A stretch of 64,000 bases of DNA from Paludibacteraceae bacterium (GTDB taxonomy: Bacteria; Bacteroidota; Bacteroidia; Bacteroidales; Paludibacteraceae): positions 1 to 64,000 of the forward strand of contig JAFTXV010000010.1 in the NCBI GenBank assembly GCA_017461505.1, in the 5' to 3' direction. How positions within the stretch are numbered: the stretch's first letter is position 1; the number at the start of each line of letters is the position of its first letter. Made by a program: the position numbers and the translations under genes. Positions 1 through 64,000 of this stretch are shown here, piece after piece. The notes under the pieces were generated by a model. The model saw nothing but the letters and a program-made list of their open reading frames with translations, was not told the origin of the DNA and did no database searches.

Positions 1-1043
1 CGGCGGTAGGCGTTTTTCTTGCGCACGATATTCGACTGGCGCGATAAGCCATCGTAGATAGGGATAGACAAAGACAACTGCACATACTCGCCGCTGTTGT
101 TGATGAACTGACTGGCAAAAGGCATGGCTACATAGTCTTGGGTACGGGGATAGGTGTAGTAGCCCGTTGACCAACCGCCTGAGAGGGAGAGCGACGGAGC
201 CAATCGCCAACGCGCTGTGCTGAGGTCGAGTTGGGCATTAGCCATGCGATAGGCAGCCAGTTCGACAGATGGGTGGTGAAGAGCTTTGCTGTTAGATACT
301 AGACCGCCTGCTGCTGTTAGACTGCTAGCGTGGCTCTCTGTTAGATTATCGGTACTATGTAGGTCTATGAGCAATTCGTGGTCTTCCTCCCACAGCATGA
401 GGTCCTGAAGGGTCATGCGGGCGTCGTTGAGTTGGTTGGTCATGGTGATGTACTGATATTCTCGTTCGGCGAGGTCTGCTTCGAGTTGGATGACATCGGC
501 ATGGCTTTTCTGCCCCAATTGTTCTTGGCGTTGTGCCAATTGTAGGTTGCTGTTGGCGGTAGCGACTTGGACTTGCAAGGCTTCGGTCATCTGGGTGAAA
601 TAGAGGACATTGCAATATGCCTCCATGACTGCGAGGCAGATTTGGTCGCGCAGTTGTTGCTCCTCCGTGATGCCCATCTTGATGGCAGTCTTGGTGATTT
701 TGAGGTTGTTGACAGCCGAAAAACCGTTGAACAGCGTGATAGCACCCGACAGGGAGTAGCCGTTGTTGAACGAGGTAGTGGAGATATAGTTGTTGGTTTC
801 GGGGTCGATTCCGCGTCCGAAGTTCAGCGAGGCGTATGTGCCGCCTTGTATCGTAGGGGTGAAAGCACGGAGGATGGCTTCGCGGCGTGCGATGCGGGCA
901 TCGTCGTTGTTAGCGCGTTGGATGTCCATTTTCGCAGAATGGGCGATGGCATACTCCATGCAGTCGCGGAGGGAAAGGGAGGTGGCTGCGCTATGGGCGG
1001 CGCAGAGACAGAAGAAGAGAAGGATAGTATATTGCTTTAACAT
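1..1043 (-). CDS. TolC-family outer-membrane efflux protein, 3' part beyond the window
   Basis: The reading frame starts at the ATG at 1043-1041 and stays open to the window edge (347 codons seen). It begins with a signal peptide of the form MLKQYTILLFFCLCAAHS. The typical start of an outer-membrane efflux repeat follows (LSLRDCMEYAIAHSAKMDIQ), then a long alpha-helical stretch with the family phrase GYSLSGAITLFNGFSAVNN. TolC proteins form trimeric outer-membrane channels that work with an RND or ABC pump and a periplasmic adaptor. The partner genes would lie to the left, outside the window. It is a different gene from the TolC paralogue at 20813-22114. Family assignment is firm; the substrate is unknown. 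Confidence 0.88.
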   Translation of the reverse strand, partial: MLKQYTILLFFCLCAAHSAATSLSLRDCMEYAIAHSAKMDIQRANNDDARIARREAILRAFTPTIQGGTYASLNFGRGIDPETNNYISTTSFNNGYSLSGAITLFNGFSAVNNLKITKTAIKMGITEEQQLRDQICLAVMEAYCNVLYFTQMTEALQVQVATANSNLQLAQRQEQLGQKSHADVIQLEADLAEREYQYITMTNQLNDARMTLQDLMLWEEDHELLIDLHSTDNLTESHASSLTAAGGLVSNSKALHHPSVELAAYRMANAQLDLSTARWRLAPSLSLSGGWSTGYYTYPRTQDYVAMPFASQFINNSGEYVQLSLSIPIYDGLSRQSNIVRKKNAYR

Positions 1044-1277
1044 ATTGATTGATTTTGTTCTGCAATATACTATTCAAAGGGCGTGCCAAAATATGAAAGG
1101 TATTGATTATCAGCGATGTGACATTTTGGCACTTATGCGAGAGTGTAAAGAAACTTTACAAAGGGGTGTAAAGGAAATTGACAGAGGCATTTGGCAGGGG
1201 AGGCAGATAGTCGATGCTACCGTAACAAAGATTTCTTTGAGGTAGCCAATCTTAATAAAAAGCACTTTTTGGTGGTT

Positions 1278-1332
1278 GGGCGTTCTTTGGGTGTTCCTTG
1301 GTTCATCCTTGGTTCTTCCTTGGTCTTTAACC
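1278..1332. repeat. 11-bp tandem array, five degenerate units
   Basis: Units read gggcgttcttt, gggtgttcctt, ggttcatcctt, ggttcttcctt and ggtctttaacc, each exactly 11 bp. They lie in the 648-bp gene-free stretch (1044-1691) between the TolC gene and nqrF. Similar 11-bp arrays with other unit sequences occur at 7716, 29067, 42890, 46570, 50270 and 61770. The rest of the stretch holds small hairpins, a C8 run at 1532-1539 and the nqr terminator. I see no gene in it. Confidence 0.8.
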
Positions 1333-1377
1333 CGAGGGGGATTGGGAAGGTGCAAGGGAAAGAAAATCTTAATAAAA

Positions 1378-1450
1378 GTACTTTTTTTGGAAAAGTACCC
1401 GAATATCATTCGGGAGCAATAAACAAAGAAAAGCATCTGCAAGGCAGATG
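1378..1450. repeat. Three consecutive small hairpins
   Basis: GTACTTTT/AAAAGTAC (1378-1398), CCCGAAT-atc-ATTCGGG (1398-1414) and CATCTGC-aag-GCAGATG (1434-1450) are nearly contiguous perfect inverted repeats. The CCCGAAT hairpin and the bases beside it recur in opposite orientation after the B genes, near 46713 and 61916. That makes them dispersed elements and not chance folds. Confidence 0.65.
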
Positions 1451-1578
1451 TTGCGACCAATGGGCGCAGAAATGTTTGGGTAGTCGAGACATGCTAAATC
1501 ACGCGAGTGGAACAAGCGGACTGTGAAATCTCCCCCCCCAATTTTCTGCGAATACAGAAGCACAAATGACCATATAAA

Positions 1579-1608
1579 ATAACACGCGCATGTGTGTGCG
1601 CGTGTTAT
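1579..1608 (-). terminator. Rho-independent terminator of the nqr operon
   Basis: A perfect 12-bp stem (ATAACACGCGCA with its complement) closes a 6-nt loop. On the minus strand it is followed at once by TTTTATATG. It lies about 85 bp downstream of the nqrF stop codon, where an operon terminator is expected. Confidence 0.8.
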
Positions 1609-1680
1609 CCAAATATACCCGAGTTGTCAAGCAATCCAATAGCGTAAGCCTTGAAACCCCAACAACTGAAGGCGGTTTAT

Positions 1681-1704
1681 CTTTGGCGGATTTATCCGCC
1701 AAAG
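1681..1704 (-). other. Hairpin over the last codons and stop of nqrF
   Basis: CTTTGGCGGA and TCCGCCAAAG form a perfect 10-bp stem with a 4-nt loop, and the loop contains the nqrF stop codon. No T-run follows on the minus strand, so it is not a normal terminator. It may protect the mRNA 3' end or be another dispersed small hairpin captured by the gene end. Confidence 0.55.
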
Positions 1705-2963
1705 TTATCGAACATGATCATGTCATCCTCAACGCCCAATGAGTGGAGCAAGTCAAGCACTGTCTTTGCCATCATTGGAGGGCCGCAGAGGTAGTACTCG
1801 ATGTCCTCTGGAGCGTCGTGTTGCTTCAGATAGGTGTCGCCCAAGACTGGAGCAATGAAGCCAGCGGTATATTTAACACCCAAAGCGTCTGCCTTAGGAT
1901 CTGGACGGTCCAATGCCAAGTGGAAATGGAAGTTAGGATACTCCTTCTCCAATGCCAAGAAGTCCTCCATGAAGAATACCTCATCAATAGCACGAGCACC
2001 ATAGAAATAGTGCATCTCACGGTCGCGAGTGTGCAAAGTCTTCAACATGTGCATGATCTGTGCACGCAATGGAGCCATACCAGCACCACCACCTACCCAA
2101 ATCATCTCGCGCTTGCTATCAAAGATAGGGTGGAAGTCACCATAAGGACCTGACATCGTCACCTTATCACCTGGTTTGAGGTTGAAGATATAAGTAGATG
2201 CGATACCACATGGTACATCCATGAAGCCAGGACCTTGCTCTTTTGGTTTGAATGGTGGGGTAGCAATACGCACAGTCAAAGTGATGATATCACCCTCGTC
2301 TGGGTAGTTAGCCATAGAGTATGCGCGCACAGTAGCCTCAGTATTCTTTTGCTTCAAGCCAAAGAGTCCGAACTTCTCCCATGCTGGGACATACAAGTCA
2401 CCAATCAACTCGCGGTCGAAATTGTTGTAATCGATATCGTACTCAGGGATGAGGATTTGTGCATACGAACCAGGCACGAAGTCCATGTGCTCGCCTGGAG
2501 GCAATTGCACCTTGAACTCCTTGATGAAGGTAGCCACGTTGCGGTTGCTGATAACGGTGCATTCCCATTCCTTAACGCCGAGCACAGACTCGTCCACCTT
2601 GAGTTGCATATCGCCTTTCACTTTCACTTGGCAACCAAGACGCCAGTGGTCTTTTTGTTGTTTGCGGGTGAAGTGAACTGTCTCAGTAGGGAGGATCTCG
2701 CCACCACCTTCGAGCACTTGGCACTTACATTGACCGCAAGAACCCTTACCACCACAAGCAGATGGCAAGTGTACGCCTGCTTCGCCCATAGCGCCAAGCA
2801 AGGTACCACCTGCAGGGATATGATATTCCTTATCACCGTTGATAACCACTTTCACGTCGCCTGAAGGAACGAGGTATTTCTTAGCTACCAAAAGAATCAC
2901 TACTAACAGGAGAATCACAGCAAGGAAAACTCCTACAGAATATAAAATTGCTAACATATTCAT
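1692..2963 (-). CDS. nqrF: Na+-translocating NADH:quinone reductase subunit F
   Basis: NqrF takes electrons from NADH and passes them through FAD and a 2Fe-2S centre into the sodium pump at the cytoplasmic membrane. The 423 residues show an N-terminal membrane helix (about 5-27) and a ferredoxin domain with cluster ligands C70, C76, C79 and C111. A ferredoxin-reductase part follows with the FAD motif RAYSMANYP and the NADH-binding GGGAGMAPLRAQ. The C-terminus DNFGG is usual for the family. It is the last gene of a tightly packed nqrABCDEF operon, 15 bp after nqrE. Length and motifs are standard. Confidence 0.97.
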   Translation of the reverse strand: MNMLAILYSVGVFLAVILLLVVILLVAKKYLVPSGDVKVVINGDKEYHIPAGGTLLGAMGEAGVHLPSACGGKGSCGQCKCQVLEGGGEILPTETVHFTRKQQKDHWRLGCQVKVKGDMQLKVDESVLGVKEWECTVISNRNVATFIKEFKVQLPPGEHMDFVPGSYAQILIPEYDIDYNNFDRELIGDLYVPAWEKFGLFGLKQKNTEATVRAYSMANYPDEGDIITLTVRIATPPFKPKEQGPGFMDVPCGIASTYIFNLKPGDKVTMSGPYGDFHPIFDSKREMIWVGGGAGMAPLRAQIMHMLKTLHTRDREMHYFYGARAIDEVFFMEDFLALEKEYPNFHFHLALDRPDPKADALGVKYTAGFIAPVLGDTYLKQHDAPEDIEYYLCGPPMMAKTVLDLLHSLGVEDDMIMFDNFGG

Positions 2964-2978
2964 ACTTCTTTCCTCCTA

Positions 2979-3587
2979 TTAAATGTTAAGACCACTGAAA
3001 CACATAAACGCCATAGCCATCAGACCTACTACGATGAAGGTGATACCCAATCCTTGTAATGGACGTGGCACGTCGTTGTACTCCATTTTCTCGCGGATAC
3101 CTGCGAGGCAGACGATAGCGAGCAACCATCCGATACCAGAACCCAATGCGTAAGCAAAAGCATCACCGAGGTTAGCAATTGCTTTCACGTTCTCTGGCTC
3201 GAGCAAGATACGTTGTTGCATAAAGAGCGAACCACCCATGATGGCGCAGTTTACTGCAATCAATGGCAAGAAAATACCCAACGAAGCATAGAGCGAAGGA
3301 GAGAACTTCTCAACCACCATCTCCACGAGTTGCACCATCGCTGCAATCACCGCAATAAAGAGGATGAAGGACAAGTAACCCAAGCCCAGAGGGTCGAGCA
3401 CATGCACTTGCAACAAGTAGTTTACAGGCAAGGTGATAGCCAACACGAAGATGACTGCTACACCCAAGCCAGCACTTGTTTTCACATTCTTGGACACAGC
3501 CAAGTATGAACACATACCCAAGAAGTATGCGAAAATCATGTTGTCAGCAAAAATGCTGCGAACAAATAAACTAATAGCGTGTTCCAT
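2979..3587 (-). CDS. nqrE: Na+-translocating NADH:quinone reductase subunit E
   Basis: This is an integral membrane subunit of 202 residues with about six hydrophobic helices, starting [20 protein letters not shown]. NqrE and NqrD form an inverted pair that holds an iron centre at the membrane middle and lines the sodium path. Family hallmarks seen are [21 protein letters not shown] and [11 protein letters not shown]. It follows nqrD with a single base between stop and start, which indicates translational coupling. Confidence 0.97.
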
Positions 3588-3588
3588 A

Positions 3589-4218
3589 TTACTTCAACTC
3601 CTTATTATAGCCACGATGAGCCCAGATTATACATGCTACGAGAATCAGTGCCATCGCTGGCATCATCATCATACCGCAGTTTTCATAGAATCCTCCATTA
3701 GCTGCATACCAACTTGCAGGTATGATTGGGAAGCCGAGCAAAGTGCCCGCACCCAGCAACTCACGGAAGAATGCTACAATCACAAGGATGATAGCATAAC
3801 CGAAACCGTTGCCCAGACCATCGAGGAAAGAATCCCACACTTTGTTGGTCATAGCAAACGCCTCAAGACGTCCCATGAGAATACAGTTTGTAATAATCAA
3901 ACCGATATATACACTCAGCTGCATTGCTACATCATAAGCAAAGGCCTTCAGCACCTCACTTACGAGAGTTACCAACGCTGCTACTACCACCAATTGGATG
4001 ATAATACGAATACGCATTGGAATAGTATTGCGAATGAGTGATACAATTACGTTCGCCATAGCCACGATGATAGTAACGGCAATACCCATTACCAACGCTG
4101 GCTTCAGTTGCACGGTCACAGCCAATGCAGAACAGATACCCAACACTTGAACAACCACTGGGTTGTTAATGTTCAGAGGGCCAAACAACACCTCTTTTGT
4201 TTTTTGAGATAATGCCAT
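3589..4218 (-). CDS. nqrD: Na+-translocating NADH:quinone reductase subunit D
   Basis: This is a 209-residue membrane protein, partner of NqrE. Recognisable stretches are [20 protein letters not shown] and [17 protein letters not shown], the Cys-containing loops that the family shares with RnfA/RnfE. The gene starts 3 bp after the nqrC stop and runs almost into nqrE. Nothing is unusual in length or composition. Confidence 0.97.
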
Positions 4219-4221
4219 ATC

Positions 4222-5091
4222 TTATTCCTCCACATTTAAGTTCGCTTCGCTCACGTTAGTTGGTGCTTCGCACGTTGTTGGCTCGCTGTCGCTCGCGTTA
4301 CATGGTGCTTCGCACGAAGGTTGGTTCGCTTCGCTCACGTTATTTAAGAATTCTGCGTACTCAGCGAGGTTGGTAGCAATCATGGTGCTAACGCCATCGC
4401 AAGTGATAGTTGCACCAGAGAGGGCATCTACTTGCTCTTGACCATCAGCCACTTTGCCTGCTTTCAACACAGCCACTGAAACTACCTCGCCAGCAGCATT
4501 GCGGATATGCTTGCCAGGGAACTGACTACGGAACTTCTCTGTTACGATCTCAGCACCCAAACCTGGGGTCTCACTTTCGTGGTTGAAGTTGATACCGTAG
4601 ATAGTGTTCTTATCAGCATCCAAAGCCAAATAACCACCGATACCGCCCCAAAGACCAGCACCGTGGAGTTTCAATACATACTTGGTATTGCCCTCGATGT
4701 TAGCAACGAATACCTTGATAGTATCATTCTTCTCTCCAATAGTATATGGGAGTGTATCTTTAACTAAACTCTTGTATAATTTTGCAGGGTCAGTATTGCT
4801 GTAGTCTTGGTTGAGGGCTACGAGGATTTGCTTTTGTTGGTCGAGCAAGCGGTTAGCCTCTTGGCGAGGGCTGAGCACTTGGCTTACCAAAGCGAGCATC
4901 ACAGCCACGATAACTACGATGATAGTAGCATAGATAATGGTGTATGCGTTGCTGTTGGTATCCAGACCTTTTTTCTTTTCTTCTACAAAGACGCCAGATT
5001 GCTTGCATTGTGGGCAAACCTCAGGTGCCTTATCGCCGTTGTGAACATAGCCACAAACGGAACATACAAATTTCTTCTGTGCCATATTCAT
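4222..5091 (-). CDS. nqrC: NqrC with N-terminal rubredoxin-like domain and repeat-derived tail
   Basis: NqrC carries a covalently bound FMN and links NqrF/NqrD-E to NqrB. The core is normal: a membrane helix at about 50-72 and the flavinylation motif SGAT at 225-228 (FMN on Thr228). Two additions are odd. Residues 7-35 hold CxxC...CPxC (C10, C13, C26, C29) in the context FVCSVCGYVHNGDKAPEVC, which matches the rubredoxin-like knuckle at the end of rubrerythrins. After residue 250, where NqrC normally ends, comes a 39-residue tail with VSEAN and CEAP each twice. Its DNA (4225-4344) is made of short hairpin words such as GTGAGCGAAGCGAA and GGTGCTTCGCAC, as found in nearby intergenic repeats. The start overlaps the nqrB stop (TAATG); the ATG two codons further on is also possible. 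Confidence 0.95.
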   Translation of the reverse strand: MNMAQKKFVCSVCGYVHNGDKAPEVCPQCKQSGVFVEEKKKGLDTNSNAYTIIYATIIVVIVAVMLALVSQVLSPRQEANRLLDQQKQILVALNQDYSNTDPAKLYKSLVKDTLPYTIGEKNDTIKVFVANIEGNTKYVLKLHGAGLWGGIGGYLALDADKNTIYGINFNHESETPGLGAEIVTEKFRSQFPGKHIRNAAGEVVSVAVLKAGKVADGQEQVDALSGATITCDGVSTMIATNLAEYAEFLNNVSEANQPSCEAPCNASDSEPTTCEAPTNVSEANLNVEE

Positions 5092-6296
5092 TAAATTTTA
5101 GCGCGTTTCATACGTTTCTTAATATTCACTTGCACTACGCACCAGTCGATGAGTGGAGCAAAAGCGTTCATGAGGAGGATTGCCAACATCATACCCTCTG
5201 GATAACCGGGGTTGAGTACGCGAATCACTACAGCCATGAAACCGATCAATGCACCATAAATCCACTTACCGCACTCAGTACGAGCAGAGGTAACAGGGTC
5301 AGTTGCCATGAAGACAGCACCGAACATGAAACCACCTGTAACGAGGTGCATGTACCATGGGTAGTTAGCCGCAGCAGTCTCTGCACCAAACTCATTGAAG
5401 AGCCAAGCGGTGAGTGCACCACCAGCGAAGATGCTAAGCATGGTCTTCCAGCTTGCTACGCCAGTTACGATGAGCAATGCAGCACCGAGCAAGATAGCCC
5501 AGCAGCAAGTCTCGCCAATAGAACCTGGGATAAGACCGTTGAAGGCAGTCCAGAAGTCCACTGGCATGAGGTTAGCCTCAGCAGAAGTAGCGATTTGGGT
5601 GAGTGGGGTAGCACCAGAGAAACCGTCAACGAGGGTTTGTCCGTTGTCCCAGCCCCAAGTACCTTCGGTACGAACGAAGCACTTGTCACCAGTCATGTGG
5701 GTAGGATAAGCAAAGAAGAGGAACGCGCGCGCGATGAGAGCGACGTTGAAGATGTTGTAACCTGTACCGCCGAATACTTCTTTTGCAAAGATTACCGCAA
5801 AAGCAGTAGCCACAGCCACCATCCAGAGAGGAGTGTTGATTGGCACGATAAGAGGAATAATCATACCTGATACGAGGAAACCTTCTTGGATTTCTTCTTT
5901 CTTCCATTGTGCTACGGTGAACTCGATACCGAGACCTACACCATAGCTAACGATGATATATGGCAACACAGCCAACGCACCAAATGCGAACGCCTTCCAG
6001 AACATTGCGCAGGTCATAGCGCCACGCACCAACTCGCCAGTAGCGAGGAAGTGTTGGTAACCTACGTTGAACATACCAAAGAGCAGTGCTGGAACGAGTG
6101 CCATTACCACAAGGATCATGGTTCGCTTGCTATCCGAACCGTCGTGGATCTGCGAACCTACGCGCTTAGCGGTAGTGTTTGGGGTGAAGAGGAAAGTCTC
6201 GAAACCGTCAAACAACGAGTGCAGCGCGGACAACTTGCCACCCTCTGAGAAGGTAGGGCGAAGTTTCTCTACTATGTTATGTAATTTCTTTAGCAT
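5091..6296 (-). CDS. nqrB: Na+-translocating NADH:quinone reductase subunit B
   Basis: NqrB is the large membrane subunit with covalent FMN and riboflavin; it drives sodium across the membrane. It has about ten hydrophobic helices and the flavinylation motif in GFSGATPLTQIAT, with the modified Thr about residue 230. I place the start at the ATG at 6296, which shares its A with the nqrA stop (TGATG). A GTG one codon upstream would also keep the frame. Its stop overlaps the nqrC start. Length (401) is normal. Confidence 0.97.
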   Translation of the reverse strand: MLKKLHNIVEKLRPTFSEGGKLSALHSLFDGFETFLFTPNTTAKRVGSQIHDGSDSKRTMILVVMALVPALLFGMFNVGYQHFLATGELVRGAMTCAMFWKAFAFGALAVLPYIIVSYGVGLGIEFTVAQWKKEEIQEGFLVSGMIIPLIVPINTPLWMVAVATAFAVIFAKEVFGGTGYNIFNVALIARAFLFFAYPTHMTGDKCFVRTEGTWGWDNGQTLVDGFSGATPLTQIATSAEANLMPVDFWTAFNGLIPGSIGETCCWAILLGAALLIVTGVASWKTMLSIFAGGALTAWLFNEFGAETAAANYPWYMHLVTGGFMFGAVFMATDPVTSARTECGKWIYGALIGFMAVVIRVLNPGYPEGMMLAILLMNAFAPLIDWCVVQVNIKKRMKRAKI

Positions 6297-7648
6297 CACT
6301 CAATCTCCTTTTTTAAGTTATCCAATGCGGCACGCACGATGGCCTGAAGTGGCATCTTGCTGGTGCAGACATACTCGCAGAGTGCGAAGTCCTCTGGTGC
6401 TACTTCGTATGCACCGAGTTGCTCCATGCTGTCGAGGTTGCCAGCAATCATTGCCTTGATCAAATACTCAGGATAGATATCCATTGGGAATACCTTGTCA
6501 TACTCACCGCTCACGATGATAGCACGGCGACCACCTTTGAGGCGAGCGTCCCAGTTGTATTTCTTCTTGCCGAAGAGCCACTCCATGAGTCCGCAGTTCA
6601 CCATCTTAGCAGGGTCGGTCTTGCCCGCATTGAAGCTATTGAAGCGAGGCATGATCCATCCCATGAACTCGTGTGTCTCGTCACCTTCAGGGAGTACGGT
6701 GTATTGGTTGTCGTAGATGCTAACCATCTCATCAGCGCATACTTGGTGGCCAGAGAGCACGTTGCCTGCTACGAGGCGAGCGTTGCAGCCCTTGTAGATG
6801 TTGCTGGTGAAGATTGCGCTGAGTGGCATGCCTGGCAATACGTTGTAGTATTGTGCACCGCTAGCAAGAGGGCCTGTGAGCGCCACTTTCTTTTGCATGT
6901 CCACGATACCTTTGGTAAAGAGGCGACCGATGAGTGCGAGGTCTTGGATGTTGATAGTCCAAACCGTCTCGCCCTTAGCGATAGGAGCCACGTGGTTGAT
7001 TTGTACACCTACGTTGCCTGCTGGGTGAGGACCTTTAACCTCGTATTTCTCGCAGTTGGTCAAGCCACGGAAGACAGGTGCGCTTGCGCAACATTTGATA
7101 CCTACGTACACAGGTGCGATGGTAGCCAGTGCATTTACCGCAGCTTGCAGCACTGCACCTTGTCCATTGAGCACCCACTCGTAGTTTGGTGCTACAGGAG
7201 CGGTGTCGAAGGTAGAGATGAAGATGGCCTTAGGTTGCTTGCTTGGGAGAGCGATGCAATCGTAAGGACGTTGCTTAATGAGTGCCCAAAGACCTGATTG
7301 CAGCAAGAGGGTTTTAGCGTCTTGCTTGAGGTCGAAGGACTCATACTCAATCGTAGCATCGGCTTCGATGTCGATGGACATCACCTTGCGGCGCTCGCCA
7401 CGGACAATGGCTACCACCTTACCGCTAACAGGCGATGTGAAGAGCATCTCAGCAAATGCCTTGTCGTGGAAGAGGGGTGAACCTGCTTTCACGCTGTCGC
7501 CTTCGCGGACCATGAGTTTTGGGGTCACGCCAGCGAAATGGTCTGGGACGATGTGGAAGATAGCAGGACGATTCACACTACCGAGTGTGAGGGCTGCTGC
7601 TCCATCAAATGGGATGTCCAAACCACGTTTCAGTTGGATTTTTTGCAT
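6296..7648 (-). CDS. nqrA: Na+-translocating NADH:quinone reductase subunit A
   Basis: NqrA is the cytoplasm-facing subunit implicated in quinone binding. The 450 residues open with the characteristic KRGLDIPFDGAA and contain GDSVKAGSPLFHDK and PVSGKVVAIVRGERRKV. It is the first gene of nqrABCDEF. A promoter (TTTG at 7854-7851, 20-bp spacer, TAACTTTG at 7830-7823) lies about 175 bp upstream, leaving a long leader that includes the 11-bp array at 7716-7770. Na+-NQR here implies a sodium-based respiratory chain. Confidence 0.97.
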   Translation of the reverse strand: MQKIQLKRGLDIPFDGAAALTLGSVNRPAIFHIVPDHFAGVTPKLMVREGDSVKAGSPLFHDKAFAEMLFTSPVSGKVVAIVRGERRKVMSIDIEADATIEYESFDLKQDAKTLLLQSGLWALIKQRPYDCIALPSKQPKAIFISTFDTAPVAPNYEWVLNGQGAVLQAAVNALATIAPVYVGIKCCASAPVFRGLTNCEKYEVKGPHPAGNVGVQINHVAPIAKGETVWTINIQDLALIGRLFTKGIVDMQKKVALTGPLASGAQYYNVLPGMPLSAIFTSNIYKGCNARLVAGNVLSGHQVCADEMVSIYDNQYTVLPEGDETHEFMGWIMPRFNSFNAGKTDPAKMVNCGLMEWLFGKKKYNWDARLKGGRRAIIVSGEYDKVFPMDIYPEYLIKAMIAGNLDSMEQLGAYEVAPEDFALCEYVCTSKMPLQAIVRAALDNLKKEIE

Positions 7649-7715
7649 GATGTTAATGTTTTTATTGTTTTGTTTTATGTCTTTTTTTAAGATTTTTGTC
7701 GCTTGGGGGCTTTTT

Positions 7716-7770
7716 ATCGTTGGCTTATCTTCGGGGTATCTTCAGGGTATCTTCGGGGTATCTTCGGGAT
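7716..7770. repeat. 11-bp tandem array in the nqrA leader
   Basis: Five units: atcgttggctt, atcttcggggt, atcttcagggt, atcttcggggt and atcttcgggat. The period is exactly 11 bp. The array lies between the nqrA promoter and start codon, so it is transcribed as part of the nqr mRNA leader. Confidence 0.85.
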
Positions 7771-7822
7771 AAATGAAGATGGAAGGAAAAATGTTAATTC
7801 TTAAGAATCCATAAAAAGCGCG

Positions 7823-7854
7823 CAAAGTTACGATTTTTTTTTGATATATACAAA
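7823..7854 (-). promoter_or_regulatory. Promoter of the nqr operon
   Basis: The minus strand shows TTTG (7854-7851), a 20-bp spacer and TAACTTTG (7830-7823), the Bacteroidetes -33/-7 pattern. It overlaps the divergent promoter for the gene at 7888, so the two may compete. Confidence 0.75.
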
Positions 7855-7870
7855 TTTATTTGTACCTTTG
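7840..7870 (+). promoter_or_regulatory. Promoter of the secreted-protein gene at 7888
   Basis: TTTG (7840-7843), a 19-bp spacer and TACCTTTG (7863-7870), about 17 bp before the ATG. It is back-to-back with, and overlaps, the nqrA promoter. Confidence 0.75.
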
Positions 7871-7887
7871 CAGAAAATTTAACAAAA

Positions 7888-9240
7888 ATGCTACTTGGAT
7901 TTATCTTTTCTATATTGACAGCAACGTATAGTTTGTCATCTACTACCTTGGTGGAAGTGAGTGGGAATGTGCCCACGGGCTCAACTTATACCTATGAACG
8001 CAGTGCTACTTCGGGACAAAAGGGGCAGATGACTGAAGGTAATTCTACGCGTCTGCACTTAGAAGGTTGGGATGGCTGTACTATTCATTCGATTGATTTG
8101 CAGATGCATTCGAATAAATCTTCAGGTAGAGGGTCATTGCAGGTGTGTGTGGGAGAAGAGGTGATATGGAGTGTAGCTAACGAGAATTTTTCTTCTCCTA
8201 ATTGGGCTGGTGAATATACTACAGATTGGGTAAATGTAATGAAAGATGTACAGTGTGTGGTGCCTGATGCAGCCGATGTTGATATAATCATTTCTGCAAC
8301 CGAAAATAGTTTGTATATAGGCAGTTATACGATTAAATATACGGAAGCTCCCGTGCGGTGTTATACGGTGGATTTTGTGACGGGAATGGATATATCTCCA
8401 GCTATGTTGACTCAGTCGGAAATAGGTGCACCTGTGGTGTTGCCTGCGTGGCGAGATTCCCTGGATTGGCGTTTTTTGGGATGGAGTGAAGAGGAGGTGT
8501 TGGAAAGTACTTTGGAGCCTGCGGTATTGTCTCCAGGGGCGTTGTATTTTCCGACTAGGAATACCACGTTATGGGCGGTTTACTCGGATGGTGATAAACT
8601 GGTGTCCGTGTCTGATTATCAATCAGATAGGTATGTTATGATGATGTGTAATACTGTTACGGAGAGTGTGTTGGGTGTAGGGCATGGAATGGCCATGCTT
8701 GGCAGTGTAAGTGATGGTGAGATTGCCTTGCGAGATGTACGTATGATGCGGCTTGATGAAGGTGGGTTTGTATTAGAAACACCCGTTAGTGGTGACATGG
8801 CATATTATGTGGATTTTGTGTCGGATAGTACATTAACTATTAGGCATGTACAATCCAATACGTGGGTGGGGTACAAAGAACGTTCTTTGTCTGCAGTTTC
8901 CTCCTTGTGGCAGTATCGTGTGCTAGACGATGGTAGTATATTGGTGTATTATATGTATTCCAATAAATCTTATGTTTTGTATTTTGGCTCTGGTGTTAAT
9001 GGAACGAATGAATATATGTCGGCATATAGTCAGCCGATGTTGGTGGATTTGTACGCAAAAGATGCTTTGGTGTTGTTTCCTGCGGTAGTACTACATTATA
9101 CATCTTGGCCATTTGGGAAAGGTGATGGTGTCGAGAACGTACTATTACAGCATGATGGTGAGGATAGGGTTTTTCGTTTTGGAATATATGAACTTCATGT
9201 GAAGGATGGGAAAAAAACACTTCACTTATTGCATATGTAA
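7888..9240 (+). CDS. Secreted protein of unknown function with an InlB-type repeat
   Basis: The 450-residue protein starts with a signal peptide (MLLGFIFSILTATYS). I do not recognise a full-length family. The segment WRFLGWSEEEV followed by TTLWAVYS (about residues 190-230) resembles a Listeria-Bacteroides (InlB B-type) repeat, which is common in Bacteroidales surface proteins. The last residues (RFGIYELHVKDGKKTLHLL) resemble the short C-terminal phrase seen on many secreted proteins of this group. T-rich codon use differs from the housekeeping neighbours. It has its own promoter and reads away from nqr. Confidence 0.7.
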   Translation: MLLGFIFSILTATYSLSSTTLVEVSGNVPTGSTYTYERSATSGQKGQMTEGNSTRLHLEGWDGCTIHSIDLQMHSNKSSGRGSLQVCVGEEVIWSVANENFSSPNWAGEYTTDWVNVMKDVQCVVPDAADVDIIISATENSLYIGSYTIKYTEAPVRCYTVDFVTGMDISPAMLTQSEIGAPVVLPAWRDSLDWRFLGWSEEEVLESTLEPAVLSPGALYFPTRNTTLWAVYSDGDKLVSVSDYQSDRYVMMMCNTVTESVLGVGHGMAMLGSVSDGEIALRDVRMMRLDEGGFVLETPVSGDMAYYVDFVSDSTLTIRHVQSNTWVGYKERSLSAVSSLWQYRVLDDGSILVYYMYSNKSYVLYFGSGVNGTNEYMSAYSQPMLVDLYAKDALVLFPAVVLHYTSWPFGKGDGVENVLLQHDGEDRVFRFGIYELHVKDGKKTLHLLHM

Positions 9241-9259
9241 GAAAAAAGTAGTATCTTTG
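9229..9259 (+). promoter_or_regulatory. Promoter of the DPP-IV-type peptidase gene
   Basis: ATTG (-33, 9228-9231), a 20-bp spacer and TATCTTTG (9252-9259), about 10 bp before the first ATG at 9270. The -33 box lies in the last codons of the preceding gene. The short leader suggests that one of the nearby in-frame ATGs (9276 or 9279) may be the real start. Confidence 0.65.
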
Positions 9260-9269
9260 CACGTTTTTT

Positions 9270-11378
9270 GTGAATATGATGAAAAAAAGTTCAATAATAT
9301 TATTATTGGTAGCGTTGTTTTCTGTGTGTGGACATGCGGAAAACATGATGCATATCCTACGTGGTGGGTACGATGCAAAGCAGTTGACTGCCGAGGAGTT
9401 GGATAGTGTGCTATTAGGTGAAAACGGACAAGTGAAAAGTGAAAGGTATAGGTTGGAATACACCAACAAAGAGAAGCTTTTTCGCCATTCGTTCTTCGCG
9501 GATTATTACCTATATGATACTCAAAAGCGTGACACGGTATGGTTGACCGATGTACCAGTACGAGATGCAGTGATGTCGCCTAATGGCAAGTATGTGGTAT
9601 ATGCTAAAGCAGATAACAACCTATATATATACAAGGTGGATTTTAAAACCGAAGTAGCTATCACTACGGGTGACAACGCTGAGGTGTTTAATGGAATATC
9701 CGATTGGCTGTATGAAGAGGAGTTTGGTGTGACAGGATTATTTGCCTTTTCGCCAGATAGTAAGCAGGTGGCCTTTGTGCGATTGGATGAGACAGAAGTG
9801 CCTACCTTTCGTTGGCAAACCTATTTGGGCACAGAGAATGAGGGTGAGCATGCACCGATGTATCCTCAACTTCATTCGCTTCGTTATCCCAAAGCGGGCG
9901 AGAATAATGCAAAGGCGAGTGTATGTGTGTACGATATATACTATAAGACGATTAAGACGATGGGGTTGCCCGAGTATATGGATGGGTATTTACCTCGCGT
10001 GGCATGGACGCCACTGACCAAACCTGCTAAGAAAGATGAACAACCCACAAGCGATGTAGTGATACTGCATATTAATCGTGATCAAAATAAAATGGATGTG
10101 CTGAAAGGCAATCCAAAATCTACGGTTTGTCGTCCGTTTTACAGCGAAGAGAGTAAGAAGTATTTTGTGAATTACGAGTTGTTCGATCAATGGCAATGGC
10201 TCTCCGATGGTCGTGTGATTGTGCTCAGCGAGAAAGGTGGCTATACACAGGCGTATATGTATTCCTTCCAAGGAATTGAGCAGAAATTGTTGACACCTGA
10301 ACAGCGCGATATAACCGCGGTATATGGTTTTGATCCTGCTACTCAGGTTTTGTACTATCAAGCAGCCAATACTCCTATGACGCGTCAAGCGTATGCGCTG
10401 AATGTGAAAAAGAATACCACTTCTCAACTTACATTGGAGGAGGGGACGCATACTTTACGTTTCTCGAAAGATTGGAAACGCTATATCGACTGCTATCATA
10501 GTACGACGACTCCGCATACCTATACTTTACACAAGGCTATGCCCAATGGACAGTGGGCAAAAGAGAGGGTGGTCTTGGACAACGATTCTGTCTTGCAAGC
10601 ATGGCAAGCATTAGGAGTGAATGAGAAGGAGTTCTTTACCATTACTACCGAGCGTGGTGATGTGTTGAATGCGTGGCGCATATTGCCTAAAGATTTCGAT
10701 GCTACGAAGAAATATCCTGTTGTGATGCTACAATATAGCGGTCCTACCAGTCAGCGTGTACTCAATAACTGGCGTAAGCGTTTCGGCTATGTATTGGCAG
10801 ACGCGGGTTACTTGGTGGTGAATGTGGACGGTCGCGGTACAAATGCGCGTGGTAGGGAATGGCGCAATGCTACGTATATGCAGTTGGGCGTGAAGGAGGC
10901 GGAAGATCAAATTAGTGCGGCGCAATACCTCAAGTCCTTGCCTTATGTGGATGCTGATCGCATGGCTATCTGTGGATGGAGTTATGGTGGCTACCAAGCA
11001 CTGATGTGCCTGAGCAAGCAACAAGAGATGGTATGGCAATGTGGTATAGCGATTGCGCCTGTGACAAGTTGGCGATTATATGATTCTGCATACACCGAGC
11101 GCTTTATGCGTCGTCCACAGGTGAATGAGTTTGGCTATGAAGGTACAGATTTGATGAAGATGGCAGGTGAGTTGACTGGTGAATTACTGATTGTGCATGG
11201 TTTGGCAGATGATAATGTGCATGCGCAAAATACATTACTCTACACCGATGCGTTGGTGAAGGCAGGCAAGCAGTTTGAGATGCAATTGTATGTGGATGAC
11301 AACCATTCCATCCGTAAGCCAGCGAATTATGAGCACTTGCACAAGCGAATTATGCTATTTTTACAAAATAAATTATAA
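9270..11378 (+). CDS. Dipeptidyl/tripeptidyl peptidase, S9B (DPP-IV) family
   Basis: This serine peptidase of 702 residues releases Xaa-Pro di- or tripeptides from peptide N-termini, usually in the periplasm. A signal peptide (MMKKSSIILLLVALFSVCGHA) precedes the beta-propeller, which holds the double-Glu region YEEEFG that in DPP-IV binds the substrate amino end. The C-terminal alpha/beta-hydrolase domain has the nucleophile Ser571 in GWSYGGY, the Asp in GLADDNVH and the His in DDNHS. It fits an amino-acid-fermenting lifestyle, together with the aminopeptidase at 30965 and tdh-kbl. I cannot say whether it is DPP-IV or prolyl tripeptidyl peptidase. Confidence 0.92.
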   Translation: MNMMKKSSIILLLVALFSVCGHAENMMHILRGGYDAKQLTAEELDSVLLGENGQVKSERYRLEYTNKEKLFRHSFFADYYLYDTQKRDTVWLTDVPVRDAVMSPNGKYVVYAKADNNLYIYKVDFKTEVAITTGDNAEVFNGISDWLYEEEFGVTGLFAFSPDSKQVAFVRLDETEVPTFRWQTYLGTENEGEHAPMYPQLHSLRYPKAGENNAKASVCVYDIYYKTIKTMGLPEYMDGYLPRVAWTPLTKPAKKDEQPTSDVVILHINRDQNKMDVLKGNPKSTVCRPFYSEESKKYFVNYELFDQWQWLSDGRVIVLSEKGGYTQAYMYSFQGIEQKLLTPEQRDITAVYGFDPATQVLYYQAANTPMTRQAYALNVKKNTTSQLTLEEGTHTLRFSKDWKRYIDCYHSTTTPHTYTLHKAMPNGQWAKERVVLDNDSVLQAWQALGVNEKEFFTITTERGDVLNAWRILPKDFDATKKYPVVMLQYSGPTSQRVLNNWRKRFGYVLADAGYLVVNVDGRGTNARGREWRNATYMQLGVKEAEDQISAAQYLKSLPYVDADRMAICGWSYGGYQALMCLSKQQEMVWQCGIAIAPVTSWRLYDSAYTERFMRRPQVNEFGYEGTDLMKMAGELTGELLIVHGLADDNVHAQNTLLYTDALVKAGKQFEMQLYVDDNHSIRKPANYEHLHKRIMLFLQNKL

Positions 11379-11397
11379 ACAATAAAAATCTATTATT

Positions 11398-12702
11398 ATG
11401 ACGAACAACAAATCGAACATCTTGCCCATCGTGGTAATGTACCTTTTGTTCTTCATGATTGCCTTTGTCACCAACTTGTGCAATCCTATGGCAGTTATCG
11501 TAAAGAACAATTTCGAAATGTCCAACTTCGCAGCTCAATTGGGTAACGCAGCTAACTTCATTGCGTATGCCGTAATGGGTATCCCTGCAGGTATGTTGCT
11601 CAAGAAAATTGGCTATCGTAAGACCGCTCTCTTGGCTATCCTTGTAGGATTCATAGGCGTGTTCTTGCAATACATGTCTGGTTGGGCAGCCATCCAAAGT
11701 TTTAGTGTGTATCTCGCTGGTGCTTTCATTGCAGGTTTCTGCATGTGTATGCTCAACACTGTTGTCAACCCTATGCTCAATACCCTCGGTGGCGGTGGCA
11801 ACAAGGGCAACCAACTCGTACAATTCGGTGGTGTATGCAACTCTCTTGCTGCTGTGCTAGTCACCATCATCATGGGTAGTCTGATTGCTGACGCTACCAA
11901 AGCGCAAATAGCAGATGCTACTCCTGCATTGATGATCGCATTAGGCGTATTTGCCTTTGCTTTCATCGTGTTGTTGCTCGTGAAGATTCCTGAACCAGAG
12001 TTGGAGGTCGAGAGCAAAGTGCAACCTAATAATGGTAAGAAATACAGCGCATTCTCTTTCCGCCACTTCAATCTCGGTATCTTAGCTATCTTCCTTTACT
12101 TGGGCGTAGAGGTAGGCGTTCCTACATACGTGATGCAATACCTTACTACTGCTCCTGATGCGGCTACCCCAGGTTTGGGTATCAACGCAGGCATCGTGGG
12201 TATGATTGTTGCTGTCTATTGGTTGCTGATGCTGGTGGGTCGTCTGTTGGGCGGTATGCTGGCTGGTAAAGTGTCTAGTCGTGCGCAAATCACAGGTGTA
12301 TCAATCATGTGCATCGTGTTGGTATTGCTCGGTATGTTCTTGCCATCCGATGTGATGGTCAAGATGCCTGGTATCGACTGGGCAACGCTCACCGTGATGA
12401 CCGCGCAAGTGCCTGTTGGTATCTTCGCCTTAATCCTCGTAGGATTATGCACATCCGTGATGTGGGGCGGCATCTTCAATATGGCTGTAGAGGGATTAGG
12501 CAAGTACACATCAATCGCGTCTGGTGCCTTCATGACTATGGTTTGCGGCGGAGGTATCTTGATTCCTTTGCAAGGTAAATTGGCGGACGTCTTTGGCGAC
12601 TTCCAAATGAGTTATATTGTAGTGCTGGCTTGTACGGCATACATCCTCTTCTATGCCCTCATTGGTAGCAAGAATGTCAACAAGGATATTCCTACTGAAT
12701 AA
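11398..12702 (+). CDS. Sugar:H+ symporter, MFS, FucP/GluP type
   Basis: This is a 434-residue membrane protein with about 12 helices. Near the N-terminus it has the FucP-like run VTNLCNPMAVIVKNNFEMS, and between helices 2 and 3 the phrase GMLLKKIGYRKTALL. Relatives import glucose, galactose or fucose with protons. It begins 20 bp after the peptidase gene and is followed 34 bp later by a ROK sugar kinase, so uptake and phosphorylation of a hexose are probably coupled. Glucose is a reasonable guess for the substrate but is not shown by sequence. Confidence 0.88.
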   Translation: MTNNKSNILPIVVMYLLFFMIAFVTNLCNPMAVIVKNNFEMSNFAAQLGNAANFIAYAVMGIPAGMLLKKIGYRKTALLAILVGFIGVFLQYMSGWAAIQSFSVYLAGAFIAGFCMCMLNTVVNPMLNTLGGGGNKGNQLVQFGGVCNSLAAVLVTIIMGSLIADATKAQIADATPALMIALGVFAFAFIVLLLVKIPEPELEVESKVQPNNGKKYSAFSFRHFNLGILAIFLYLGVEVGVPTYVMQYLTTAPDAATPGLGINAGIVGMIVAVYWLLMLVGRLLGGMLAGKVSSRAQITGVSIMCIVLVLLGMFLPSDVMVKMPGIDWATLTVMTAQVPVGIFALILVGLCTSVMWGGIFNMAVEGLGKYTSIASGAFMTMVCGGGILIPLQGKLADVFGDFQMSYIVVLACTAYILFYALIGSKNVNKDIPTE

Positions 12703-12736
12703 GTTAATCGTTTAACATTTTAAAATATACAATATT

Positions 12737-13696
12737 ATGCAAAAAAAACCTTATGTCCTCGGCCTTGATATGGGTGGTACCAACTCTGTATTGGGCGTAG
12801 TAGATGCACGTGGCCACGTGTTGGCACGTACTTCCATTAAAACACAATCTTATCCCAACATCAATGACTACGTGAATGCGTTGTACGATGAAGCAATCAA
12901 GATCGTTGATTCAGTTGGCGGTATGGACCTCATCCGCGGTATTGGTGCGGGTGTTCCTAACGGCAACTATTATACAGGTTACATCCAAGGTGCGATGAAC
13001 TTGCCATGGCATACCGTTCCATTTGCTCAACTCATGACCGACCGCTTCGGTGTTCCATGTAAGATAACCAACGATGCTAACGCTGCGGCTATGGGTGAGA
13101 TGACTTATGGTGCTGCTCGTGGTATGAAGAACTTTATCATGATTACCCTTGGAACGGGTGTGGGTTCGGGTATTGTAATTGATGGTAAGGTGGTATATGG
13201 CCATGATGGTTTTGCTGGTGAGTTGGGTCACACGTGCGCTGTACGTGGCGAAGAAGGTCGTCCATGCAACTGTGGTAAGAAGGGTTGCCTTGAGGCATAT
13301 GCTTCTGCTACTGGCGTAGCACGTACTGCGAAGGAGATCATCTCTTCTACCACTAAAGATACTGTCTTGCGTAACTTGGATATTGATGCAATCACTTCTA
13401 AGGATGTATACGATGCTGCAGAGCAAGGCGATGAGGTAGCAAAAGAAATCTTTGATTTTACAGGCACTATCTTGGGCCAACAATTGGCTGATTTCATTGC
13501 ATTCAGTGCGCCAGAAGCTATCGTAATGTTTGGTGGATTGACCAAGTCTGGTCATTGGATCAAAGATCCTGTAGAGAAGGCTATGAATGAGAACGTGTTG
13601 CCATTGTGGAAGGATAAGGTACAAGTGTTGTTCTCGGATTTGAAAGAGGCAGATGCTGCAGTGTTAGGTGCTTCGGCATTGGCTTGGGGTGATTGA
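12737..13696 (+). CDS. ROK-family sugar kinase (probable glucokinase)
   Basis: This cytoplasmic kinase phosphorylates a hexose with ATP. The 319 residues show the phosphate-binding DMGGTNSVLGVVD at the N-terminus, the glycine-rich TLGTGVGSGIVIDGK, and the ROK zinc motif CNCGKKGCLEAY with HTC upstream. It lies directly after the MFS sugar transporter. Glucokinase is most likely, but ROK kinases for N-acetylated sugars look alike. Confidence 0.9.
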   Translation: MQKKPYVLGLDMGGTNSVLGVVDARGHVLARTSIKTQSYPNINDYVNALYDEAIKIVDSVGGMDLIRGIGAGVPNGNYYTGYIQGAMNLPWHTVPFAQLMTDRFGVPCKITNDANAAAMGEMTYGAARGMKNFIMITLGTGVGSGIVIDGKVVYGHDGFAGELGHTCAVRGEEGRPCNCGKKGCLEAYASATGVARTAKEIISSTTKDTVLRNLDIDAITSKDVYDAAEQGDEVAKEIFDFTGTILGQQLADFIAFSAPEAIVMFGGLTKSGHWIKDPVEKAMNENVLPLWKDKVQVLFSDLKEADAAVLGASALAWGD

Positions 13697-14325
13697 TCAT
13701 AGTGTCTATAAGACTATTATATCAATTTCCAACATGGTTACAACGCCTGTATCGTGGTGTTGTATGGCGTGAGAATCCATCATCGAAGGTCGTCTATCTG
13801 ACTTTCGATGATGGTCCCATACCAGAGTGTACGCCACAATTGTTGGACATTCTGAAACAGTATGGAGTGAAAGCCACTTTTTTTATGGTGGCAGAGAATG
13901 CAGAACGCTATCCCGAACTGCTAGCGCGCGTGCGCGGTGAAGGGCATGTGGTAGGCAATCATACCTACCACCATATGCGGGGATGCAAACATGATACGCA
14001 GGCTTATGTACGGGATGCACTGCGTGGTGCAGAGGTCCTGCAAACGACATTGTTTCGCCCTCCTCATGGAAGAATGCGAAATAATCAGAAGAAAGCATTG
14101 ATCAATCAGGGATACACCATCTATCTATGGGATGTGTTGACACACGATTATAACCCCCATTATAGTGTGGATAAAATGTTAGCAGTAGTGAAACGATATA
14201 CTCGCAATGGCAGTATATTGGTAATGCACGACTCGTTGAAATCTAAGGATAGAATGCTAGAGGCTTTGCCACAAATAATAGAGTGGCTACAAGCAAATGG
14301 CTATAAGATGGGTGTGCTTGGATAA
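13693..14325 (+). CDS. Polysaccharide deacetylase (NodB homology domain)
   Basis: The family removes acetyl groups from peptidoglycan, chitin-like or other N-acetylated glycans. All NodB motifs are visible: TFDDG (metal and base Asp), HTYHH (two metal His), RPPHG, LWDVLTHD and LVMHD. The only start codons in frame near the front are TTG at 13693 and GTG at 13702. The TTG overlaps the kinase stop by 4 bp, so translation is probably coupled. One N-terminal hydrophobic helix (SIRLLYQFPTWLQRL) suggests membrane attachment. Confidence 0.88.
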   Translation: MIIVSIRLLYQFPTWLQRLYRGVVWRENPSSKVVYLTFDDGPIPECTPQLLDILKQYGVKATFFMVAENAERYPELLARVRGEGHVVGNHTYHHMRGCKHDTQAYVRDALRGAEVLQTTLFRPPHGRMRNNQKKALINQGYTIYLWDVLTHDYNPHYSVDKMLAVVKRYTRNGSILVMHDSLKSKDRMLEALPQIIEWLQANGYKMGVLG

Positions 14326-14340
14326 TAAGACTAAGAGAGA

Positions 14341-16236
14341 ATGAAATTACAGCAATATATAGTTTTTGGCGGTATTTTGACAACGTTGCTATTGGCTTCG
14401 TGTGCCAATCGCGGACAAGGACCACAAGGTGGACCTCGCGATTCAATTCCCCCTTTGGTGATGAAAGAAACGCCGTTAAATGGAACACTAAACTTTACTG
14501 GGAAAGAGATTATTGTGCAGTTTGATGAGTATATCCAATTAGATGATGTACAAAAGAATGTATTAATATCTCCTCCACAACAAACGCCTCCCGAGGTGAA
14601 GGCAATAGGTAAAAAACTATCAGTAGTTTTTCAAGAGGATTTAATCGACTCTACAACCTACACGCTAGATTTTGGTCCAGCCATTTGTGATTACAACGAA
14701 AAAGTACCATTGGAGGGATATGTATTCTCCTTCTCAACGGGTGATGTGATCGACTCTTTGGCTATTTCGGGAAAATTATATGATGCTGCGACACTGAATC
14801 CTATGCCATTTGTCATAGTAGGTATCCATCGTAATCTCTCTGATTCTGCATTAAGTACGATTCCTTTCACTCGGATTACACGTACAGATTCGGAAGGTAA
14901 TTTTATAATCCACAATATCACTGCTGGTACCTATCGTTTGTATGCGTTGAATGATATCAGTCGTGATTACATTTACCAACCGGGTGAGGCACTCGCATAT
15001 GCAGACTCATTGATAGTGCCTAGTTGTCGCATAGAAGAACATACGGATACGATATGGAAGGATACTCTAGGTATCGATCTATTAACGGGGGACACATTGT
15101 TTACACGTCTTGTAGATTCGACATATACGCACCAAGTAACCCATTTCTATCCTGATTCGTTAATTTTGTGGTGTTTTGAAGAGTCGAAACAACGGAGATA
15201 CTTCCAACGTGTTTTTCGAGAGGAACAGCATGTTTTCTCGTTGGTATTCTCTGCCCCACAAGATACTTTGCCTATCATTCGTGCGCTACGTCCAAGCGAA
15301 GTGGATTCGCTAGGGAATGATTCCTCTTGGGTTGATTTCTTGCAGCATTCCATGTTGCAAGCATCATTCAACAAGGATACGTTGACCTTCTGGTTAACCG
15401 ACTCGTTAGCAATAGGTATGGATAGTATTTATTTGCAAATGCAATATAAAGTGACTGACTCACTCTACAATTTGGTGGACAAAATAGATACGGTGTTGGC
15501 TGTATATCGTCACCCACGTTTATCGGAAAAAGCACGCGAAACGTATGAGCGCAATAAACGTAACCGTAAGTTAGAATTGAAAACGAATGCTTCATCTAAA
15601 TTTGAGATTTACGACACGATACAGGTATTATCGGATTTCCCTATTGATTCGTTGAACGATGATATGTTTCATTTATGGCAAAAAGTGGATACCATATTAA
15701 AGCCGATGGCAGTGAAAATAGAGAAGAAAGATTCGATGGCTATGGAGGTATATATTATGGCAAAACTACTTCCAGAGGCTAGTTATCAACTGAAAATTGA
15801 TTCTGCAGCATGTATTGATATTTATGGCACAAGCAACGATAGTATAGAAGCTACACTCAAACTGAAATCAAAAGAAGAGTACTCATCATTAACGGTAAAA
15901 CTTGAATCATTTGATTCATTGGCGCGTATTCAATTGTTGAATGATAAGGATGTCGTAATTCGAGAATTGCCAGCTACAAATGATGGCGCGAAGTTTGAAT
16001 ATCTTGCTCCGACAACCTATTATCTGCGTTTGTATATCGATTTAGATGGTGATGGCAAGTGGACTACGGGTGACTGGCTCCTGAAACGTCAACCAGAACC
16101 AATATACTATTTCCCCAAGAAACTCAAACTACGTGCAAACTGGGATTTTGAAGAGAATTTTGATCATTTGGCTATACCACGCACCAACTCTAAACCCAAA
16201 GCATTAGTAGGAAAAGACAATAAGAAAAAACGATAA
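14341..16236 (+). CDS. Lipoprotein with bacterial Ig-like domain
   Basis: The 631-residue protein has a type II signal peptide ending in LLLASC, so Cys is lipidated. The mature start GQGPQGGPRDSIPP leads into a bacterial Ig-like fold (PLNGTLNFTGKEIIVQFDEY, about 45-130), followed by a long beta-rich region. Proteins of this layout are conserved as single-copy envelope lipoproteins in Bacteroidetes, but I know of no assigned function. It lies 15 bp after the deacetylase gene and 1 bp before the PnuC gene. Confidence 0.8.
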   Translation: MKLQQYIVFGGILTTLLLASCANRGQGPQGGPRDSIPPLVMKETPLNGTLNFTGKEIIVQFDEYIQLDDVQKNVLISPPQQTPPEVKAIGKKLSVVFQEDLIDSTTYTLDFGPAICDYNEKVPLEGYVFSFSTGDVIDSLAISGKLYDAATLNPMPFVIVGIHRNLSDSALSTIPFTRITRTDSEGNFIIHNITAGTYRLYALNDISRDYIYQPGEALAYADSLIVPSCRIEEHTDTIWKDTLGIDLLTGDTLFTRLVDSTYTHQVTHFYPDSLILWCFEESKQRRYFQRVFREEQHVFSLVFSAPQDTLPIIRALRPSEVDSLGNDSSWVDFLQHSMLQASFNKDTLTFWLTDSLAIGMDSIYLQMQYKVTDSLYNLVDKIDTVLAVYRHPRLSEKARETYERNKRNRKLELKTNASSKFEIYDTIQVLSDFPIDSLNDDMFHLWQKVDTILKPMAVKIEKKDSMAMEVYIMAKLLPEASYQLKIDSAACIDIYGTSNDSIEATLKLKSKEEYSSLTVKLESFDSLARIQLLNDKDVVIRELPATNDGAKFEYLAPTTYYLRLYIDLDGDGKWTTGDWLLKRQPEPIYYFPKKLKLRANWDFEENFDHLAIPRTNSKPKALVGKDNKKKR

Positions 16237-16237
16237 G

Positions 16238-16888
16238 ATGTCCATTTCGCGCTCTACTTGGATTTTCCTTGCTGTAGGATTACTGCTGCAAGTACTCACG
16301 TTTAGCCTAATGCCTGCTACTCCATTATCTCTGCTGAGTGGTATGTTAGGTGTCTGCTCCGTAGTGCTTGGGGCTCAAGGCAATATCTTGACTTTTTTAT
16401 TTGGTTTTGCCCAAGTAGCAACGTATACCTATCTTTGTTGTGTAGAGCGTTTCTATGCTGAGATAGCAATGAACGCCTACTATTTCTTCACCATGATTTA
16501 TGGCGTTTACTGCTGGCGCAAACACCTCAAAAAGGAGGATGGAATGAATGTCCAAACTCGTACAATGCCGCCGTATATGTTGGCGATCTTGACGCTTGTT
16601 GTTCTTATCTTGTCGGCTATCGTGGGGTGGGGACTCGCACATTATACCGATGATTCGCAACCTTATTTGGATGCTTTTACCACAGTGCCGGCCCTTGTCG
16701 CTCAAATCTTAATGGTGCTTGTCTTCCGTGAACAATGGTATCTATGGCTACTTGTCGATGTGCTGGCAACCGTGATGTGGCTACGTGCTGGAAATTATTG
16801 TATGGCTGCCCAATATGCATTTTGGTGTGCTAATTGTGTGTATGGGTATGTACAATGGACAAAAGCATTAAAAAAAGATAAAGAGTAA
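16238..16888 (+). CDS. pnuC: PnuC-family vitamin (nicotinamide riboside) transporter
   Basis: This 216-residue inner-membrane protein has about seven helices. PnuC facilitators let nicotinamide riboside (or thiamine in related PnuT) into the cell, where phosphorylation traps it. Typical signs are NAYYFFTMIYGVYCWRKH in the middle and WYLWLLVDVLATVMWLRAG near the end. No vitamin kinase gene is next to it, so the vitamin is not fixed by context. A terminator hairpin overlaps its stop codon. Confidence 0.85.
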   Translation: MSISRSTWIFLAVGLLLQVLTFSLMPATPLSLLSGMLGVCSVVLGAQGNILTFLFGFAQVATYTYLCCVERFYAEIAMNAYYFFTMIYGVYCWRKHLKKEDGMNVQTRTMPPYMLAILTLVVLILSAIVGWGLAHYTDDSQPYLDAFTTVPALVAQILMVLVFREQWYLWLLVDVLATVMWLRAGNYCMAAQYAFWCANCVYGYVQWTKALKKDKE

Positions 16889-16904
16889 TCCCCTTTATCT
16901 TTTT
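16872..16904. terminator. Bidirectional terminator between pnuC and era
   Basis: AAAAAGATAAAG (16872-16883) and CTTTATCTTTTT (16893-16904) form a perfect 12-bp stem with A-rich and T-rich sides. It can end the rightward pnuC and the leftward era transcripts. The pnuC stop lies in the loop. Confidence 0.8.
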
Positions 16905-16911
16905 CTTGTTT

Positions 16912-17814
16912 TTAATTCAAGTCATACCCGTAGTGGCGCAAGCGAGTTTGCGATGAACGCCAATCTTTATCCACCTTCACGAATAACTGTAGGAATACAG
17001 GTTTGCCAAAGAAAGCCTCTATCTCACGACGCGCTTGAGTGCCGACGCACTTGAGTGCTTTGCCGCCCTTGCCGATGATAATGCCCTTTTGGCTATCACG
17101 CTCCACATAGATTACTGCACCAATCCGAATCATTCCTTCAGGATGTTGCTCATCTGGCTCCTCATCCAAAAAGGATTCCACCTCTACCTCTACACTGTAA
17201 GGAATCTCCTTATCGTAGTTCAGCAGAATCTTTTCGCGAATCATTTCATCCACAAAGAATCGAGATGATTTGTCAGTCAATTGATCCTTAGGGAAGAATG
17301 GCGGACACTCTGGCAATGCCTCACGGATAGCCGCAAAGAGTTGGTCGGTGCCAAACTTCTGTTGCGCCGAGATAGGGAACACTGTCGCCTCTGGCAACAC
17401 GCGATGCCAGTACTCCACCAATTGCTCCAAAGTCTCTTGGGTAGTAAGGTCAATCTTATTGATAATCAAGAACACTTTGGCTTTAATGCGCTTTACTTTA
17501 TCGAGAAAGTCGGCATTCTTGTCGGGGTTGTCTTGTACATCCGTTACATAGAGTAGAACATCTGCATCTACGAGAGCCGAACGCGAGAACTCCAACATCT
17601 GTTCTTGGAGTTTGTAATTAGGTTGCAGTACACCTGGAGTGTCCGAATACACCATTTGAAAGTCATCGCCATTGACGATACCCATGATACGGTGGCGAGT
17701 GGTTTGCGCCTTCGATGTGATAATCGAAAGGCGCTCACCCACCAATACGTTCATCAATGTGGATTTACCCACATTGGGATTACCTACTATATTTACAAAA
17801 CCTGATTGGTGCAT
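16912..17814 (-). CDS. era: GTPase Era
   Basis: Era binds 16S rRNA during 30S assembly and couples it to growth. The G-domain motifs are GNPNVGKST (G1), DTPG (G3) and NKID (G4). The C-terminal KH domain shows IGKGGKALKCVGTQARREIE. A longer frame starts at 17841, but that would overlap the M16 protease gene. The ATG at 17814 (MHQSGFVNIVGNPNVG) begins just after that gene's stop and matches the usual family start, giving 300 residues. Confidence 0.95.
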   Translation of the reverse strand: MHQSGFVNIVGNPNVGKSTLMNVLVGERLSIITSKAQTTRHRIMGIVNGDDFQMVYSDTPGVLQPNYKLQEQMLEFSRSALVDADVLLYVTDVQDNPDKNADFLDKVKRIKAKVFLIINKIDLTTQETLEQLVEYWHRVLPEATVFPISAQQKFGTDQLFAAIREALPECPPFFPKDQLTDKSSRFFVDEMIREKILLNYDKEIPYSVEVEVESFLDEEPDEQHPEGMIRIGAVIYVERDSQKGIIIGKGGKALKCVGTQARREIEAFFGKPVFLQLFVKVDKDWRSSQTRLRHYGYDLN

Positions 17815-17815
17815 A

Positions 17816-20719
17816 TTAGAAATCCAAATCAAGTGGAGCAAAGAGACGTGCTTTGGATACTTTTACAATCTTGCCATACTTAGCTTGCAATGCCTTTTGG
17901 TCAATCAATTTAGGATCACCCATCACGATGATAGATACAGGCTGTCCCTTGATATTCTCTTCGTAGAATTGCTTGATTTGCTCGAAGGTAAGATTATTGA
18001 TTGCCTCTTGGTTATATTTAGCAGGATCCATATCGTAGCCCATCTCACGCCATGAATCGTATGTCTCGGTTTTGCCGCGGAATGATGGCTTGGCTGTTTG
18101 TGCGTTCTGACGCAATGCTGCTTTCACGCTCTCGATACGCTCTGGGTACTCAGGCATAGAATCTAGTAATGACATGAAGACATTGATAGCATCTACTGCT
18201 TTATCAGATTGTGTACCGATATAGCCCATGAAGTATGATTCCTTACCTGGCAATGGACCGCGTACTGCTTGACCTGATGCGGTATAAGCCATAGAGCGTT
18301 TCTCGCGGATCTCATCCAATACGATACCTGTAAAACCACCGGAGAAGTATTGGTTAAACGCTTGGAATAGTACTGATTGGTCCTTATCGTATGGCTTACC
18401 ATTAAAGTAGAAGTAGATTGTAGATTGTTGTACATTGGAGTTTGCCAAGAAATACACCTGTGTTTTGTCATATGTTTTCTTTTGGCGAATCTCAGGCGAG
18501 GTAGAAGGCATGACACCCTCTTGCAATGGGAGGTTCTTTGTCAGAATATCCTTTACCTCCTCCACTGGTTTTTGACCGCAATAGTGAATATCCAATGCAT
18601 ACTTGATGGCATTTTGGAATTCTACTTTAAGTTTCAACTCATCCATGTAGTATACATCCATAAATGGCACTACGTCAATATAACGAGATTCTTTGTCAAA
18701 AAGAACATATTCGCGCAATGCAGTAGCTTGCAAACCATCCATCTTTGACATCAAGAAGCGACTTGATAACTCGCTACCCTTAACAGCATCAAACTGCTTA
18801 GTATCGAACTTTGGCATCAACATTTGGCGTTGTACCAATTGGCAAATCTCTGCCAAATGCTCTTCCTCGCCTATGATAGATACAAAGAAGTAACTATCGT
18901 TCACACCGTATCCGCAGCGACCACCCAATTCGGAAAGTTGGCGACGGAATTCTTGTGGCTCGATATTAGGCATAATACCAGCACGGTTCATAAGAGAAGT
19001 TACATACTCCAACATTGGTAATTTAGCTGTACCTACGCCAAAAATCAAATCCAATGAGAAGATGTTATTTTTTGGATTGGTAGCATAATGGAGTTTTACA
19101 TTCTTGTCAATCTCGGTCACTACTACATCATTCATATCCATGAATGTCTGCTTCAGTTCGCCTTGTGGCAGTTGTTTGAATGCCTTGGCGTACTCAGTCT
19201 CTTGGCTATTGATAAGATCCAATGGCTTGATTTTTGGTTTTGCCAACTTATTTTTCTTTGGATCGCCTTCATCAAATGCCAAAGTCATGTAATTGGCGTC
19301 GAAATACTTCTTCGCAATGCGTTGGATATCCTCTTTAGTAAGTGCTTGTATTTTCTCATTCTCAGTAAAGATGTCATCTGTAGGCGTGCCATAGATGAAA
19401 CTTGACACCAGCGCATTCATCTTCGTACCAGAGCTCTCGAACGCCAACTTGTAGTTTTGTGCATACTCAGCTTTCACAGTCTGAATCAGCCAATCAGGTA
19501 TATCACCATTCTTAAGGCGATTAATTTCTGCCATCACAATCTTCTCTGTTGCGGCATTTGACTCGTATGCTTGTTGGTTAGCATCATAATATGGAACAGC
19601 CTCAATGATGATACGACCTTGGTCGCGCAGCGCACTAACGCTCGCACCTGCAGAGGAAACAATACCGTCGATATTGAGTTTGTCAAGCAAACCTGTGTTG
19701 GTGCTGTTGTTGAGCAATGAAACCACAAATTGCAATGGCAACAAATCTTCATCGGTCATCTTCACACCATCGTATACCCAAATCACCATTGGGTAGTAAC
19801 CCATCTTGAACTTATGCTTTGGATTGCCTGCAAACGAAGTCTTGGTATAAGTAGGACGCGCAGGCAACTCCTTGTATTGCAAACGACCAAAAGTCTCCTC
19901 AATCATAGGCTTGGTCGTCTCTGTGTCAAAATCACCTACGATAATCAGTGCCATGTTGTTAGGCACATACCAAGTGTTATAGAAGTCGATGAGTTTGCTG
20001 AGGCGAGGATTCTTCAAATGCTCTGGCAAACCAATCACATCGCGCTCGTATGGGTGCCCCGCAAAGATAGTACTCATCAGCGTTTTGCGCACATGGGTGC
20101 TTGGATTATCCTCGTACATGTTGTATTCCTCAAACACATTCTCCAATTCAGCTTGGAAAGTACGGAACACTGGGTCAATCAAACGATCAGAGAAGATGGT
20201 CAACCACTTGTACATGTTCGCAGCTGGGAATGAGTTGTGGTAACAAGTCATGTCGTAACTAGTGAAGGCGTTCACGCCTGTAGCTCCGATACCATCGAGC
20301 AATACGAAAAAGTCCTCTACGGTAGCGTATTTAGCTGCCTCAATCGACGCTTCGTTAATTTTGGTGGTCAATTCTGCACGCTTTGCCTCATCGGTTGTCA
20401 CTGCATACTCATCGTAGAGGCGGATTATCTCCTCGTAGATAGGTTTCTCTTTCTCCCAGTCGAGTGCACCGATTCTTTGCGTACCCTTAAAGAGCATATG
20501 CTCCAAATAGTGAGCCAAACCAGTATATTCTGCTGGCTCGTCCATGGCACCTGCACGCACAGCTACATAACCCGTTACGTCAGGTTGGTCGTGATCTTCC
20601 CAGAGCATAACGGTCAAACCGTTATCGAGTTTATACTCGGTCAATCCTTCGCGCGTTTGCGCCATCAGCATGGTCAGTGACATCACCATTGCCATGCCCA
20701 ATAAAAACATTTTTTTCAT
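17816..20719 (-). CDS. Periplasmic zinc protease, M16 (pitrilysin/insulinase) family
   Basis: The 967-residue protein holds two fused M16 halves plus a signal peptide (MKKMFLLGMAMVMSLTMLMA). The inverted zinc motif HYLEH is at 70-74, with the distal ligand expected in ENVFEEYNMYEDNPS. The second half lacks HxxEH and is inactive, as usual for the family. These enzymes degrade short peptides in a closed chamber. Its own promoter lies 45-75 bp upstream, and era follows 1 bp after the stop. It adds to the window's peptide-degrading enzymes. Confidence 0.93.
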   Translation of the reverse strand: MKKMFLLGMAMVMSLTMLMAQTREGLTEYKLDNGLTVMLWEDHDQPDVTGYVAVRAGAMDEPAEYTGLAHYLEHMLFKGTQRIGALDWEKEKPIYEEIIRLYDEYAVTTDEAKRAELTTKINEASIEAAKYATVEDFFVLLDGIGATGVNAFTSYDMTCYHNSFPAANMYKWLTIFSDRLIDPVFRTFQAELENVFEEYNMYEDNPSTHVRKTLMSTIFAGHPYERDVIGLPEHLKNPRLSKLIDFYNTWYVPNNMALIIVGDFDTETTKPMIEETFGRLQYKELPARPTYTKTSFAGNPKHKFKMGYYPMVIWVYDGVKMTDEDLLPLQFVVSLLNNSTNTGLLDKLNIDGIVSSAGASVSALRDQGRIIIEAVPYYDANQQAYESNAATEKIVMAEINRLKNGDIPDWLIQTVKAEYAQNYKLAFESSGTKMNALVSSFIYGTPTDDIFTENEKIQALTKEDIQRIAKKYFDANYMTLAFDEGDPKKNKLAKPKIKPLDLINSQETEYAKAFKQLPQGELKQTFMDMNDVVVTEIDKNVKLHYATNPKNNIFSLDLIFGVGTAKLPMLEYVTSLMNRAGIMPNIEPQEFRRQLSELGGRCGYGVNDSYFFVSIIGEEEHLAEICQLVQRQMLMPKFDTKQFDAVKGSELSSRFLMSKMDGLQATALREYVLFDKESRYIDVVPFMDVYYMDELKLKVEFQNAIKYALDIHYCGQKPVEEVKDILTKNLPLQEGVMPSTSPEIRQKKTYDKTQVYFLANSNVQQSTIYFYFNGKPYDKDQSVLFQAFNQYFSGGFTGIVLDEIREKRSMAYTASGQAVRGPLPGKESYFMGYIGTQSDKAVDAINVFMSLLDSMPEYPERIESVKAALRQNAQTAKPSFRGKTETYDSWREMGYDMDPAKYNQEAINNLTFEQIKQFYEENIKGQPVSIIVMGDPKLIDQKALQAKYGKIVKVSKARLFAPLDLDF

Positions 20720-20762
20720 ATTGTTTAAAATTACATTTTAATTCTCAATGCAAAATATCGTG

Positions 20763-20794
20763 CAAAGGTAGTGTTTTTTTTTGAAATATGCAAA
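20763..20794 (-). promoter_or_regulatory. Promoter of the M16 protease gene
   Basis: The minus strand shows TTTG (20794-20791), a 20-bp spacer and TACCTTTG (20770-20763), an exact match to the Bacteroidetes -33/-7 pattern, about 43 bp before the ATG. Confidence 0.8.
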
Positions 20795-20812
20795 TATTTC
20801 ATGTAATTAGTA

Positions 20813-22114
20813 TTACAACACCCCTTGGTAGTATTGCAGGATACGCAGACGGAAGAGGTAGTTGTATTGCGCCTGGAGGCGAGTGGATTGTGCCTGCAAG
20901 TGGTTGTTGCGTGCCTCTTGGTACTCATATAGCGAGCAACGTCCTGCCTCGTATTTCTGCGTGGTGTAGCGTAGGGCTTCTGCGGTGGATTGCTCGGCTT
21001 TCTCGGATGCCGATTGCTCGATGCTGGCATTGCGAGCGTTGTAGTACGCTTGGTCAATCTCCTTGCGCAAGTCTTTCTTCTGTTGCTCTAAATCCAGACG
21101 CGCATTCTCGAGCGCCAGTTTCTGTTGCTTCACGCGAGTGGAGGTTTGCATCTTGTCGTAGATAGGCACATGCAGGTTTAAGCTCACCGATGCGCTGAAG
21201 TTGTCCCTCATTTGGGTGCCGAAAGTATTATTATCAGCCCCTTGCATATCGTAGTAGCCCGTTCCGACATTAGCCCCCGCAGAGAGCGTAGGCGAATAGG
21301 CGGACTTGGTGCCTTTGAGTGCGCTCTCGTTGGCTTGAATCGTGTATTCCAATGCCTTGATCTCTGGGCGAGATTGCAAGGCGATTTGATACACTTCCTC
21401 GTTGTTGGGCAGCAAGCCACCTGCCAATTCTTCGTGACTTGGAGTAGCAATATCGAAATGGGTAATGTCTTGCAGTTCGATGGCTTGCGCTAAGTCCAAG
21501 AGCGATAGTTGCAGGTTGTTTTGGCGTTGCGTGACTTCCAACTCCTCGCGAGCTGCTTGCGCTTGCAGCGTGTAGAGTTCGCCTGCAGGCAAACGGTTGA
21601 TAGCCACCAATGCTGAATCACGTTGCAACTTCAGGCGTGTATCAGCCAGTTGGTTTTCAGCTACGGCGAGCAATTCTTTGCAGAGCAGCACTTGCAAATA
21701 CATGGTGGATATATTCATCTTGATTTGCAGTTGCAGTGCCTGCATATTGGCTTCGGATGCCTGCATATTGGCGCGTGCTTGGTCGATATTGAACTTCATT
21801 TGCAGTCCATCGAACAGCACAATATTAGCAGCCAGATTGAAGGTGGTTTGCGATGAGTTTTGTGCGTGATAGATATTGTCCGCTCCTATTGAGCGTCCGA
21901 ATATCCAGCTCTGCCCTGCCGAACCACTGATAGATGGCGATATATCGGCTTTGGACTGGGTATATTGCAAGCGTTGCGAGGCATATTGATTGCCTTGCTT
22001 CTGCATAGTCAGACTATTGAGTAAAGCCGAGTCAATACACTGTTGCAATGTAAATACTTCGGCATGTACGCCCAACGATAGAAGGCAAAGAGAAATGATA
22101 AGTAGTTGTTTCAT
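20813..22114 (-). CDS. TolC-family outer-membrane channel of the ABC export operon
   Basis: This is a 433-residue outer-membrane efflux protein with signal peptide MKQLLIISLCLLSLGVHA and the opening repeat FTLQQCIDSALLNSLTMQKQ. Coiled-coil segments rich in Ala, Gln and Leu follow (for example ENARLDLEQQKKDLRKEIDQ). It is the last gene of a minus-strand operon: ATPase, two permeases, adaptor and this channel. It should form the outer-membrane exit for that MacAB-like pump. It is not closely similar to the TolC paralogue at 1-1043. Confidence 0.92.
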   Translation of the reverse strand: MKQLLIISLCLLSLGVHAEVFTLQQCIDSALLNSLTMQKQGNQYASQRLQYTQSKADISPSISGSAGQSWIFGRSIGADNIYHAQNSSQTTFNLAANIVLFDGLQMKFNIDQARANMQASEANMQALQLQIKMNISTMYLQVLLCKELLAVAENQLADTRLKLQRDSALVAINRLPAGELYTLQAQAAREELEVTQRQNNLQLSLLDLAQAIELQDITHFDIATPSHEELAGGLLPNNEEVYQIALQSRPEIKALEYTIQANESALKGTKSAYSPTLSAGANVGTGYYDMQGADNNTFGTQMRDNFSASVSLNLHVPIYDKMQTSTRVKQQKLALENARLDLEQQKKDLRKEIDQAYYNARNASIEQSASEKAEQSTAEALRYTTQKYEAGRCSLYEYQEARNNHLQAQSTRLQAQYNYLFRLRILQYYQGVL

Positions 22115-22117
22115 AGC

Positions 22118-23215
22118 TTATTGTGTGATTTGGTTGCCACGAATAATATCTCCTTCTTGCACGCTATCAAGCACCTCTATTTGCAGTCCATCGGATAGAC
22201 CAGTGCGTATCTCTCGTCGCTCGGTGGCTTGGGTGGCAGTATCGGTGATGAGTTGAATATATGACTTGTCGCCTTCCATCTCTACGGTGTATTCGGGAAT
22301 AGTGAGCACGTTCACACGTTCTGCCAAAACAATCTCGGCATTGGCACTATACCCTGCGCGAATCACTACGCTATCGGGAATGGTGGCAGCACCTTTGATT
22401 TCGAACATCATCGCACCATTTTGCTCGGTGCCTTTTGGGGCAATGTATTCGAGTGTTGCGCTGAAGCGTTGGTCGTTGAGTGCACCAATCACCAAGTCCA
22501 TACGCATGCCTTCGCGCAGTTTGCCTACCTCTGTCTCATCGATACTACCGACAAAGAGTAGGTCTTGCATATCTGCCACGGTGGCGATAGTAGTACCATC
22601 GTTGAAGGTGTTGGTGAGAATGACCGAGTTACCCACTTTGACTGGCACATCCAAGACGGTGCCTGCAATAGTGGCTTTCACGATGGTGTTGGTGAAACCC
22701 GCATCGGCTTTTTGTGCCACGCCGTCGCGTGTGATGCTGAGGTGGTCTTCGGCAGCCAAGTACTCCTCTTGGTCGGAGATGTATTGCAATCGCGATTTCT
22801 CGTATGCCTCGTTGGCAATCACGTTTTGTGCCAATAGAACGGAATCGCGCTCAAAGACTTTGCGTGAGTTCTCCAGATTGTATTTAGCAAGGCGCACACG
22901 CGATTCGGCACTATTGAGTTGCGCCATATCGGGGATGACCTTGATTTTGGCAATAGCATCGCCTACACGCACTTTGTCGCCTGCTTGTTTGTAGAGTTCG
23001 GTGATGATACCTGATATCTGAGGTTTGATTTCCACCTCATCGCGTGGCTCAATCTTACCCGTAACGATGGTGCTCTTTTGAATCGTGCTCAATGCCACCA
23101 CTTGTGTCTCGTACTTCACTGGTTTGGGGCGTGACTGTTGCCATAGATACACGAAAACTCCTACTACCACTGCGGCGATAATTGCCAACAGAATCCATTT
23201 CTTTGCTTTTTTCAT
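22118..23215 (-). CDS. MacA/HlyD-type periplasmic adaptor
   Basis: This 365-residue membrane-fusion protein has an N-terminal membrane helix (KWILLAIIAAVVVGVFVYLW) and a biotinyl-lipoyl fold starting PRDEVEIKPQISGIITELY. Next come a coiled-coil hairpin (LNSAESRVRLAKYNLENSRK) and beta-barrel domains. It bridges inner-membrane ABC permeases and TolC. It is 3 bp upstream of the TolC gene. The 108-bp gap to the permease gene above it is filled with 7-mer repeats and small hairpins. Confidence 0.92.
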   Translation of the reverse strand: MKKAKKWILLAIIAAVVVGVFVYLWQQSRPKPVKYETQVVALSTIQKSTIVTGKIEPRDEVEIKPQISGIITELYKQAGDKVRVGDAIAKIKVIPDMAQLNSAESRVRLAKYNLENSRKVFERDSVLLAQNVIANEAYEKSRLQYISDQEEYLAAEDHLSITRDGVAQKADAGFTNTIVKATIAGTVLDVPVKVGNSVILTNTFNDGTTIATVADMQDLLFVGSIDETEVGKLREGMRMDLVIGALNDQRFSATLEYIAPKGTEQNGAMMFEIKGAATIPDSVVIRAGYSANAEIVLAERVNVLTIPEYTVEMEGDKSYIQLITDTATQATERREIRTGLSDGLQIEVLDSVQEGDIIRGNQITQ

Positions 23216-23234
23216 ATGCTTGTTATTTTTATTT

Positions 23235-23312
23235 CATAATTGTGCAGCTCTGCTGCTTACCTTGCCTATCACCTATAACCTATAGCCCAAAGGGCGTCCT
23301 ATATTCTGTGCG
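23235..23312. repeat. Small hairpins and 7-mer array between permease and adaptor genes
   Basis: Elements in order: hairpin GCAGC-tct-GCTGC (also at 48619); four 7-mers cctatca, cctataa, cctatag, cccaaag (23265-23292); the palindromic word agcccaaagggcg related to elements in aroQ and mtaB; and hairpin GTGCGC-tt-GCGCAC. The mosaic sits inside an operon, so it is transcribed. Confidence 0.65.
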
Positions 23313-23323
23313 CTTGCGCACTT

Positions 23324-24559
23324 TTATTCCTCGTTAAGTGCCTCGATAGGCTTGATGGCTAATGCTCGGCGAGCCGGCAATAGTCCTGCTAATAGTCCGA
23401 TAACCAATAATATCACTAATCCGCCAATGGCTATGCCAAAACTGATTTGCATGTCCTGGCTAAACATCTCATTGCCCTGCAAGAGTTGTTGTGCCAATTG
23501 TAGTACGCCAACGCCTGCCACTATGCCTAACAGTCCTGCTAACAGCGTGAGCAGTGTACTCTCTGCCAAGATCTGCTTGGTAATCACCCACGGGCTGGCA
23601 CCTATCGCACGACGGATACCTATCTCCTTGGTGCGTTCGCGCACGGTTACGAGCATGATATTGCTGACACCTACCGCACCCGAAATCAGTGTGCCTAAAC
23701 CGATGAGCCATATCAGTGCGCTTAATCCGACAACCAGATATTGGAATGCTTTGAGCGTTTCCTCCATGTTCATGGTGTACATGGCGCGGTTGTCATCGGG
23801 AGCGATGGTATAGAGGTCTTTTAACACAGTCTTCAGTTCTTCCTCCACGATACTGACGGGTGTGTTCGATTGGGCAGTAGCCATGATGAGATGGATATTT
23901 TCGCCCAGTTGGCGAGCTTGCTGCAGCGTGGAGATTGGCCAGAAGACTTGTTGGTCGGGATGTCCGCCTAAATAGACTTGCGCTTTGGTCTTTTGCTTCA
24001 CGCCCACTATGCGTAACTGCATGTTGCCAATATGCAAGAGTTTGCCTACGGGGTTGCCTCCTTCGGGGAATAGTTTGTTGTACACCTCGTTGCCTATGAC
24101 ACATACTTTTCGCTTCTCCTGTACATCAATCTCGTTGATCTCGCGTCCGTAGAGCAATGGGACATATAGTATCTTGGGATGGTCGGGGGTGATACCCACC
24201 ATATTATACTCATCGTGCCATGTACCAAAGCGCACGGTGCTTTCTCCGCCAAAGCACATGGGTGAGATGACATCAGCGTGGGTGGCTGCATGGCGAATAG
24301 TGGGCATATCTTGGTTGTGGATAGACCAAGTCCGTCCCTTTTGCAAGCCCTTGTAGGGTTTGCTGGTGCGGTCGGGAATAACGAAGCACGAATTGATAGC
24401 AAAGCCCTCAACATTAGCCATGATACCTTGGGTGAGCGATTGCCCCAAGCCCACCAATACCAATAGCATCATCATGCCCCAGAAGACACCAAAGCCCGTC
24501 AAGATACTGCGTGAACGGTTCTTGGTAATCGTAGCCCATATTTCTTCAAAAAAGTCCAT
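23324..24559 (-). CDS. ABC transporter permease, MacB type (second copy)
   Basis: The 411-residue permease has an N-terminal helix, a large periplasmic domain (about 45-280) and three C-terminal helices beginning GLGTLISGAVGVSNIMLV, followed by the coupling segment RTKEIGIRRAIGA. This is the MacB/FtsX-like layout. It pairs with the preceding permease to form a heterodimer with the separate ATPase. Such systems export peptides, lipoproteins or drugs by mechanotransmission; the substrate here is unknown. Confidence 0.92.
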   Translation of the reverse strand: MDFFEEIWATITKNRSRSILTGFGVFWGMMMLLVLVGLGQSLTQGIMANVEGFAINSCFVIPDRTSKPYKGLQKGRTWSIHNQDMPTIRHAATHADVISPMCFGGESTVRFGTWHDEYNMVGITPDHPKILYVPLLYGREINEIDVQEKRKVCVIGNEVYNKLFPEGGNPVGKLLHIGNMQLRIVGVKQKTKAQVYLGGHPDQQVFWPISTLQQARQLGENIHLIMATAQSNTPVSIVEEELKTVLKDLYTIAPDDNRAMYTMNMEETLKAFQYLVVGLSALIWLIGLGTLISGAVGVSNIMLVTVRERTKEIGIRRAIGASPWVITKQILAESTLLTLLAGLLGIVAGVGVLQLAQQLLQGNEMFSQDMQISFGIAIGGLVILLVIGLLAGLLPARRALAIKPIEALNEE

Positions 24560-24561
24560 TC

Positions 24562-24589
24562 CTCTAAACTCTAAACACTAAACTACTTA
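24562..24589. repeat. 7-mer array at the permease gene junction
   Basis: Four units ctctaaa, ctctaaa, cactaaa and ctactta. The array overlaps the last codons of the upstream permease (stop at 24583) and fills the 23-bp gap to the next gene. Confidence 0.75.
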
Positions 24590-25800
24590 TCCGCATTCAT
24601 TGCCTCAATCGGTTTGATACGCATAGCGCGGTAGGCAGGTATAGCGCCTGCAATCACGCCAATAATAATCAATATTAGGGTAGCCACCATTACTGCCCAG
24701 CCATCTACAGATGGATTGACCAGCACTTGCTCTTGTGCGTTGGCGGTTAGCATGCCAATCAGCGACACTACGCCGCTACCCAACAGCACACCTATCAAGC
24801 CAAAGATACTGGTAATCGCCAACGACTCGCCCACTACGGACAGCATCACCGTGATAGGCGGTGCGCCTAATGCCTTGCGGATACCCAACTCCTTGGTGCG
24901 TTCGCGCACCGATACCAACATGATATTGCTCACGCCTACTGCACCGGACACCAATGTACAAAGACCTAATATCAAGATAAATAGTCGGATAGCCCCCATC
25001 ACACGTGCTTGCTCCTCCACCGACTCCTCTTGTGTCCATACGCCCACAGCACCCGGGTCTTCTTTGTCGAATTGCATTGGTCCTGCCAAGAGGGTCTTGA
25101 CGCGCTTTTCGATATTGCGTGTGCCACTGGTCATGGTCATGGACATCTTTTGGAACTTGCGGCTGGTGCTGAAAATGTTTTGGTGTGTGGAGAAAGGAAT
25201 AAACATACTGGCACCTTGCCACCGTTCGCCTTTCTCACATACTCCCACTACGCGGAAGCGCACGTTATTTACCTTGATAAACTCCCCTAATATCTGCTCT
25301 GCGCTGACGCCCAACATCTCTATGGCGCGTTCATCAAGGACGCATATTTTCTCTCGCTGGGCAATATCGCGTGCGTTCACGAAGCGTCCGCATAGTAGAT
25401 TCTTATTGAAGATATGCTGATAATCGCCTTCGATGCCCGTCACTTCTAAAGTGATGCTCTCTTTGCCATAGACCGTTTCCACGCCATACTTGGATGCGAC
25501 GCGCGAAAATAGTTCCACCTCGGGCAGGTTGCGAATCAGTTGTGCATCGTTGTCGGTGAAGAATAGGTAGCGCGAGGAAGGCAGACCTTTGTATGGTAGG
25601 GTGGTCCATGATGTCCAGATATCTACCGAATTGCTGAGGCGCGAACCATAGTTGGCTTGCATGCCATTTTCCAATCCCTTGCTCACGCCTAAGAGTACTA
25701 CCAGAATGAAGATTCCCCAGACCACAGCAAAGCCAGTCATGGCGGTGCGGAACTTATTCTGCCGCAGCGATTCCCATATTTCGTGCAATAAATCTCTCAT
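24583..25800 (-). CDS. ABC transporter permease, MacB type (first copy)
   Basis: This 405-residue MacB-like permease is similar in layout to the next gene: N-terminal helix, periplasmic domain, then three helices with LVSGAVGVSNIMLVSVRERT and KELGIRKALGA. It lies between the ATPase and the second permease. The paired arrangement suggests an obligate heterodimer. Both gene ends run into short 7-mer repeats. Confidence 0.92.
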   Translation of the reverse strand: MRDLLHEIWESLRQNKFRTAMTGFAVVWGIFILVVLLGVSKGLENGMQANYGSRLSNSVDIWTSWTTLPYKGLPSSRYLFFTDNDAQLIRNLPEVELFSRVASKYGVETVYGKESITLEVTGIEGDYQHIFNKNLLCGRFVNARDIAQREKICVLDERAIEMLGVSAEQILGEFIKVNNVRFRVVGVCEKGERWQGASMFIPFSTHQNIFSTSRKFQKMSMTMTSGTRNIEKRVKTLLAGPMQFDKEDPGAVGVWTQEESVEEQARVMGAIRLFILILGLCTLVSGAVGVSNIMLVSVRERTKELGIRKALGAPPITVMLSVVGESLAITSIFGLIGVLLGSGVVSLIGMLTANAQEQVLVNPSVDGWAVMVATLILIIIGVIAGAIPAYRAMRIKPIEAMNADK

Positions 25801-25809
25801 CTCCCTTGC

Positions 25810-25844
25810 CTTTACACTCTACACTTTACACCCTACACCTAAAT
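25810..25844. repeat. 7-mer array at the ATPase-permease junction
   Basis: Five units: ctttaca, ctctaca, ctttaca, ccctaca and cctaaat. It fills the 38-bp gap and touches the ATPase stop at 25839. Confidence 0.75.
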
Positions 25845-26498
25845 AACCCCATCTTTAATCCGAACGATACGTTGCGTAGCGTCCGCAATGCTCTGTTCGT
25901 GGGTGACAATCACGGTGGTGATACCTTCGGAATTGAGTTGCTTGAAGACGTCCATCATCTCCACCGAAGTCTTGGAATCCAATGCACCTGTTGGCTCATC
26001 CGCCAGTAGCACGCTTGGGTTGCCCACAATCGCGCGAGCAATGGCTACGCGCTGGCGCTGACCACCCGACATCTCGTGAGGCAGGTGCGTAGCCCAGTCT
26101 TTGAGCCCCATACGCTCTAGTTGCTCCATGGCACGCATGTAGCGTTCTTTGCGTGGTACACCTTTATAATACAGGGGCAATGCCACATTCTCTACTGCGT
26201 TCTTGAAGTTCAGCAGGTTGAAGCTCTGGAATACAAACCCAATCAACTCGTTGCGCAGGCGTGCACCTTGTGTTTCGTTGAGGTCTTTGATTAGGTGTCC
26301 GTTGAGGTGATACGTGCCCTCGTCGTAATTGTCCAATATGCCCAAGATGTTGAGCAGCGTGGACTTACCCGACCCCGAAGAACCCATGATAGACACCAGT
26401 TCGCCCTTGTTGATATGCAGGTCGATGCCTTTCAGCACATGCAACGCGTTGGGAGTGCCCAAGTTGTAGGTCTTGTGTATGTTTTCTAAATGTATCAT
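25839..26498 (-). CDS. ABC transporter ATP-binding protein, MacB/LolD type
   Basis: This 219-residue ATPase has Walker A GSSGSGKST (about 36-44), Q-loop FVFQSFNLL, signature MSGGQRQR, Walker B VLLADEP and the H-loop His in VIVTHE. It energises the two permeases that follow. It is the first gene of the operon. The promoter lies about 80-110 bp upstream next to a run of ten G on the coding strand, which could make expression variable. Confidence 0.95.
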   Translation of the reverse strand: MIHLENIHKTYNLGTPNALHVLKGIDLHINKGELVSIMGSSGSGKSTLLNILGILDNYDEGTYHLNGHLIKDLNETQGARLRNELIGFVFQSFNLLNFKNAVENVALPLYYKGVPRKERYMRAMEQLERMGLKDWATHLPHEMSGGQRQRVAIARAIVGNPSVLLADEPTGALDSKTSVEMMDVFKQLNSEGITTVIVTHEQSIADATQRIVRIKDGVI

Positions 26499-26576
26499 AG
26501 TCGTGATTGTATTACCTTATACATTATATTAGACAAATCAAAACAGCTAAATACTACACCTATGTGAAAATTTTTG

Positions 26577-26608
26577 CAAAATTACTATTTTTCTTTGAAT
26601 TATGCAAA
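26577..26608 (-). promoter_or_regulatory. Promoter of the ABC export operon
   Basis: The minus strand shows TTTG (26608-26605), a 20-bp spacer and TAATTTTG (26584-26577). A C10 tract (G10 on the minus strand) at 26615-26624 sits 6 bp upstream of the -33 box. Confidence 0.65.
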
Positions 26609-26614
26609 TTATTT

Positions 26615-26624
26615 CCCCCCCCCC
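26615..26624. repeat. Homopolymer run of ten C upstream of the export operon promoter
   Basis: Ten consecutive C, flanked by atttc and atttct. Runs of this length are prone to slippage. The rest of the 281-bp spacer holds the tdh terminator and a tgtgtag-rich stretch (26722-26777). Confidence 0.8.
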
Positions 26625-26693
26625 ATTTCTTTCTTTTGCTATTCGACTTGTCAAACGAAGATGTTTATGTCGTAGCAGTGGTGTGGACAACAA

Positions 26694-26721
26694 CTCACCC
26701 AGTCTGATGAGACTGGGTGAG
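26694..26721 (-). terminator. Probable terminator after tdh
   Basis: CTCACCCAGTCT and its complement form a perfect 12-bp stem with a 4-nt loop, about 60 bp downstream of the tdh stop. The following T-stretch (TTGTTGTCC on the minus strand) is weak. Confidence 0.6.
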
Positions 26722-26779
26722 CATGTGTAGTATTGTTTAGCAGTTGTGTAGCGTAGTGTAGGATTGTGTAGCGTGGTTT

Positions 26780-27805
26780 TTACCACTCCAGCAATACTTT
26801 GCCACATTGGCCGCTGACCATGACGTCGAAGCCCTTTTGGAAGTCGTCGAAGTGGAAGCGGTGGGTAATCACTGGACTCAAGTCCAGACCACCCAACAAC
26901 ATTTGCTCCATCTGGTACCATGTCTCCCACATGCGGCGACCAGTAATGCCCTTGATTGTCAGCGCGTTGAAGATAATGTCTGACCAATTAACCTTCGTGT
27001 CGCTTGGCAAAATACCCAGCTGCGCGATATTTGCACCCTTATACATGTGCGCAATCATATCATTGAACGCTGCTGGTGCACCCGACATCTCTAGTCCGAT
27101 ATCAAAGCCACGGATACCCAATTGCTTCATTGCGCCCTCGACCGTTTCGCCCTTCGAACCATTCACGGTAATAGTAGCTCCCATCTTCTTGGCAATCTCG
27201 AGGCGTTGCTCGTTGAGGTCAGTCACGACGATATTCTTCGCTCCCGCATAGCGGCAGATACCTGCAGCCATCGTGCCGATCAAACCAGCACCTGTAATCA
27301 GCACATCTTCGCCCAACAATGGGAATGCCAATGCGGTGTGTGTGGCATTGCCGAAGGGGTCCATGATCGCGGCGAAGTCATCTGGAATCTCAGGACGTAC
27401 ATGCACGATATTGCTCTCTGGAATAGATACATACTCTGCGAATGCTCCGTCCTTGCCCATGATACCGACTGAGATGGTGTTCTCGCACACGTGACCCATG
27501 CCACGGCGGCAGTTGCGGCATGTGCCACAAACGATATGTCCCTCAGCGGTCACACGGTCGCCTACTTTCACACCGCGAACACCAGGGCCAACCTCTACGG
27601 CTACACCTACAAACTCGTGCCCCATGATATAGGGTGGGGTGCAATGGCTTTGTGACCACTCGTCCCATTTGTACATATGGAGATCGGTACCGCAAATAGC
27701 GGCTTTGGTTACCTTGATGAGTACATCATTCACGCCTACTTGAGGCATTGGCACCTCTTCCATCCAGAGCCCAGGCTCGGCATAACGTTTTACTAAGGCT
27801 TTCAT
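26780..27805 (-). CDS. tdh: L-threonine 3-dehydrogenase
   Basis: This zinc alcohol dehydrogenase-type enzyme oxidises threonine to 2-amino-3-ketobutyrate with NAD+. Catalytic zinc ligands are seen in CGTDLHMYKW and GHEF. The structural zinc Cys set is in CGTCRNCRRGMGHVC, and the NAD fold in GAGLIGTMAAGICRYAGA. Length 341 is standard. It follows kbl by 26 bp in the same operon, and together they convert threonine to glycine and acetyl-CoA. Confidence 0.96.
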   Translation of the reverse strand: MKALVKRYAEPGLWMEEVPMPQVGVNDVLIKVTKAAICGTDLHMYKWDEWSQSHCTPPYIMGHEFVGVAVEVGPGVRGVKVGDRVTAEGHIVCGTCRNCRRGMGHVCENTISVGIMGKDGAFAEYVSIPESNIVHVRPEIPDDFAAIMDPFGNATHTALAFPLLGEDVLITGAGLIGTMAAGICRYAGAKNIVVTDLNEQRLEIAKKMGATITVNGSKGETVEGAMKQLGIRGFDIGLEMSGAPAAFNDMIAHMYKGANIAQLGILPSDTKVNWSDIIFNALTIKGITGRRMWETWYQMEQMLLGGLDLSPVITHRFHFDDFQKGFDVMVSGQCGKVLLEW

Positions 27806-27814
27806 TATAATGAT

Positions 27815-27842
27815 GAATTATGAATTTTGAATTATGAATTGA
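27815..27842. repeat. 7-mer array between tdh and kbl
   Basis: Four units: gaattat, gaatttt, gaattat and gaattga. It overlaps the last codons of kbl (stop at 27832). Confidence 0.7.
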
Positions 27843-29025
27843 GAACACCAAGGTTCTTTCCGACTTTGATAAAGGCCTCGATACCGCGGTCGAGTTGCTC
27901 GGTGGTATGTGCCGCAGAGAGTTGCACGCGGATGCGCGCTTGACCTTGTGGTACAACTGGGTAGTAGAATCCTGTCACATAAATACCCTCTTCTTGCAAT
28001 GCGGCTGCGAACTCTTGGCTCAAGCGTGCATCGTACAACATCACGGCGCAGATAGCAGACTCCGTTGGCTTGATATCAAAGCCAGCTGCTTTCATCTTAC
28101 TGATAAAGTACTCGGTATTCGCGTGCAAGCGGTCTTGGAGTTCGTTGCTGCGAGTCAATATCTCGAAGGTCTTCAATCCTGCCGCAGCAATCAATGGAGG
28201 AATAGAGTTAGAGAAGAGATATGGACGGCTGCGTTGACGAAGCAGGTCGATAATCTCCTTCTTACCTGTGGTGAAACCACCTACCGAACCGCCAAACGCC
28301 TTGCCCAATGTACCAGTAATGATCTCAATCTTTCCACGGAGATCGTAACGCTCGGTCACACCGTGGCCAGTCTTACCTACCACACCCGCCGAGTGGCTCT
28401 CATCCACCATCACGAGGGCATCGTATTTTTGTGCCAGTTCGTAGATCTTATCCAATGGGCAGACATTACCGTCCATGGAGAACACACCATCGGTAGCAAT
28501 AATGCGGAAGCGTTGTGCTTGCGCTTTCTTGAGTTGCTCCTCCAAATCTGCCATATCGCCATTCGCATAGCGATAACGCACGGCCTTGCAGAGGCGCACG
28601 CCGTCGATGATAGAGGCGTGGTTGAGCGCATCGGAGATGATAGCATCTTTGTCGGTCAATAGTGGCTCGAACAAACCGCCATTGGCATCAAAACAAGCTG
28701 CATAGAGGATAGTATCCTCGGTGCCAAAAAAGTCGGAGATAGCTTGCTCCAATTGCTTGTGGGTGTCCTGTGTACCGCAGATGAAACGCACAGATGCCAT
28801 ACCATAGCCGCGCGCATCCATGCGGTCTTTGGCTGCTTGGATTAGCTCTGGGTTGTCTGCGAGACCAAGGTAGTTGTTGGCGCAGAAGTTAATGACGTCC
28901 TTACCACCTTCCACTTGAATAGCAGAAGATTGTGGAGTGATGATTACTCGCTCATTTTTATACAATCCTGCCTCTTTGATTTCTGTCAAGATTCCTTGCA
29001 GGTGTTTTTGAAAATCTGTATACAT
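27832..29025 (-). CDS. kbl: Glycine C-acetyltransferase (2-amino-3-ketobutyrate CoA ligase)
   Basis: This PLP enzyme cleaves 2-amino-3-ketobutyrate with CoA to glycine and acetyl-CoA. The cofactor lysine lies in GTLGKAFGGSVGG, and other family phrases are NFCANNYLGLA and DESHSAGVVG. The 397-residue length is normal. It is the first gene of kbl-tdh. The upstream gap to argS carries an 11-bp array. Confidence 0.96.
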   Translation of the reverse strand: MYTDFQKHLQGILTEIKEAGLYKNERVIITPQSSAIQVEGGKDVINFCANNYLGLADNPELIQAAKDRMDARGYGMASVRFICGTQDTHKQLEQAISDFFGTEDTILYAACFDANGGLFEPLLTDKDAIISDALNHASIIDGVRLCKAVRYRYANGDMADLEEQLKKAQAQRFRIIATDGVFSMDGNVCPLDKIYELAQKYDALVMVDESHSAGVVGKTGHGVTERYDLRGKIEIITGTLGKAFGGSVGGFTTGKKEIIDLLRQRSRPYLFSNSIPPLIAAAGLKTFEILTRSNELQDRLHANTEYFISKMKAAGFDIKPTESAICAVMLYDARLSQEFAAALQEEGIYVTGFYYPVVPQGQARIRVQLSAAHTTEQLDRGIEAFIKVGKNLGVLNS

Positions 29026-29066
29026 AGTCTATTACCTATTTAATACTTATCAATTATGTTTTTTTT

Positions 29067-29110
29067 ACGGGTTCATGACGGGTTCATACCGAATGTATAC
29101 CGAATCGTTA
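29067..29110. repeat. 11-bp tandem array upstream of kbl
   Basis: Four units: acgggttcatg, acgggttcata, ccgaatgtata and ccgaatcgtta. It fills the gap between the argS stop (29114) and kbl. Confidence 0.8.
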
Positions 29111-29113
29111 TGT

Positions 29114-30925
29114 TTACATGCGGTTAGGAACTTCGATACCAAGAAGGCTCATCGCACTCTTGATAACATTAGCCACAGTTTGTGCCAAAACGAGACGCAA
29201 TGCGCGTTTCTCAGCATCTGCTTCATTCAAGATACTATGATCGTGGTAGAAACTATTGAAGTCGCATGCCAAACTATATGCATAGTTCGCAATCACCGCT
29301 GGTGAGAACTCATCACCTGCTTGACGCACCGCCGCAGGATAATCCACCAAGCGTTGAATCAATGCCAATTCTTTGTCCTCCAGCCTTATCGCCTCATCGC
29401 CTAATTGCCTCATCGCCTCATCGCCCGCTTTGCGGAGTACACTTTGAATACGTGCGTAGGTGTACTGAATAAATGGACCAGTATTACCATTGAAGTCAAT
29501 ACTCTCTTCTGGGTTGAACAGCATATTCTTGCGTGGATCCACTTTCAAGATAAAGTATTTCAATGCACCCAGACCTACCATACGAGCAATCTCGTCGGCT
29601 TCTGCTTCGGTGATGTCAGGAAGGGTATTGACTTTATCTTTTGAAATTTCTTTTGCATCCGCAATCATTTGTGCCATCAGGTCGTCTGCATCGACTACGG
29701 TACCTTCGCGACTCTTCATCTTACCGTTAGGCAACTCCACCATACCGTAGCTGAAGTGCACCAACTCCTTACCGAATGGGAAACCCAAACGGTCGAGCAG
29801 GATACTCAGCACCTTGAAGTGGTATTCTTGCTCGTTACCCACTACATACACCATCTTATCAATAGGGTAGTCCTCAAAGCGCAACTTCGCAGTACCAATA
29901 TCTTGGGTCATATATACGGATGTACCGTCTGCACGCAAGAGAAGCTTCTCATCCAATCCGTTTTGTGCGAGGTCAGCCCAAACAGAGCCGTCTTCACGGC
30001 GGTAGAAATCCCCCTTCTCCAATCCGCGCTCTACTTCGCCTTTGCCCACAAGGTAGGTATCTGATTCGTAGTAGATCTTGTCAAAACCTACACCCATTTG
30101 TTGGTATGTCTCGTCAAAACCCGCATATACCCACTCGTTCATCTTTTGCCACAAAGCACGAACCTCAGGATCGTTTTGCTCCCATTTTACGAGCATCGCT
30201 TGTGCCTCTTTAATGAGTGGTGCCTCTTTTTTTGCGGTCTCCTCGTCCATGCCTTGCGCCATGAGTTCCTTGATTTGAGCCTTGTACTCTACATCAAAGC
30301 GTACATAGTAGTCACCAATCAAATGGTCGCCCTTTTTGCCGCTATTCTCGGGTGTCTCGCCATTGCCGAACTTCTGCCATGCGAGCATCGACTTGCAGAT
30401 ATGAATACCACGGTCGTTCACGATATTGGTCTTCACTACGTTCCATCCATTAGCCTCTTGAATCTTGGCAATTGAGTAGCCAAGTAGGTTATTGCGCACG
30501 TGGCCGAGGTGCAATGGTTTGTTGGTGTTTGGTGATGAATATTCCACCATCATTAGGGGCTTCTCGCCTTCTCCGCGTGAGAGTTGTCCGTATTCAGCAT
30601 TTCTTGCAATCGCTTGGAGTTGTTCTACCCAGTAACTTTGTGCAATGCTGAGGTTCAAGAATCCTTGTACTGCATTGTACTTTTCGATAAGTCCTTGTTC
30701 TTGGTTCTTGGTTCCTTGCTCCAATAGTTTCTCGCCCACCTCTTGTGCCACTACGGATGGTGCCTTGCGAGCTGCTTTTACGAATGGGAATACCACCAAT
30801 GTAATATCACCCTCAAACTCTGCGCGAGTCTTCTGAAACTGCACTTGCGCAGGAGTTATTTCAATACCATAGAGGTTTTTAACTGCCTCTTGTACTTTAG
30901 GAATAAGAATCTCTTCTAATTTCAT
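29114..30925 (-). CDS. argS: Arginyl-tRNA synthetase with two repeat-derived segments
   Basis: This class I synthetase charges tRNA-Arg. The HIGH motif appears as HLGH (PLHLGHVRNN) and the KMSKS equivalent as GKMKSREGT. The C-terminal DALR anticodon-binding domain ends GIEVPNRM. Length 603 is slightly above average. Two places carry short tandem words in frame. At 30693-30727, 7-mers (ccttgtt, cttggtt, cttggtt, ccttgct, ccaatag) give LLEQGTKNQEQG. At 29384-29423, five 8-mers (ccttatcg, cctcatcg and so on) give DEAMRQLGDEAIRL at the start of the DALR domain. Both should be surface loops. Confidence 0.95.
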   Translation of the reverse strand: MKLEEILIPKVQEAVKNLYGIEITPAQVQFQKTRAEFEGDITLVVFPFVKAARKAPSVVAQEVGEKLLEQGTKNQEQGLIEKYNAVQGFLNLSIAQSYWVEQLQAIARNAEYGQLSRGEGEKPLMMVEYSSPNTNKPLHLGHVRNNLLGYSIAKIQEANGWNVVKTNIVNDRGIHICKSMLAWQKFGNGETPENSGKKGDHLIGDYYVRFDVEYKAQIKELMAQGMDEETAKKEAPLIKEAQAMLVKWEQNDPEVRALWQKMNEWVYAGFDETYQQMGVGFDKIYYESDTYLVGKGEVERGLEKGDFYRREDGSVWADLAQNGLDEKLLLRADGTSVYMTQDIGTAKLRFEDYPIDKMVYVVGNEQEYHFKVLSILLDRLGFPFGKELVHFSYGMVELPNGKMKSREGTVVDADDLMAQMIADAKEISKDKVNTLPDITEAEADEIARMVGLGALKYFILKVDPRKNMLFNPEESIDFNGNTGPFIQYTYARIQSVLRKAGDEAMRQLGDEAIRLEDKELALIQRLVDYPAAVRQAGDEFSPAVIANYAYSLACDFNSFYHDHSILNEADAEKRALRLVLAQTVANVIKSAMSLLGIEVPNRM

Positions 30926-30934
30926 ATATCTAGC

Positions 30935-30969
30935 CTTTAAACTCTAAACTTTAAACTTGAAACTTCAAA
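30935..30969. repeat. 7-mer array between argS and the aminopeptidase gene
   Basis: Five units: ctttaaa, ctctaaa, ctttaaa, cttgaaa and cttcaaa. It covers the stop codon of the upstream aminopeptidase gene (30965). Confidence 0.8.
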
Positions 30970-32779
30970 CTGCCAACGGCATACATTTCTCTTTCAACCA
31001 TGCTGCTTCTTCTGCTTCGAGCAGTGGTGCGACCTCTGCATATACCCATGCATGGTAATTGTTAATCCATGTGATCTCCTGCTCGGTCATACGACTGAGG
31101 TCAATCATATTGGTGTCGTAGTAGCACAACGTCAATGTTTCAAACTCTAGATAAGTTTCACCTGTAGTATGAGTGCCTAGTTCTCTTGCCTCGCGTACAG
31201 CAATCAAGTTCTCTATACGAATGCCATATTCGTTGGTGCGATAGATTCCTGGCTCATCGGAGCATATGTTACCCACTTGCAATGGGTTTGGGTTGTTGTC
31301 TGTACGGATGTTTTGTGGCCCCTCATGGCAACCCATGAAGTGACCCACTCCGTGTCCTGTACCATGGCCATACGTCATGCCCTCAGCCCAGAGGAACTGA
31401 CGTGCTAACACATCCAACTGGTTGCCGCGTGTGCCTTTAGGGAAACGTGCGCATGCCAATGCGATATGTCCTTTCAATACCAGGGTATAATCACGTTTTA
31501 CTGCCGCAGGTATATTGGCTGGATTGCCGACCCAAATGGTGCGGGTGATGTCGGTTGTACCATCCAAATACTGACCGCCTGAATCCAATAGCAATACGCC
31601 AGCGCCTTCAACCTTTGCACACTCCGAGGGGGTAGCGTGGTAGTGTACAATCGCACCATTGCCTTTCCACCCTGCTATCGTGCAGAAACTATCATCGGTG
31701 TAGTTCTCGCCCATAGCGCGGAACTCGCCCAATTTTGTAGCCAATGTGATCTCAGTTTGTGGCGTTTGTAGTGCCTCGTTCTCAAGCCAGCGGAAGAAGC
31801 GGGTCAGCGCTACCGCATCTTTGCGCATGGCAAGACGTTCGCCTTGGAGTTCGGTGTCGTTCTTCACACTCTGCATCTTCAGCACAGGGCTTGGGCTAAC
31901 GTTCACTTTGTTAGCAGCAGGGTTGATAGCTTCGTACAATGCTTCATTGACTTTGCTACCATCATACATGATAGCAGATACATTAATATCTTTTAGATAA
32001 TCAAATACTTGGTTATAATCTTGCACGCATACATTGATGCGATTGAGGTATGCGCGCGCAGCATCATCAAGCTTGTTTGGCGCTACAAAGATGGTGCATC
32101 TATCCATCTCTACCACTACATAACTGATAAGGCATGGGGTGTAATCCACATCCTTACCACGAATATTCAGCAGCCAACCAATCTCGTCCAAAGCCGACAC
32201 TACGAGCGCCTCGCAATGCTTTTCTCGTAGGGCTTGTCGCACGCGTCCCAATTTGCTCTCCACACTTTCGCCAGTGTATTTTTCTTCGTATTCATAGAGC
32301 AATGAGGTAGGAATAGCAGGGCGGCACTCAGTCCATAGTGGAGAGATAAGGTCAATGGATACCAACTCCAATCCTCCTTCTTCCAACGTGGCCTTCAATT
32401 CGCGATATCCATTTACGCTGTACATCTCTGGATTTACCGCCACTTTACCAATAGCCCATTGCCCATTTCCTATAGCCTTACTCAGCCACTCTGGGATACT
32501 AGGGCAGTCGATATCGCTTTCACGCATCAGTTTCACCGTAGTGCCTTGTAGTTCCGCCTCCGCTTGTAGATAGTAACGGCTATCGGTCCAGAGCAAGGCT
32601 TGGTCTAGAGTGATGACCGCAGTACCAGTCTCACCCAGAAAACCTGTAATCCATGACATCTCGGTCCAATGTTCTGCCATATATTCGCTGGCGTGTGGGT
32701 CTGTACCAGGTACGATACATGCCCATACTCCCTTTTCTTTCATCAGCGCCCGTAGCGCAGCTAATCTCTCTTTAATCAT
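30965..32779 (-). CDS. Xaa-Pro aminopeptidase, M24 family
   Basis: This two-metal exopeptidase of 604 residues removes N-terminal residues before proline. It has the long eukaryote-like P1 layout: two creatinase-type N-terminal domains and a pita-bread catalytic domain. Metal ligands are seen in DSGGQYLDGTTDITRT (two Asp), GHGTGHGVGHF (His), DEPGIY (Glu) and IRIENL (Glu). No signal peptide, so probably cytoplasmic. Four 7-mers at 32448-32475 (ccaatag, cccattg, cccattt, cctatag) encode the in-frame segment AIGNGQWAIG in the N-terminal domain. Confidence 0.93.
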   Translation of the reverse strand: MIKERLAALRALMKEKGVWACIVPGTDPHASEYMAEHWTEMSWITGFLGETGTAVITLDQALLWTDSRYYLQAEAELQGTTVKLMRESDIDCPSIPEWLSKAIGNGQWAIGKVAVNPEMYSVNGYRELKATLEEGGLELVSIDLISPLWTECRPAIPTSLLYEYEEKYTGESVESKLGRVRQALREKHCEALVVSALDEIGWLLNIRGKDVDYTPCLISYVVVEMDRCTIFVAPNKLDDAARAYLNRINVCVQDYNQVFDYLKDINVSAIMYDGSKVNEALYEAINPAANKVNVSPSPVLKMQSVKNDTELQGERLAMRKDAVALTRFFRWLENEALQTPQTEITLATKLGEFRAMGENYTDDSFCTIAGWKGNGAIVHYHATPSECAKVEGAGVLLLDSGGQYLDGTTDITRTIWVGNPANIPAAVKRDYTLVLKGHIALACARFPKGTRGNQLDVLARQFLWAEGMTYGHGTGHGVGHFMGCHEGPQNIRTDNNPNPLQVGNICSDEPGIYRTNEYGIRIENLIAVREARELGTHTTGETYLEFETLTLCYYDTNMIDLSRMTEQEITWINNYHAWVYAEVAPLLEAEEAAWLKEKCMPLAV

Positions 32780-32782
32780 TGC

Positions 32783-32817
32783 CTCTAAACACTAAACTCT
32801 AAACAGTAAACTCATTT
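32783..32817. repeat. 7-mer array between the aminopeptidase gene and nadC
   Basis: Five units: ctctaaa, cactaaa, ctctaaa, cagtaaa and ctcattt. It runs into the end of nadC (stop at 32812-32814). Confidence 0.8.
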
Positions 32818-33678
32818 CACCGCCTTAAACGACATATCCAGACTCTTTATCGAGTGGGTCAATGCACCTACACTCACAAAGTCCACGCCTGTCTCTGCAT
32901 AGCTGCGGATAGTGTCAATGGTAATACCTCCACTAGATTCAATTTCAATATGTTTGCCGTTCTCCTTCTCCCAAGCGCGGATAATCTCCACTGCACCTTT
33001 GGTGCGCTCTGGCGAGAAATTATCTAGCATAATGCGGTCTGGTATGTGGGTTGCGAGTGCTTCGCGAATCTCGTCCTCGTTGCGAGTTTCGATCTCAATG
33101 CGGAGATCTTTGCCTTTCTCCTCACAGTAATTCTTTGCACGGGTAAGTGCTGCGGTGATGCCGCCTGAGAAATCCACGTGATTGTCCTTCAGTAGGATCA
33201 TGTCGAACAATCCGATACGGTGGTTCATACCACCACCGATGAGTACAGCCTCTTTCTCCAAATAACGCAGACCAGGAGTGGTCTTGCGGGTGTCCAAGAC
33301 GTGGCAACCAGTGCCTTCAATCAGACTTTGGTATTTGTGTGCTGTGGTGGCTACGCCTGACATGCGTTGCATCACGTTGAGCATAGTGCGCTCAATTTGC
33401 AAAAGACTCAACTCTTTGCCATATACACGAAAAGCAATATCGCCTGGCTTTACATGCGTACCATCCTCAATGAACTGTTCCATCTTGCAATCAGGATCAA
33501 AGTAGGCAATAATCTCTTTCGCCACTTCGATACCAGCGATGATACCCTCTTCTTTCACTATCAGTTGTTGGCAACCCATCTCTGTTTCTGGGATGCAACT
33601 CAGCGATGTATGATCGCCGTCGCGAATGTCTTCCTCAAACCAAACAGCAATCAGTTTCTGCAATTCTTTTGTATCCAT
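32812..33678 (-). CDS. nadC: Nicotinate-nucleotide pyrophosphorylase (carboxylating)
   Basis: NadC turns quinolinate and PRPP into nicotinate mononucleotide in de novo NAD synthesis. The 288 residues show the N-terminal EEDIRDGDHTS, the active-site DTRKTTPGLRYLEKEAV, the NHRIGLFD stretch and the C-terminal ESSGGI phosphate site. It heads the nadC-aminopeptidase-argS series and has its own promoter, 70-100 bp upstream. Confidence 0.95.
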   Translation of the reverse strand: MDTKELQKLIAVWFEEDIRDGDHTSLSCIPETEMGCQQLIVKEEGIIAGIEVAKEIIAYFDPDCKMEQFIEDGTHVKPGDIAFRVYGKELSLLQIERTMLNVMQRMSGVATTAHKYQSLIEGTGCHVLDTRKTTPGLRYLEKEAVLIGGGMNHRIGLFDMILLKDNHVDFSGGITAALTRAKNYCEEKGKDLRIEIETRNEDEIREALATHIPDRIMLDNFSPERTKGAVEIIRAWEKENGKHIEIESSGGITIDTIRSYAETGVDFVSVGALTHSIKSLDMSFKAVK

Positions 33679-33732
33679 ATAGTAATTATTTTTTTGTCAA
33701 ATTAGCATCAGTTGACGTCCAAACATAAGCAC

Positions 33733-33779
33733 GTCGCCTTTGGGCGACAAAGGTACAAAAAAAATGGCAAATACGCAAA
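33733..33779 (-). promoter_or_regulatory. nadC promoter with a hairpin at the transcript start
   Basis: The minus strand shows TTTG (33779-33776), a 20-bp spacer and TACCTTTG (33755-33748). The hairpin GTCGCC-caaa-GGCGAC (33748-33733) starts right at the expected first transcribed bases. Confidence 0.75.
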
Positions 33780-33801
33780 TTTTTAGTAAAAAATTCATTT
33801 T

Positions 33802-35253
33802 TTACTCTTCGATATATTCGTAGCAACCTGCATCGGGATACTGTTTGCGGCGATTGCCCGCTCTATCTTGTGGATAGGACAATGCCACAATACTATCTCC
33901 TATGCCGCGTGCTGGAGACAATGAGTCCAAACGAAAATCGTAATAATGATATTCTTTATAGAGATAATAGATATTTCGGAATACACAACTGTCTGAATCT
34001 GATGCATATACATTGTTCTTTGCGTACACTTCATCCAATGAATCCGTACGCAAATAATTACCCTCAAATCTACCTTCGTAATAATCCGATAATGGCGTCG
34101 CTACCACCAAATTGTTTTTTCTTCCGCCGGTGATAATGCAGTTGCTAAACGAACTATTTGTCTTGGCGTTGTTTTTGCTGAGGTTGTTGATATATACAGC
34201 CGCCACATCATCCGCAAGGATATTATTGTGGATGTTCAAATTGGTGTATGGATATCCGTAATAGGCAGCAATAGTATTGTGCACAAAATTGTGTTTGCCT
34301 CCAGCCACATATACGCAGTACGAAGCACAATTGCTAATCTCACAGTTCACCACATCTGCATCCACATTTTGCAACACCAATCCATATATACTATGGTTGT
34401 GTATGCGACTATTTGTGAGTGTTAATTTGGGCAAACTTATGTCTTTTGCGTCGGAATAGACGTATAGTCCAATACTTCCTGACAATACCTCTATATAATC
34501 CAACGTATATGTAGGTGGCAAGTCGCCTTCTGGGTGTATCAAATAAATACCATCCCATTGACCCGAAGCCATACGGTATGGGACAGAATCAAATAGCATA
34601 TCCGTTCTGTCTCCACGGAAAATAATAGGTTGATCTTTTGTTCCTTTTGCACTTACATTACCGTAAGCATATATCATGGCTCCCGTATGCATATAGATGG
34701 TTGTACCTGCTTCAATAGTTAAATTGCCGGCCACAGCGACTGTGTCGTATAGCAAATAGGGCTTGGTGTTTTGCAATGTGAGGTTTTGATATACCTTCAA
34801 GCCATTTTTACCTCGTATCTTTTCAATGTTTTGCCCGTAGGCCTGCAATCTAATGTGCTGCCACTTACCATTGACCCCAAACGCAATATCATCTTCTACC
34901 AATACGGGTATATTCTCGTCTTGTGGGTCAATATTCGCGCGCACGAACATAAATAGACTATCCCCACCTCGCACAACAATATTGCGCATCTCGTCCACAT
35001 TGTTTTCACCATCCAGATTGATATAGAAGTATTTCCCCTCTCCCATCTGCACGCGTTCTATATTAATCGCGTTTTTGTTGGGATTATACACCATCACCGT
35101 CTTAGTGGATGTACCTATCGTGGTGAATACCGTGTCAAACAATAGCGTATCGTGCGAGAATGTCAACTGCAATGCCGCGTCGTTCGATACAATATCAGGC
35201 TGACACGATGCCAAACCAATTGCTAATAATAGTATGTATAATCCCTTCTTCAT
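33802..35253 (-). CDS. Lipoprotein with right-handed beta-helix
   Basis: The 483-residue protein has a type II signal (LLLAIGLASC). After an N-terminal domain of about 150 residues come short rungs typical of a right-handed parallel beta-helix (NLTIEAGTTIYMHTGAMIYA, SIYGLVLQNVDADVVNCEIS, and NNILADDVAAVYIN). The end LSYPQDRAGNRRKQYPDAGCY is a known finish of such proteins. The role is unknown; surface glycan or envelope contact is plausible. Its ATG overlaps the stop of the PorT-like gene by one base (TAATG). Confidence 0.82.
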   Translation of the reverse strand: MKKGLYILLLAIGLASCQPDIVSNDAALQLTFSHDTLLFDTVFTTIGTSTKTVMVYNPNKNAINIERVQMGEGKYFYINLDGENNVDEMRNIVVRGGDSLFMFVRANIDPQDENIPVLVEDDIAFGVNGKWQHIRLQAYGQNIEKIRGKNGLKVYQNLTLQNTKPYLLYDTVAVAGNLTIEAGTTIYMHTGAMIYAYGNVSAKGTKDQPIIFRGDRTDMLFDSVPYRMASGQWDGIYLIHPEGDLPPTYTLDYIEVLSGSIGLYVYSDAKDISLPKLTLTNSRIHNHSIYGLVLQNVDADVVNCEISNCASYCVYVAGGKHNFVHNTIAAYYGYPYTNLNIHNNILADDVAAVYINNLSKNNAKTNSSFSNCIITGGRKNNLVVATPLSDYYEGRFEGNYLRTDSLDEVYAKNNVYASDSDSCVFRNIYYLYKEYHYYDFRLDSLSPARGIGDSIVALSYPQDRAGNRRKQYPDAGCYEYIEE

Positions 35254-36002
35254 TATTCAAAGTTAAATACAATAGACAACTGTTGATGTGTCATTTTTTT
35301 GATAGCATCCGAATAAAAGTGATCATCACCAGCAATGCCCCACGCATTCTCTTGTTTAGCGGAGGTTGGTACGTGTGCATCCAAGAATCCAATCTGATAC
35401 TTGATTTCTGGGCATAACTTAAACCATCTAAAATAGAAATCACAACCAAATCCTGCTGATACAAACGCATCAAATGGCTTGTGCAACAATACTTTTTCTT
35501 TATCGCGGAAACACTCCACCTGCACACCGCCGCCCACAATCACGTATGGACGATAATTCACCTCACGTTCTGCCGACCATTTTAGGTAGAGTGGGATGCT
35601 GACTGGGATGGTCAGCAGACTTGGCTTATTGCCTTCTCGTGTGCCTTCCACCTTGTCGGTTGTATAGCTCTTGTAGGTGACACTTCTTTCGCCAAAATGC
35701 AAACCAGGGGTAAATCGTAAACTCAAGTGGCGACTCAATCGTAGGTCTGCGATAAATCCCACCTCAAATCCAGCACCGACGGACACGGTTCTAGGGTGGT
35801 ACACATTCCCGTTCGCACCAGGCATGCCCAACTGAGTTACACTATCGTTCTCTTGAATATGATACGATAGCATATCTACACCCATATAAAATCCAAAATG
35901 TATCAGTTTGTCATCTACATACGGGTTGTTTTGTGCTCTCAGTGGCATAGCCGCCATCAATAGCACAAACAAAACACCTATTAATTGTAGTCTTTTTTTC
36001 AT
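35253..36002 (-). CDS. porT: PorT-like outer-membrane beta-barrel protein
   Basis: The 249-residue protein has a signal peptide (LIGVLFVLLMAAMPLRAQ) and alternating beta-barrel strands. The order of phrases HFGFYMGVDM, VGAGFEVGFIADLRL, LSLRFTPGLHFGERSV, LLTIPVSIPLYLKW, YRPYVIVGGG and FGCDFYFRWFKLCPEIK follows what I know of PorT, a T9SS component. This agrees with the T9SS sorting domain on the protein at 50487. PorT-family barrels also include non-T9SS members, so the symbol is a good but unproven match. It overlaps aroQ by 4 bp and the lipoprotein gene by 1 bp. Confidence 0.7.
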   Translation of the reverse strand: MKKRLQLIGVLFVLLMAAMPLRAQNNPYVDDKLIHFGFYMGVDMLSYHIQENDSVTQLGMPGANGNVYHPRTVSVGAGFEVGFIADLRLSRHLSLRFTPGLHFGERSVTYKSYTTDKVEGTREGNKPSLLTIPVSIPLYLKWSAEREVNYRPYVIVGGGVQVECFRDKEKVLLHKPFDAFVSAGFGCDFYFRWFKLCPEIKYQIGFLDAHVPTSAKQENAWGIAGDDHFYSDAIKKMTHQQLSIVFNFE

Positions 36003-36505
36003 TTGTTATGATTGATAATCCATTCCACTGCTTCTTGGTAGCCATCAGTACCGTGTCCTACAATGCTATGTGCACATACATCCGTCAGAAGGCTCACTTG
36101 CCTAAAGGCTTCACGCTTTCTAATGTCCGATATATGCACTTCTACCACAGGTACTTCTGCGCATGCTACAGCATCACGTAATGCTATGCTTGTATGCGTA
36201 TATCCCCCAGCATTCAATACAATGCCTTTAACCACTCTGCTACAGCCCGAGGGGCGTTCTACAGGCGTAGCCGATCTACCATCTACCGCCTGCAGATAAG
36301 CGTTCTCTAAACTAGCAAGACCGTAGCTTTGCACCCAATCAATCAAATCTCCTTCATGATTGGATTGGCAATATTCAAAGTGCACATCAGGGTATGCCCG
36401 CTGAATATCCACAAGCACCTGCTCCATGGATTTTGTCCCATAGATACTAGGCTCTCTCTTACCTAGCAGATTCAAGTTTGGACCATTGACTATCACTATC
36501 TTCAT
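35999..36505 (-). CDS. aroQ: Type II 3-dehydroquinate dehydratase with inserted segment
   Basis: AroQ dehydrates 3-dehydroquinate in the shikimate pathway. The core is clear: NGPNLNLLGKREPSIYG at the N-terminus with the catalytic Tyr in SIYG, NAGGYTHTS, and the His phrase VEVHISDI. At 168 residues it exceeds the usual 140-150. The extra part is a segment ending DGRSATPVERPSGCSRVV, just before GIVLNAGGYTHTS where family members run straight through. Its DNA (about 36225-36310) is a mosaic of repeat words (agcccgaggggcg, ctacaggcgtagcc, cctttaacc, cgttctctaaac). The insertion is in frame and leaves the catalytic residues intact. Confidence 0.93.
   Translation of the reverse strand: MKIVIVNGPNLNLLGKREPSIYGTKSMEQVLVDIQRAYPDVHFEYCQSNHEGDLIDWVQSYGLASLENAYLQAVDGRSATPVERPSGCSRVVKGIVLNAGGYTHTSIALRDAVACAEVPVVEVHISDIRKREAFRQVSLLTDVCAHSIVGHGTDGYQEAVEWIINHNK
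36225..36310. repeat. Palindromic repeat mosaic inserted in aroQ
   Basis: It contains the palindromic word agcccgaggggcgttct, also met in variant form in mtaB (39781) and at 36538. It also has the 20-base word CTACAGGCGTAGCCGATCTA (36259-36278), which recurs at 43897 inside gene A1 on the other coding strand. It is read as an extra peptide in AroQ. Confidence 0.75.
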
Positions 36506-36507
36506 CG

Positions 36508-36577
36508 CCTTTAACCTTTTGCCTCTCGCCTCTAAACTGTAGCCCGCAGGGCGTTCTCTAAACTGGGGCGCTCTGCG
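36508..36577. repeat. 7-mers and palindromic word between rho and aroQ
   Basis: Units cctttaa, ccttttg, cctctcg and cctctaa, then gtagcccgcagggcgttct and a small hairpin ggggcgctctgcgcct. This is the intergenic form of the element found inside aroQ and mtaB. Confidence 0.7.
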
Positions 36578-36578
36578 C

Positions 36579-38651
36579 CTACCTCGCTCCCGTCACTGCC
36601 AACAAAAATTCATCATTATCGTTGGTGCGCTCCATATATGTCTTCAGTTTCTCCATAGCCTCCACACTGTTCATGTCGGTCAACTGCTTACGAATAACCC
36701 ACATACGATTCAGTACATCGGCTGGCAATAACAAGTCATCTCGTCGAGTAGAAGACGCAGGTATATCCACTGCAGGGAAGATACGCTTGTTGCTGAGTTT
36801 GCGATCCAATTGCAACTCCATATTACCTGTTCCCTTAAACTCCTCAAAGATCACATCATCCATCTTGCTACCAGTCTCAGTCAATGCGGTAGCGATGATG
36901 GTCAAACTACCACCATTTTCTATATTACGCGCGGCACCGAAGAATCGTTTAGGCTTATGCAATGCTTGTGCTTCTACACCACCTGACAATACTTTTCCGC
37001 TGGATGGTGCTACTGTGTTATATGCGCGTGCGAGACGCGTGATACTATCTAATAATATCACTACATCATGTCCACATTCTACCAATCGTTTTGCTTTCTC
37101 ATGTACGATATTAGCTACTTTTACATGGTTTTCAGCGGGTTCATCAAAGGTGGATGCGATTACCTCTGCTTTCACCGAACGTGCCATATCTGTCACCTCT
37201 TCAGGACGCTCATCAATCAGCAGTACTATCATATATACCTCTGGGTGATTCTCTGCAATAGCATTGGCTATCTGCTTGAGTAGTACTGTCTTACCAGTTT
37301 TTGGTTGTGCTACAATCAATCCGCGTTGTCCCTTGCCGATAGGAGCAAAGAAATCTATGATACGTACTGATAATGGGTCGCTCTTGTCGCCTTTGCATAA
37401 CTTAAATTTCTCGTCTGGGAACAGTGGCGTGAGGTTTTCGAATGCAATGCGCTCTTTCGCTATTTCTGGTGCAATACCATTCACGCGCAGCACTTCTTTC
37501 ATGGGGAAATACTTATCAGCCTCTTTGGGAGGACGAATAGTACATTCTACGGTGTCACCCGTTTTCAAACTATATTGACGTATCTGTTGTTGCGATACGT
37601 AGATATCGTCTGGTGAAGAGATATAGTTGTAATCCGCGCTGCGCAAGAATCCGTATCCGTCAGGTGCACATTCCAACGTACCTATTGCAGTGATGGTGTC
37701 ACCAAAAGCCTCTACTCCCTTGTTGAGTAGTTCTTCCTCAGGTGATATAGCAGGTTTTTGCTCTGGCTTCTCATCGAGTGGTGTAATATCTTCACCATTA
37801 GCTAGTTGCTCTTCGCGTTTAGCTATCTGCTTGGTTATTTGAGCAATGCGTGCATCAATACGCGCCTTCTTCTCCTCAGGGGTTTCCTTGACTTTCGCCT
37901 CTTGCTTTTCGCCTTTTGCCTCATTGCCTTTCGCCTCATCGCCTTTCGCCTCATCGCCTTTCGCCTCTAACCTTTCGCCTTTAGCCTCTTTCTTCGGTCT
38001 TCCACGTTTCTTCTTGCCATTAACCGCTTCACCGCCAATAACCGCCTCACCGTTCTTAACCGTTTCACCGTCATTAACCAGCGGGGTCCCCGAAAAATCT
38101 GCCGATTTTTGGGGTGCTCCTTCACCGCCATTAACCGCTTCACTGCCATTAACCGCTTCACCGCCATTAACCGCCTCACCGTTCTTAACCGCTTCACCGC
38201 CATTAACCAGCGGGGTCCCCGAAAAATCTGCCGATTTTTGGGGTGCTCCTTCACCGCTCTTCACCACTGGCTCCTCAAAGATATTCGCTTGTTTTACGAC
38301 TGGCTTTGGCTGTGGTTGTTTGGCTTGCTCTTCTTTCATTTGCCCAAGTGTCTCTTCTTCATTGCCTACCGTCGCTAGCACACGATTACTCTTCATGTTG
38401 TCGGTGTTCACTTTGGTTGGTGCTGCTTGAATGCGTGCACGTTTGTTACGCTTCTTTTCTTCGGCTTTAGCTTGTTTAGCTTCTTCTTTGGCTTGCACTT
38501 CCGCACCACGTCTGTCGGCTTGTGCATCCAAAATGTCATAAATGATAGATTGCAGCGAAGCGTTGCGGCGAACTTTAATGCCGAACGTACCTGCAATTTC
38601 AGTCAACTGTTCGAGCGTCATACGCCCGAGTTTTTGCATATCGTATTGCAT
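36579..38651 (-). CDS. rho: Transcription termination factor Rho with expanded disordered insertion
   Basis: Rho is the hexameric RNA helicase that ends transcription. Domains: N-terminal helix bundle (1-45); a low-complexity, charged region (about 46-315); the cold-shock-like RNA-binding fold (320-395, with GFLR and SPDDIYVS); and the RecA-like motor with P-loop AQPKTGKT (448-455) and [15 protein letters not shown]. Bacteroidetes Rho proteins carry a disordered insertion, and in Bacteroides thetaiotaomicron it has been tied to condensate formation. Here it is built from repeats: a 129-bp imperfect duplication (from 38033 and 38162) with [12 protein letters not shown] twice, NGGEAV units, and KGDEA pentapeptides from alternating 7- and 8-mers. 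KKRGRPKK (213-220) looks like an AT-hook. Confidence 0.96.
37896..38257. repeat. Tandem repeats encoding the Rho insertion
   Basis: Two blocks. 37896-37993 alternates 7-mers (cctttcg) and 8-mers (cctcatcg), so that 15 bp gives a five-residue unit. 38033-38257 is an imperfect 129-bp duplication, each copy holding a bulged hairpin (ccccgaaaaatc...gatttttgggg). All changes keep the frame. Confidence 0.85.
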
Positions 38652-38724
38652 AAAAATGTATGTAAATAATTCTTTTTGTGAAAAAAATAATAGAAATCTT
38701 TGCTGATGTATTACAAAGACCGTG

Positions 38725-38756
38725 CAAAAGTACTACAAAAATTTGAATTACGCAAA
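38725..38756 (-). promoter_or_regulatory. rho promoter
   Basis: The minus strand shows TTTG (38756-38753), a 20-bp spacer and TACTTTTG (38732-38725), about 75 bp before the rho ATG. Confidence 0.75.
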
Positions 38757-38795
38757 TAAATTAGCTAAAAAACTTCACTTTTGTGTTATTTCTTC

Positions 38796-38858
38796 GCCTT
38801 TCACCTCATCACCTCATCACCTTATAGCCTTATCACCTTATATCCTTATCGCCTCAAA
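38796..38858. repeat. 8-mer array overlapping the mtaB end
   Basis: Units of the form cctcatca, ccttatag, ccttatca, ccttatat, ccttatcg and cctcaaaa. It includes the mtaB stop (38838) and encodes the final residues of MtaB. Confidence 0.75.
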
Positions 38859-40163
38859 AGTATTGATTTTCGCCTTATCATACGGACCATACACCTTGAT
38901 ATAATTCTCGGTAAAGCCCGACATCTGGTCGCCTTCTTTCTTTGACTCCCACAACACAACTGCTTTGCTGCCAGCATGTTTTGCGTAGAATGCTTTGGTC
39001 TTTTCTTCCGATACTTCGTGCAATATCTTGCTGCGGCGTTGACGTTCTTTCTTTGGAACTACATATAAATCCATCTCTAGCATCTTCGTGTTAGCTCGCT
39101 CCGAGTAGGTAAACACATGCAGTTGGCTCACATCCAATCCTTTGATAAAAGCTAAATAATCTTCCCAGTACTCCTCTGTCTCTCCGCGTACGCCCACCAT
39201 ACAATCTACCCCGATAAACGCGTGTGGCATCAACTCTTTGATACGTCTTACACGCTCTGCAAATAACTCACGTGTATAACGGCGCTTCATTATTTTAAGT
39301 ACTTCATTACTACCGGATTGCAGTGGAATGTGGAAGTGCGGCGCAAAGTGCTTCGATTGCGCCACAAACTCAATAATCTCATCCGTCAACAAGTTTGGCT
39401 CACACGACGATATCCGCACCCGATAATCCATGCCTCTCGCCTCTCGCCTTATCGCCTCATCGCCTAATTCGTCTAGCGCGCGCAGAAGTTCAATAAAACT
39501 CTCACCTGTACTCCGTCCAAAGTCTCCAATGTTCACTCCTGTGATTATCAGTTCTTTAGCGCCTTGCTTCAATGCCTCTTGCGCATCTTTGACCACCTCT
39601 TCTATTTTCGGATTGCGCGACTTTCCGCGTGCGTATGGGATAGTACAATAGGTACAGAAGTAGTTGCATCCGTCTTGCACTTTGATGAAGCATCTCGTCC
39701 TATCATCCGCCGAATGCACGCCATGAAACTCCTCCACTTCGCGGATATTCGCCACGCGAATTTTCTGTGCCTCTAAACTATAGCCCGTAGGGCGTTCTGT
39801 AGGCGGAACGCCGTCCTCTAAACTATCACACAACTCATCCACTAGTTGTGTGATACTGTATTTCTCCTCCTGCCCCAGCACATAATCCACTCCCTCTATC
39901 TGTGCGATCTGCTGTGGCTGCAACTGTGCATAACAGCCAGTTACGATGATGATGGCGTTGGGGTATTTGCGATGTAATTGATTGATTGTCTGTCTGTCTT
40001 TATGATCTGCGGCATCGGTCACGGAGCAAGTATTCACTACGCACACATCGGGCACTTCATTCAGCGAAGCCCTTTGATGTCCACGCAACAGCAATTCTTT
40101 GCCAAGCGCACTGCTCTCAGCAAAATTCAACTTACACCCCAACGTCACAAAACGTACTTTCAC
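38838..40163 (-). CDS. mtaB: tRNA ms2-t6A37 methylthiotransferase (MiaB-like radical SAM)
   Basis: MtaB adds a methylthio group to t6A37 of some tRNAs. The N-terminal UPF0004 domain has LGCKLN, NTCSVTDAAD and GCYAQ, with Cys ligands for the auxiliary cluster. The radical SAM triad is in DGCNYFCTYC. The C-terminal part ends without an obvious long TRAM domain. Two in-frame repeat insertions stand out. A 45-bp segment between 12-bp direct repeats (39770-39826) adds DGVPPTERPTGY between two SLE triplets. 7/8-mers at 39433-39471 encode part of the sequence LGDEAIRREARG. Overlaps ftsY by 4 bp. Confidence 0.92.
   Translation of the reverse strand: MKVRFVTLGCKLNFAESSALGKELLLRGHQRASLNEVPDVCVVNTCSVTDAADHKDRQTINQLHRKYPNAIIIVTGCYAQLQPQQIAQIEGVDYVLGQEEKYSITQLVDELCDSLEDGVPPTERPTGYSLEAQKIRVANIREVEEFHGVHSADDRTRCFIKVQDGCNYFCTYCTIPYARGKSRNPKIEEVVKDAQEALKQGAKELIITGVNIGDFGRSTGESFIELLRALDELGDEAIRREARGMDYRVRISSCEPNLLTDEIIEFVAQSKHFAPHFHIPLQSGSNEVLKIMKRRYTRELFAERVRRIKELMPHAFIGVDCMVGVRGETEEYWEDYLAFIKGLDVSQLHVFTYSERANTKMLEMDLYVVPKKERQRRSKILHEVSEEKTKAFYAKHAGSKAVVLWESKKEGDQMSGFTENYIKVYGPYDKAKINTFEAIRI
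39770..39826. repeat. 45-bp palindromic insert with 12-bp direct repeats inside mtaB
   Basis: CCTCTAAACTAT occurs at 39770-39781 and again at 39815-39826. Between them lie the palindromic words agcccgtagggcg and ggcgttc...ggaacgcc. The repeat distance is 45 bp, so the frame is kept. The layout resembles a small insertion or duplication event with target-like repeats. Confidence 0.8.
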
Positions 40164-41110
40164 CCTAATAATGATTTTACGAATTCTTCGCGATCGAATA
40201 CTTGCAGATCTGTCATCTGCTCACCCAATCCGATATAACGCACAGGTATCTTAAATTGGTCGCTTATTCCTATTACCACACCACCTTTGGCAGTGCCATC
40301 TAACTTCGTGATAGCCAACGAACTAACCTGCGTTGCTTTCGTAAACTGCTTCGCTTGCTCAAACGCATTTTGTCCGGTACTTCCGTCCAATACGAGCATC
40401 ACATCATGCGGTGCATCGGGCACCACTTTCTGCATTACGTTCTTGATCTTGGTGAGCTCGTTCATCAAGTTTATCTTGTTGTGCAGACGTCCCGCGGTGT
40501 CAATCAATACCACATCCGCATCGTTGGCTTTCGCACTTTGTAGAGTGTCAAATGCCACACTCGCAGGGTCAGAACCTTGTTGCTGTTTCACTACAGGCAC
40601 TCCCACGCGCTCGCCCCAAATACATAGTTGCTCCACAGCGGCTGCACGGAAGGTATCAGCTGCACCCAGATACACTTTCTTGCCTGCCATTTTGTATTGG
40701 TGTGCCAGTTTGCCGATGGTGGTAGTCTTGCCTACACCATTCACACCTACTACCATGATCACGTAAGGCTTGCATGGCAATTCGTCTTGAAAATCAGCCA
40801 CTTGCATGCTGTTGTTTTCTGCGAGCAAACCAGCCACCTCTTCCACTAGTATTTGGTTGAGCTCAGCCGTACCGAGGTATTTATCTCGCTTCACGCGCTC
40901 TTGCACGCGTTCAATGATGCGCAGGGTAGTATCTACACCTACATCAGAAGTGATAAGTGCCTCTTCTAGGTTGTCTAGCACATCGTCATCCACGGTGGAC
41001 TTACCAGCGATGGCATGCCCTATCTTACTCAGGAAGGAGGTTTTTGTCTTCTCCAGTCCTTTGTCCAATGTCTCTTTCTTTTCTTTTCCAAATAATCCAA
41101 AAAATGCCAT
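40160..41110 (-). CDS. ftsY: Signal recognition particle receptor FtsY
   Basis: FtsY brings ribosome-SRP complexes to the membrane translocon. The 316 residues contain the N domain and the GTPase motifs [31 protein letters not shown] and [10 protein letters not shown]. The acidic A domain is nearly absent, as often in Bacteroidetes. It overlaps mtaB by 4 bp. Just upstream is the large 7-mer array. Confidence 0.96.
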
Positions 41111-41127
41111 AATTATCTCGTCTTTAA

Positions 41128-41442
41128 CCTTTCAGTTTTCACCTTTCAGTTTTCAGTTTTCACCTTTCCCCTTTCCCCTTTCAGTTTTCACCTTTCAGTT
41201 TTCAGTTTTCACCTTTCCCCTTTCCCCTTTCAGTTTTCACCTTTCAGTTTTCAGTTTTCACCTTTCACCTTTCACCTTTCAGTTTTCACCTTTCAGTTTT
41301 CAGTTTTCAGTTTTCACCTTTCACCTTTCACCTTTCAGTTTTCACCTTTCAGTTTTCAGTTTTCAGTTTTCAGTTTTCACCTTTCACCTTTCAGTTTTCA
41401 CCTTTCACCTTTCAGTTTTCACCTTTCCCCTTTCAGTTTTCA
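41128..41442. repeat. 45-unit 7-mer array with nested order
   Basis: It is built from three words only, with no spacer: a = cctttca, b = gttttca, c = cctttcc. The order is ababbcc, ababbcc, ababbaa, ababbbaa, ababbbbaa, baabcab. The first three blocks are 49 bp, then the b-run grows by one unit per block. The array fills the gap between ftsY and the transferase gene at 41405 and encodes the last residues of that protein ([13 protein letters not shown]). Confidence 0.92.
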
Positions 41443-42496
41443 GTTTCCTCAGTCCCCAACTCAGCCCAAACGTACTCAAAATTCCCAGCGCAATTACCAC
41501 GTATAATTGTACATCTATGCTTGCACCCAGTTGCCATACTCCCCACCATATACCTACTATCAACAGATTGATGCTCAATAGGATACAGGTCGTTTGTAGG
41601 TGATTTAGGTTGTGCTCCAAAAACAAGTGATGTAGGTGTGTCTTGTCTGCTTCAAAGGGTGATACTTTGCGGCATATACGCTCATTCATAACGCGTAGCG
41701 TGTCAAACACAGGAATGCACATTACCGCTAAGCAAAATGCCACAACTCCAAATCCGTCTTCAATCAATCCTTCGCAGGGAGAGTCTATGGAGAGCAACTG
41801 AAATACTGCCATCGTCAGTATCGCACCAATCATCAGTGTTCCGCCGTCGCCGATAAACATTTTCTTGCGCGTGCTAAAAACGTTGTAGCAGAAAAACGGT
41901 ATCGTTGCCGCAACTACGATAATCAGCAATCCACACCAAATCCAATTGCCTACATATCCGAATACTGCTGCAAATAGCGAACAACTTATTATTCCAAACC
42001 CTGATGAATATCCATCTATCCCGTCTATGAGGTTGATGCTGTTGATGATTCCTACGCCTGCTAATATGCTGAGTATTACTGCTATTGCAGTGGGTATTTG
42101 CTCTACTTGCCAAAGCCCGTGCAGGTCGTTAATCATTGTTTGGGTAGTCCATATATACAATCCTATGATGGTCGCTTCTATGATAAATCGTAGTGAAACG
42201 GATAGGTTGTAAATATCATCCAACACGCCTATCACCAGCAGTAGGCAGATAAAAGTGATGGCTACATGTACGCTTTCATGGGTGGCGTATGAGTCAAAGA
42301 CCAACGTAGGGAACACCATGGCTAGTGCAATTACCACACCACCGAGTAGGGGTACTGGCTTTTTTTGCAATTTGCGATAGTTGGGACTATCGACAATGTT
42401 TTTAGCTTGTGCATAGCGGTATATCACGGGGTATATTACCCATGAAAGTACAAATGCTGCTAATGCCGCAAGTGATATTAATAAAGCCTGTTTCAC
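41405..42496 (-). CDS. MraY/WecA-type undecaprenyl-phosphate sugar-1-phosphate transferase
   Basis: These membrane enzymes load the first sugar phosphate onto undecaprenyl phosphate for surface-glycan synthesis. Motifs seen: [37 protein letters not shown] and the late HLHH. About eleven helices. A longer frame opens at 42583, but the promoter lies inside that extension, so I take the GTG at 42496 ([19 protein letters not shown]), giving 363 residues. WecA-like function is more likely than MraY because it lies outside a division cluster. The C-terminus is written by the 7-mer array. Confidence 0.88.
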
Positions 42497-42529
42497 GTAT
42501 GAAATATACTGTATTTTCAGTTCAACCCG

Positions 42530-42561
42530 CAAAGGTACTACAAAAAATGCACATACGCAAG
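42530..42561 (-). promoter_or_regulatory. Promoter of the sugar-1-phosphate transferase gene
   Basis: The minus strand shows CTTG (42561-42558), a 20-bp spacer and TACCTTTG (42537-42530), 34 bp upstream of the GTG chosen as start. Confidence 0.75.
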
Positions 42562-42562
42562 A

Positions 42563-42695
42563 AAGCACGACGAATTTCTTCAAAAAAAAGAATTCTTTTT
42601 TATTATAAGGCGAAATATGCCTATTATGCTCGCATGAAATAGGCGTATTGAGACGGATAATAGATGCGCAAGCATTGAAGAAATTTGTCGTGCTT
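42563..42695. repeat. Fold-back element with nested inverted repeats
   Basis: AAGCACGACGAATTTCTTCA (42563-42582) is matched by its complement at 42676-42695 with one mismatch. Inside, aatatgcctatt and aataggcgtatt form a second inverted pair. The whole 133-bp stretch can fold into one long interrupted hairpin. No gene is inside. The left arm touches the transferase promoter. Confidence 0.75.
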
Positions 42696-42889
42696 ACTTA
42701 GCTAGAAAACTTCCTTTTTTCGGAGGGAACCCGCCCCGTAGGGGAAGGGGCGTGCCGAAAAAATGCACATACCTGCGTCCGAAGGTACTACAGGTCGCTT
42801 AATGCGAGGACGTAGTCCGCATATCGAGTAAGTTTGCTTATTTGTCGTGATTACTCCCCCAAAATCCTTATACTAATCCTTTAGAAATT

Positions 42890-42955
42890 ACGTAGCATAT
42901 ACGTAGGATATACGTAACATATACGTAGGATAAACGTATGATATACGTAATATTT
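42890..42955. repeat. 11-bp tandem array, six units
   Basis: Units acgtagcatat, acgtaggatat, acgtaacatat, acgtaggataa, acgtatgatat and acgtaatattt, exactly 11 bp each. It lies in the gene-free stretch 42497-43643. That stretch also holds the fold-back element, small hairpins, composite repeat R1 and the A1 promoter and leader. Confidence 0.88.
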
Positions 42956-43059
42956 ATAGACTTTCACCGATGGTTTACTAAGACTTCACTATTTTCTTTT
43001 GGGAAGGGGGTGGGGGTGGCTAATACCCGCGGCTTCGCCGCCTGAAAAAAGACTTCTTA

Positions 43060-43099
43060 TGTTGGTTGCCAATGCGTGCACGCATTCTTCCAACCTACA
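43060..43099. repeat. Stem-loop, copy 1 of a covarying pair
   Basis: Outer stem TGTTGGTTG/CAACCTACA (8 of 9 pairs) encloses an inner palindrome ATGCGTGCACGCAT and a conserved ATTCTTCCAA. The partner copy is at 46869-46917, with different but still paired stem bases. Confidence 0.65.
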
Positions 43100-43114
43100 G
43101 AAGAAAGGCCTTTG

Positions 43115-43312
43115 AATTGACACTAATTGACGAACTAAATTGACATTAATTGTCGTTTAATTATTAAAAAAAGATATTAATTATTAACTATTAATTGAAA
43201 TAATCCCCGCCCTCGGGCGACAACATAACCAAAGTTTAGAGCGAAGCGATAAAAGCTCCCCGCCTTTAACCTCTCACCTCTCACCTCTCACCTCTAACCT
43301 CTAACCTCTAAT
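43115..43312. repeat. AT-rich repeat plus composite repeat R1
   Basis: 43115-43220 is identical or nearly so to 46922-47029 (attgacactaattgacg ... tgaaataatcc). It leads into composite repeat R1 (43205-43312): a CCCTCGGG hairpin, acaacataaccaaag, tttagagcgaagcgataaaa, ctccccgcc, and seven 7-mers (cctttaa, three cctctca, three cctctaa). Confidence 0.85.
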
Positions 43313-43379
43313 CTTGTAAGTCAAGGGTGGGGTAGAAAACAAGAAAAAGAAATATAATTGCAAAAAAACTTCTCAAATA

Positions 43380-43411
43380 TTTGGTCATTCCAAAAAAAAG
43401 CAGTACCTTTG
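43380..43411 (+). promoter_or_regulatory. Promoter of the A1-B1 operon
   Basis: TTTG (43380-43383), a 20-bp spacer and TACCTTTG (43404-43411). The stretch from about 43375 to 43423 is nearly identical to the A2 promoter at 58316-58364. The leader to the A1 ATG is about 230 nt. Confidence 0.82.
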
Positions 43412-43423
43412 CACCCAAATTTC

Positions 43424-43600
43424 GCTTGCGCTAGCACGCGCATCGCGTGATACTAAGGTGTACGCCACCTAAAATGGACATATATATTGCGATGTAAACG
43501 CTTTGGTTTCAGTTCGAACTTCGCAACTTCTTGAAACTTAATAACCCAAAGATTTACAGCAGAGATACTCGTTTGTATCCCGCTGTGCTTTTGTTATGTC
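43424..43600 (+). promoter_or_regulatory. Long structured leader of A1
   Basis: It holds small hairpins (CACGC-gcatc-GCGTG; AGGTG-tacgc-CACCT) and a conserved block at 43511-43551 (agttcgaacttcgcaact ... gaaacttaataa) shared with the A2 leader. A hairpin at 43556-43585 follows (acagc..gatac/gtatc..gctgt), trailed by gcttttgtt. This could be an attenuator or an RNA switch; function unknown. Confidence 0.55.
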
Positions 43601-43643
43601 GATGGATGTAATAAATGGTAAATTTGGTTATAAGTTATAAGAA

Positions 43644-44540
43644 ATGAACAAAAGTCTGAACGTATTTTTAAGTGTATTACTGTGTTTTGTATTGTGTGCA
43701 GGTGTGCTCACATCGCTTTATACCACCGATGATTCCGCTTCTCAGCACTATCAAACGGAATATACATCTTCTATTCCTACTGGCATAGACGCTCCTTCGG
43801 TATCTTTTGGTGTAGGGGCTAATGGTGACGTCTTGGCAGTCCCCATGTCCTCTCGCCGCTCTTCGCGAGAGCAATATCTACAGCCGTCAAGGCGATCTAC
43901 AGGCGTAGCCGATCTACAGGGTTTTTCCCGATCTGCTAACTCAACAGGCATGTTATCTCTCCCTTCCCTTCAGGGAGGGGATGGGGGTAGGCTTTTCACT
44001 CATATGTCTTCCTCTCAAACGATGAAGTCTTTTGGTGGTGGCAGTAATGCAGCAGGTGTCTCTATGTCTGGCGGTGTGGTATCTACCAATAGCCAATCAC
44101 CAATATCTAATAGCCAACTATCCATTCTTACTCTTCCAACACCAATGTTTACGTCACAACAAATGCTTGCCGATGCACCAACGATGGCTACGTATGAAGA
44201 TGTAGCTGCGCCAAGAGGAATAGCAGGAAGAAGAGATGTTCCCATCATAGGTGGTGGAGAAAGTGATGAAAGTTCGTTTATGAATATTCTAATAAATATT
44301 TGTGGTGGAGCTGCCAATTGGAGTTTGACCGATGCTCAGTTACGGGCGAAATGGGAGGTGTATTACGCGCTTCATGGAAATGCACCAGATTATTGGGATG
44401 CGTTTTTGAGTTGGTATCAGAATCTTCGTACATTACCAGAGGGTACTCCGGTAGGGGATGCTATTCCATGTATGCTTTTATTGTCAATTATCTTTGTAGT
44501 ATATACGTATATCCGTCGTAAAAAAATCAATACTATATGA
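43644..44540 (+). CDS. Surface-anchored protein A1 with variable middle (paralogue of A2)
   Basis: The 298 residues begin with a hydrophobic segment (NVFLSVLLCFVLCAGVL) and end with a tripartite tail: PVGDAIP, a hydrophobic stretch (about 276-290) and the basic RRKK. That tail resembles a protein-sorting or anchor signal. The middle has the conserved motif SSQTMKSFGGGSNAAGVSMS, shared with A2. On both sides lie segments written by repeat words: the aroQ-type word at 43897, a ccttcccttcagggaggg module at 43959 and 7-mers (ccaatag and so on) at 44086-44120. I do not recognise the family. Its stop overlaps the B1 start (ATGA), so A and B are co-expressed. Confidence 0.75.
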   Translation: MNKSLNVFLSVLLCFVLCAGVLTSLYTTDDSASQHYQTEYTSSIPTGIDAPSVSFGVGANGDVLAVPMSSRRSSREQYLQPSRRSTGVADLQGFSRSANSTGMLSLPSLQGGDGGRLFTHMSSSQTMKSFGGGSNAAGVSMSGGVVSTNSQSPISNSQLSILTLPTPMFTSQQMLADAPTMATYEDVAAPRGIAGRRDVPIIGGGESDESSFMNILINICGGAANWSLTDAQLRAKWEVYYALHGNAPDYWDAFLSWYQNLRTLPEGTPVGDAIPCMLLLSIIFVVYTYIRRKKINTI

Positions 44541-46504
44541 AAAAGTTTATCTTCTCTTTCATTGGCTTTGTAGCATTGTCAATGATGTGTATGCAATCTG
44601 CTATGGCAGAGGATGTGCAAGGTTCTTCATGTCTTAATCCTATTCCTTTGACAGAAGATTTTCAAATGACTATCTCTGAGCCTGGCTCTTATTGGTTCTC
44701 TTCATGGACATATGATTTGCCGTTGAAAGTACGTTATACTCCTAATGAAGACACAGATGAGAAACTGCTTGCTTATGTAGATTTTTCTTGCACGCCAGGT
44801 GTCTATGATGATCCTAATCTCGTAGAGTTGACAGATATGGCTTCTGGTTGGGGGATTGAGATGCCGATTTCATTCACACCTATAACAACGAGCATAAATG
44901 GGGTGAAACTTTTTGAGATTAGTGTAAATGAATCTCACCGCGAACTGATGCGTCAGTTTGGTATTTCATACGATGTGAAAGCTTTGGTAGAGGTTATTGT
45001 TCCCGTTCCTGGTAAGGTGGAATTGGTTCCTGATACTGTTTTCCGCAATTGTATCGAAAGCAGTCGTTGGCTTCAGTTGCCTGATACAATAGATATTAGC
45101 CCTATAGAGTGGGACAATACTTACGTCTTCCCTCTATCCGATTGGGTAAATGATTCTATTCGTATTACTTGGACAGGCGCTGAACGACCTCTTACCTTAT
45201 GGCTTGGTAAGGATTGTAGTTTTTCGCTTGATGAGACGGATGACCTATTTGCTTGCAAGTTTGAAATACCAGCAGGTGGAACACTTGATTTCTCTGCAAA
45301 TACATTACATGATTTGCAACAGTATGGTTCATTGCTTTATGCTAAACTTGTTTCTGCTGAAACAGCAACGCTTACTTGGGATTACAAACCTATGTCACCA
45401 GAAATGGCACGTGCTATTCCAATGGCTCTTGACCAACCAGTATCAGTGAAAGCTGATGATATGGAGCAATACTACTATTTCAAGAAAGAACTAACTAATA
45501 ACTCACTACAATTCAATGCCACAAAGCAGGATACGATTATAGCATATTTCGGTACTACGCCTACTTTCGAATTGGAATCAACTGACCATGTTGCTACTTT
45601 CACATTGTATCCAACCAGTGGCGGTAGTCAACTTGCATTGTCAAAGAAACAGCTTGTAGCGTTTACTCGAAACGTCGAAACAGAATACATGTTTGTACGT
45701 TTTGATGCACCTCGTGCAACCGACATGACTCTTTCTATATGGGGAGCTTCTAGTTGTATTAATAATAGTATAGAGATTCTCCCTAATGGAGTGACTGCTA
45801 TTGCTGCCAATTCCTCATCAACAATTTATCGTATTGATTACTACAAATGGTATCAAGGCGATGTGGAGTTATTATGGGATGGATCACAGTCTGTATATAG
45901 CTATTTAGCAGACACTTGTTCTTTCACATTGTCTGCATCCAATGCACGTGTGATTGACTATAAATCAATTGCTAAAACAAATGGTACACATATCATTACC
46001 AAATCTCTATTAGATTCAGTCGCTGATCGCGTGGATGGCGATGGCTATTTATATTTCCGCTTTAATTCTCGTCGTAAAGGAAACTTAACTACTACCCAAA
46101 CGCTGGATAGTGCCTTTATCAATCCAGTTGAACCCGATCTCCCAGCAGTGCCTACTACCGAGTGCTCACTCTCCAGCCTCCCATTGGCGCAAGGCGACCA
46201 AGTCACTCTCAACCTCGATAGTGCATTCACTGTATATCGCATTGATTATAAGGCATGGCTCAACTCAGGTGCTACTCTCGCATGGAATGGTGCAGAAGCA
46301 TTGCACACCTTTGTAGCAGAGACCTGCGCGTTCGCGCTCGCGCCATATAACAGGTACGTGCTCGCGTACATACCTGTACCTGCGCAAGGCAATATCGTGT
46401 TGGATGCTATCCAATTGGCAGCAATGGAGGAGTATGTATCCGAAGATGGCTTCCTCTACATCCGCTTCCTCACCAAAGAAGAGGGTGTATTAGAGGTAAT
46501 ATAG
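44537..46504 (+). CDS. Secreted protein B1 of unknown function (paralogue of B2)
   Basis: The 655-residue protein has a signal peptide (FIFSFIGFVALSMMCMQSAMA). It is beta-rich, with several related domains. The clearest pair is at the C-terminus (about 415-535 and 545-655), sharing a Cys start, YRIDYxxW, a W-x-G turn and a second Cys (ADTC/AETC). The first domain starts with SCLNPIPLTEDF and GSYWFS. It is paired with A1 through a 4-bp overlap. The last 370 bp are about 93% identical to B2 while the front parts differ strongly, and codon use shifts from T-rich to C-rich at that border. I know of no function; an adhesin or matrix role is a guess. Confidence 0.75.
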   Translation: MKKFIFSFIGFVALSMMCMQSAMAEDVQGSSCLNPIPLTEDFQMTISEPGSYWFSSWTYDLPLKVRYTPNEDTDEKLLAYVDFSCTPGVYDDPNLVELTDMASGWGIEMPISFTPITTSINGVKLFEISVNESHRELMRQFGISYDVKALVEVIVPVPGKVELVPDTVFRNCIESSRWLQLPDTIDISPIEWDNTYVFPLSDWVNDSIRITWTGAERPLTLWLGKDCSFSLDETDDLFACKFEIPAGGTLDFSANTLHDLQQYGSLLYAKLVSAETATLTWDYKPMSPEMARAIPMALDQPVSVKADDMEQYYYFKKELTNNSLQFNATKQDTIIAYFGTTPTFELESTDHVATFTLYPTSGGSQLALSKKQLVAFTRNVETEYMFVRFDAPRATDMTLSIWGASSCINNSIEILPNGVTAIAANSSSTIYRIDYYKWYQGDVELLWDGSQSVYSYLADTCSFTLSASNARVIDYKSIAKTNGTHIITKSLLDSVADRVDGDGYLYFRFNSRRKGNLTTTQTLDSAFINPVEPDLPAVPTTECSLSSLPLAQGDQVTLNLDSAFTVYRIDYKAWLNSGATLAWNGAEALHTFVAETCAFALAPYNRYVLAYIPVPAQGNIVLDAIQLAAMEEYVSEDGFLYIRFLTKEEGVLEVI

Positions 46505-46740
46505 ACTAAACCCCCTCCAAGGAGGGGATGGGCTTGCCTATTTTATGCCCCTTACTCGCCCCCTATCTCCATAGGGACTTCATCGGAACCTCATCGGAAT
46601 CTGATCGGAACCTGACCGAAGGATGCATAAGGGATAAGCATAGGATATATTAGGGATAAAACTCCCTCGCTACCCCGGCATATGCCGAGAAACGTGTTCT
46701 TTCTTTGTTTGTTGTCCCGAATACTATTCGGGTAATATAG
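46503..46740. repeat. Long repeat after B1, including an 11-bp array
   Basis: It matches 61702-61940 after B2 over almost its whole length. Parts: hairpin CCCCTCC-aa-GGAGGGG; 11-bp array 46570-46657 (catcggaacct, catcggaatct, gatcggaacct and so on, eight units); palindrome CGGCATATGCCG; hairpin CCCGAAT-act-ATTCGGG. The two loci diverge right after the last hairpin. The 760-bp gap to the next gene continues with the items below. Confidence 0.85.
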
Positions 46741-46868
46741 GGAAAATTCTCTGCCTTTCTCCTTCCCTTTCGGGAGGGTTGGGGTAGGCTAATAACCGTG
46801 GCTCCGCCTCTAGTACTACTAGAACAACTAGTGCTACTACAAGCGGCTCCTCCGCCCCAACAACCTCT

Positions 46869-46917
46869 CATTTGTGGATTGCCAATGTGCGTTGCACATT
46901 CTTCCAATCCACAAATG
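46869..46917. repeat. Stem-loop, copy 2 of a covarying pair
   Basis: Outer stem CATTTGTGGATTG/CAATCCACAAATG is a perfect 13 bp. The inner hairpin is ATGTGC/GCACAT. Compared with copy 1 at 43060 both arms changed together, while the loop words (gccaatg, attcttcca) stayed. Confidence 0.7.
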
Positions 46918-46921
46918 GAGA

Positions 46922-47121
46922 TAATTGACACTAATTGACGAACTAAATTGACATTAATTGTCGTTTAATTATTAAAAAAAGATATTAATTATTAACTATT
47001 AATTGAAATAATCCCCGCCCTCGGGCGAACAACATAAACCAAGGTTTAGAGCGAAGCGATAAAAGATCCCCGCCTTTAATCTCTCTCCTCTAACCTTTAA
47101 CCTAAATAGCGGCTCCGCCGC
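46922..47121. repeat. AT-rich repeat plus composite repeat R2
   Basis: 46922-47029 repeats 43115-43220. R2 (47013-47121) has CCCTCGGG, acaacataaaccaag, gagcgaagcgataaaa, 7-mers (cctttaa, tctctct, cctctaa, cctttaa, cctaaat) and a final hairpin GCGGC-tcc-GCCGC. Confidence 0.85.
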
Positions 47122-47205
47122 ATAGTGATCTTTGACATAGTGATTCCATAAGGAATAATCGTTAAATAATAGAAAGTTTTTTCTGTACTTTTTGTGTTTA
47201 ACTAA

Positions 47206-47237
47206 TTTGTATATCTCAAAAAAAAGTTGTACCTTTG
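47206..47237 (+). promoter_or_regulatory. Promoter of the yhcG-type gene
   Basis: TTTG (47206-47209), a 20-bp spacer and TACCTTTG (47230-47237), 27 bp before the ATG. Confidence 0.8.
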
Positions 47238-47264
47238 CACCGCAAAAGCAAAAATTAGACTATT

Positions 47265-48344
47265 ATGGCTACAGAGATTCAACTAACTGCTTCAGAACAA
47301 CTTGAGACATTACAACTCTATACGGATGTGTGTAATATTATTGATGATACGCGCAATCGTATAGCTGTATATGTGAATTCTGAAGTGTGCCACACTAATT
47401 GGCGTATTGGCAAGCGAATTAAAGAGGATGTTCTCTTTAATAAGCGTGCAGAATATGGCAAGCAAGTAGTTAAGAATCTTTCCGTTAGACTAACTGAAAG
47501 ATATGGCAAAGGTTGGAGTTTACAGACCCTGCAACATTGTATACGCGCTGCGTATACTTTTACGGAAGAAGAAATTGTATACGCAGTGCGTATGCAATTC
47601 AGTTGGACTCAACTGCGTTCAGTAATGTTTATCCCCGACCCTCTTGCTCGCCAGTTTTATATGCAAATGTGTCAATATGAGCATTGGAGTACGCGCAAAT
47701 TAGAGGAGAAGATTGATAGCCAATTGTACGAGCGTACTGCTATCAGTCGACGTCCAGAGGAAGTAATTCGCCAGGCCTTGGATGAGCATGCAGAAAAGCA
47801 AATGTTGGTGCCAGACTTGGTGTTTAGAAGTGGTTACTTTTTAGATGCCCTTGGTCTGCCAGATTACTTTTCTGAAAAGGATTTAGAGAATGCTATCCTA
47901 TCACAAATGCAAGCATTCCTCAATGAGATGGGCACTGACTTTGCTTTCCTTGCGCGCCAAAAGCGTATAACGATTGATGCTACGGATTATTATATAGACT
48001 TGCTGTTTTATCATCGTGGTTTGCATAGATTGGTGGCTATAGATTTGAAGTTGGGTAAATTCAAACCTGAGTATGAAGGTCAGATGCGATTGTATTTGCG
48101 ATACCTCAACCAGAATGAGAGACATGCGGGAGAAGATTCTCCTATCGGCTTGATTCTTTGTTCAGAGGGCAATACAGAGCATATTGAGTACCTAATGTTA
48201 GATGAAGATAGTCCGATAAAGGTGGCGCAGTATTATACGCAATTGCCTGATAAAAAACTCCTTTCTGAAAAGTTGCAGCGTGCTATTGCTATCGCTCGTG
48301 AGCATTATGCAGAACAAAGAGGTAACAAAAAGGTATTAGAATAG
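47265..48344 (+). CDS. YhcG-type protein (DUF1016 N-domain plus PDDEXK nuclease)
   Basis: The 359-residue cytoplasmic protein has an N-terminal DUF1016 domain (VNSEVCHTNWRIGKRI, GWSLQTLQHCIRAAY) and a C-terminal PDDEXK-type nuclease fold with YYIDLLFYHRGLHRLVAIDLK carrying the Asp and D-x-K residues. Homologues are common in mobile and defence-rich regions, and a restriction or recombination role has been suggested. It stands alone with its own promoter and terminator, between composite repeats R2 and R3, which supports acquisition as an independent module. Confidence 0.9.
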   Translation: MATEIQLTASEQLETLQLYTDVCNIIDDTRNRIAVYVNSEVCHTNWRIGKRIKEDVLFNKRAEYGKQVVKNLSVRLTERYGKGWSLQTLQHCIRAAYTFTEEEIVYAVRMQFSWTQLRSVMFIPDPLARQFYMQMCQYEHWSTRKLEEKIDSQLYERTAISRRPEEVIRQALDEHAEKQMLVPDLVFRSGYFLDALGLPDYFSEKDLENAILSQMQAFLNEMGTDFAFLARQKRITIDATDYYIDLLFYHRGLHRLVAIDLKLGKFKPEYEGQMRLYLRYLNQNERHAGEDSPIGLILCSEGNTEHIEYLMLDEDSPIKVAQYYTQLPDKKLLSEKLQRAIAIAREHYAEQRGNKKVLE

Positions 48345-48373
48345 TAGAAGTATCTATACATAAAAGTGCTTTT

Positions 48374-48409
48374 AAGCGATTATTCCAACAAGCGAATAAT
48401 CGCTTTTTT
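48374..48409 (+). terminator. Terminator of the yhcG-type gene
   Basis: AAGCGATTATT and AATAATCGCTT form an 11-bp stem followed by TTTTTT, 30 bp after the stop codon. Confidence 0.9.
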
Positions 48410-48463
48410 GTATATGGAATCATTGTAATCAAGAGATATTAACTATTAACTATTAACTGAACA

Positions 48464-48570
48464 CCCCGCCCTCGGGCGACAACATAACCAAAGTTTAGAG
48501 CGAAGCGATAAAAGCTCCCTGCCTTTAACCTCTCTCCTCTAACCTTTAACCTAAATAGCGGCTCCGCCGC
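48464..48570. repeat. Composite repeat R3
   Basis: It has the same order and orientation as R1 and R2: CCCTCGGG hairpin, acaacataaccaaag, tttagagcgaagcgataaaa, 7-mers, then GCGGC-tcc-GCCGC. Three attaact 7-mers (from about 48440) precede it. Confidence 0.88.
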
Positions 48571-48654
48571 ATGAAACGCACCATAGGTGCATGAAATGTC
48601 CGCTAGCGGACAGATAACGCAGCTCTGCTGCACACAACGCTCGGCTTGCCGAGC
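48558..48654. repeat. Run of five small GC-rich hairpins
   Basis: GCGGC-tcc-GCCGC (48558), GCACC-ata-GGTGC (48578), GTCCGC-ta-GCGGAC (48598), GCAGC-tct-GCTGC (48619) and GCTCGG-cttg-CCGAGC (48639), at a spacing of about 20 bp. Stem sequences all differ, but size and spacing are alike. No gene is here. Confidence 0.85.
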
Positions 48655-48694
48655 AAAAAAGCGATCTTTGAAATATTGACATATTTGGATATAG

Positions 48695-48728
48695 AAAACG
48701 ACAACCCATTTGTGTGGATTGTCGTTTA
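48695..48728 (-). terminator. Terminator of the AAA/DUF4143 gene
   Basis: AACGACAA and TTGTCGTT with an extended inner stem. On the minus strand TTTTCTAT follows, about 30 bp downstream of the stop. Confidence 0.75.
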
Positions 48729-48756
48729 GGGAGTGTGAAATGGTTTTAGGTGGAAT

Positions 48757-49965
48757 TTAGTATAGGAATCCGAATAGATATAACGGAATGCTATTCCCGA
48801 CACAATATTCCATTTCATCCAAAGCAAGAAAACTATTCGGTATATCTTTGATTTGTTGGAATGTTTTACTTCGTCCTCCAATTTCAAATGTATATGTTTG
48901 ATCTACTTTGAAATCTCCGTGTGTTGGCATTTCTACTAAATGACCTTGGCGCAGTTGATTGAGAAAAAATGCCTCGCGCAATGTGCCAATGTTTACTTGA
49001 TTGGTCAATGCAAACATCTGGTTGGTGTTATTGAGGAATATTTTATCAGGTCGAGATAATGTTTTATAGCTTTTGCTCTCTTTGCTAACAAGCATCAATA
49101 GTCCAGCGCGTTCCATTAGATGCAGCAATTTGATGACAATATCACGTGTGGCTTCAATTTCGCGACATAGTGTACTGATGTTTGGTTCTAATGGAACTTG
49201 AGTTGCCAATAACATGAGTAGTTTTTGTGCTTTTTCTAATGTAGCAAACGATAGGTCTTCCACACGAGGAATATCTTGGTTGATAATCAGTTTCATTACT
49301 TGTCCCAATCGCATGAGGTAGTCTTGTTTGGCTTCTAATACAAAGGGGTAGTATCCCTCGCGTAAGTATTGCTCGAATAGTGGCAATGGCTTTATTTTAG
49401 ATGCTAAGTCCATTGCGATACTGGTATGATGCTCAATCAGGTGCTCCAAACTAATCGCTTCTGTGGATAGGATGTTGTGGAATAGCAGGTATTCTCTAAA
49501 CGAAAATCCATGCAATTCGTAAACGCTTTGTCGGCGAGATAAATCTGCTTGCGCATCATCGATTTGCAACATGGAGGAACCAGTATAAACGATTTTTAGA
49601 TCGCTGAAAGTATCAAATACTTGTTTGAGCATTTGTCCCCAATGTTTAGTGTAGTGTATCTCATCCACGAACAGGGCTTCAATCCCATGCGTATGAGCAT
49701 ACTCAGCTACATCATAAAGCGTTATGAGTTGAAACTGAAAATTATCCAACGAAATGTAAAGTGCTTTACTCAGATTGTTGTAATGTTCTTTGATATACTG
49801 TAAAATCATCGTTGTTTTACCTGTACCTCGTGCTCCTCGTATGCATATTAGTCGAGCATCCCAATTAATTTGATGGTAAAGATAGCGTTTGTTGCTTGTG
49901 TCCGTTTTTTGGATACGATGAAGATATTCATCTTGCAACATTCGAAATTGATTTTCTTGTATCAT
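48757..49965 (-). CDS. AAA ATPase with DUF4143
   Basis: The 402-residue protein shows Walker A RGARGTGKTT, Walker B ALFVDEIHY and a sensor in IVYTGSSM, typical of the AAA_14 domain. A DUF4143 C-terminal domain follows, with a winged-helix-like part (SFATLEKAQKLLMLLATQVP) and a late nuclease-like stretch (DQTYTFEIGGRSK). Such ATPases are widespread in Bacteroidetes, often in many copies; their job is unknown. It lies between R3 and R4, opposite in direction to its neighbours, with its own promoter and terminator. Confidence 0.9.
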   Translation of the reverse strand: MIQENQFRMLQDEYLHRIQKTDTSNKRYLYHQINWDARLICIRGARGTGKTTMILQYIKEHYNNLSKALYISLDNFQFQLITLYDVAEYAHTHGIEALFVDEIHYTKHWGQMLKQVFDTFSDLKIVYTGSSMLQIDDAQADLSRRQSVYELHGFSFREYLLFHNILSTEAISLEHLIEHHTSIAMDLASKIKPLPLFEQYLREGYYPFVLEAKQDYLMRLGQVMKLIINQDIPRVEDLSFATLEKAQKLLMLLATQVPLEPNISTLCREIEATRDIVIKLLHLMERAGLLMLVSKESKSYKTLSRPDKIFLNNTNQMFALTNQVNIGTLREAFFLNQLRQGHLVEMPTHGDFKVDQTYTFEIGGRSKTFQQIKDIPNSFLALDEMEYCVGNSIPLYLFGFLY

Positions 49966-49991
49966 AGTAGTAAAGTATTAAAAATTCGCTG

Positions 49992-50023
49992 CAAAGGTAA
50001 TGATTTTATTTTATAAAAGCAAA
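49992..50023 (-). promoter_or_regulatory. Promoter of the AAA/DUF4143 gene
   Basis: The minus strand shows TTTG (50023-50020), a 20-bp spacer and TACCTTTG (49999-49992), 27 bp before the ATG. Confidence 0.8.
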
Positions 50024-50269
50024 TAATCGGGTAAATTTTACTTTTGAAAAAGTGATTTTATGTGTTATTTTCGCTTTTAGAAAAGTAATCTGGTACAAAA
50101 AAGAGGTGTAGTGTTCGAAATTTTGGTGATTTGTCACTATTTTTTCGAGAATTTATATAATGAAGGGTTATAAGCTAAATATGTCAATAGTGCTTAGTTG
50201 CACAAATAATAACTATCGGGCACCGTTCATTGATTTGAACCTTGCTCACAAATATAAGCCACAGAAGTG

Positions 50270-50302
50270 CTATAGATGTCCTATAGATGTCTTATGGTGG
50301 TC
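50270..50302. repeat. Short 11-bp array before R4
   Basis: Two perfect units ctatagatgtc and one degenerate (ttatggtggtc). It lies in the 521-bp gap 49966-50486, which also holds R4 and the C1 leader but no gene. Confidence 0.7.
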
Positions 50303-50323
50303 GCGAAACAAGTAGTAAATTTT

Positions 50324-50431
50324 CGCCCTCTGGGCGACAACATAAAATAAAACTAGGTTTAGAGCGAAGCAAAGGTCCCCTGCCTTTAACCTTTCGCCTC
50401 TAACCTTTAACCTAACAAGCGGCTCCGCCGC
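50324..50431. repeat. Composite repeat R4
   Basis: It is the most diverged copy: CGCCCTctGGGCG, acaacataaaa, tttagagcgaagc, ctgcctttaacc with 7-mers (cctttcg, cctctaa, cctttaa), then GCGGC-tcc-GCCGC and agaatatta. The hairpin plus agaatatta also precedes C2 (61946). I found no TTTG-N20-TAnnTTTG promoter for C1. Confidence 0.82.
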
Positions 50432-50486
50432 CCAACAAGAATATTATTAACAACTTAAAAATAGCGCGAAGGCGCAAAAAAAGCTT

Positions 50487-53400
50487 ATGAAAAAGATATT
50501 GTCAATTTTAGTAATGGTACTCTTCGGAGTAGGTGCGCTGTATAGTCAAGGCTCTGTGACTGTATATGCATACGCAAATGTCAATACTAAAAGTCAAAGT
50601 AATTTAGGAGGTGGTCAAGTACAAGCACATGCTGCATCTCGCGAATGGAAGTCGGCGTCTGAATGGAACTCTGGCACAATAGGTAGCTCTTCATCTATTG
50701 TAGGATATGAGGCTAGAGGAACTAAATATGGCCCTTACTATAAAGTAAGTTATTCTGCTGATGCTTATCCTGATAATGGATATTATTTTTCTCATTGGCT
50801 AAATGAGAATGGAGAGACATTAACAGGTAAAGGAGATGCGAAAAATGGAATAAAGGACATAGAGCATTCGTGGGTCGGCTCTGGAAACACTAATGTTCAT
50901 GTTTATGCCATCTTTAAACCTGTTACAGTCACAGGTGCAGGTACGGTAACTAATATCTCTACTACAGACCTTGGTGGGGTGGGTACTGGTACTGTAACTT
51001 TCAATGTTGCAAATGCAGATAATGGCAAGGACTTTATAGCATCAATAGAAGGAGACGCGGGATTTAAAATTATTGAAGATCCAACGTGGACAGACAATGT
51101 AGTCACTATTACTATCCAATATACAGATCAGAATAAACATGGTACAAATATTGCCTCTACCAAAGTGACCCTTACTTCTAAAGGTGATCCTAATAGTAAG
51201 GCTACTGCCACGGTTTATGCGACATCCAACCTAACTCCAACCTTTACCAAACCTGCTGACTATAATTATGGTACAATCTATGCAAACGATATTTTAAGTA
51301 GTGAAGATAAGCTACATGTCATCACTAAAAACCACGCAGCATCCCAAGCATCTCCTGCAGCAACTTGGACTGCTTCCCTTAGTGGAACCAATTCTAATCA
51401 ATTCCAACTTGTCAATGCAAATCCACAATATGGAGCATTCGAAGTGATTTACAAACCAACTGAAGTAGGAACTCATACTGCTACATTGAGTATTAGTGTT
51501 ACATATACTGACGCAAAAGGTACAACCATTCCTTCTGGGGAAGCACAAATAGTTACGTTAACTGGTCAAGCAGAACAGCCTACAATTTCAGCAATAGTCT
51601 TTAACCCTACTGCTGTGGATTTTAACGAGCAAGTAACAGGTTATACTGGAAGTCAAAAAGTGACTGTATCTCAACAAAATGTAGCAAATGTAGAGTATAG
51701 TTGGGGAGAAACGAACGCTGCAAATGTGTTCTCTTATGCTATTGCTGCTGGTTCGGTGACAATATCTGCTAAGCCTACCGCACCAGGCAACTATAACGCT
51801 ACTTTAACTGCTACAGGTGAGGATACGCGTAATGAGTATCTAGGACAGCAAACAAAGCAAACTTTGAACGTTTCCATTGCTGTTGGCTTGCAATCGCCTG
51901 TACTACAAGGCGGCTCAAATCTCAAAGATACATACTATCTCAAATGGAATAAGATTCCTCATGCCTCTACGTACAATGTGTATGAAGTAAATGGAGATAC
52001 GAAATCACTGATATCAGCTACGGACGTCGCTGATGATGGAACATATATTACTAGAAGTATCGCCTCTACCGCTGCCACTAAAACATATATCATTGAGGCA
52101 GTAGGAACGTATAAGGATGTGGAATATAAGTCTTGGTCAAATCAAGTGACGCTTAACCTCAATACCCTAACACAAACGGGTACACCGTATTTGGATATAT
52201 ATACAGGTACAAACCTAACTAATCTGAAAGCAGCCGGATTTGCATCAACAGGGACTGTTGTGCCAAAAAAGAAAGTGAATTTAATAAATACTTTTGATGT
52301 GAATGGCAAGCCATTGTTTGATGAATTATATGTGTTCGGAGAAACAGTTTCTTCAGATGGTAAGACCACTATGACTGCTGCCACTACCTCAGCTGTCAAT
52401 ACTGCGGTGACGCCATGTTATGTGTTTACTAAAACTGCCGATGGATATGAATTGATTCCTGGTGAGAATGGCGGACCAACCATCGGCAATGTCAATCAAG
52501 CTGAGAAGCCCCTACCAAATACCACCGACCGTTGTTGGACAATTGCTGCGGGCGACAATAAGAAGTTGTACTTTACAGGCTTCTGCCCATTTGGCTCAAA
52601 TGGCTATTTGGCTTCTGATGAGGGAATACTCTATATCAAGGGTGAAGCTGGTGCAAGTGTGGATGTGTATTTAGAAGATTGCCAGTTGTATAGTCGTCAA
52701 CATAAAGAAAATGGTGATGCAGCTACTGCGCATAGTGCTATGGAGAGATTTACAGTACCAAGTCTCGGTGGTAACTGGTCTGATCATCGTGGTTCTGCAA
52801 GTGCAATCGTATTTGAATGTATTGGCGATGATAATATGGCAAATCCATTTCGTCCCACGATACATACAATGGGTGAGAATCTACTATATTCGCAGAAGGG
52901 ATGTTCTGGATATGGAAACCTGCTGGGCAAAGACTTTTACATTGGTCAATATTGTGCCAGCATGCAAGTGCGTGTGACTACAGAGACTTCTTATACAATA
53001 TTGTCGTTTGATGATAAATGGCCAACCAATGCGCAGAACTATGAGGAGCATAAACGCACTAATGGTTATATCGCATTTAAGAAACCGTCTACTAACTCTC
53101 CATCTATTGAAATAGGAAACAAGAATACGGTGGTGAATTTTAATGGTGGGCAGATTGAGTTGCAAAATAGTGCTCCTGCTAGTCCATATTACCTAAATAC
53201 GTTAGCAATCTGTTGCCGTTTAGGTGAGGCTACTATCTCTTTATCAGAAAGTTTAAGTATTCCTGCAAAAGTGGGATATGGTTTGGGAGGGGATGAAGTA
53301 GGTGGTGAGGTTAATTTTAATGATGGTACAGTAAATGCGCTGACATTTAAACCCAAAGCTGAACACTCGTCGTATTTTACACTAGATGAGAACGGGTTTT

Positions 53401-55205
53401 CGAATACGTTGCGTTGTCCAGAGAATACGTATATTACAGGTGGTTCGCATAATAGCGAAGTGCGTGCATGTTCTGCTGTTGATCGAACAGGTCACTCTCC
53501 TAAAGATAGACATGGAAATACATTGGTGAAATTGGATTATCAATTACCAGGAGAAAAAAATATCCAAGTTGATCCTTTGACTGGATTGGTTGTCCCCGAA
53601 TCAATGCCTGCTCAATTGACTTGTACTGGTTGTGGCGAAAATGGTAGTAATACGGTACTGGATCTTGAAAAGTACGGAAAGCAATCGCTTTCTCCTGATG
53701 ATGATAATTATATCCACTTATGGGCTCCTGGTGCTGGATTAATAGATTATGCAGTTACTTCATGGGTGATGTGTATGACAAAAGTGGAAGCGGATGCTTC
53801 TATAACAGATGTTAGTTTAGGAGGGGATAGAACTGTTCCCTCTTCAGAGACTGATAAGGTTAATAACTTGTTGTATGCACAAGTAGATAACAATATTATA
53901 GACAGATTGGAGCAAACGAATGGGGGAAAATACACATACAAAGTACCATTTAATGTGCCTGGATCAAATCCTGTGGAATATACAACTGCTGATATTAACT
54001 CATTTTCTTCTGAGATATATAGTAATATTTTGAATGAGAAATCATATGAGATACAAAATAGTATATACTATGCACGCATTGTAGAAGCGGATGAATGGAT
54101 TATGTTCTCGCCTCCTTTTGACGTTTCAAATGTATATGTCATAGAAACTTCTTCAGAGTCAAACTTAGAAAATATTACAAGTTCAATTGAAAATGGGCGA
54201 CAAACAGCTCTACAACTACAAGCAGAATATAATATGGACTGTGCTGCTATTTTAGCTGCGTCCATTGCTTTGGATATTAGTGCAAATAGTAATAGAAGTT
54301 TTACTGACCATTATAATTCTTATTTGAGTTATGCGGCTAATAGCACAAACAAACAAGGTAAGTCGTATAAGTCAGATGTTAAGAAAATTCAACTTAAATC
54401 ATTTACAGGAAGCAATTATGATGCAAATTTCTTCCTATATAAATCAGCAGACAATGAGTGGCAGTATGAAGATGGTGCATTTGTTACAGATTGGAATTAT
54501 GCTCAACCCGTAGAAAAACTAATAGGTGAAAAGATACGTACAGTGCTCATGGAACAAGGTGGTATCTATGCATTGCAATTCCCATTCTGCCCTAAATGTG
54601 AAGAAGAGGGTGCAGAGCGAACTGAATGGGATTATTGGACAGGTAAATTTATCATCTTTGAAGGATTTGGGCCGCAGACAATTGCTGGTACATCTGCCCA
54701 TACGGAAATACAGACATTCGCAGATACTTACGCAACAGAAAACGTTGGACAACTAGTGGGTAATCCAGTATTTGCGGAGTATGAGGTGACACAAACAGAT
54801 AAGACTTATTTCTGTGACTCCTATAATAACCTGCAGCATGACGGAGAGGATAATATTATGAAAGCAGGAGATGTATTTATGTTAGCGAAATTGCCTCCAG
54901 CACCTCAAGGACTTCAACGTAAAGTTGACTTTGAAACCGGTTCCATCACTTGGGAAGAGGATAATTCCAACGAGGGCACTACCACCTCTACGCCTACCAT
55001 CTCAGGTAACCGCCAAATGATGGTTTATACCATCGAGGGTGGAGTGGGTATCATACCTGTTACAGCTCAACAAGTATCTATCTACAACGCAGCAGGTCAA
55101 CTCATTACATCACAATACCTCACCGAAGAGGTACAGATACTTCTGCCAGCTGGCATCTACCTCATCTCAGGCGAGAAAGAGCAAGCCAAGGCAATAGTAC
55201 GATAA
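50487..55205 (+). CDS. Giant secreted surface protein C1 with T9SS sorting domain
   Basis: The 1572 residues start with a signal peptide (ILSILVMVLFGVGALYSQ). In order: an InlB-like beta region (about 60-150); Ig-like domains (150-470); a fibronectin III-like domain (about 470-560, YLKWNKIPHASTYNVYEV); and a large region shared with C2 (about 560-1100, hallmarks RCWTIAAGDNKKLYFTGFCP, SPSIEIGNKNTVVNFNGG and RCPENTYITGGSH). The end is a type A sorting domain (VSIYNAAGQLITSQYL ... LPAGIYLISG) used by T9SS for export and anchoring. Codon use is T-rich until about 54900 and C-rich in the sorting domain, as if that end had been joined later. Probably an adhesin or sheath protein. Confidence 0.85.
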   Translation: MKKILSILVMVLFGVGALYSQGSVTVYAYANVNTKSQSNLGGGQVQAHAASREWKSASEWNSGTIGSSSSIVGYEARGTKYGPYYKVSYSADAYPDNGYYFSHWLNENGETLTGKGDAKNGIKDIEHSWVGSGNTNVHVYAIFKPVTVTGAGTVTNISTTDLGGVGTGTVTFNVANADNGKDFIASIEGDAGFKIIEDPTWTDNVVTITIQYTDQNKHGTNIASTKVTLTSKGDPNSKATATVYATSNLTPTFTKPADYNYGTIYANDILSSEDKLHVITKNHAASQASPAATWTASLSGTNSNQFQLVNANPQYGAFEVIYKPTEVGTHTATLSISVTYTDAKGTTIPSGEAQIVTLTGQAEQPTISAIVFNPTAVDFNEQVTGYTGSQKVTVSQQNVANVEYSWGETNAANVFSYAIAAGSVTISAKPTAPGNYNATLTATGEDTRNEYLGQQTKQTLNVSIAVGLQSPVLQGGSNLKDTYYLKWNKIPHASTYNVYEVNGDTKSLISATDVADDGTYITRSIASTAATKTYIIEAVGTYKDVEYKSWSNQVTLNLNTLTQTGTPYLDIYTGTNLTNLKAAGFASTGTVVPKKKVNLINTFDVNGKPLFDELYVFGETVSSDGKTTMTAATTSAVNTAVTPCYVFTKTADGYELIPGENGGPTIGNVNQAEKPLPNTTDRCWTIAAGDNKKLYFTGFCPFGSNGYLASDEGILYIKGEAGASVDVYLEDCQLYSRQHKENGDAATAHSAMERFTVPSLGGNWSDHRGSASAIVFECIGDDNMANPFRPTIHTMGENLLYSQKGCSGYGNLLGKDFYIGQYCASMQVRVTTETSYTILSFDDKWPTNAQNYEEHKRTNGYIAFKKPSTNSPSIEIGNKNTVVNFNGGQIELQNSAPASPYYLNTLAICCRLGEATISLSESLSIPAKVGYGLGGDEVGGEVNFNDGTVNALTFKPKAEHSSYFTLDENGFSNTLRCPENTYITGGSHNSEVRACSAVDRTGHSPKDRHGNTLVKLDYQLPGEKNIQVDPLTGLVVPESMPAQLTCTGCGENGSNTVLDLEKYGKQSLSPDDDNYIHLWAPGAGLIDYAVTSWVMCMTKVEADASITDVSLGGDRTVPSSETDKVNNLLYAQVDNNIIDRLEQTNGGKYTYKVPFNVPGSNPVEYTTADINSFSSEIYSNILNEKSYEIQNSIYYARIVEADEWIMFSPPFDVSNVYVIETSSESNLENITSSIENGRQTALQLQAEYNMDCAAILAASIALDISANSNRSFTDHYNSYLSYAANSTNKQGKSYKSDVKKIQLKSFTGSNYDANFFLYKSADNEWQYEDGAFVTDWNYAQPVEKLIGEKIRTVLMEQGGIYALQFPFCPKCEEEGAERTEWDYWTGKFIIFEGFGPQTIAGTSAHTEIQTFADTYATENVGQLVGNPVFAEYEVTQTDKTYFCDSYNNLQHDGEDNIMKAGDVFMLAKLPPAPQGLQRKVDFETGSITWEEDNSNEGTTTSTPTISGNRQMMVYTIEGGVGIIPVTAQQVSIYNAAGQLITSQYLTEEVQILLPAGIYLISGEKEQAKAIVR

Positions 55206-55224
55206 TGAGGTACTTGGAACAACA

Positions 55225-55260
55225 AAAATCGCGGAAAGGGAACTTTTCGCGATTTTGTTT
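55225..55260 (+). terminator. Terminator after C1
   Basis: AAAATCGCG and CGCGATTTT stem (extended inside by G-T and A-T pairs), followed by gttt, 20 bp after the stop. Confidence 0.8.
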
Positions 55261-55289
55261 GCATATATCAAAAATTAGCAGTACCTTTG
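55258..55289 (+). promoter_or_regulatory. Promoter of gene D
   Basis: TTTG (55258-55261), a 20-bp spacer and TACCTTTG (55282-55289), 28 bp before the ATG at 55317. The -33 box sits at the tail of the C1 terminator. Confidence 0.82.
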
Positions 55290-55316
55290 CAGCCAATTTT
55301 GATTAATTCACAAACG

Positions 55317-57857
55317 ATGAAAAAGATTGTACATGTTTTTTTGACAGCGCTACTGTGCATGGCAACCTCTGCCATCTACGCGCAAGTAACAGAAGAAAAC
55401 TGCGAGGAGAGCGTGATTGCTAACGGATGGCCATCCTACTATTGCGATTGCAAGTTCAATGCAGAAGCTTTCACTCTCCCACTCGATATGCAAATATATG
55501 ACTCTGTGTGGTTTGATGCCTACCTCAGCGAAATAGCTGATGGACTATCCGCATATCTCTATTCAGATTGCGATATGAGTTTTGATGTCTATATTGGTTG
55601 TACAGCCAAATCACCTAAGTATCAGGCAGTTTTCGAAAAGAACCAAACCAATACGGTCAATAGTCAAACCATCAAGGAGAAACTCGATGAAATGGGATTG
55701 GGTAACCTCAACCAACGCTTTTATATCTGTATCTCTCCCGTCAATGGCTTGGGAGGCAGACTCATTGCTTCTGCACCGGACAAGGGCTTCCCATCTACAT
55801 GCGCTGACCCACTGCGACTCTTCCCTGGCATGAGTTTCCTCAGCACCGATGTAGAGAGTGTATATATCATCGACCCTAGCGATATCGAAGCAGATGTAGA
55901 TCTTGTCATCCAATGGGTGGGCGACAACAATGCTCCTTGCCAACTCACTGTTACTCGAGGCGCATGCAACGGTACTGTGATAGAACAAATCAATATCACA
56001 GATAATAACCAGATTTTCCGCCTCTCTGCGCGAGACTTAGAATTGGCTTGGGAAAATGACGAACTATTCTATCTGCACTTTGCTCATGCTCCCAATACGA
56101 CAGGTACCTTGCGCTGTATGACAGCTATCTACGAGGAGGATGTTGAGGCTATCGAACTATGTCAAGGCAAGGCACTCCAACTAGCCGACACCATACTCAC
56201 GCAACCTACTGTCTATTTTGGAGATACCATGCATGTGGCGGACAATCGCTTTGCGGTGAAGATCTACGACTTAACTTTCATCCAACCACAAGCACTACGT
56301 GATACTATCCGCCTAAAGAACAGCCAATTACCATATAACTATCGCGGCCAATACACCATCCCTGAAGGTGGAATCAATCAGGATTACGATGTGACCATCC
56401 GCAACGCTGGAGAATGTGACGAACGCTACCTCTTGCACGTGGCGCACGACCTTACCACCATCACCTCATCTAGGGACACGACTATATGCTACGGAGGTAA
56501 GTATGTATCCAATGGTATAACATATACCAAGGATTTTACGGATATCCAGAGCAAGCAACTCAATCCAGACACCCTTATCATTGATACTATTCATGTCTAT
56601 TTTGCCACCTCGCTTGACGTAATCAACGATACACTTCGTCTCAAGTCTAACCAACTATCATCTTCCTATCGATATAGAGGACAGCGCATCAAAATCCCTG
56701 CATTTGGTGACTATGAGTTTGATCTTTACAAGCCAGATGGCTCTGGTTGCATGGAGAAGGTTCTTCTTCACGTAGCTCACAATGTGGAGATGCGCTACGA
56801 GACCATCAGCGAAACCCTCTGCCAAGGTAAATCCTTTACCTACAACGGAGTAACTTATACCTCTTCCACCACCTTCGCAGATACCCTGCAACGCGATGCC
56901 GATACCTACGTCATCACCTCTGTATCACTTACCTTCACTGCTCCAGAGGCAGTATCAGACACCCTCGCCCTCAAGCAAGCAGCCTTGCCATACACCTACC
57001 GCGGTCAAGAGACTATCACCACCTTTGGAGACTACGACCTAACTATCCGCACCTCTGGTGAGTGCGACGAGCGTTATCTCTTGCACGTCTATCACGCAAT
57101 AGATACCCTCTATGAGACTGTTAGCGAAACCCTCTGCCAAGGTAAATCCTTTACCTACAACGGAGTAACTTATACTTCTTCCACCACCTTCGCAGATACC
57201 CTGCAACGTGATGCCGATACCTACGTCATCACCTCTGTATCAGTCACTTTCACCGCTCCCGAGGCAGTATCAGACACCCTTGCCCTCAAGCAAGCAGCCT
57301 TGCCATACACCTACCGCGGTCAAGAAACTATCACCACCTTTGGAGACTACGACCTAACTATCCGCACCGCAGGTGAATGTGACGAGCGTTATCTCTTGCA
57401 TGTGTACCACGATATTGATACGCTCTATACGAATGTAGATACCACTCTATGTGAGGGACGTATCTTTACCTACAAAGAGGTGGAATATACACAGCCAGCT
57501 ATCCTCTTGGATTCCAGCTGGTTGAATATGGATACATGGCAAATCACTACTATCGACATTGCCTTCACAACTCCAGACATGGAGTATGATACGATCGTGG
57601 TGAAAACAGAAGAGTTGCTAGCAGGCTATTACTACGAACCAGCAGATACAATGGTATATGCGGCGGGCGATTACTTCTACGAGATACTTACCTACAACGA
57701 TTGTACGCGCCATCTCACACTGACTGTTAATGAAGAGTTGCCTTCAGCGGTCGATAATCTACCTTGTACAGAGCAACCTCGTCTCATCATGCGCAACGGA
57801 GTAGTGTATATCCTGCGTGGCAAAGACCGCTTCACTCTTCTGGGTGAAAAGTGGTAA
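55317..57857 (+). CDS. Secreted repeat protein D
   Basis: I use the ATG at 55317; an upstream TTG lies inside the promoter. The 846 residues start with signal peptide KKIVHVFLTALLCMATSAIYA. After a Cys-rich N-terminal part of about 300 residues come at least five related units of about 100 residues with LCQGKSFTYNGVTY, ADTLQRDADTY and CDERYLLHV. Two adjacent units (about residues 494-703; DNA 56796-57425) are almost identical at 315 bp each, so the copy number may vary. The C-terminus RLIMRNGVVYILRGKDRF resembles the short C-terminal phrase of many Bacteroidales secreted proteins. Function unknown; surface structure likely. Confidence 0.8.
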   Translation: MKKIVHVFLTALLCMATSAIYAQVTEENCEESVIANGWPSYYCDCKFNAEAFTLPLDMQIYDSVWFDAYLSEIADGLSAYLYSDCDMSFDVYIGCTAKSPKYQAVFEKNQTNTVNSQTIKEKLDEMGLGNLNQRFYICISPVNGLGGRLIASAPDKGFPSTCADPLRLFPGMSFLSTDVESVYIIDPSDIEADVDLVIQWVGDNNAPCQLTVTRGACNGTVIEQINITDNNQIFRLSARDLELAWENDELFYLHFAHAPNTTGTLRCMTAIYEEDVEAIELCQGKALQLADTILTQPTVYFGDTMHVADNRFAVKIYDLTFIQPQALRDTIRLKNSQLPYNYRGQYTIPEGGINQDYDVTIRNAGECDERYLLHVAHDLTTITSSRDTTICYGGKYVSNGITYTKDFTDIQSKQLNPDTLIIDTIHVYFATSLDVINDTLRLKSNQLSSSYRYRGQRIKIPAFGDYEFDLYKPDGSGCMEKVLLHVAHNVEMRYETISETLCQGKSFTYNGVTYTSSTTFADTLQRDADTYVITSVSLTFTAPEAVSDTLALKQAALPYTYRGQETITTFGDYDLTIRTSGECDERYLLHVYHAIDTLYETVSETLCQGKSFTYNGVTYTSSTTFADTLQRDADTYVITSVSVTFTAPEAVSDTLALKQAALPYTYRGQETITTFGDYDLTIRTAGECDERYLLHVYHDIDTLYTNVDTTLCEGRIFTYKEVEYTQPAILLDSSWLNMDTWQITTIDIAFTTPDMEYDTIVVKTEELLAGYYYEPADTMVYAAGDYFYEILTYNDCTRHLTLTVNEELPSAVDNLPCTEQPRLIMRNGVVYILRGKDRFTLLGEKW
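56796..57425 (+). repeat. Two near-identical 315-bp tandem repeats in gene D
   Basis: The word gaaaccctctgccaaggt starts at 56811 and again at 57126. The copies differ at few positions. The length, 105 codons, keeps the frame, so unequal recombination could change unit number. Confidence 0.9.
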
Positions 57858-57892
57858 TCCCTCGTTTCTAAGTTCGCATTACCTACCTGAAT

Positions 57893-57925
57893 AGTGGTCT
57901 ATCAGCATTCGGCTGATAGACCACT
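57893..57925 (+). terminator. Terminator after gene D
   Basis: AGTGGTCTATCAGC and its complement form a perfect 14-bp stem with a 5-nt loop, followed by ttctgtg, 35 bp after the stop. Confidence 0.8.
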
Positions 57926-58315
57926 TTCTGTGTAGTCGGTTGCGTTTCGCAGAACATTTAAGATTGTTAGGAGGCATTTAAGGACTGTTCGTTAGAGCAT
58001 TTAAAATCTCTTTTGCTTGATGCGTAATAGATTATACAATAATCTATGTGGTTAGGAGGATGTGATTGCGCTATAAAGCTGGCTTTAGTAGCCAATAACA
58101 AACTGCTAAGCAAAAATGCGAGCCACGTGAGCATTAGCATAAAGCAAAAGAACAACTTTTTGAAATATTTTTAAGTATTTTTGTAGCAAACGTAGTGCAG
58201 CGTATTTTTGTTAACTAAAAAAGAAATCAACGATAATTGACATCAAAATTGACCTAAATTGTCGTTTAAAATCAAATAAGTATCTCCTCGTAATATAATT
58301 CTTAAAAAAATCCTC
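57926..58315. other. Gene-free stretch before the A2 promoter
   Basis: No convincing gene. It holds three copies of catttaag/catttaaa words (57955-58010) and, at about 58232-58270, a diverged form of the AT-rich repeat (ataattgacatcaaaattg ... ttgtcgtttaa) that precedes R1 and R2. No composite repeat is present here. Confidence 0.6.
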
Positions 58316-58320
58316 AAATA

Positions 58321-58352
58321 TTTGGTCATGTAAAAAAAAAGCAGTACCTTTG
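58321..58352 (+). promoter_or_regulatory. Promoter of the A2-B2 operon
   Basis: TTTG (58321-58324), a 20-bp spacer and TACCTTTG (58345-58352), nearly identical in and around to the A1 promoter. The leader to the A2 ATG is about 405 nt. Confidence 0.82.
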
Positions 58353-58364
58353 CGCCCAAATTTA

Positions 58365-58764
58365 TATTCGGGTAGAAGCGTCTGCCGTTTAGTAATATAG
58401 ATTTGTGTATAATTGAAATATCATTCTCACCAGTAATGGTGGGAGAAATAGCGTTTATTGGCGCTTTGTGTTTTGTAGTTCGAAACTTCGCAACTTTCAG
58501 AAACTTAATAAAAACCAAAGCAATAGTAGATGCCTATGGATATGACTATTTATTGCATGATGCCCAACGGGGGTACTATGCTTTGTCATATCGGCGTAGG
58601 TTTCCTGTTGTTTGTTTTATTAAGTAGGCATTGCGAAGGCCTCGAACTGCAAATGAGCAACTCGAGGTCTACGCTTTTTTTGTGTGCGTATGTGTGCCAC
58701 GAAGTAGGCCGCAAAGGGGTTGCTCGTAATGGATTGTAAAACAAAAGAGATAGAATAAAGAGAA
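58365..58764 (+). promoter_or_regulatory. Very long structured leader of A2
   Basis: It contains hairpin ttctcacca/tggtgggagaa (58423-58447) and the conserved block at 58477-58520 shared with the A1 leader (agttcgaaacttcgcaact ... gaaacttaataa). A third hairpin, CCTCGA/TCGAGG with inner TGC/GCA (58640-58667), is followed by tctacg and a T7 run (58674-58680). The last looks like a terminator inside the leader, so attenuation is possible. A 74-codon frame at 58403-58627 is probably not a gene. Confidence 0.55.
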
Positions 58765-59724
58765 ATGAACAAAAGTTTGAACGTATTTTTAAGTGTATTA
58801 TTGTGCGCTGTACTATGTGTGGGAGTGCTCACATCGCTTTCTACTACCGATGAATCTGCCTCTCAGTATTCTCAAAAAGAACATACATCTTCTATTCCTA
58901 CTAATACAGGTACTCCTACTGTATCTTTTGGTGTTGGTGCTCGTGGCAATGATTTAGCTGTCCCTATGTCCTCTCGCCCATCTCGTGGTAGTGTTAGGCA
59001 TCTGTCGTCTCATCGCCTTGTGACCTCATCACCTAATAGCCTCATCACCTCATCACCTAATAGCCCAATAGCCTCATCATCTAATAGCCTCATCACCTAT
59101 ACCTCTTCCTCTCAAACGATGAAGTCTTTTGGTGGTGGTAGCAACGCTGCAGGTGTCTCTATGTCTGGCGGTGTAGTATCTACCAATAATCTCACCACCT
59201 CATCGCCTAATACCCCCCTTACCTTATCGCCTAATACCCCCCTCACCTCATCGCCTAATAACCTCATCACCTCATCACCTAATACCCTCCTCGCCTTATC
59301 GCCTAATAACCTCATCACCTCATCACCTAATAACCTCCTCACCTCATCTCCTAATGGCCTCTTCGCCTCATCAACGGGTGCCCGTGGCATAGGTGGTCGT
59401 CATAATGCGCCAGGAACATTGGGTGGTGAAGATAACAATTATATCAACTGGTTGGAGTCCGAGGGATGGATATATGGCGAAGGTTGCTTGACTTTGAGCG
59501 AACAAGAGTTGCGCGATTTATACGTCGCTCTAACAGGAGACAATTCTTTTCAGAATGAAGATCAATGGAACGCTTTCTGGGAGTGGTTTATGGGCAAACA
59601 ATCGGATGATAGTTTCAAATGGAAACTCCCATTGTCGGATGCTATTCCTTTCTTGTTGCTATTAGCAATGGCATATGTGTTCTATATATTTTTAAAAACA
59701 AGAAAACAAATTCAAACAAAATGA
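58765..59724 (+). CDS. Surface-anchored protein A2 with repeat-coded variable region
   Basis: The 319 residues are organised like A1: N-terminal hydrophobic segment (VFLSVLLCAVLCVGVL), conserved SSQTMKSFGGGSNAAGVSMS, and a C-terminal PLSDAIP, hydrophobic stretch and basic KTRK. On both sides of the conserved motif, 8-mers (cctcatca, cctaatag and relatives; 59015-59100 and 59190-59372) are read as eight-residue units such as TSSPNNLI. A 24-bp set of three 8-mers keeps the frame; other unit changes would shift it, so the array could switch the gene. Co-expressed with B2 (ATGA overlap). No family recognised. Confidence 0.75.
   Translation: MNKSLNVFLSVLLCAVLCVGVLTSLSTTDESASQYSQKEHTSSIPTNTGTPTVSFGVGARGNDLAVPMSSRPSRGSVRHLSSHRLVTSSPNSLITSSPNSPIASSSNSLITYTSSSQTMKSFGGGSNAAGVSMSGGVVSTNNLTTSSPNTPLTLSPNTPLTSSPNNLITSSPNTLLALSPNNLITSSPNNLLTSSPNGLFASSTGARGIGGRHNAPGTLGGEDNNYINWLESEGWIYGEGCLTLSEQELRDLYVALTGDNSFQNEDQWNAFWEWFMGKQSDDSFKWKLPLSDAIPFLLLLAMAYVFYIFLKTRKQIQTK
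59190..59372 (+). repeat. 8-mer array coding the A2 variable region
   Basis: About 22 units built on cctcatcg, cctaatac, ccccctca, ccttatcg, cctaataa and cctcctca. Three units make eight codons. A shorter array of the same kind is at 59015-59100. Confidence 0.88.
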
Positions 59725-61703
59725 AAAATATCTTTACTAAGGCGCTCTTAATCGCGTCTATGACTATGATGTCAGTACTTCCTATGGCAGCTCAAGCAAT
59801 AGGAACGAGTTGTGAAAATCCTTATCTCGTGACTAAGGAGTTTAATACAGCTATTACTGAGCCTGGCTCCTATTGGTTCTCCGTAACTACCTATGATTTG
59901 CCATTGCGTGTACGCTACACACCAAGTGCACCTACTGATGAGGTAATGAAAGCATATGTAGATTTTTCTTGTACTCCAGGTGTATATGATGATCCAAATC
60001 TTTACGAACTCACAGATATGGCTAGTGGTTGGAATGTTGAGATGCCGATTACTTTTAGCGCAGATACAATAGAAGTAGATGGACAAGTGGTATATGAAGT
60101 GTTGGTAGAAGCTATGTATAGGGATCTTATGCGTTCATTTGATATTCTGTACAATGTAGAAGCTAAAGTAAATGTATATATTCCTCAAGCGGGCGCTGTG
60201 GCAGTGATTCCTGATACTATATTCCGTGATTGCATCGAGAGCAGCCACTGGATTACACTTGCAGATACCATGTCTATAGGACTTACAACCATAGATGATA
60301 CATATATTTTACCAATGAGAGATTGGCAAAATGATTCAATCTATTTTGAGTGGGGTGGCACTACTAGTCCAGTTCATATTTATGTGTCAGCAACCTCATG
60401 TGATTTTGTACCTTCTGATGACAATGTGTTTGTGACAAGTCATATCGTTCTTGATCCCACGAATGGTACACAATATTTGTCTATGACATCGCAAGAGATT
60501 CACAATTTCGTTAAAGATAATGGTAATGGTGGATTATATTATGCAAGGATTTTCTCAGCTGAAGAGGCGGAGTTGGTGGTGAACTACAAACCACTTTCTC
60601 CAGAAATGGCACGTGCTATCCCTATGGAATTGAACAAAGCGGTAGAGGTTAAGGTTAATGATGCTGAGCAATACTACTATTTCCGCAAAGATTGGAGCGA
60701 AAATTCGATACTCTTCCAATCTACTACTTCAGATACAATTATTGCCTATTTTGGAACTACCCCTACTTTTACTTTGGATGCTAGTGATGCAGCGTACATA
60801 GGTGCATACACGTTCTATCCTGAAGCAGGTCATACTTCGTTGTGTTTATCTAAAAAACAATTGAGCGAAATGGCGAATAAGTGTGCTACAGATCATATTT
60901 TTGTCCGTTTTGCTGTACCAAAGAATACCTTTGTAACTCCGTTCTTGTGGAGCGCAGGCATCTGCACTTCTAATAGTGTGGAGATCTTCCCTAACGGCGT
61001 AGTGAAATTAGCTGCTAATAAAAAGAATGATGTTTATCGTATAGATTTTGATAAATGGTCAATGGGTGATACAGAGGTTATCTGGAAAGGTTCTGCTACC
61101 AACAAAGTATATTTGGCAGATACATGTTCTTATACTCTATCGGCATCAAATAGTCATGTGATAACAGTCACAACACTTAAAAAGAATCAATCTTTTGTTA
61201 TTACCAAACAACTCTTGGATTCTATTGCGGATCGTGTAGATGCGGAAGGTTATCTCTATTTCCGCTTTGACACACGTGGTGCTGGTGAACTTCAAACCGT
61301 ATTTACTTTGGATACTACTGCTATCGTTATCCCCGATCTCCCTGCAGTACCTACCACCGAATGCTCACTCAGCAGCCTCCCATTGGCGCAAGGCGACCAA
61401 GTGGTGCTCAACCTCGATAGTGCATTCACTGTATATCGCATTGATTATAAGGCATGGCTCAAGTCAGGTGCTACTCTCGCATGGAATGGTGCAGAACCAT
61501 TGCACACCTTTGTAGCAGAGACTTGCGCGTTCGCACTCGCGCCATACAATAGGTACGTGCTCGCGTATATACCTGTGCCTGCGCAAGGCAATATCGTATT
61601 GGATGCTGCTCAATTGGCAGCGATGGAGGAGTATGTATCCGAAGATGGCTTCCTCTACATCCGCTTCCTCACCAAAGAAGAGGGTATATTAGAGGTAAAA
61701 TAG
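59721..61703 (+). CDS. Secreted protein B2 of unknown function (paralogue of B1)
   Basis: A frame opens upstream at 59619, but the signal peptide NIFTKALLIASMTMMSVLPMA starts at the ATG at 59721, overlapping the A2 stop, so I use that (660 residues). The domain layout matches B1: CENPYLVTKEF and GSYWFS at the front, VDFSCTPGVYDDPNL identical in both, and two Cys-containing C-terminal domains. The last 370 bp and the next 240 bp are nearly the same as in B1. The middle differs strongly. C2 follows 291 bp later. Confidence 0.75.
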   Translation: MKNIFTKALLIASMTMMSVLPMAAQAIGTSCENPYLVTKEFNTAITEPGSYWFSVTTYDLPLRVRYTPSAPTDEVMKAYVDFSCTPGVYDDPNLYELTDMASGWNVEMPITFSADTIEVDGQVVYEVLVEAMYRDLMRSFDILYNVEAKVNVYIPQAGAVAVIPDTIFRDCIESSHWITLADTMSIGLTTIDDTYILPMRDWQNDSIYFEWGGTTSPVHIYVSATSCDFVPSDDNVFVTSHIVLDPTNGTQYLSMTSQEIHNFVKDNGNGGLYYARIFSAEEAELVVNYKPLSPEMARAIPMELNKAVEVKVNDAEQYYYFRKDWSENSILFQSTTSDTIIAYFGTTPTFTLDASDAAYIGAYTFYPEAGHTSLCLSKKQLSEMANKCATDHIFVRFAVPKNTFVTPFLWSAGICTSNSVEIFPNGVVKLAANKKNDVYRIDFDKWSMGDTEVIWKGSATNKVYLADTCSYTLSASNSHVITVTTLKKNQSFVITKQLLDSIADRVDAEGYLYFRFDTRGAGELQTVFTLDTTAIVIPDLPAVPTTECSLSSLPLAQGDQVVLNLDSAFTVYRIDYKAWLKSGATLAWNGAEPLHTFVAETCAFALAPYNRYVLAYIPVPAQGNIVLDAAQLAAMEEYVSEDGFLYIRFLTKEEGILEVK

Positions 61704-61940
61704 ACTAACCTCCCCTCCAAGGAGGGGATGGGCTTGCCTATTTTATGCCCCTTACTTGCCCCTTACTTCCATCGGAACCTCATCGGAACCTGATCGGAAC
61801 CTCATCGGAACCTGACCGAAGGATGCATAAGGGATAAGCATAGGATATATTAGGGATAAAACTCCCTCGCTACCCCGGCATATGCCGAGAAACGTGTTCT
61901 TTCTTTGTCCATTATCCCGAATAGTATTCGGGTAATGCAA
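61702..61940. repeat. Long repeat after B2, including an 11-bp array
   Basis: It matches 46503-46740. The 11-bp array (61770-61857) has four atcggaa-type units where the B1 copy has three, showing gain or loss of whole 11-bp units. After CCCGAAT-agt-ATTCGGG the sequence goes directly to GCGGC-tcc-GCCGC and the C2 start. The gap to C2 (291 bp) has no gene. Confidence 0.85.
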
Positions 61941-61994
61941 CACCCCGCGGCTCCGCCGCTGAGAATTAGAATATTAAAAAAAACTATAAACAAT

Positions 61995-64000
61995 ATGAAA
62001 AAGTTATTAACAACGTTGTGTGTACTTTTGGTTGGTATTACGCCAATCTTTGCTGCTGCCACGATAACCGTGAATGTAACCGCGGCAAAAGCGGATGACT
62101 CGCAAGATGCCATAGGTGGAACGGTAAAACTCACTAAAACAAAGGCGTCGTCAGGACAGGGACAATACAGTTCTACAACTGAAGGAAATCCAACTATATC
62201 AAATTTTCAGGCGCAAGGTTCTGATGGATTCTGGATCATCACCCCCGCTTATGACCCGATAATCACCCTAACACCAGCTGCGAGTGAGGGATATTATGTA
62301 GAAGGTATCTATCAAGTAGTGAACGAGGAGGAGACATTGGTCGGGTTTGCAGAGTTTGAGATAACCAACTCCAGCAATGCAACCTATACTTATAAGGTGA
62401 AATTTGCAAAACTTCCAGATGGAGTGCCTCTCACTATCACTTCATCAACCTCTTTAACTGATCTTTATACGGGAACGGAGGGTCTATCTACTACATTCCC
62501 TTATAAACCGAAATGGCGAGTGAATCTCGCTTCTACATTTGATGAAAGTGGAAAGGCGTTGTTTGATCAGTTGTTTATCTTCGGTAAGACCACTTTTAAT
62601 GGTTCCGTTTCTGCGTCCACGTCTGTGACACCATGCTATAAGTTTACGAAGTCGGATGAAAATACGTATCGTTTCAGTGATTATGTGCCCAATGTTAATA
62701 TCTCAGGTAAAGCATCCATGTTTAATATTACGGCTACGGAAGGTATGAAGATATATGCTACAGGTTGGTGCCCTTCAGGTTCGTGTGGTTATAGACCAGA
62801 GGACAATGGATTGTTCTATATCAAAGGAGCAGCGGGCGTGAGCGTACACTTGTATATTGAAGATTGTTATATGTATCTTCGTGCACATACGAAGTCGGGA
62901 ACTTTCAGCGATATTCGTAACGATGATCATCTGTATAAAGAGACATTTATCCCTGGCAACGACCCAGACAAACGTCCTAGTGTACCTGGTATTGCCAGCT
63001 CGGTGGTGTTTGAATGTACCTCTACCTCTGTTAACTCGGGTAATCCTTTCAAACCGTATGTGCATGTTCGTGGTAATAACTTGATGTATGGACATCGCGG
63101 AACGCCCTTTAATTTGGATATTTCTAGTTTAGCAGGTATGATAGGCATGGATATTAATCCCATCATTGGACAATATTGTGCTGCGTTATCGGTAAAGATA
63201 GGTAATGATGGTAAGGGTAGTGGTATTATGCAAGGTACTGCTACTAGTAACTCTTATACAACACTAACCCTAGATGACAAGTGGCCAACGAGTGCAACGG
63301 GAGGTGAATCTACTCATACTAATGGTTACCTTAAGTTTGAAAAAGAGTGGTATGCTAGTCCATCGATTGATTTGGGCAATAAGAATACAGTGCTGAACTT
63401 TGATGGCGGTCGCTTTGAATTGTCTCCAAACCTGCCGACTCAAGCACAATATATTAACAACTTGACTATTTGTTATCGAACTGGTTTCGTGGATCTCTTG
63501 GGTGGTGTATATGTGATGAGCGGTGTAGGTGGTGAGAGTACTGCGGGAACGGTCAACATCAATGATGGTTCGGTGTATGTGACTCCATTTAATGCGATGC
63601 ACACCGATATTTCGAAATTCTTGTGCTTGCCAGGATACTTTGAAGATGCTGTGATAGATGCCACAGGCAAATACGCAGAATCTCGCATATTGCGTTGTCC
63701 CGCTAATACCTATGTGACGGGTGGCTCGCACCCTGGCGATATTCGAGCGTGTGATGATCAGAATGCATCAGGTAATGCTCCGAAAGACAGGATAACAGAG
63801 CACTTGCTCAAACAAGTCAAAATACCTACAAGTAGTTTTACAAATGGTCAATTGCTAACAGCGGAACAATTTGCGAGTGTGTTCCCGTCTAGTGCGACAA
63901 TTGAGTGTGGCTATCCAAGTGACTTGTGTACCGTATCTTCTCCGCATACACAGACATACGCTCAGTATTACAGTCATATCCCGTATGGAGCCAACTCCAT
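61995..64000 (+). CDS. Giant secreted surface protein C2, 3' part beyond the window (paralogue of C1)
   Basis: Open from the ATG at 61995 to the window edge (668 codons). Signal peptide LLTTLCVLLVGITPIFAAA. It lacks the Ig-like front of C1 and goes quickly into the shared region: KIYATGWCPSGSCGY, NGLFYIKGAAGVSVHLYIED, SPSIDLGNKNTVLNFDGG and RCPANTYVTGGSHPGDIRAC. It probably also ends in a T9SS sorting domain outside the window. No TTTG/TAnnTTTG promoter is seen, so it may be read from the A2-B2 operon. Confidence 0.82.
   Translation, partial: MKKLLTTLCVLLVGITPIFAAATITVNVTAAKADDSQDAIGGTVKLTKTKASSGQGQYSSTTEGNPTISNFQAQGSDGFWIITPAYDPIITLTPAASEGYYVEGIYQVVNEEETLVGFAEFEITNSSNATYTYKVKFAKLPDGVPLTITSSTSLTDLYTGTEGLSTTFPYKPKWRVNLASTFDESGKALFDQLFIFGKTTFNGSVSASTSVTPCYKFTKSDENTYRFSDYVPNVNISGKASMFNITATEGMKIYATGWCPSGSCGYRPEDNGLFYIKGAAGVSVHLYIEDCYMYLRAHTKSGTFSDIRNDDHLYKETFIPGNDPDKRPSVPGIASSVVFECTSTSVNSGNPFKPYVHVRGNNLMYGHRGTPFNLDISSLAGMIGMDINPIIGQYCAALSVKIGNDGKGSGIMQGTATSNSYTTLTLDDKWPTSATGGESTHTNGYLKFEKEWYASPSIDLGNKNTVLNFDGGRFELSPNLPTQAQYINNLTICYRTGFVDLLGGVYVMSGVGGESTAGTVNINDGSVYVTPFNAMHTDISKFLCLPGYFEDAVIDATGKYAESRILRCPANTYVTGGSHPGDIRACDDQNASGNAPKDRITEHLLKQVKIPTSSFTNGQLLTAEQFASVFPSSATIECGYPSDLCTVSSPHTQTYAQYYSHIPYGANS

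Follow-up and report, generated by a model that had tools for sequence, protein, structure and literature searches.

Putative boxA-led single-gene cassettes beside giant surface-protein genes in a genus of rumen Bacteroidales

Described systems and the present locus

Mobile insertion cassettes (non-autonomous transposons) carry one passenger gene between inverted ends and contain no internal transposase. The Xer/pdif modules of Acinetobacter plasmids are discrete gene modules between short repeats, with no recombinase of their own, and in rRNA operons boxA is followed by a processing stem. Chromosomal integrons and CALINs, as portrayed in PMC9024848, are arrays of single-gene cassettes with variable content and junctions that are partly uniform per genome. 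A passage of PMC7862264, citing Stringer et al., places boxA before CRISPR arrays.

The locus considered here lies in a window of 64,000 nucleotides, the whole stretch analysed, at the start of contig JAFTXV010000010.1 from a Paludibacteraceae bacterium. Its putative cassettes resemble mobile insertion cassettes in having one gene, inverted ends and no internal transposase, but their arms are family-specific, no short target duplication was found with them, a boxA is included and they form arrays with junction repeats. Like Xer/pdif modules they are discrete, lie between repeats and lack their own recombinase, whereas their junctions are about 100 bp long and run in one direction. As in the rRNA leader and before CRISPR arrays, a boxA-like element precedes a long stretch that needs transcription through; here, by contrast, that stretch is a mobile protein-coding cassette, and each cassette has one copy. 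Variable single-gene arrays with junctions partly uniform within a genome recall chromosomal integrons and CALINs, from which the locus differs in the promoter-like sequence of each gene, in the use of either orientation, in the boxA at the cassette start and in complementary arms around the whole gene. In the literature searched, a partial collection, we found no description of boxA-led gene cassettes.

Junction repeats and variable array content

The preliminary description had reported a composite repeat of about 100 bp (R) in four same-direction copies, and these are indeed present at 43205, 47013, 48464 and 50324, all on the plus strand (repeat families D1, D2 and D7). They are the only full-length copies in the 1.74-Mb assembly to which the window belongs (G000). 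A 131-bp R2 query gave 19 matches in that genome, comprising R1–R4 and 15 others restricted to the part with the 7-mer tail. The word GCGGCTCCGCCGC, with at most one mismatch, has six matches in the window against 0.02 expected, CGCCCTCGGGCG is exact at R1, R2 and R3 only, and 43115–43220 (R1) is 100% identical to 46923–47028 (R2) over 106 bp. Each R is made up of one cassette's end, a middle that varies between genomes and the next cassette's start, its parts being a shared hairpin block (CGCCCTCGGGCGACAACATAA), the variable middle with its 7-mer tail and a short hairpin ahead of the next cassette. R is the junction, and the mobile unit is the stretch between junctions.

Except where stated, features lie on the plus strand. 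R1 and its upstream block (43115..43293), 5' of gene A1, have no GCGGC hairpin, and no boxA was found there. The conserved surface-locus gene B1 (44537..46504), with homologues in 146 of 178 genomes of the genus, is followed by junction R2 with its upstream block (46923..47121). The yhcG cassette then begins with a boxA-like element (47124..47143; two mismatches to the pattern used) and a 5' arm (47137..47163; duplex −29.4 kcal/mol, z −6.1), continues with the yhcG-type gene (47265..48344), and closes with a 3' arm (48375..48426) whose blocks, 48375–48386 and 48413–48426, flank a terminator-like hairpin identified by eye. Beyond junction R3 (48464..48570), the second cassette has a boxA-like element without mismatches (48660..48679), a 5' arm (48674..48688, limits set by eye; duplex −19.7 kcal/mol, z −3.3), an AAA_14 ATPase gene on the minus strand, inverted relative to the array (48757..49965), and a 3' arm (50175..50193). 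Junction R4 (50324..50431) adjoins C1 (50487..55205), the gene for a giant surface-type protein that follows the array. Typically, a cassette starts with boxA, a family-specific 5' arm and a promoter; its single gene may point either way, and the complementary 3' arm that comes next often encloses a terminator.

At the paralogous, cassette-free site from the end of B2 to the start of C2 (61200..61996) there is one GCGGC hairpin (61947–61959). The B1 and B2 regions are alike before diverging, as had been proposed (45995–46736 against 61200–61936, 87%). The proposed insertion of about 3.7 kb between B1 and C1 holds in that cassettes do lie there, but they are two separate single-gene cassettes. 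The A2 locus has no full R copy, as was claimed, but does contain sequences related to the surroundings of R: a ttgac..gtcg motif occurs at 58249 (two mismatches), and the GCGGC hairpin is at 61947.

All genomes compared were draft assemblies. R-type junctions sit at the gene boundaries of arrays, in keeping with their suggested role as cassette boundaries, and the genes between them differ in every array-bearing relative read, with some contigs stopping inside the array. Since related species carry R-type junctions and other genes at the same site, interpretation of the B–C gap as a putative cassette array is supported. The window AAA unit (48657–50348) matches one in species G164 at 97.3% identity over 1,693 bp; its neighbour there is Bro-N rather than yhcG, and B1 and its C26 counterpart in G164 share only 27% identity over 531 aa. 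Other near-identical units in different species carry DUF4143 genes (92% over 1635 bp and 94% over 1655 bp). The R4 point, empty in the window, holds a DUF4143 cassette in G025, and in G164 and G183 the same flanks enclose two different genes. These alignments show cassettes common to several species irrespective of neighbours, and array content that varies between relatives. It appears that one genus of rumen Bacteroidales trades single accessory genes as cassettes beside giant surface-protein genes.

The yhcG-type label given earlier is borne out by DUF1016_N and YhcG_C domains; a comparison of YhcG with solved structures gave no match at E 0.001. For the gene first called AAA/DUF4143, AAA_14 was recovered but DUF4143 had no match at E 0.001; its relative in G025 matches AAA_14 and DUF4143, the latter just under the cut-off. 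PADLOC models match the YhcG (PDC-S02), AAA/DUF4143 (PDC-S01) and Bro-N (PDC-S13) cassette proteins, the first two including those of the window, and the ParE cassette protein has no PADLOC match. PDC stands for phage-defence candidate. Many of the traded accessory genes appear to be candidate phage-defence genes. Members of the serine resolvase family (PF00239) occur in 18 of 20 genomes, and Mpi-type invertases were seen among the cassettes in G196 and G041.

boxA-like elements and complementary arms

Cross-species homology begins at the boxA-like element in 18 of the 29 pairs compared; the other 11 involve Bro-N (three), part of yhcG (three), DUF4143_L039 (three), DUF4143a (one) and ParE (one). 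The Bro-N array of G166 has no boxA match. The element is the same sequence as in the organism's rRNA leader: boxA lies 130–156 nt upstream of 16S rRNA in four genomes (G000, G166, G062 and G039), and two further sites (G061 and G178) are <180 nt from a contig end. It shares the orientation of gene C in 23/23 cases from 10 array loci; five assigned cassette ORFs are antisense, yet boxA in the same loci still points with gene C. Among 59 genomes of other families the boxA pattern had 12 matches in 11 genomes, against one match for the control.

At a score threshold of 24, the sequence following boxA has its complement at the far end of the cassette at 65/87 sites (22 lack such an arm), compared with 7/86 upstream controls. 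None of 10,000 permutations matched the result for 33 non-redundant arms, and arm complementarity is shown to be well above control. Individually, only 12 of the 33 arms ranked their own body first and two passed the 99th percentile of mismatched pairs; the 5' arm of the window AAA cassette scores 33 at a site upstream, inside yhcG, against 26 at its own 3' arm. For AAA loci in other genera (80 kept, 57 listed by hand, 55 scorable), boxA together with matching arms was found only at L070, which is the G164 record itself. At score 28, inverted flanks were present at 4/55 of these loci and direct flanks at 16/55; the inverted layout is therefore not the general rule.

Competing explanations and the proposed cassette class

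On balance we consider it more probable than not that a small array of single-gene mobile cassettes, with boxA and arms, lies in the window between conserved B and giant surface gene C. If the cassettes were unremarkable and R a repeat dispersed through intergenic regions, ordinary homologous recombination between its copies could suffice, and this account could draw on the length of R, the identical 106-bp stretch shared by R1 and R2 and an array without an enzyme; as first described, no integrase or transposase is found among the ORFs of the window array. Yet cassettes are common to genomes with differing junction middles, the edge falls at boxA and not inside R in the 18 pairs noted above, full R is limited to the window locus in G000, and boxA and arms would be left unexplained; we regard this account as unlikely. 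Less probable again is that each R is a long target duplication made at insertion, as in CRISPR repeat duplication. In cassettes of G054, G014, G008 and G176, as in the yhcG unit of the window, the left repeat copy does stop 0–4 nt from boxA, and direct repeats of at least 40 bp flank 7/77 AAA relatives from other taxa against 9/319 control ORFs (p 0.02). Most isolated or symmetric cassettes (L204–L219), however, have no flanking direct repeat, and as a general origin of R we rejected the idea, which fits some cassettes only. The R2 junction had no match among phage and plasmid records, and the AAA alignment had no relative among viral contigs.

The cassette ends are sharp, and some cassettes carry an inward-facing boxA and arm at each end; both features would suit terminal inverted repeats that a transposase cuts in trans, with one passenger gene per element. 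One enzyme should want one sequence, whereas arms vary between families (the 33 non-redundant arms), and of 12 symmetric cassettes compared, one had a wrong left edge and the 11 correctly delimited ones have no direct repeat of at least 7 nt close to both edges; some symmetric cassettes have direct repeats of 4–6 nt at positions that do not match. The enzyme search covered the serine resolvase family noted above and Y1 transposases (Y1_Tnp), the latter exceeding the cut-off in 1/10 genomes and not in G000, and REP/RAYT elements were rejected with no Y1 (RAYT-type) transposase in G000. Such transposition is likewise improbable. That the array is an integron or a remnant with its integrase elsewhere is very improbable, single-gene cassettes in arrays and junctions alike within some genomes notwithstanding: a simple search on both strands found no attC core pattern (RYYYAAC ... 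GTTRRRY) in R1–R4, and the tyrosine recombinases of the two genomes checked fall far below the integron-integrase cut-off (TIGR02249, 265 bits), at 142.8 bits for the single one in G000, an assembly 82% complete, and 143.8, 103.8 and 35.2 bits for the three in G014. The G000 protein and one from G014 pass NF040815, a model for archaeal XerA that names integron integrase as well in its description, and their best-scoring identity is XerD. We rejected a CALIN on the same two results, although a CALIN does not require an integron integrase. Cassettes that start with boxA and end in a complementary arm do not match any of the gene-exchange systems tested.

Under the proposed array of boxA-led cassettes, boxA would recruit to read-through RNA an antitermination complex of the rRNA type, which would keep an inserted, sometimes antisense, gene from silencing C, while the arms may loop the cassette out of this transcript; the arms could also act as DNA rather than RNA. 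Least certain is how cassettes might be gained, lost and swapped; our best guess is recombination at arms and junctions, with general recombination and a trans-acting enzyme as candidate routes. More tentatively, these may be mobile gene cassettes of a new class, which mimic an rRNA transcription unit, are folded as RNA and, with no dedicated integrase, are swapped via arms and junctions.

If this is true, boxA and paired arms would let cassettes occupy transcribed surface-protein loci without cutting off the downstream gene, and a genus of rumen Bacteroidales would possess a platform on which single-gene phage defences are exchanged. The textbook platform for gathering single genes is the integron; the present cassettes would be another, differently built, whose unit would be marked by self-complementary ends and an antitermination signal of the rRNA type. 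Three questions would thereby become open to experiment: by what route single genes are disseminated when no integrase can be recognised, how candidate phage-defence genes travel between gut Bacteroidales, and why a gene is not silenced by an insertion in front of it.

Junction repeats and array content

The four composite repeats of about 100 bp that had been described in one shared orientation (R1–R4 at 43205, 47013, 48464 and 50324) were recovered there by repeat analysis of the window, and their hairpin words are far more frequent in the window than chance would predict. Each repeat links the end of a cassette with the beginning of the one that follows. The window array comprises a yhcG cassette (gene 47265..48344, forward strand) and an AAA cassette (gene 48757..49965, reverse strand) between the conserved surface-locus gene B1 and the giant surface-type gene C1 (50487..55205, forward strand). 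As also described, B1 and its paralog B2 are alike before they diverge (45995–46736 and 61200–61936, 87%), and B2 is followed by a GCGGC hairpin and then C2. A 131-bp R2 query matched its own genome, G000, 19 times: at R1–R4 and at 15 places restricted to the 7-mer-tail part. G000 has one type of R middle, and five G014 junctions have a different type (AATCCGCA...TGCGGATT, 7-mers reversed); the middles are mixed in G072 and G183, and some junctions have none. R may arise during insertion, travel with a cassette or be homogenized later.

Several other repeats were observed. Degenerate 7-mer runs (CTCTAAC, TTTAACC type) occur at 43259–43311 and at 15 other places in the genome, away from cassettes; 7-mer repeats in Beggiatoaceae are reportedly the subject of a paper. 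Intergenic runs of 11-bp units, resembling TACGTAGGATA or CATCGGAACCT, lie at 42889–42954 and 46570–46613. In both G000 (46868–46918) and G072 (locus L041, about 5100–5160) a longer stem-loop with the sequence TTTGTGGATTGCC...CCAATCCACAAA stands 3' of B. It belongs to a 137-bp block that is 85% alike in the two genomes, and is possibly a conserved array entry point.

B homologues were found in 146 of the 178 genus genomes analysed (E 1e-10). R-like copies or R HMM matches occurred in G000, G014, G025, G054, G066, G072, G164, G166, G183 and G184, and the 3'-block motif CGCCCTCGGGCGACAACATAAAA (up to three mismatches) at 20 sites in nine of the 178; its reversed control gave zero sites. Neither R HMM matches (E 0.01) nor panel cassette genes were detected at thirteen B loci that belong to more distant members (L056–L061, L063–L069; the L059 sequence stops directly after B).

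The preliminary description had likened the repeats to cassette boundaries, and gene content between R-type junctions indeed differs among relatives, every array read being unlike every other. Beside C, G000 carries yhcG and AAA at one site and nothing at the second; G164 carries Bro-N and AAA at C26, and AAA, yhcG, a 260-aa ORF and a 418-aa ORF abutting C at C9. The remaining arrays hold Bro-N (G166); two DUF4143-type genes, remnants and small ORFs (G184); ParE, DUF4143, part of yhcG, Bro-N, DUF4062, yhcG and a 417-aa ORF abutting C (G014); two DUF4143, yhcG and Bro-N (G054); an AAA flank, then DUF4143 (G025 C66, read from the contig end); remnants and yhcG (G072); and, in G183, ParE, two DUF4143 and part of yhcG on C7 (also read from the contig end) with Bro-N and DUF4143 on C13. 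Cassettes in array-bearing genomes also adjoin other giant surface genes. The genomes are all drafts assembled from metagenomes, with G000 at 82% completeness. Repeats could have misjoined contigs in them, but the same grammar across many assemblies argues against misjoins.

Cassette edges, boxA and complementary arms

Cross-species comparison of cassettes (29 pairs of at least 580 bp, eight gene families) placed the left homology edge no more than about 6 nt from a boxA-like element, which reads either (A)GYGATCTTTGA or GTTCTTTGA, in 18 pairs, with differing hairpins upstream. This edge was found in 6/6 pairs of DUF4143_L040, 6/6 of DUF4143_L037b, 5/6 of ParE and 1/1 of AAA. It lay elsewhere in 11 of the 29: in three pairs of the yhcG part; in one pair each of DUF4143a and ParE, where homology extends one hairpin further; in three Bro-N pairs, where it begins at the start codon or 7-mers; and in three DUF4143_L039 pairs, where it begins at a hairpin or inside. 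On the right, homology extends as far as ACAACATA of the R block in three pairs, each from a different family, and stops earlier in others. The left repeat copy stops 0–4 nt from boxA in several arrays.

By position, the element is the boxA of the genus's rRNA leader: it precedes 16S by about 140 nt in G000, by 148 nt in G166, by 130 nt in G062 and by 156 nt in G039. Allowing two mismatches, G000 has seven sites, of which the window array contributes two, an rRNA leader one, and other cassettes or short ORFs near surface genes four. Sites are present in 79 of 178 genus genomes, rRNA leaders counted; the reversed control gave no match among those listed. Ten of 11 array loci have boxA matches (L054 has none). 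The boxA strand is that of the downstream giant gene in 23/23 matches, those within one array not being independent, and five of the 23 go with an assigned cassette ORF in antisense orientation (one a doubtful 94-aa ORF). This uniformity is consistent with protection of read-through towards C, a step that we infer; promoter words were identified by eye.

Complementary arms lie at the 5' and 3' ends of many cassettes. The 39 loci retrieved contain 89 boxA sites, 87 of them scorable; scored against the reverse complement, arms reached the threshold of 24 in 65/87 downstream versus 7/86 upstream regions. In loci L218–L232, picked by boxA alone before the arms were discovered, the counts were 28/35 and 3/35. 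The window AAA arm is counter-evidence, scoring 33 upstream, within yhcG, versus 26 at its own 3' arm. Among 33 non-redundant arms the mean own-body score was 25.2 versus 18.7, equalled in none of 10,000 permutations; the own body ranked first for 12, and two scored above the 99th percentile for mismatched pairs, among which are pairs from related families. Relative to 5' arms shuffled in two-letter blocks, the window duplexes reach −29.4 kcal/mol (z −6.1) for yhcG and −19.7 kcal/mol (z −3.3) for AAA. In some cassettes each of the two ends bears a boxA and an arm.

Two side observations concern these elements. A 24-nt stretch inside yhcG (47655–47678) shows 88% complementarity with the arm of the AAA cassette (48673–48696). 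The boxA-led cassettes of L218–L232, from other genus members, have very different junction repeats, for example repeated words that end at boxA and measure 54 bp in G176 and 36 bp in G008.

Exchange between species and possible mechanisms

Sequence comparison indicates that cassettes move independently of their neighbours. The AAA unit (48657–50348) has a counterpart at G164 C26 that matches it at 97.3% identity over 1693 bp but has Bro-N to its left, and the B proteins of these two loci share 27% identity over 531 aa. One DUF4143 unit is common to G014 and G184 (92% over 1635 bp), another to G025 and G054 (94% over 1655 bp). At R4 the window runs from AAA flank to C1; at the equivalent in G025, an AAA flank (85% to 50034–50434) and R are followed by a DUF4143 unit and then the C leader (86% to 50414–50533). 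Outside the B–C gap, L205 4098–5779 (G164) and L208 1362–3083 (G183) have common outer flanks and arms around different genes, a 394-aa ATPase versus a 427-aa DUF4143 protein, and represent a cassette swap. Their flanks match over 160 bp at 98%, 98 bp at 98% and 182 bp at 88%, each partly within the unit.

Exchange via arms and junctions best fits the G164/G183 swap. Cassettes may instead be moved by an as yet unnamed enzyme. The window array holds no recombinase ORF, in agreement with the earlier remark that integrase and transposase are absent, and target duplications of at least 7 nt were not found at the edges of 11 symmetric cassettes. G000 encodes one tyrosine recombinase and G014 three, two of them Xer-like and one unassigned; these score far under the integron-integrase cut-off. 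A Y1 transposase exceeded the cut-off in 1/10 genomes, and serine recombinases occurred in 18/20. Mpi-type serine invertase genes sit amid boxA-led cassettes in L223 (5426–6028, G196) and L231 (3829–4476, G041).

In other taxa, AAA_14 relatives have flanking direct repeats of 50–158 bp (L084, L089, L073, L113, L115, L124, L132), amounting to 7/77 such genes versus 9/319 control ORFs; the L124 repeat is the start of an nqrE-like gene.

The window system works like an integron array, but it did not show the integron features tested, nor those tested for a transposon family. The combination of boxA, arms and junctions is unmatched in the known families testable here, and would by its anatomy constitute a new category, for which the mechanism is proposed.
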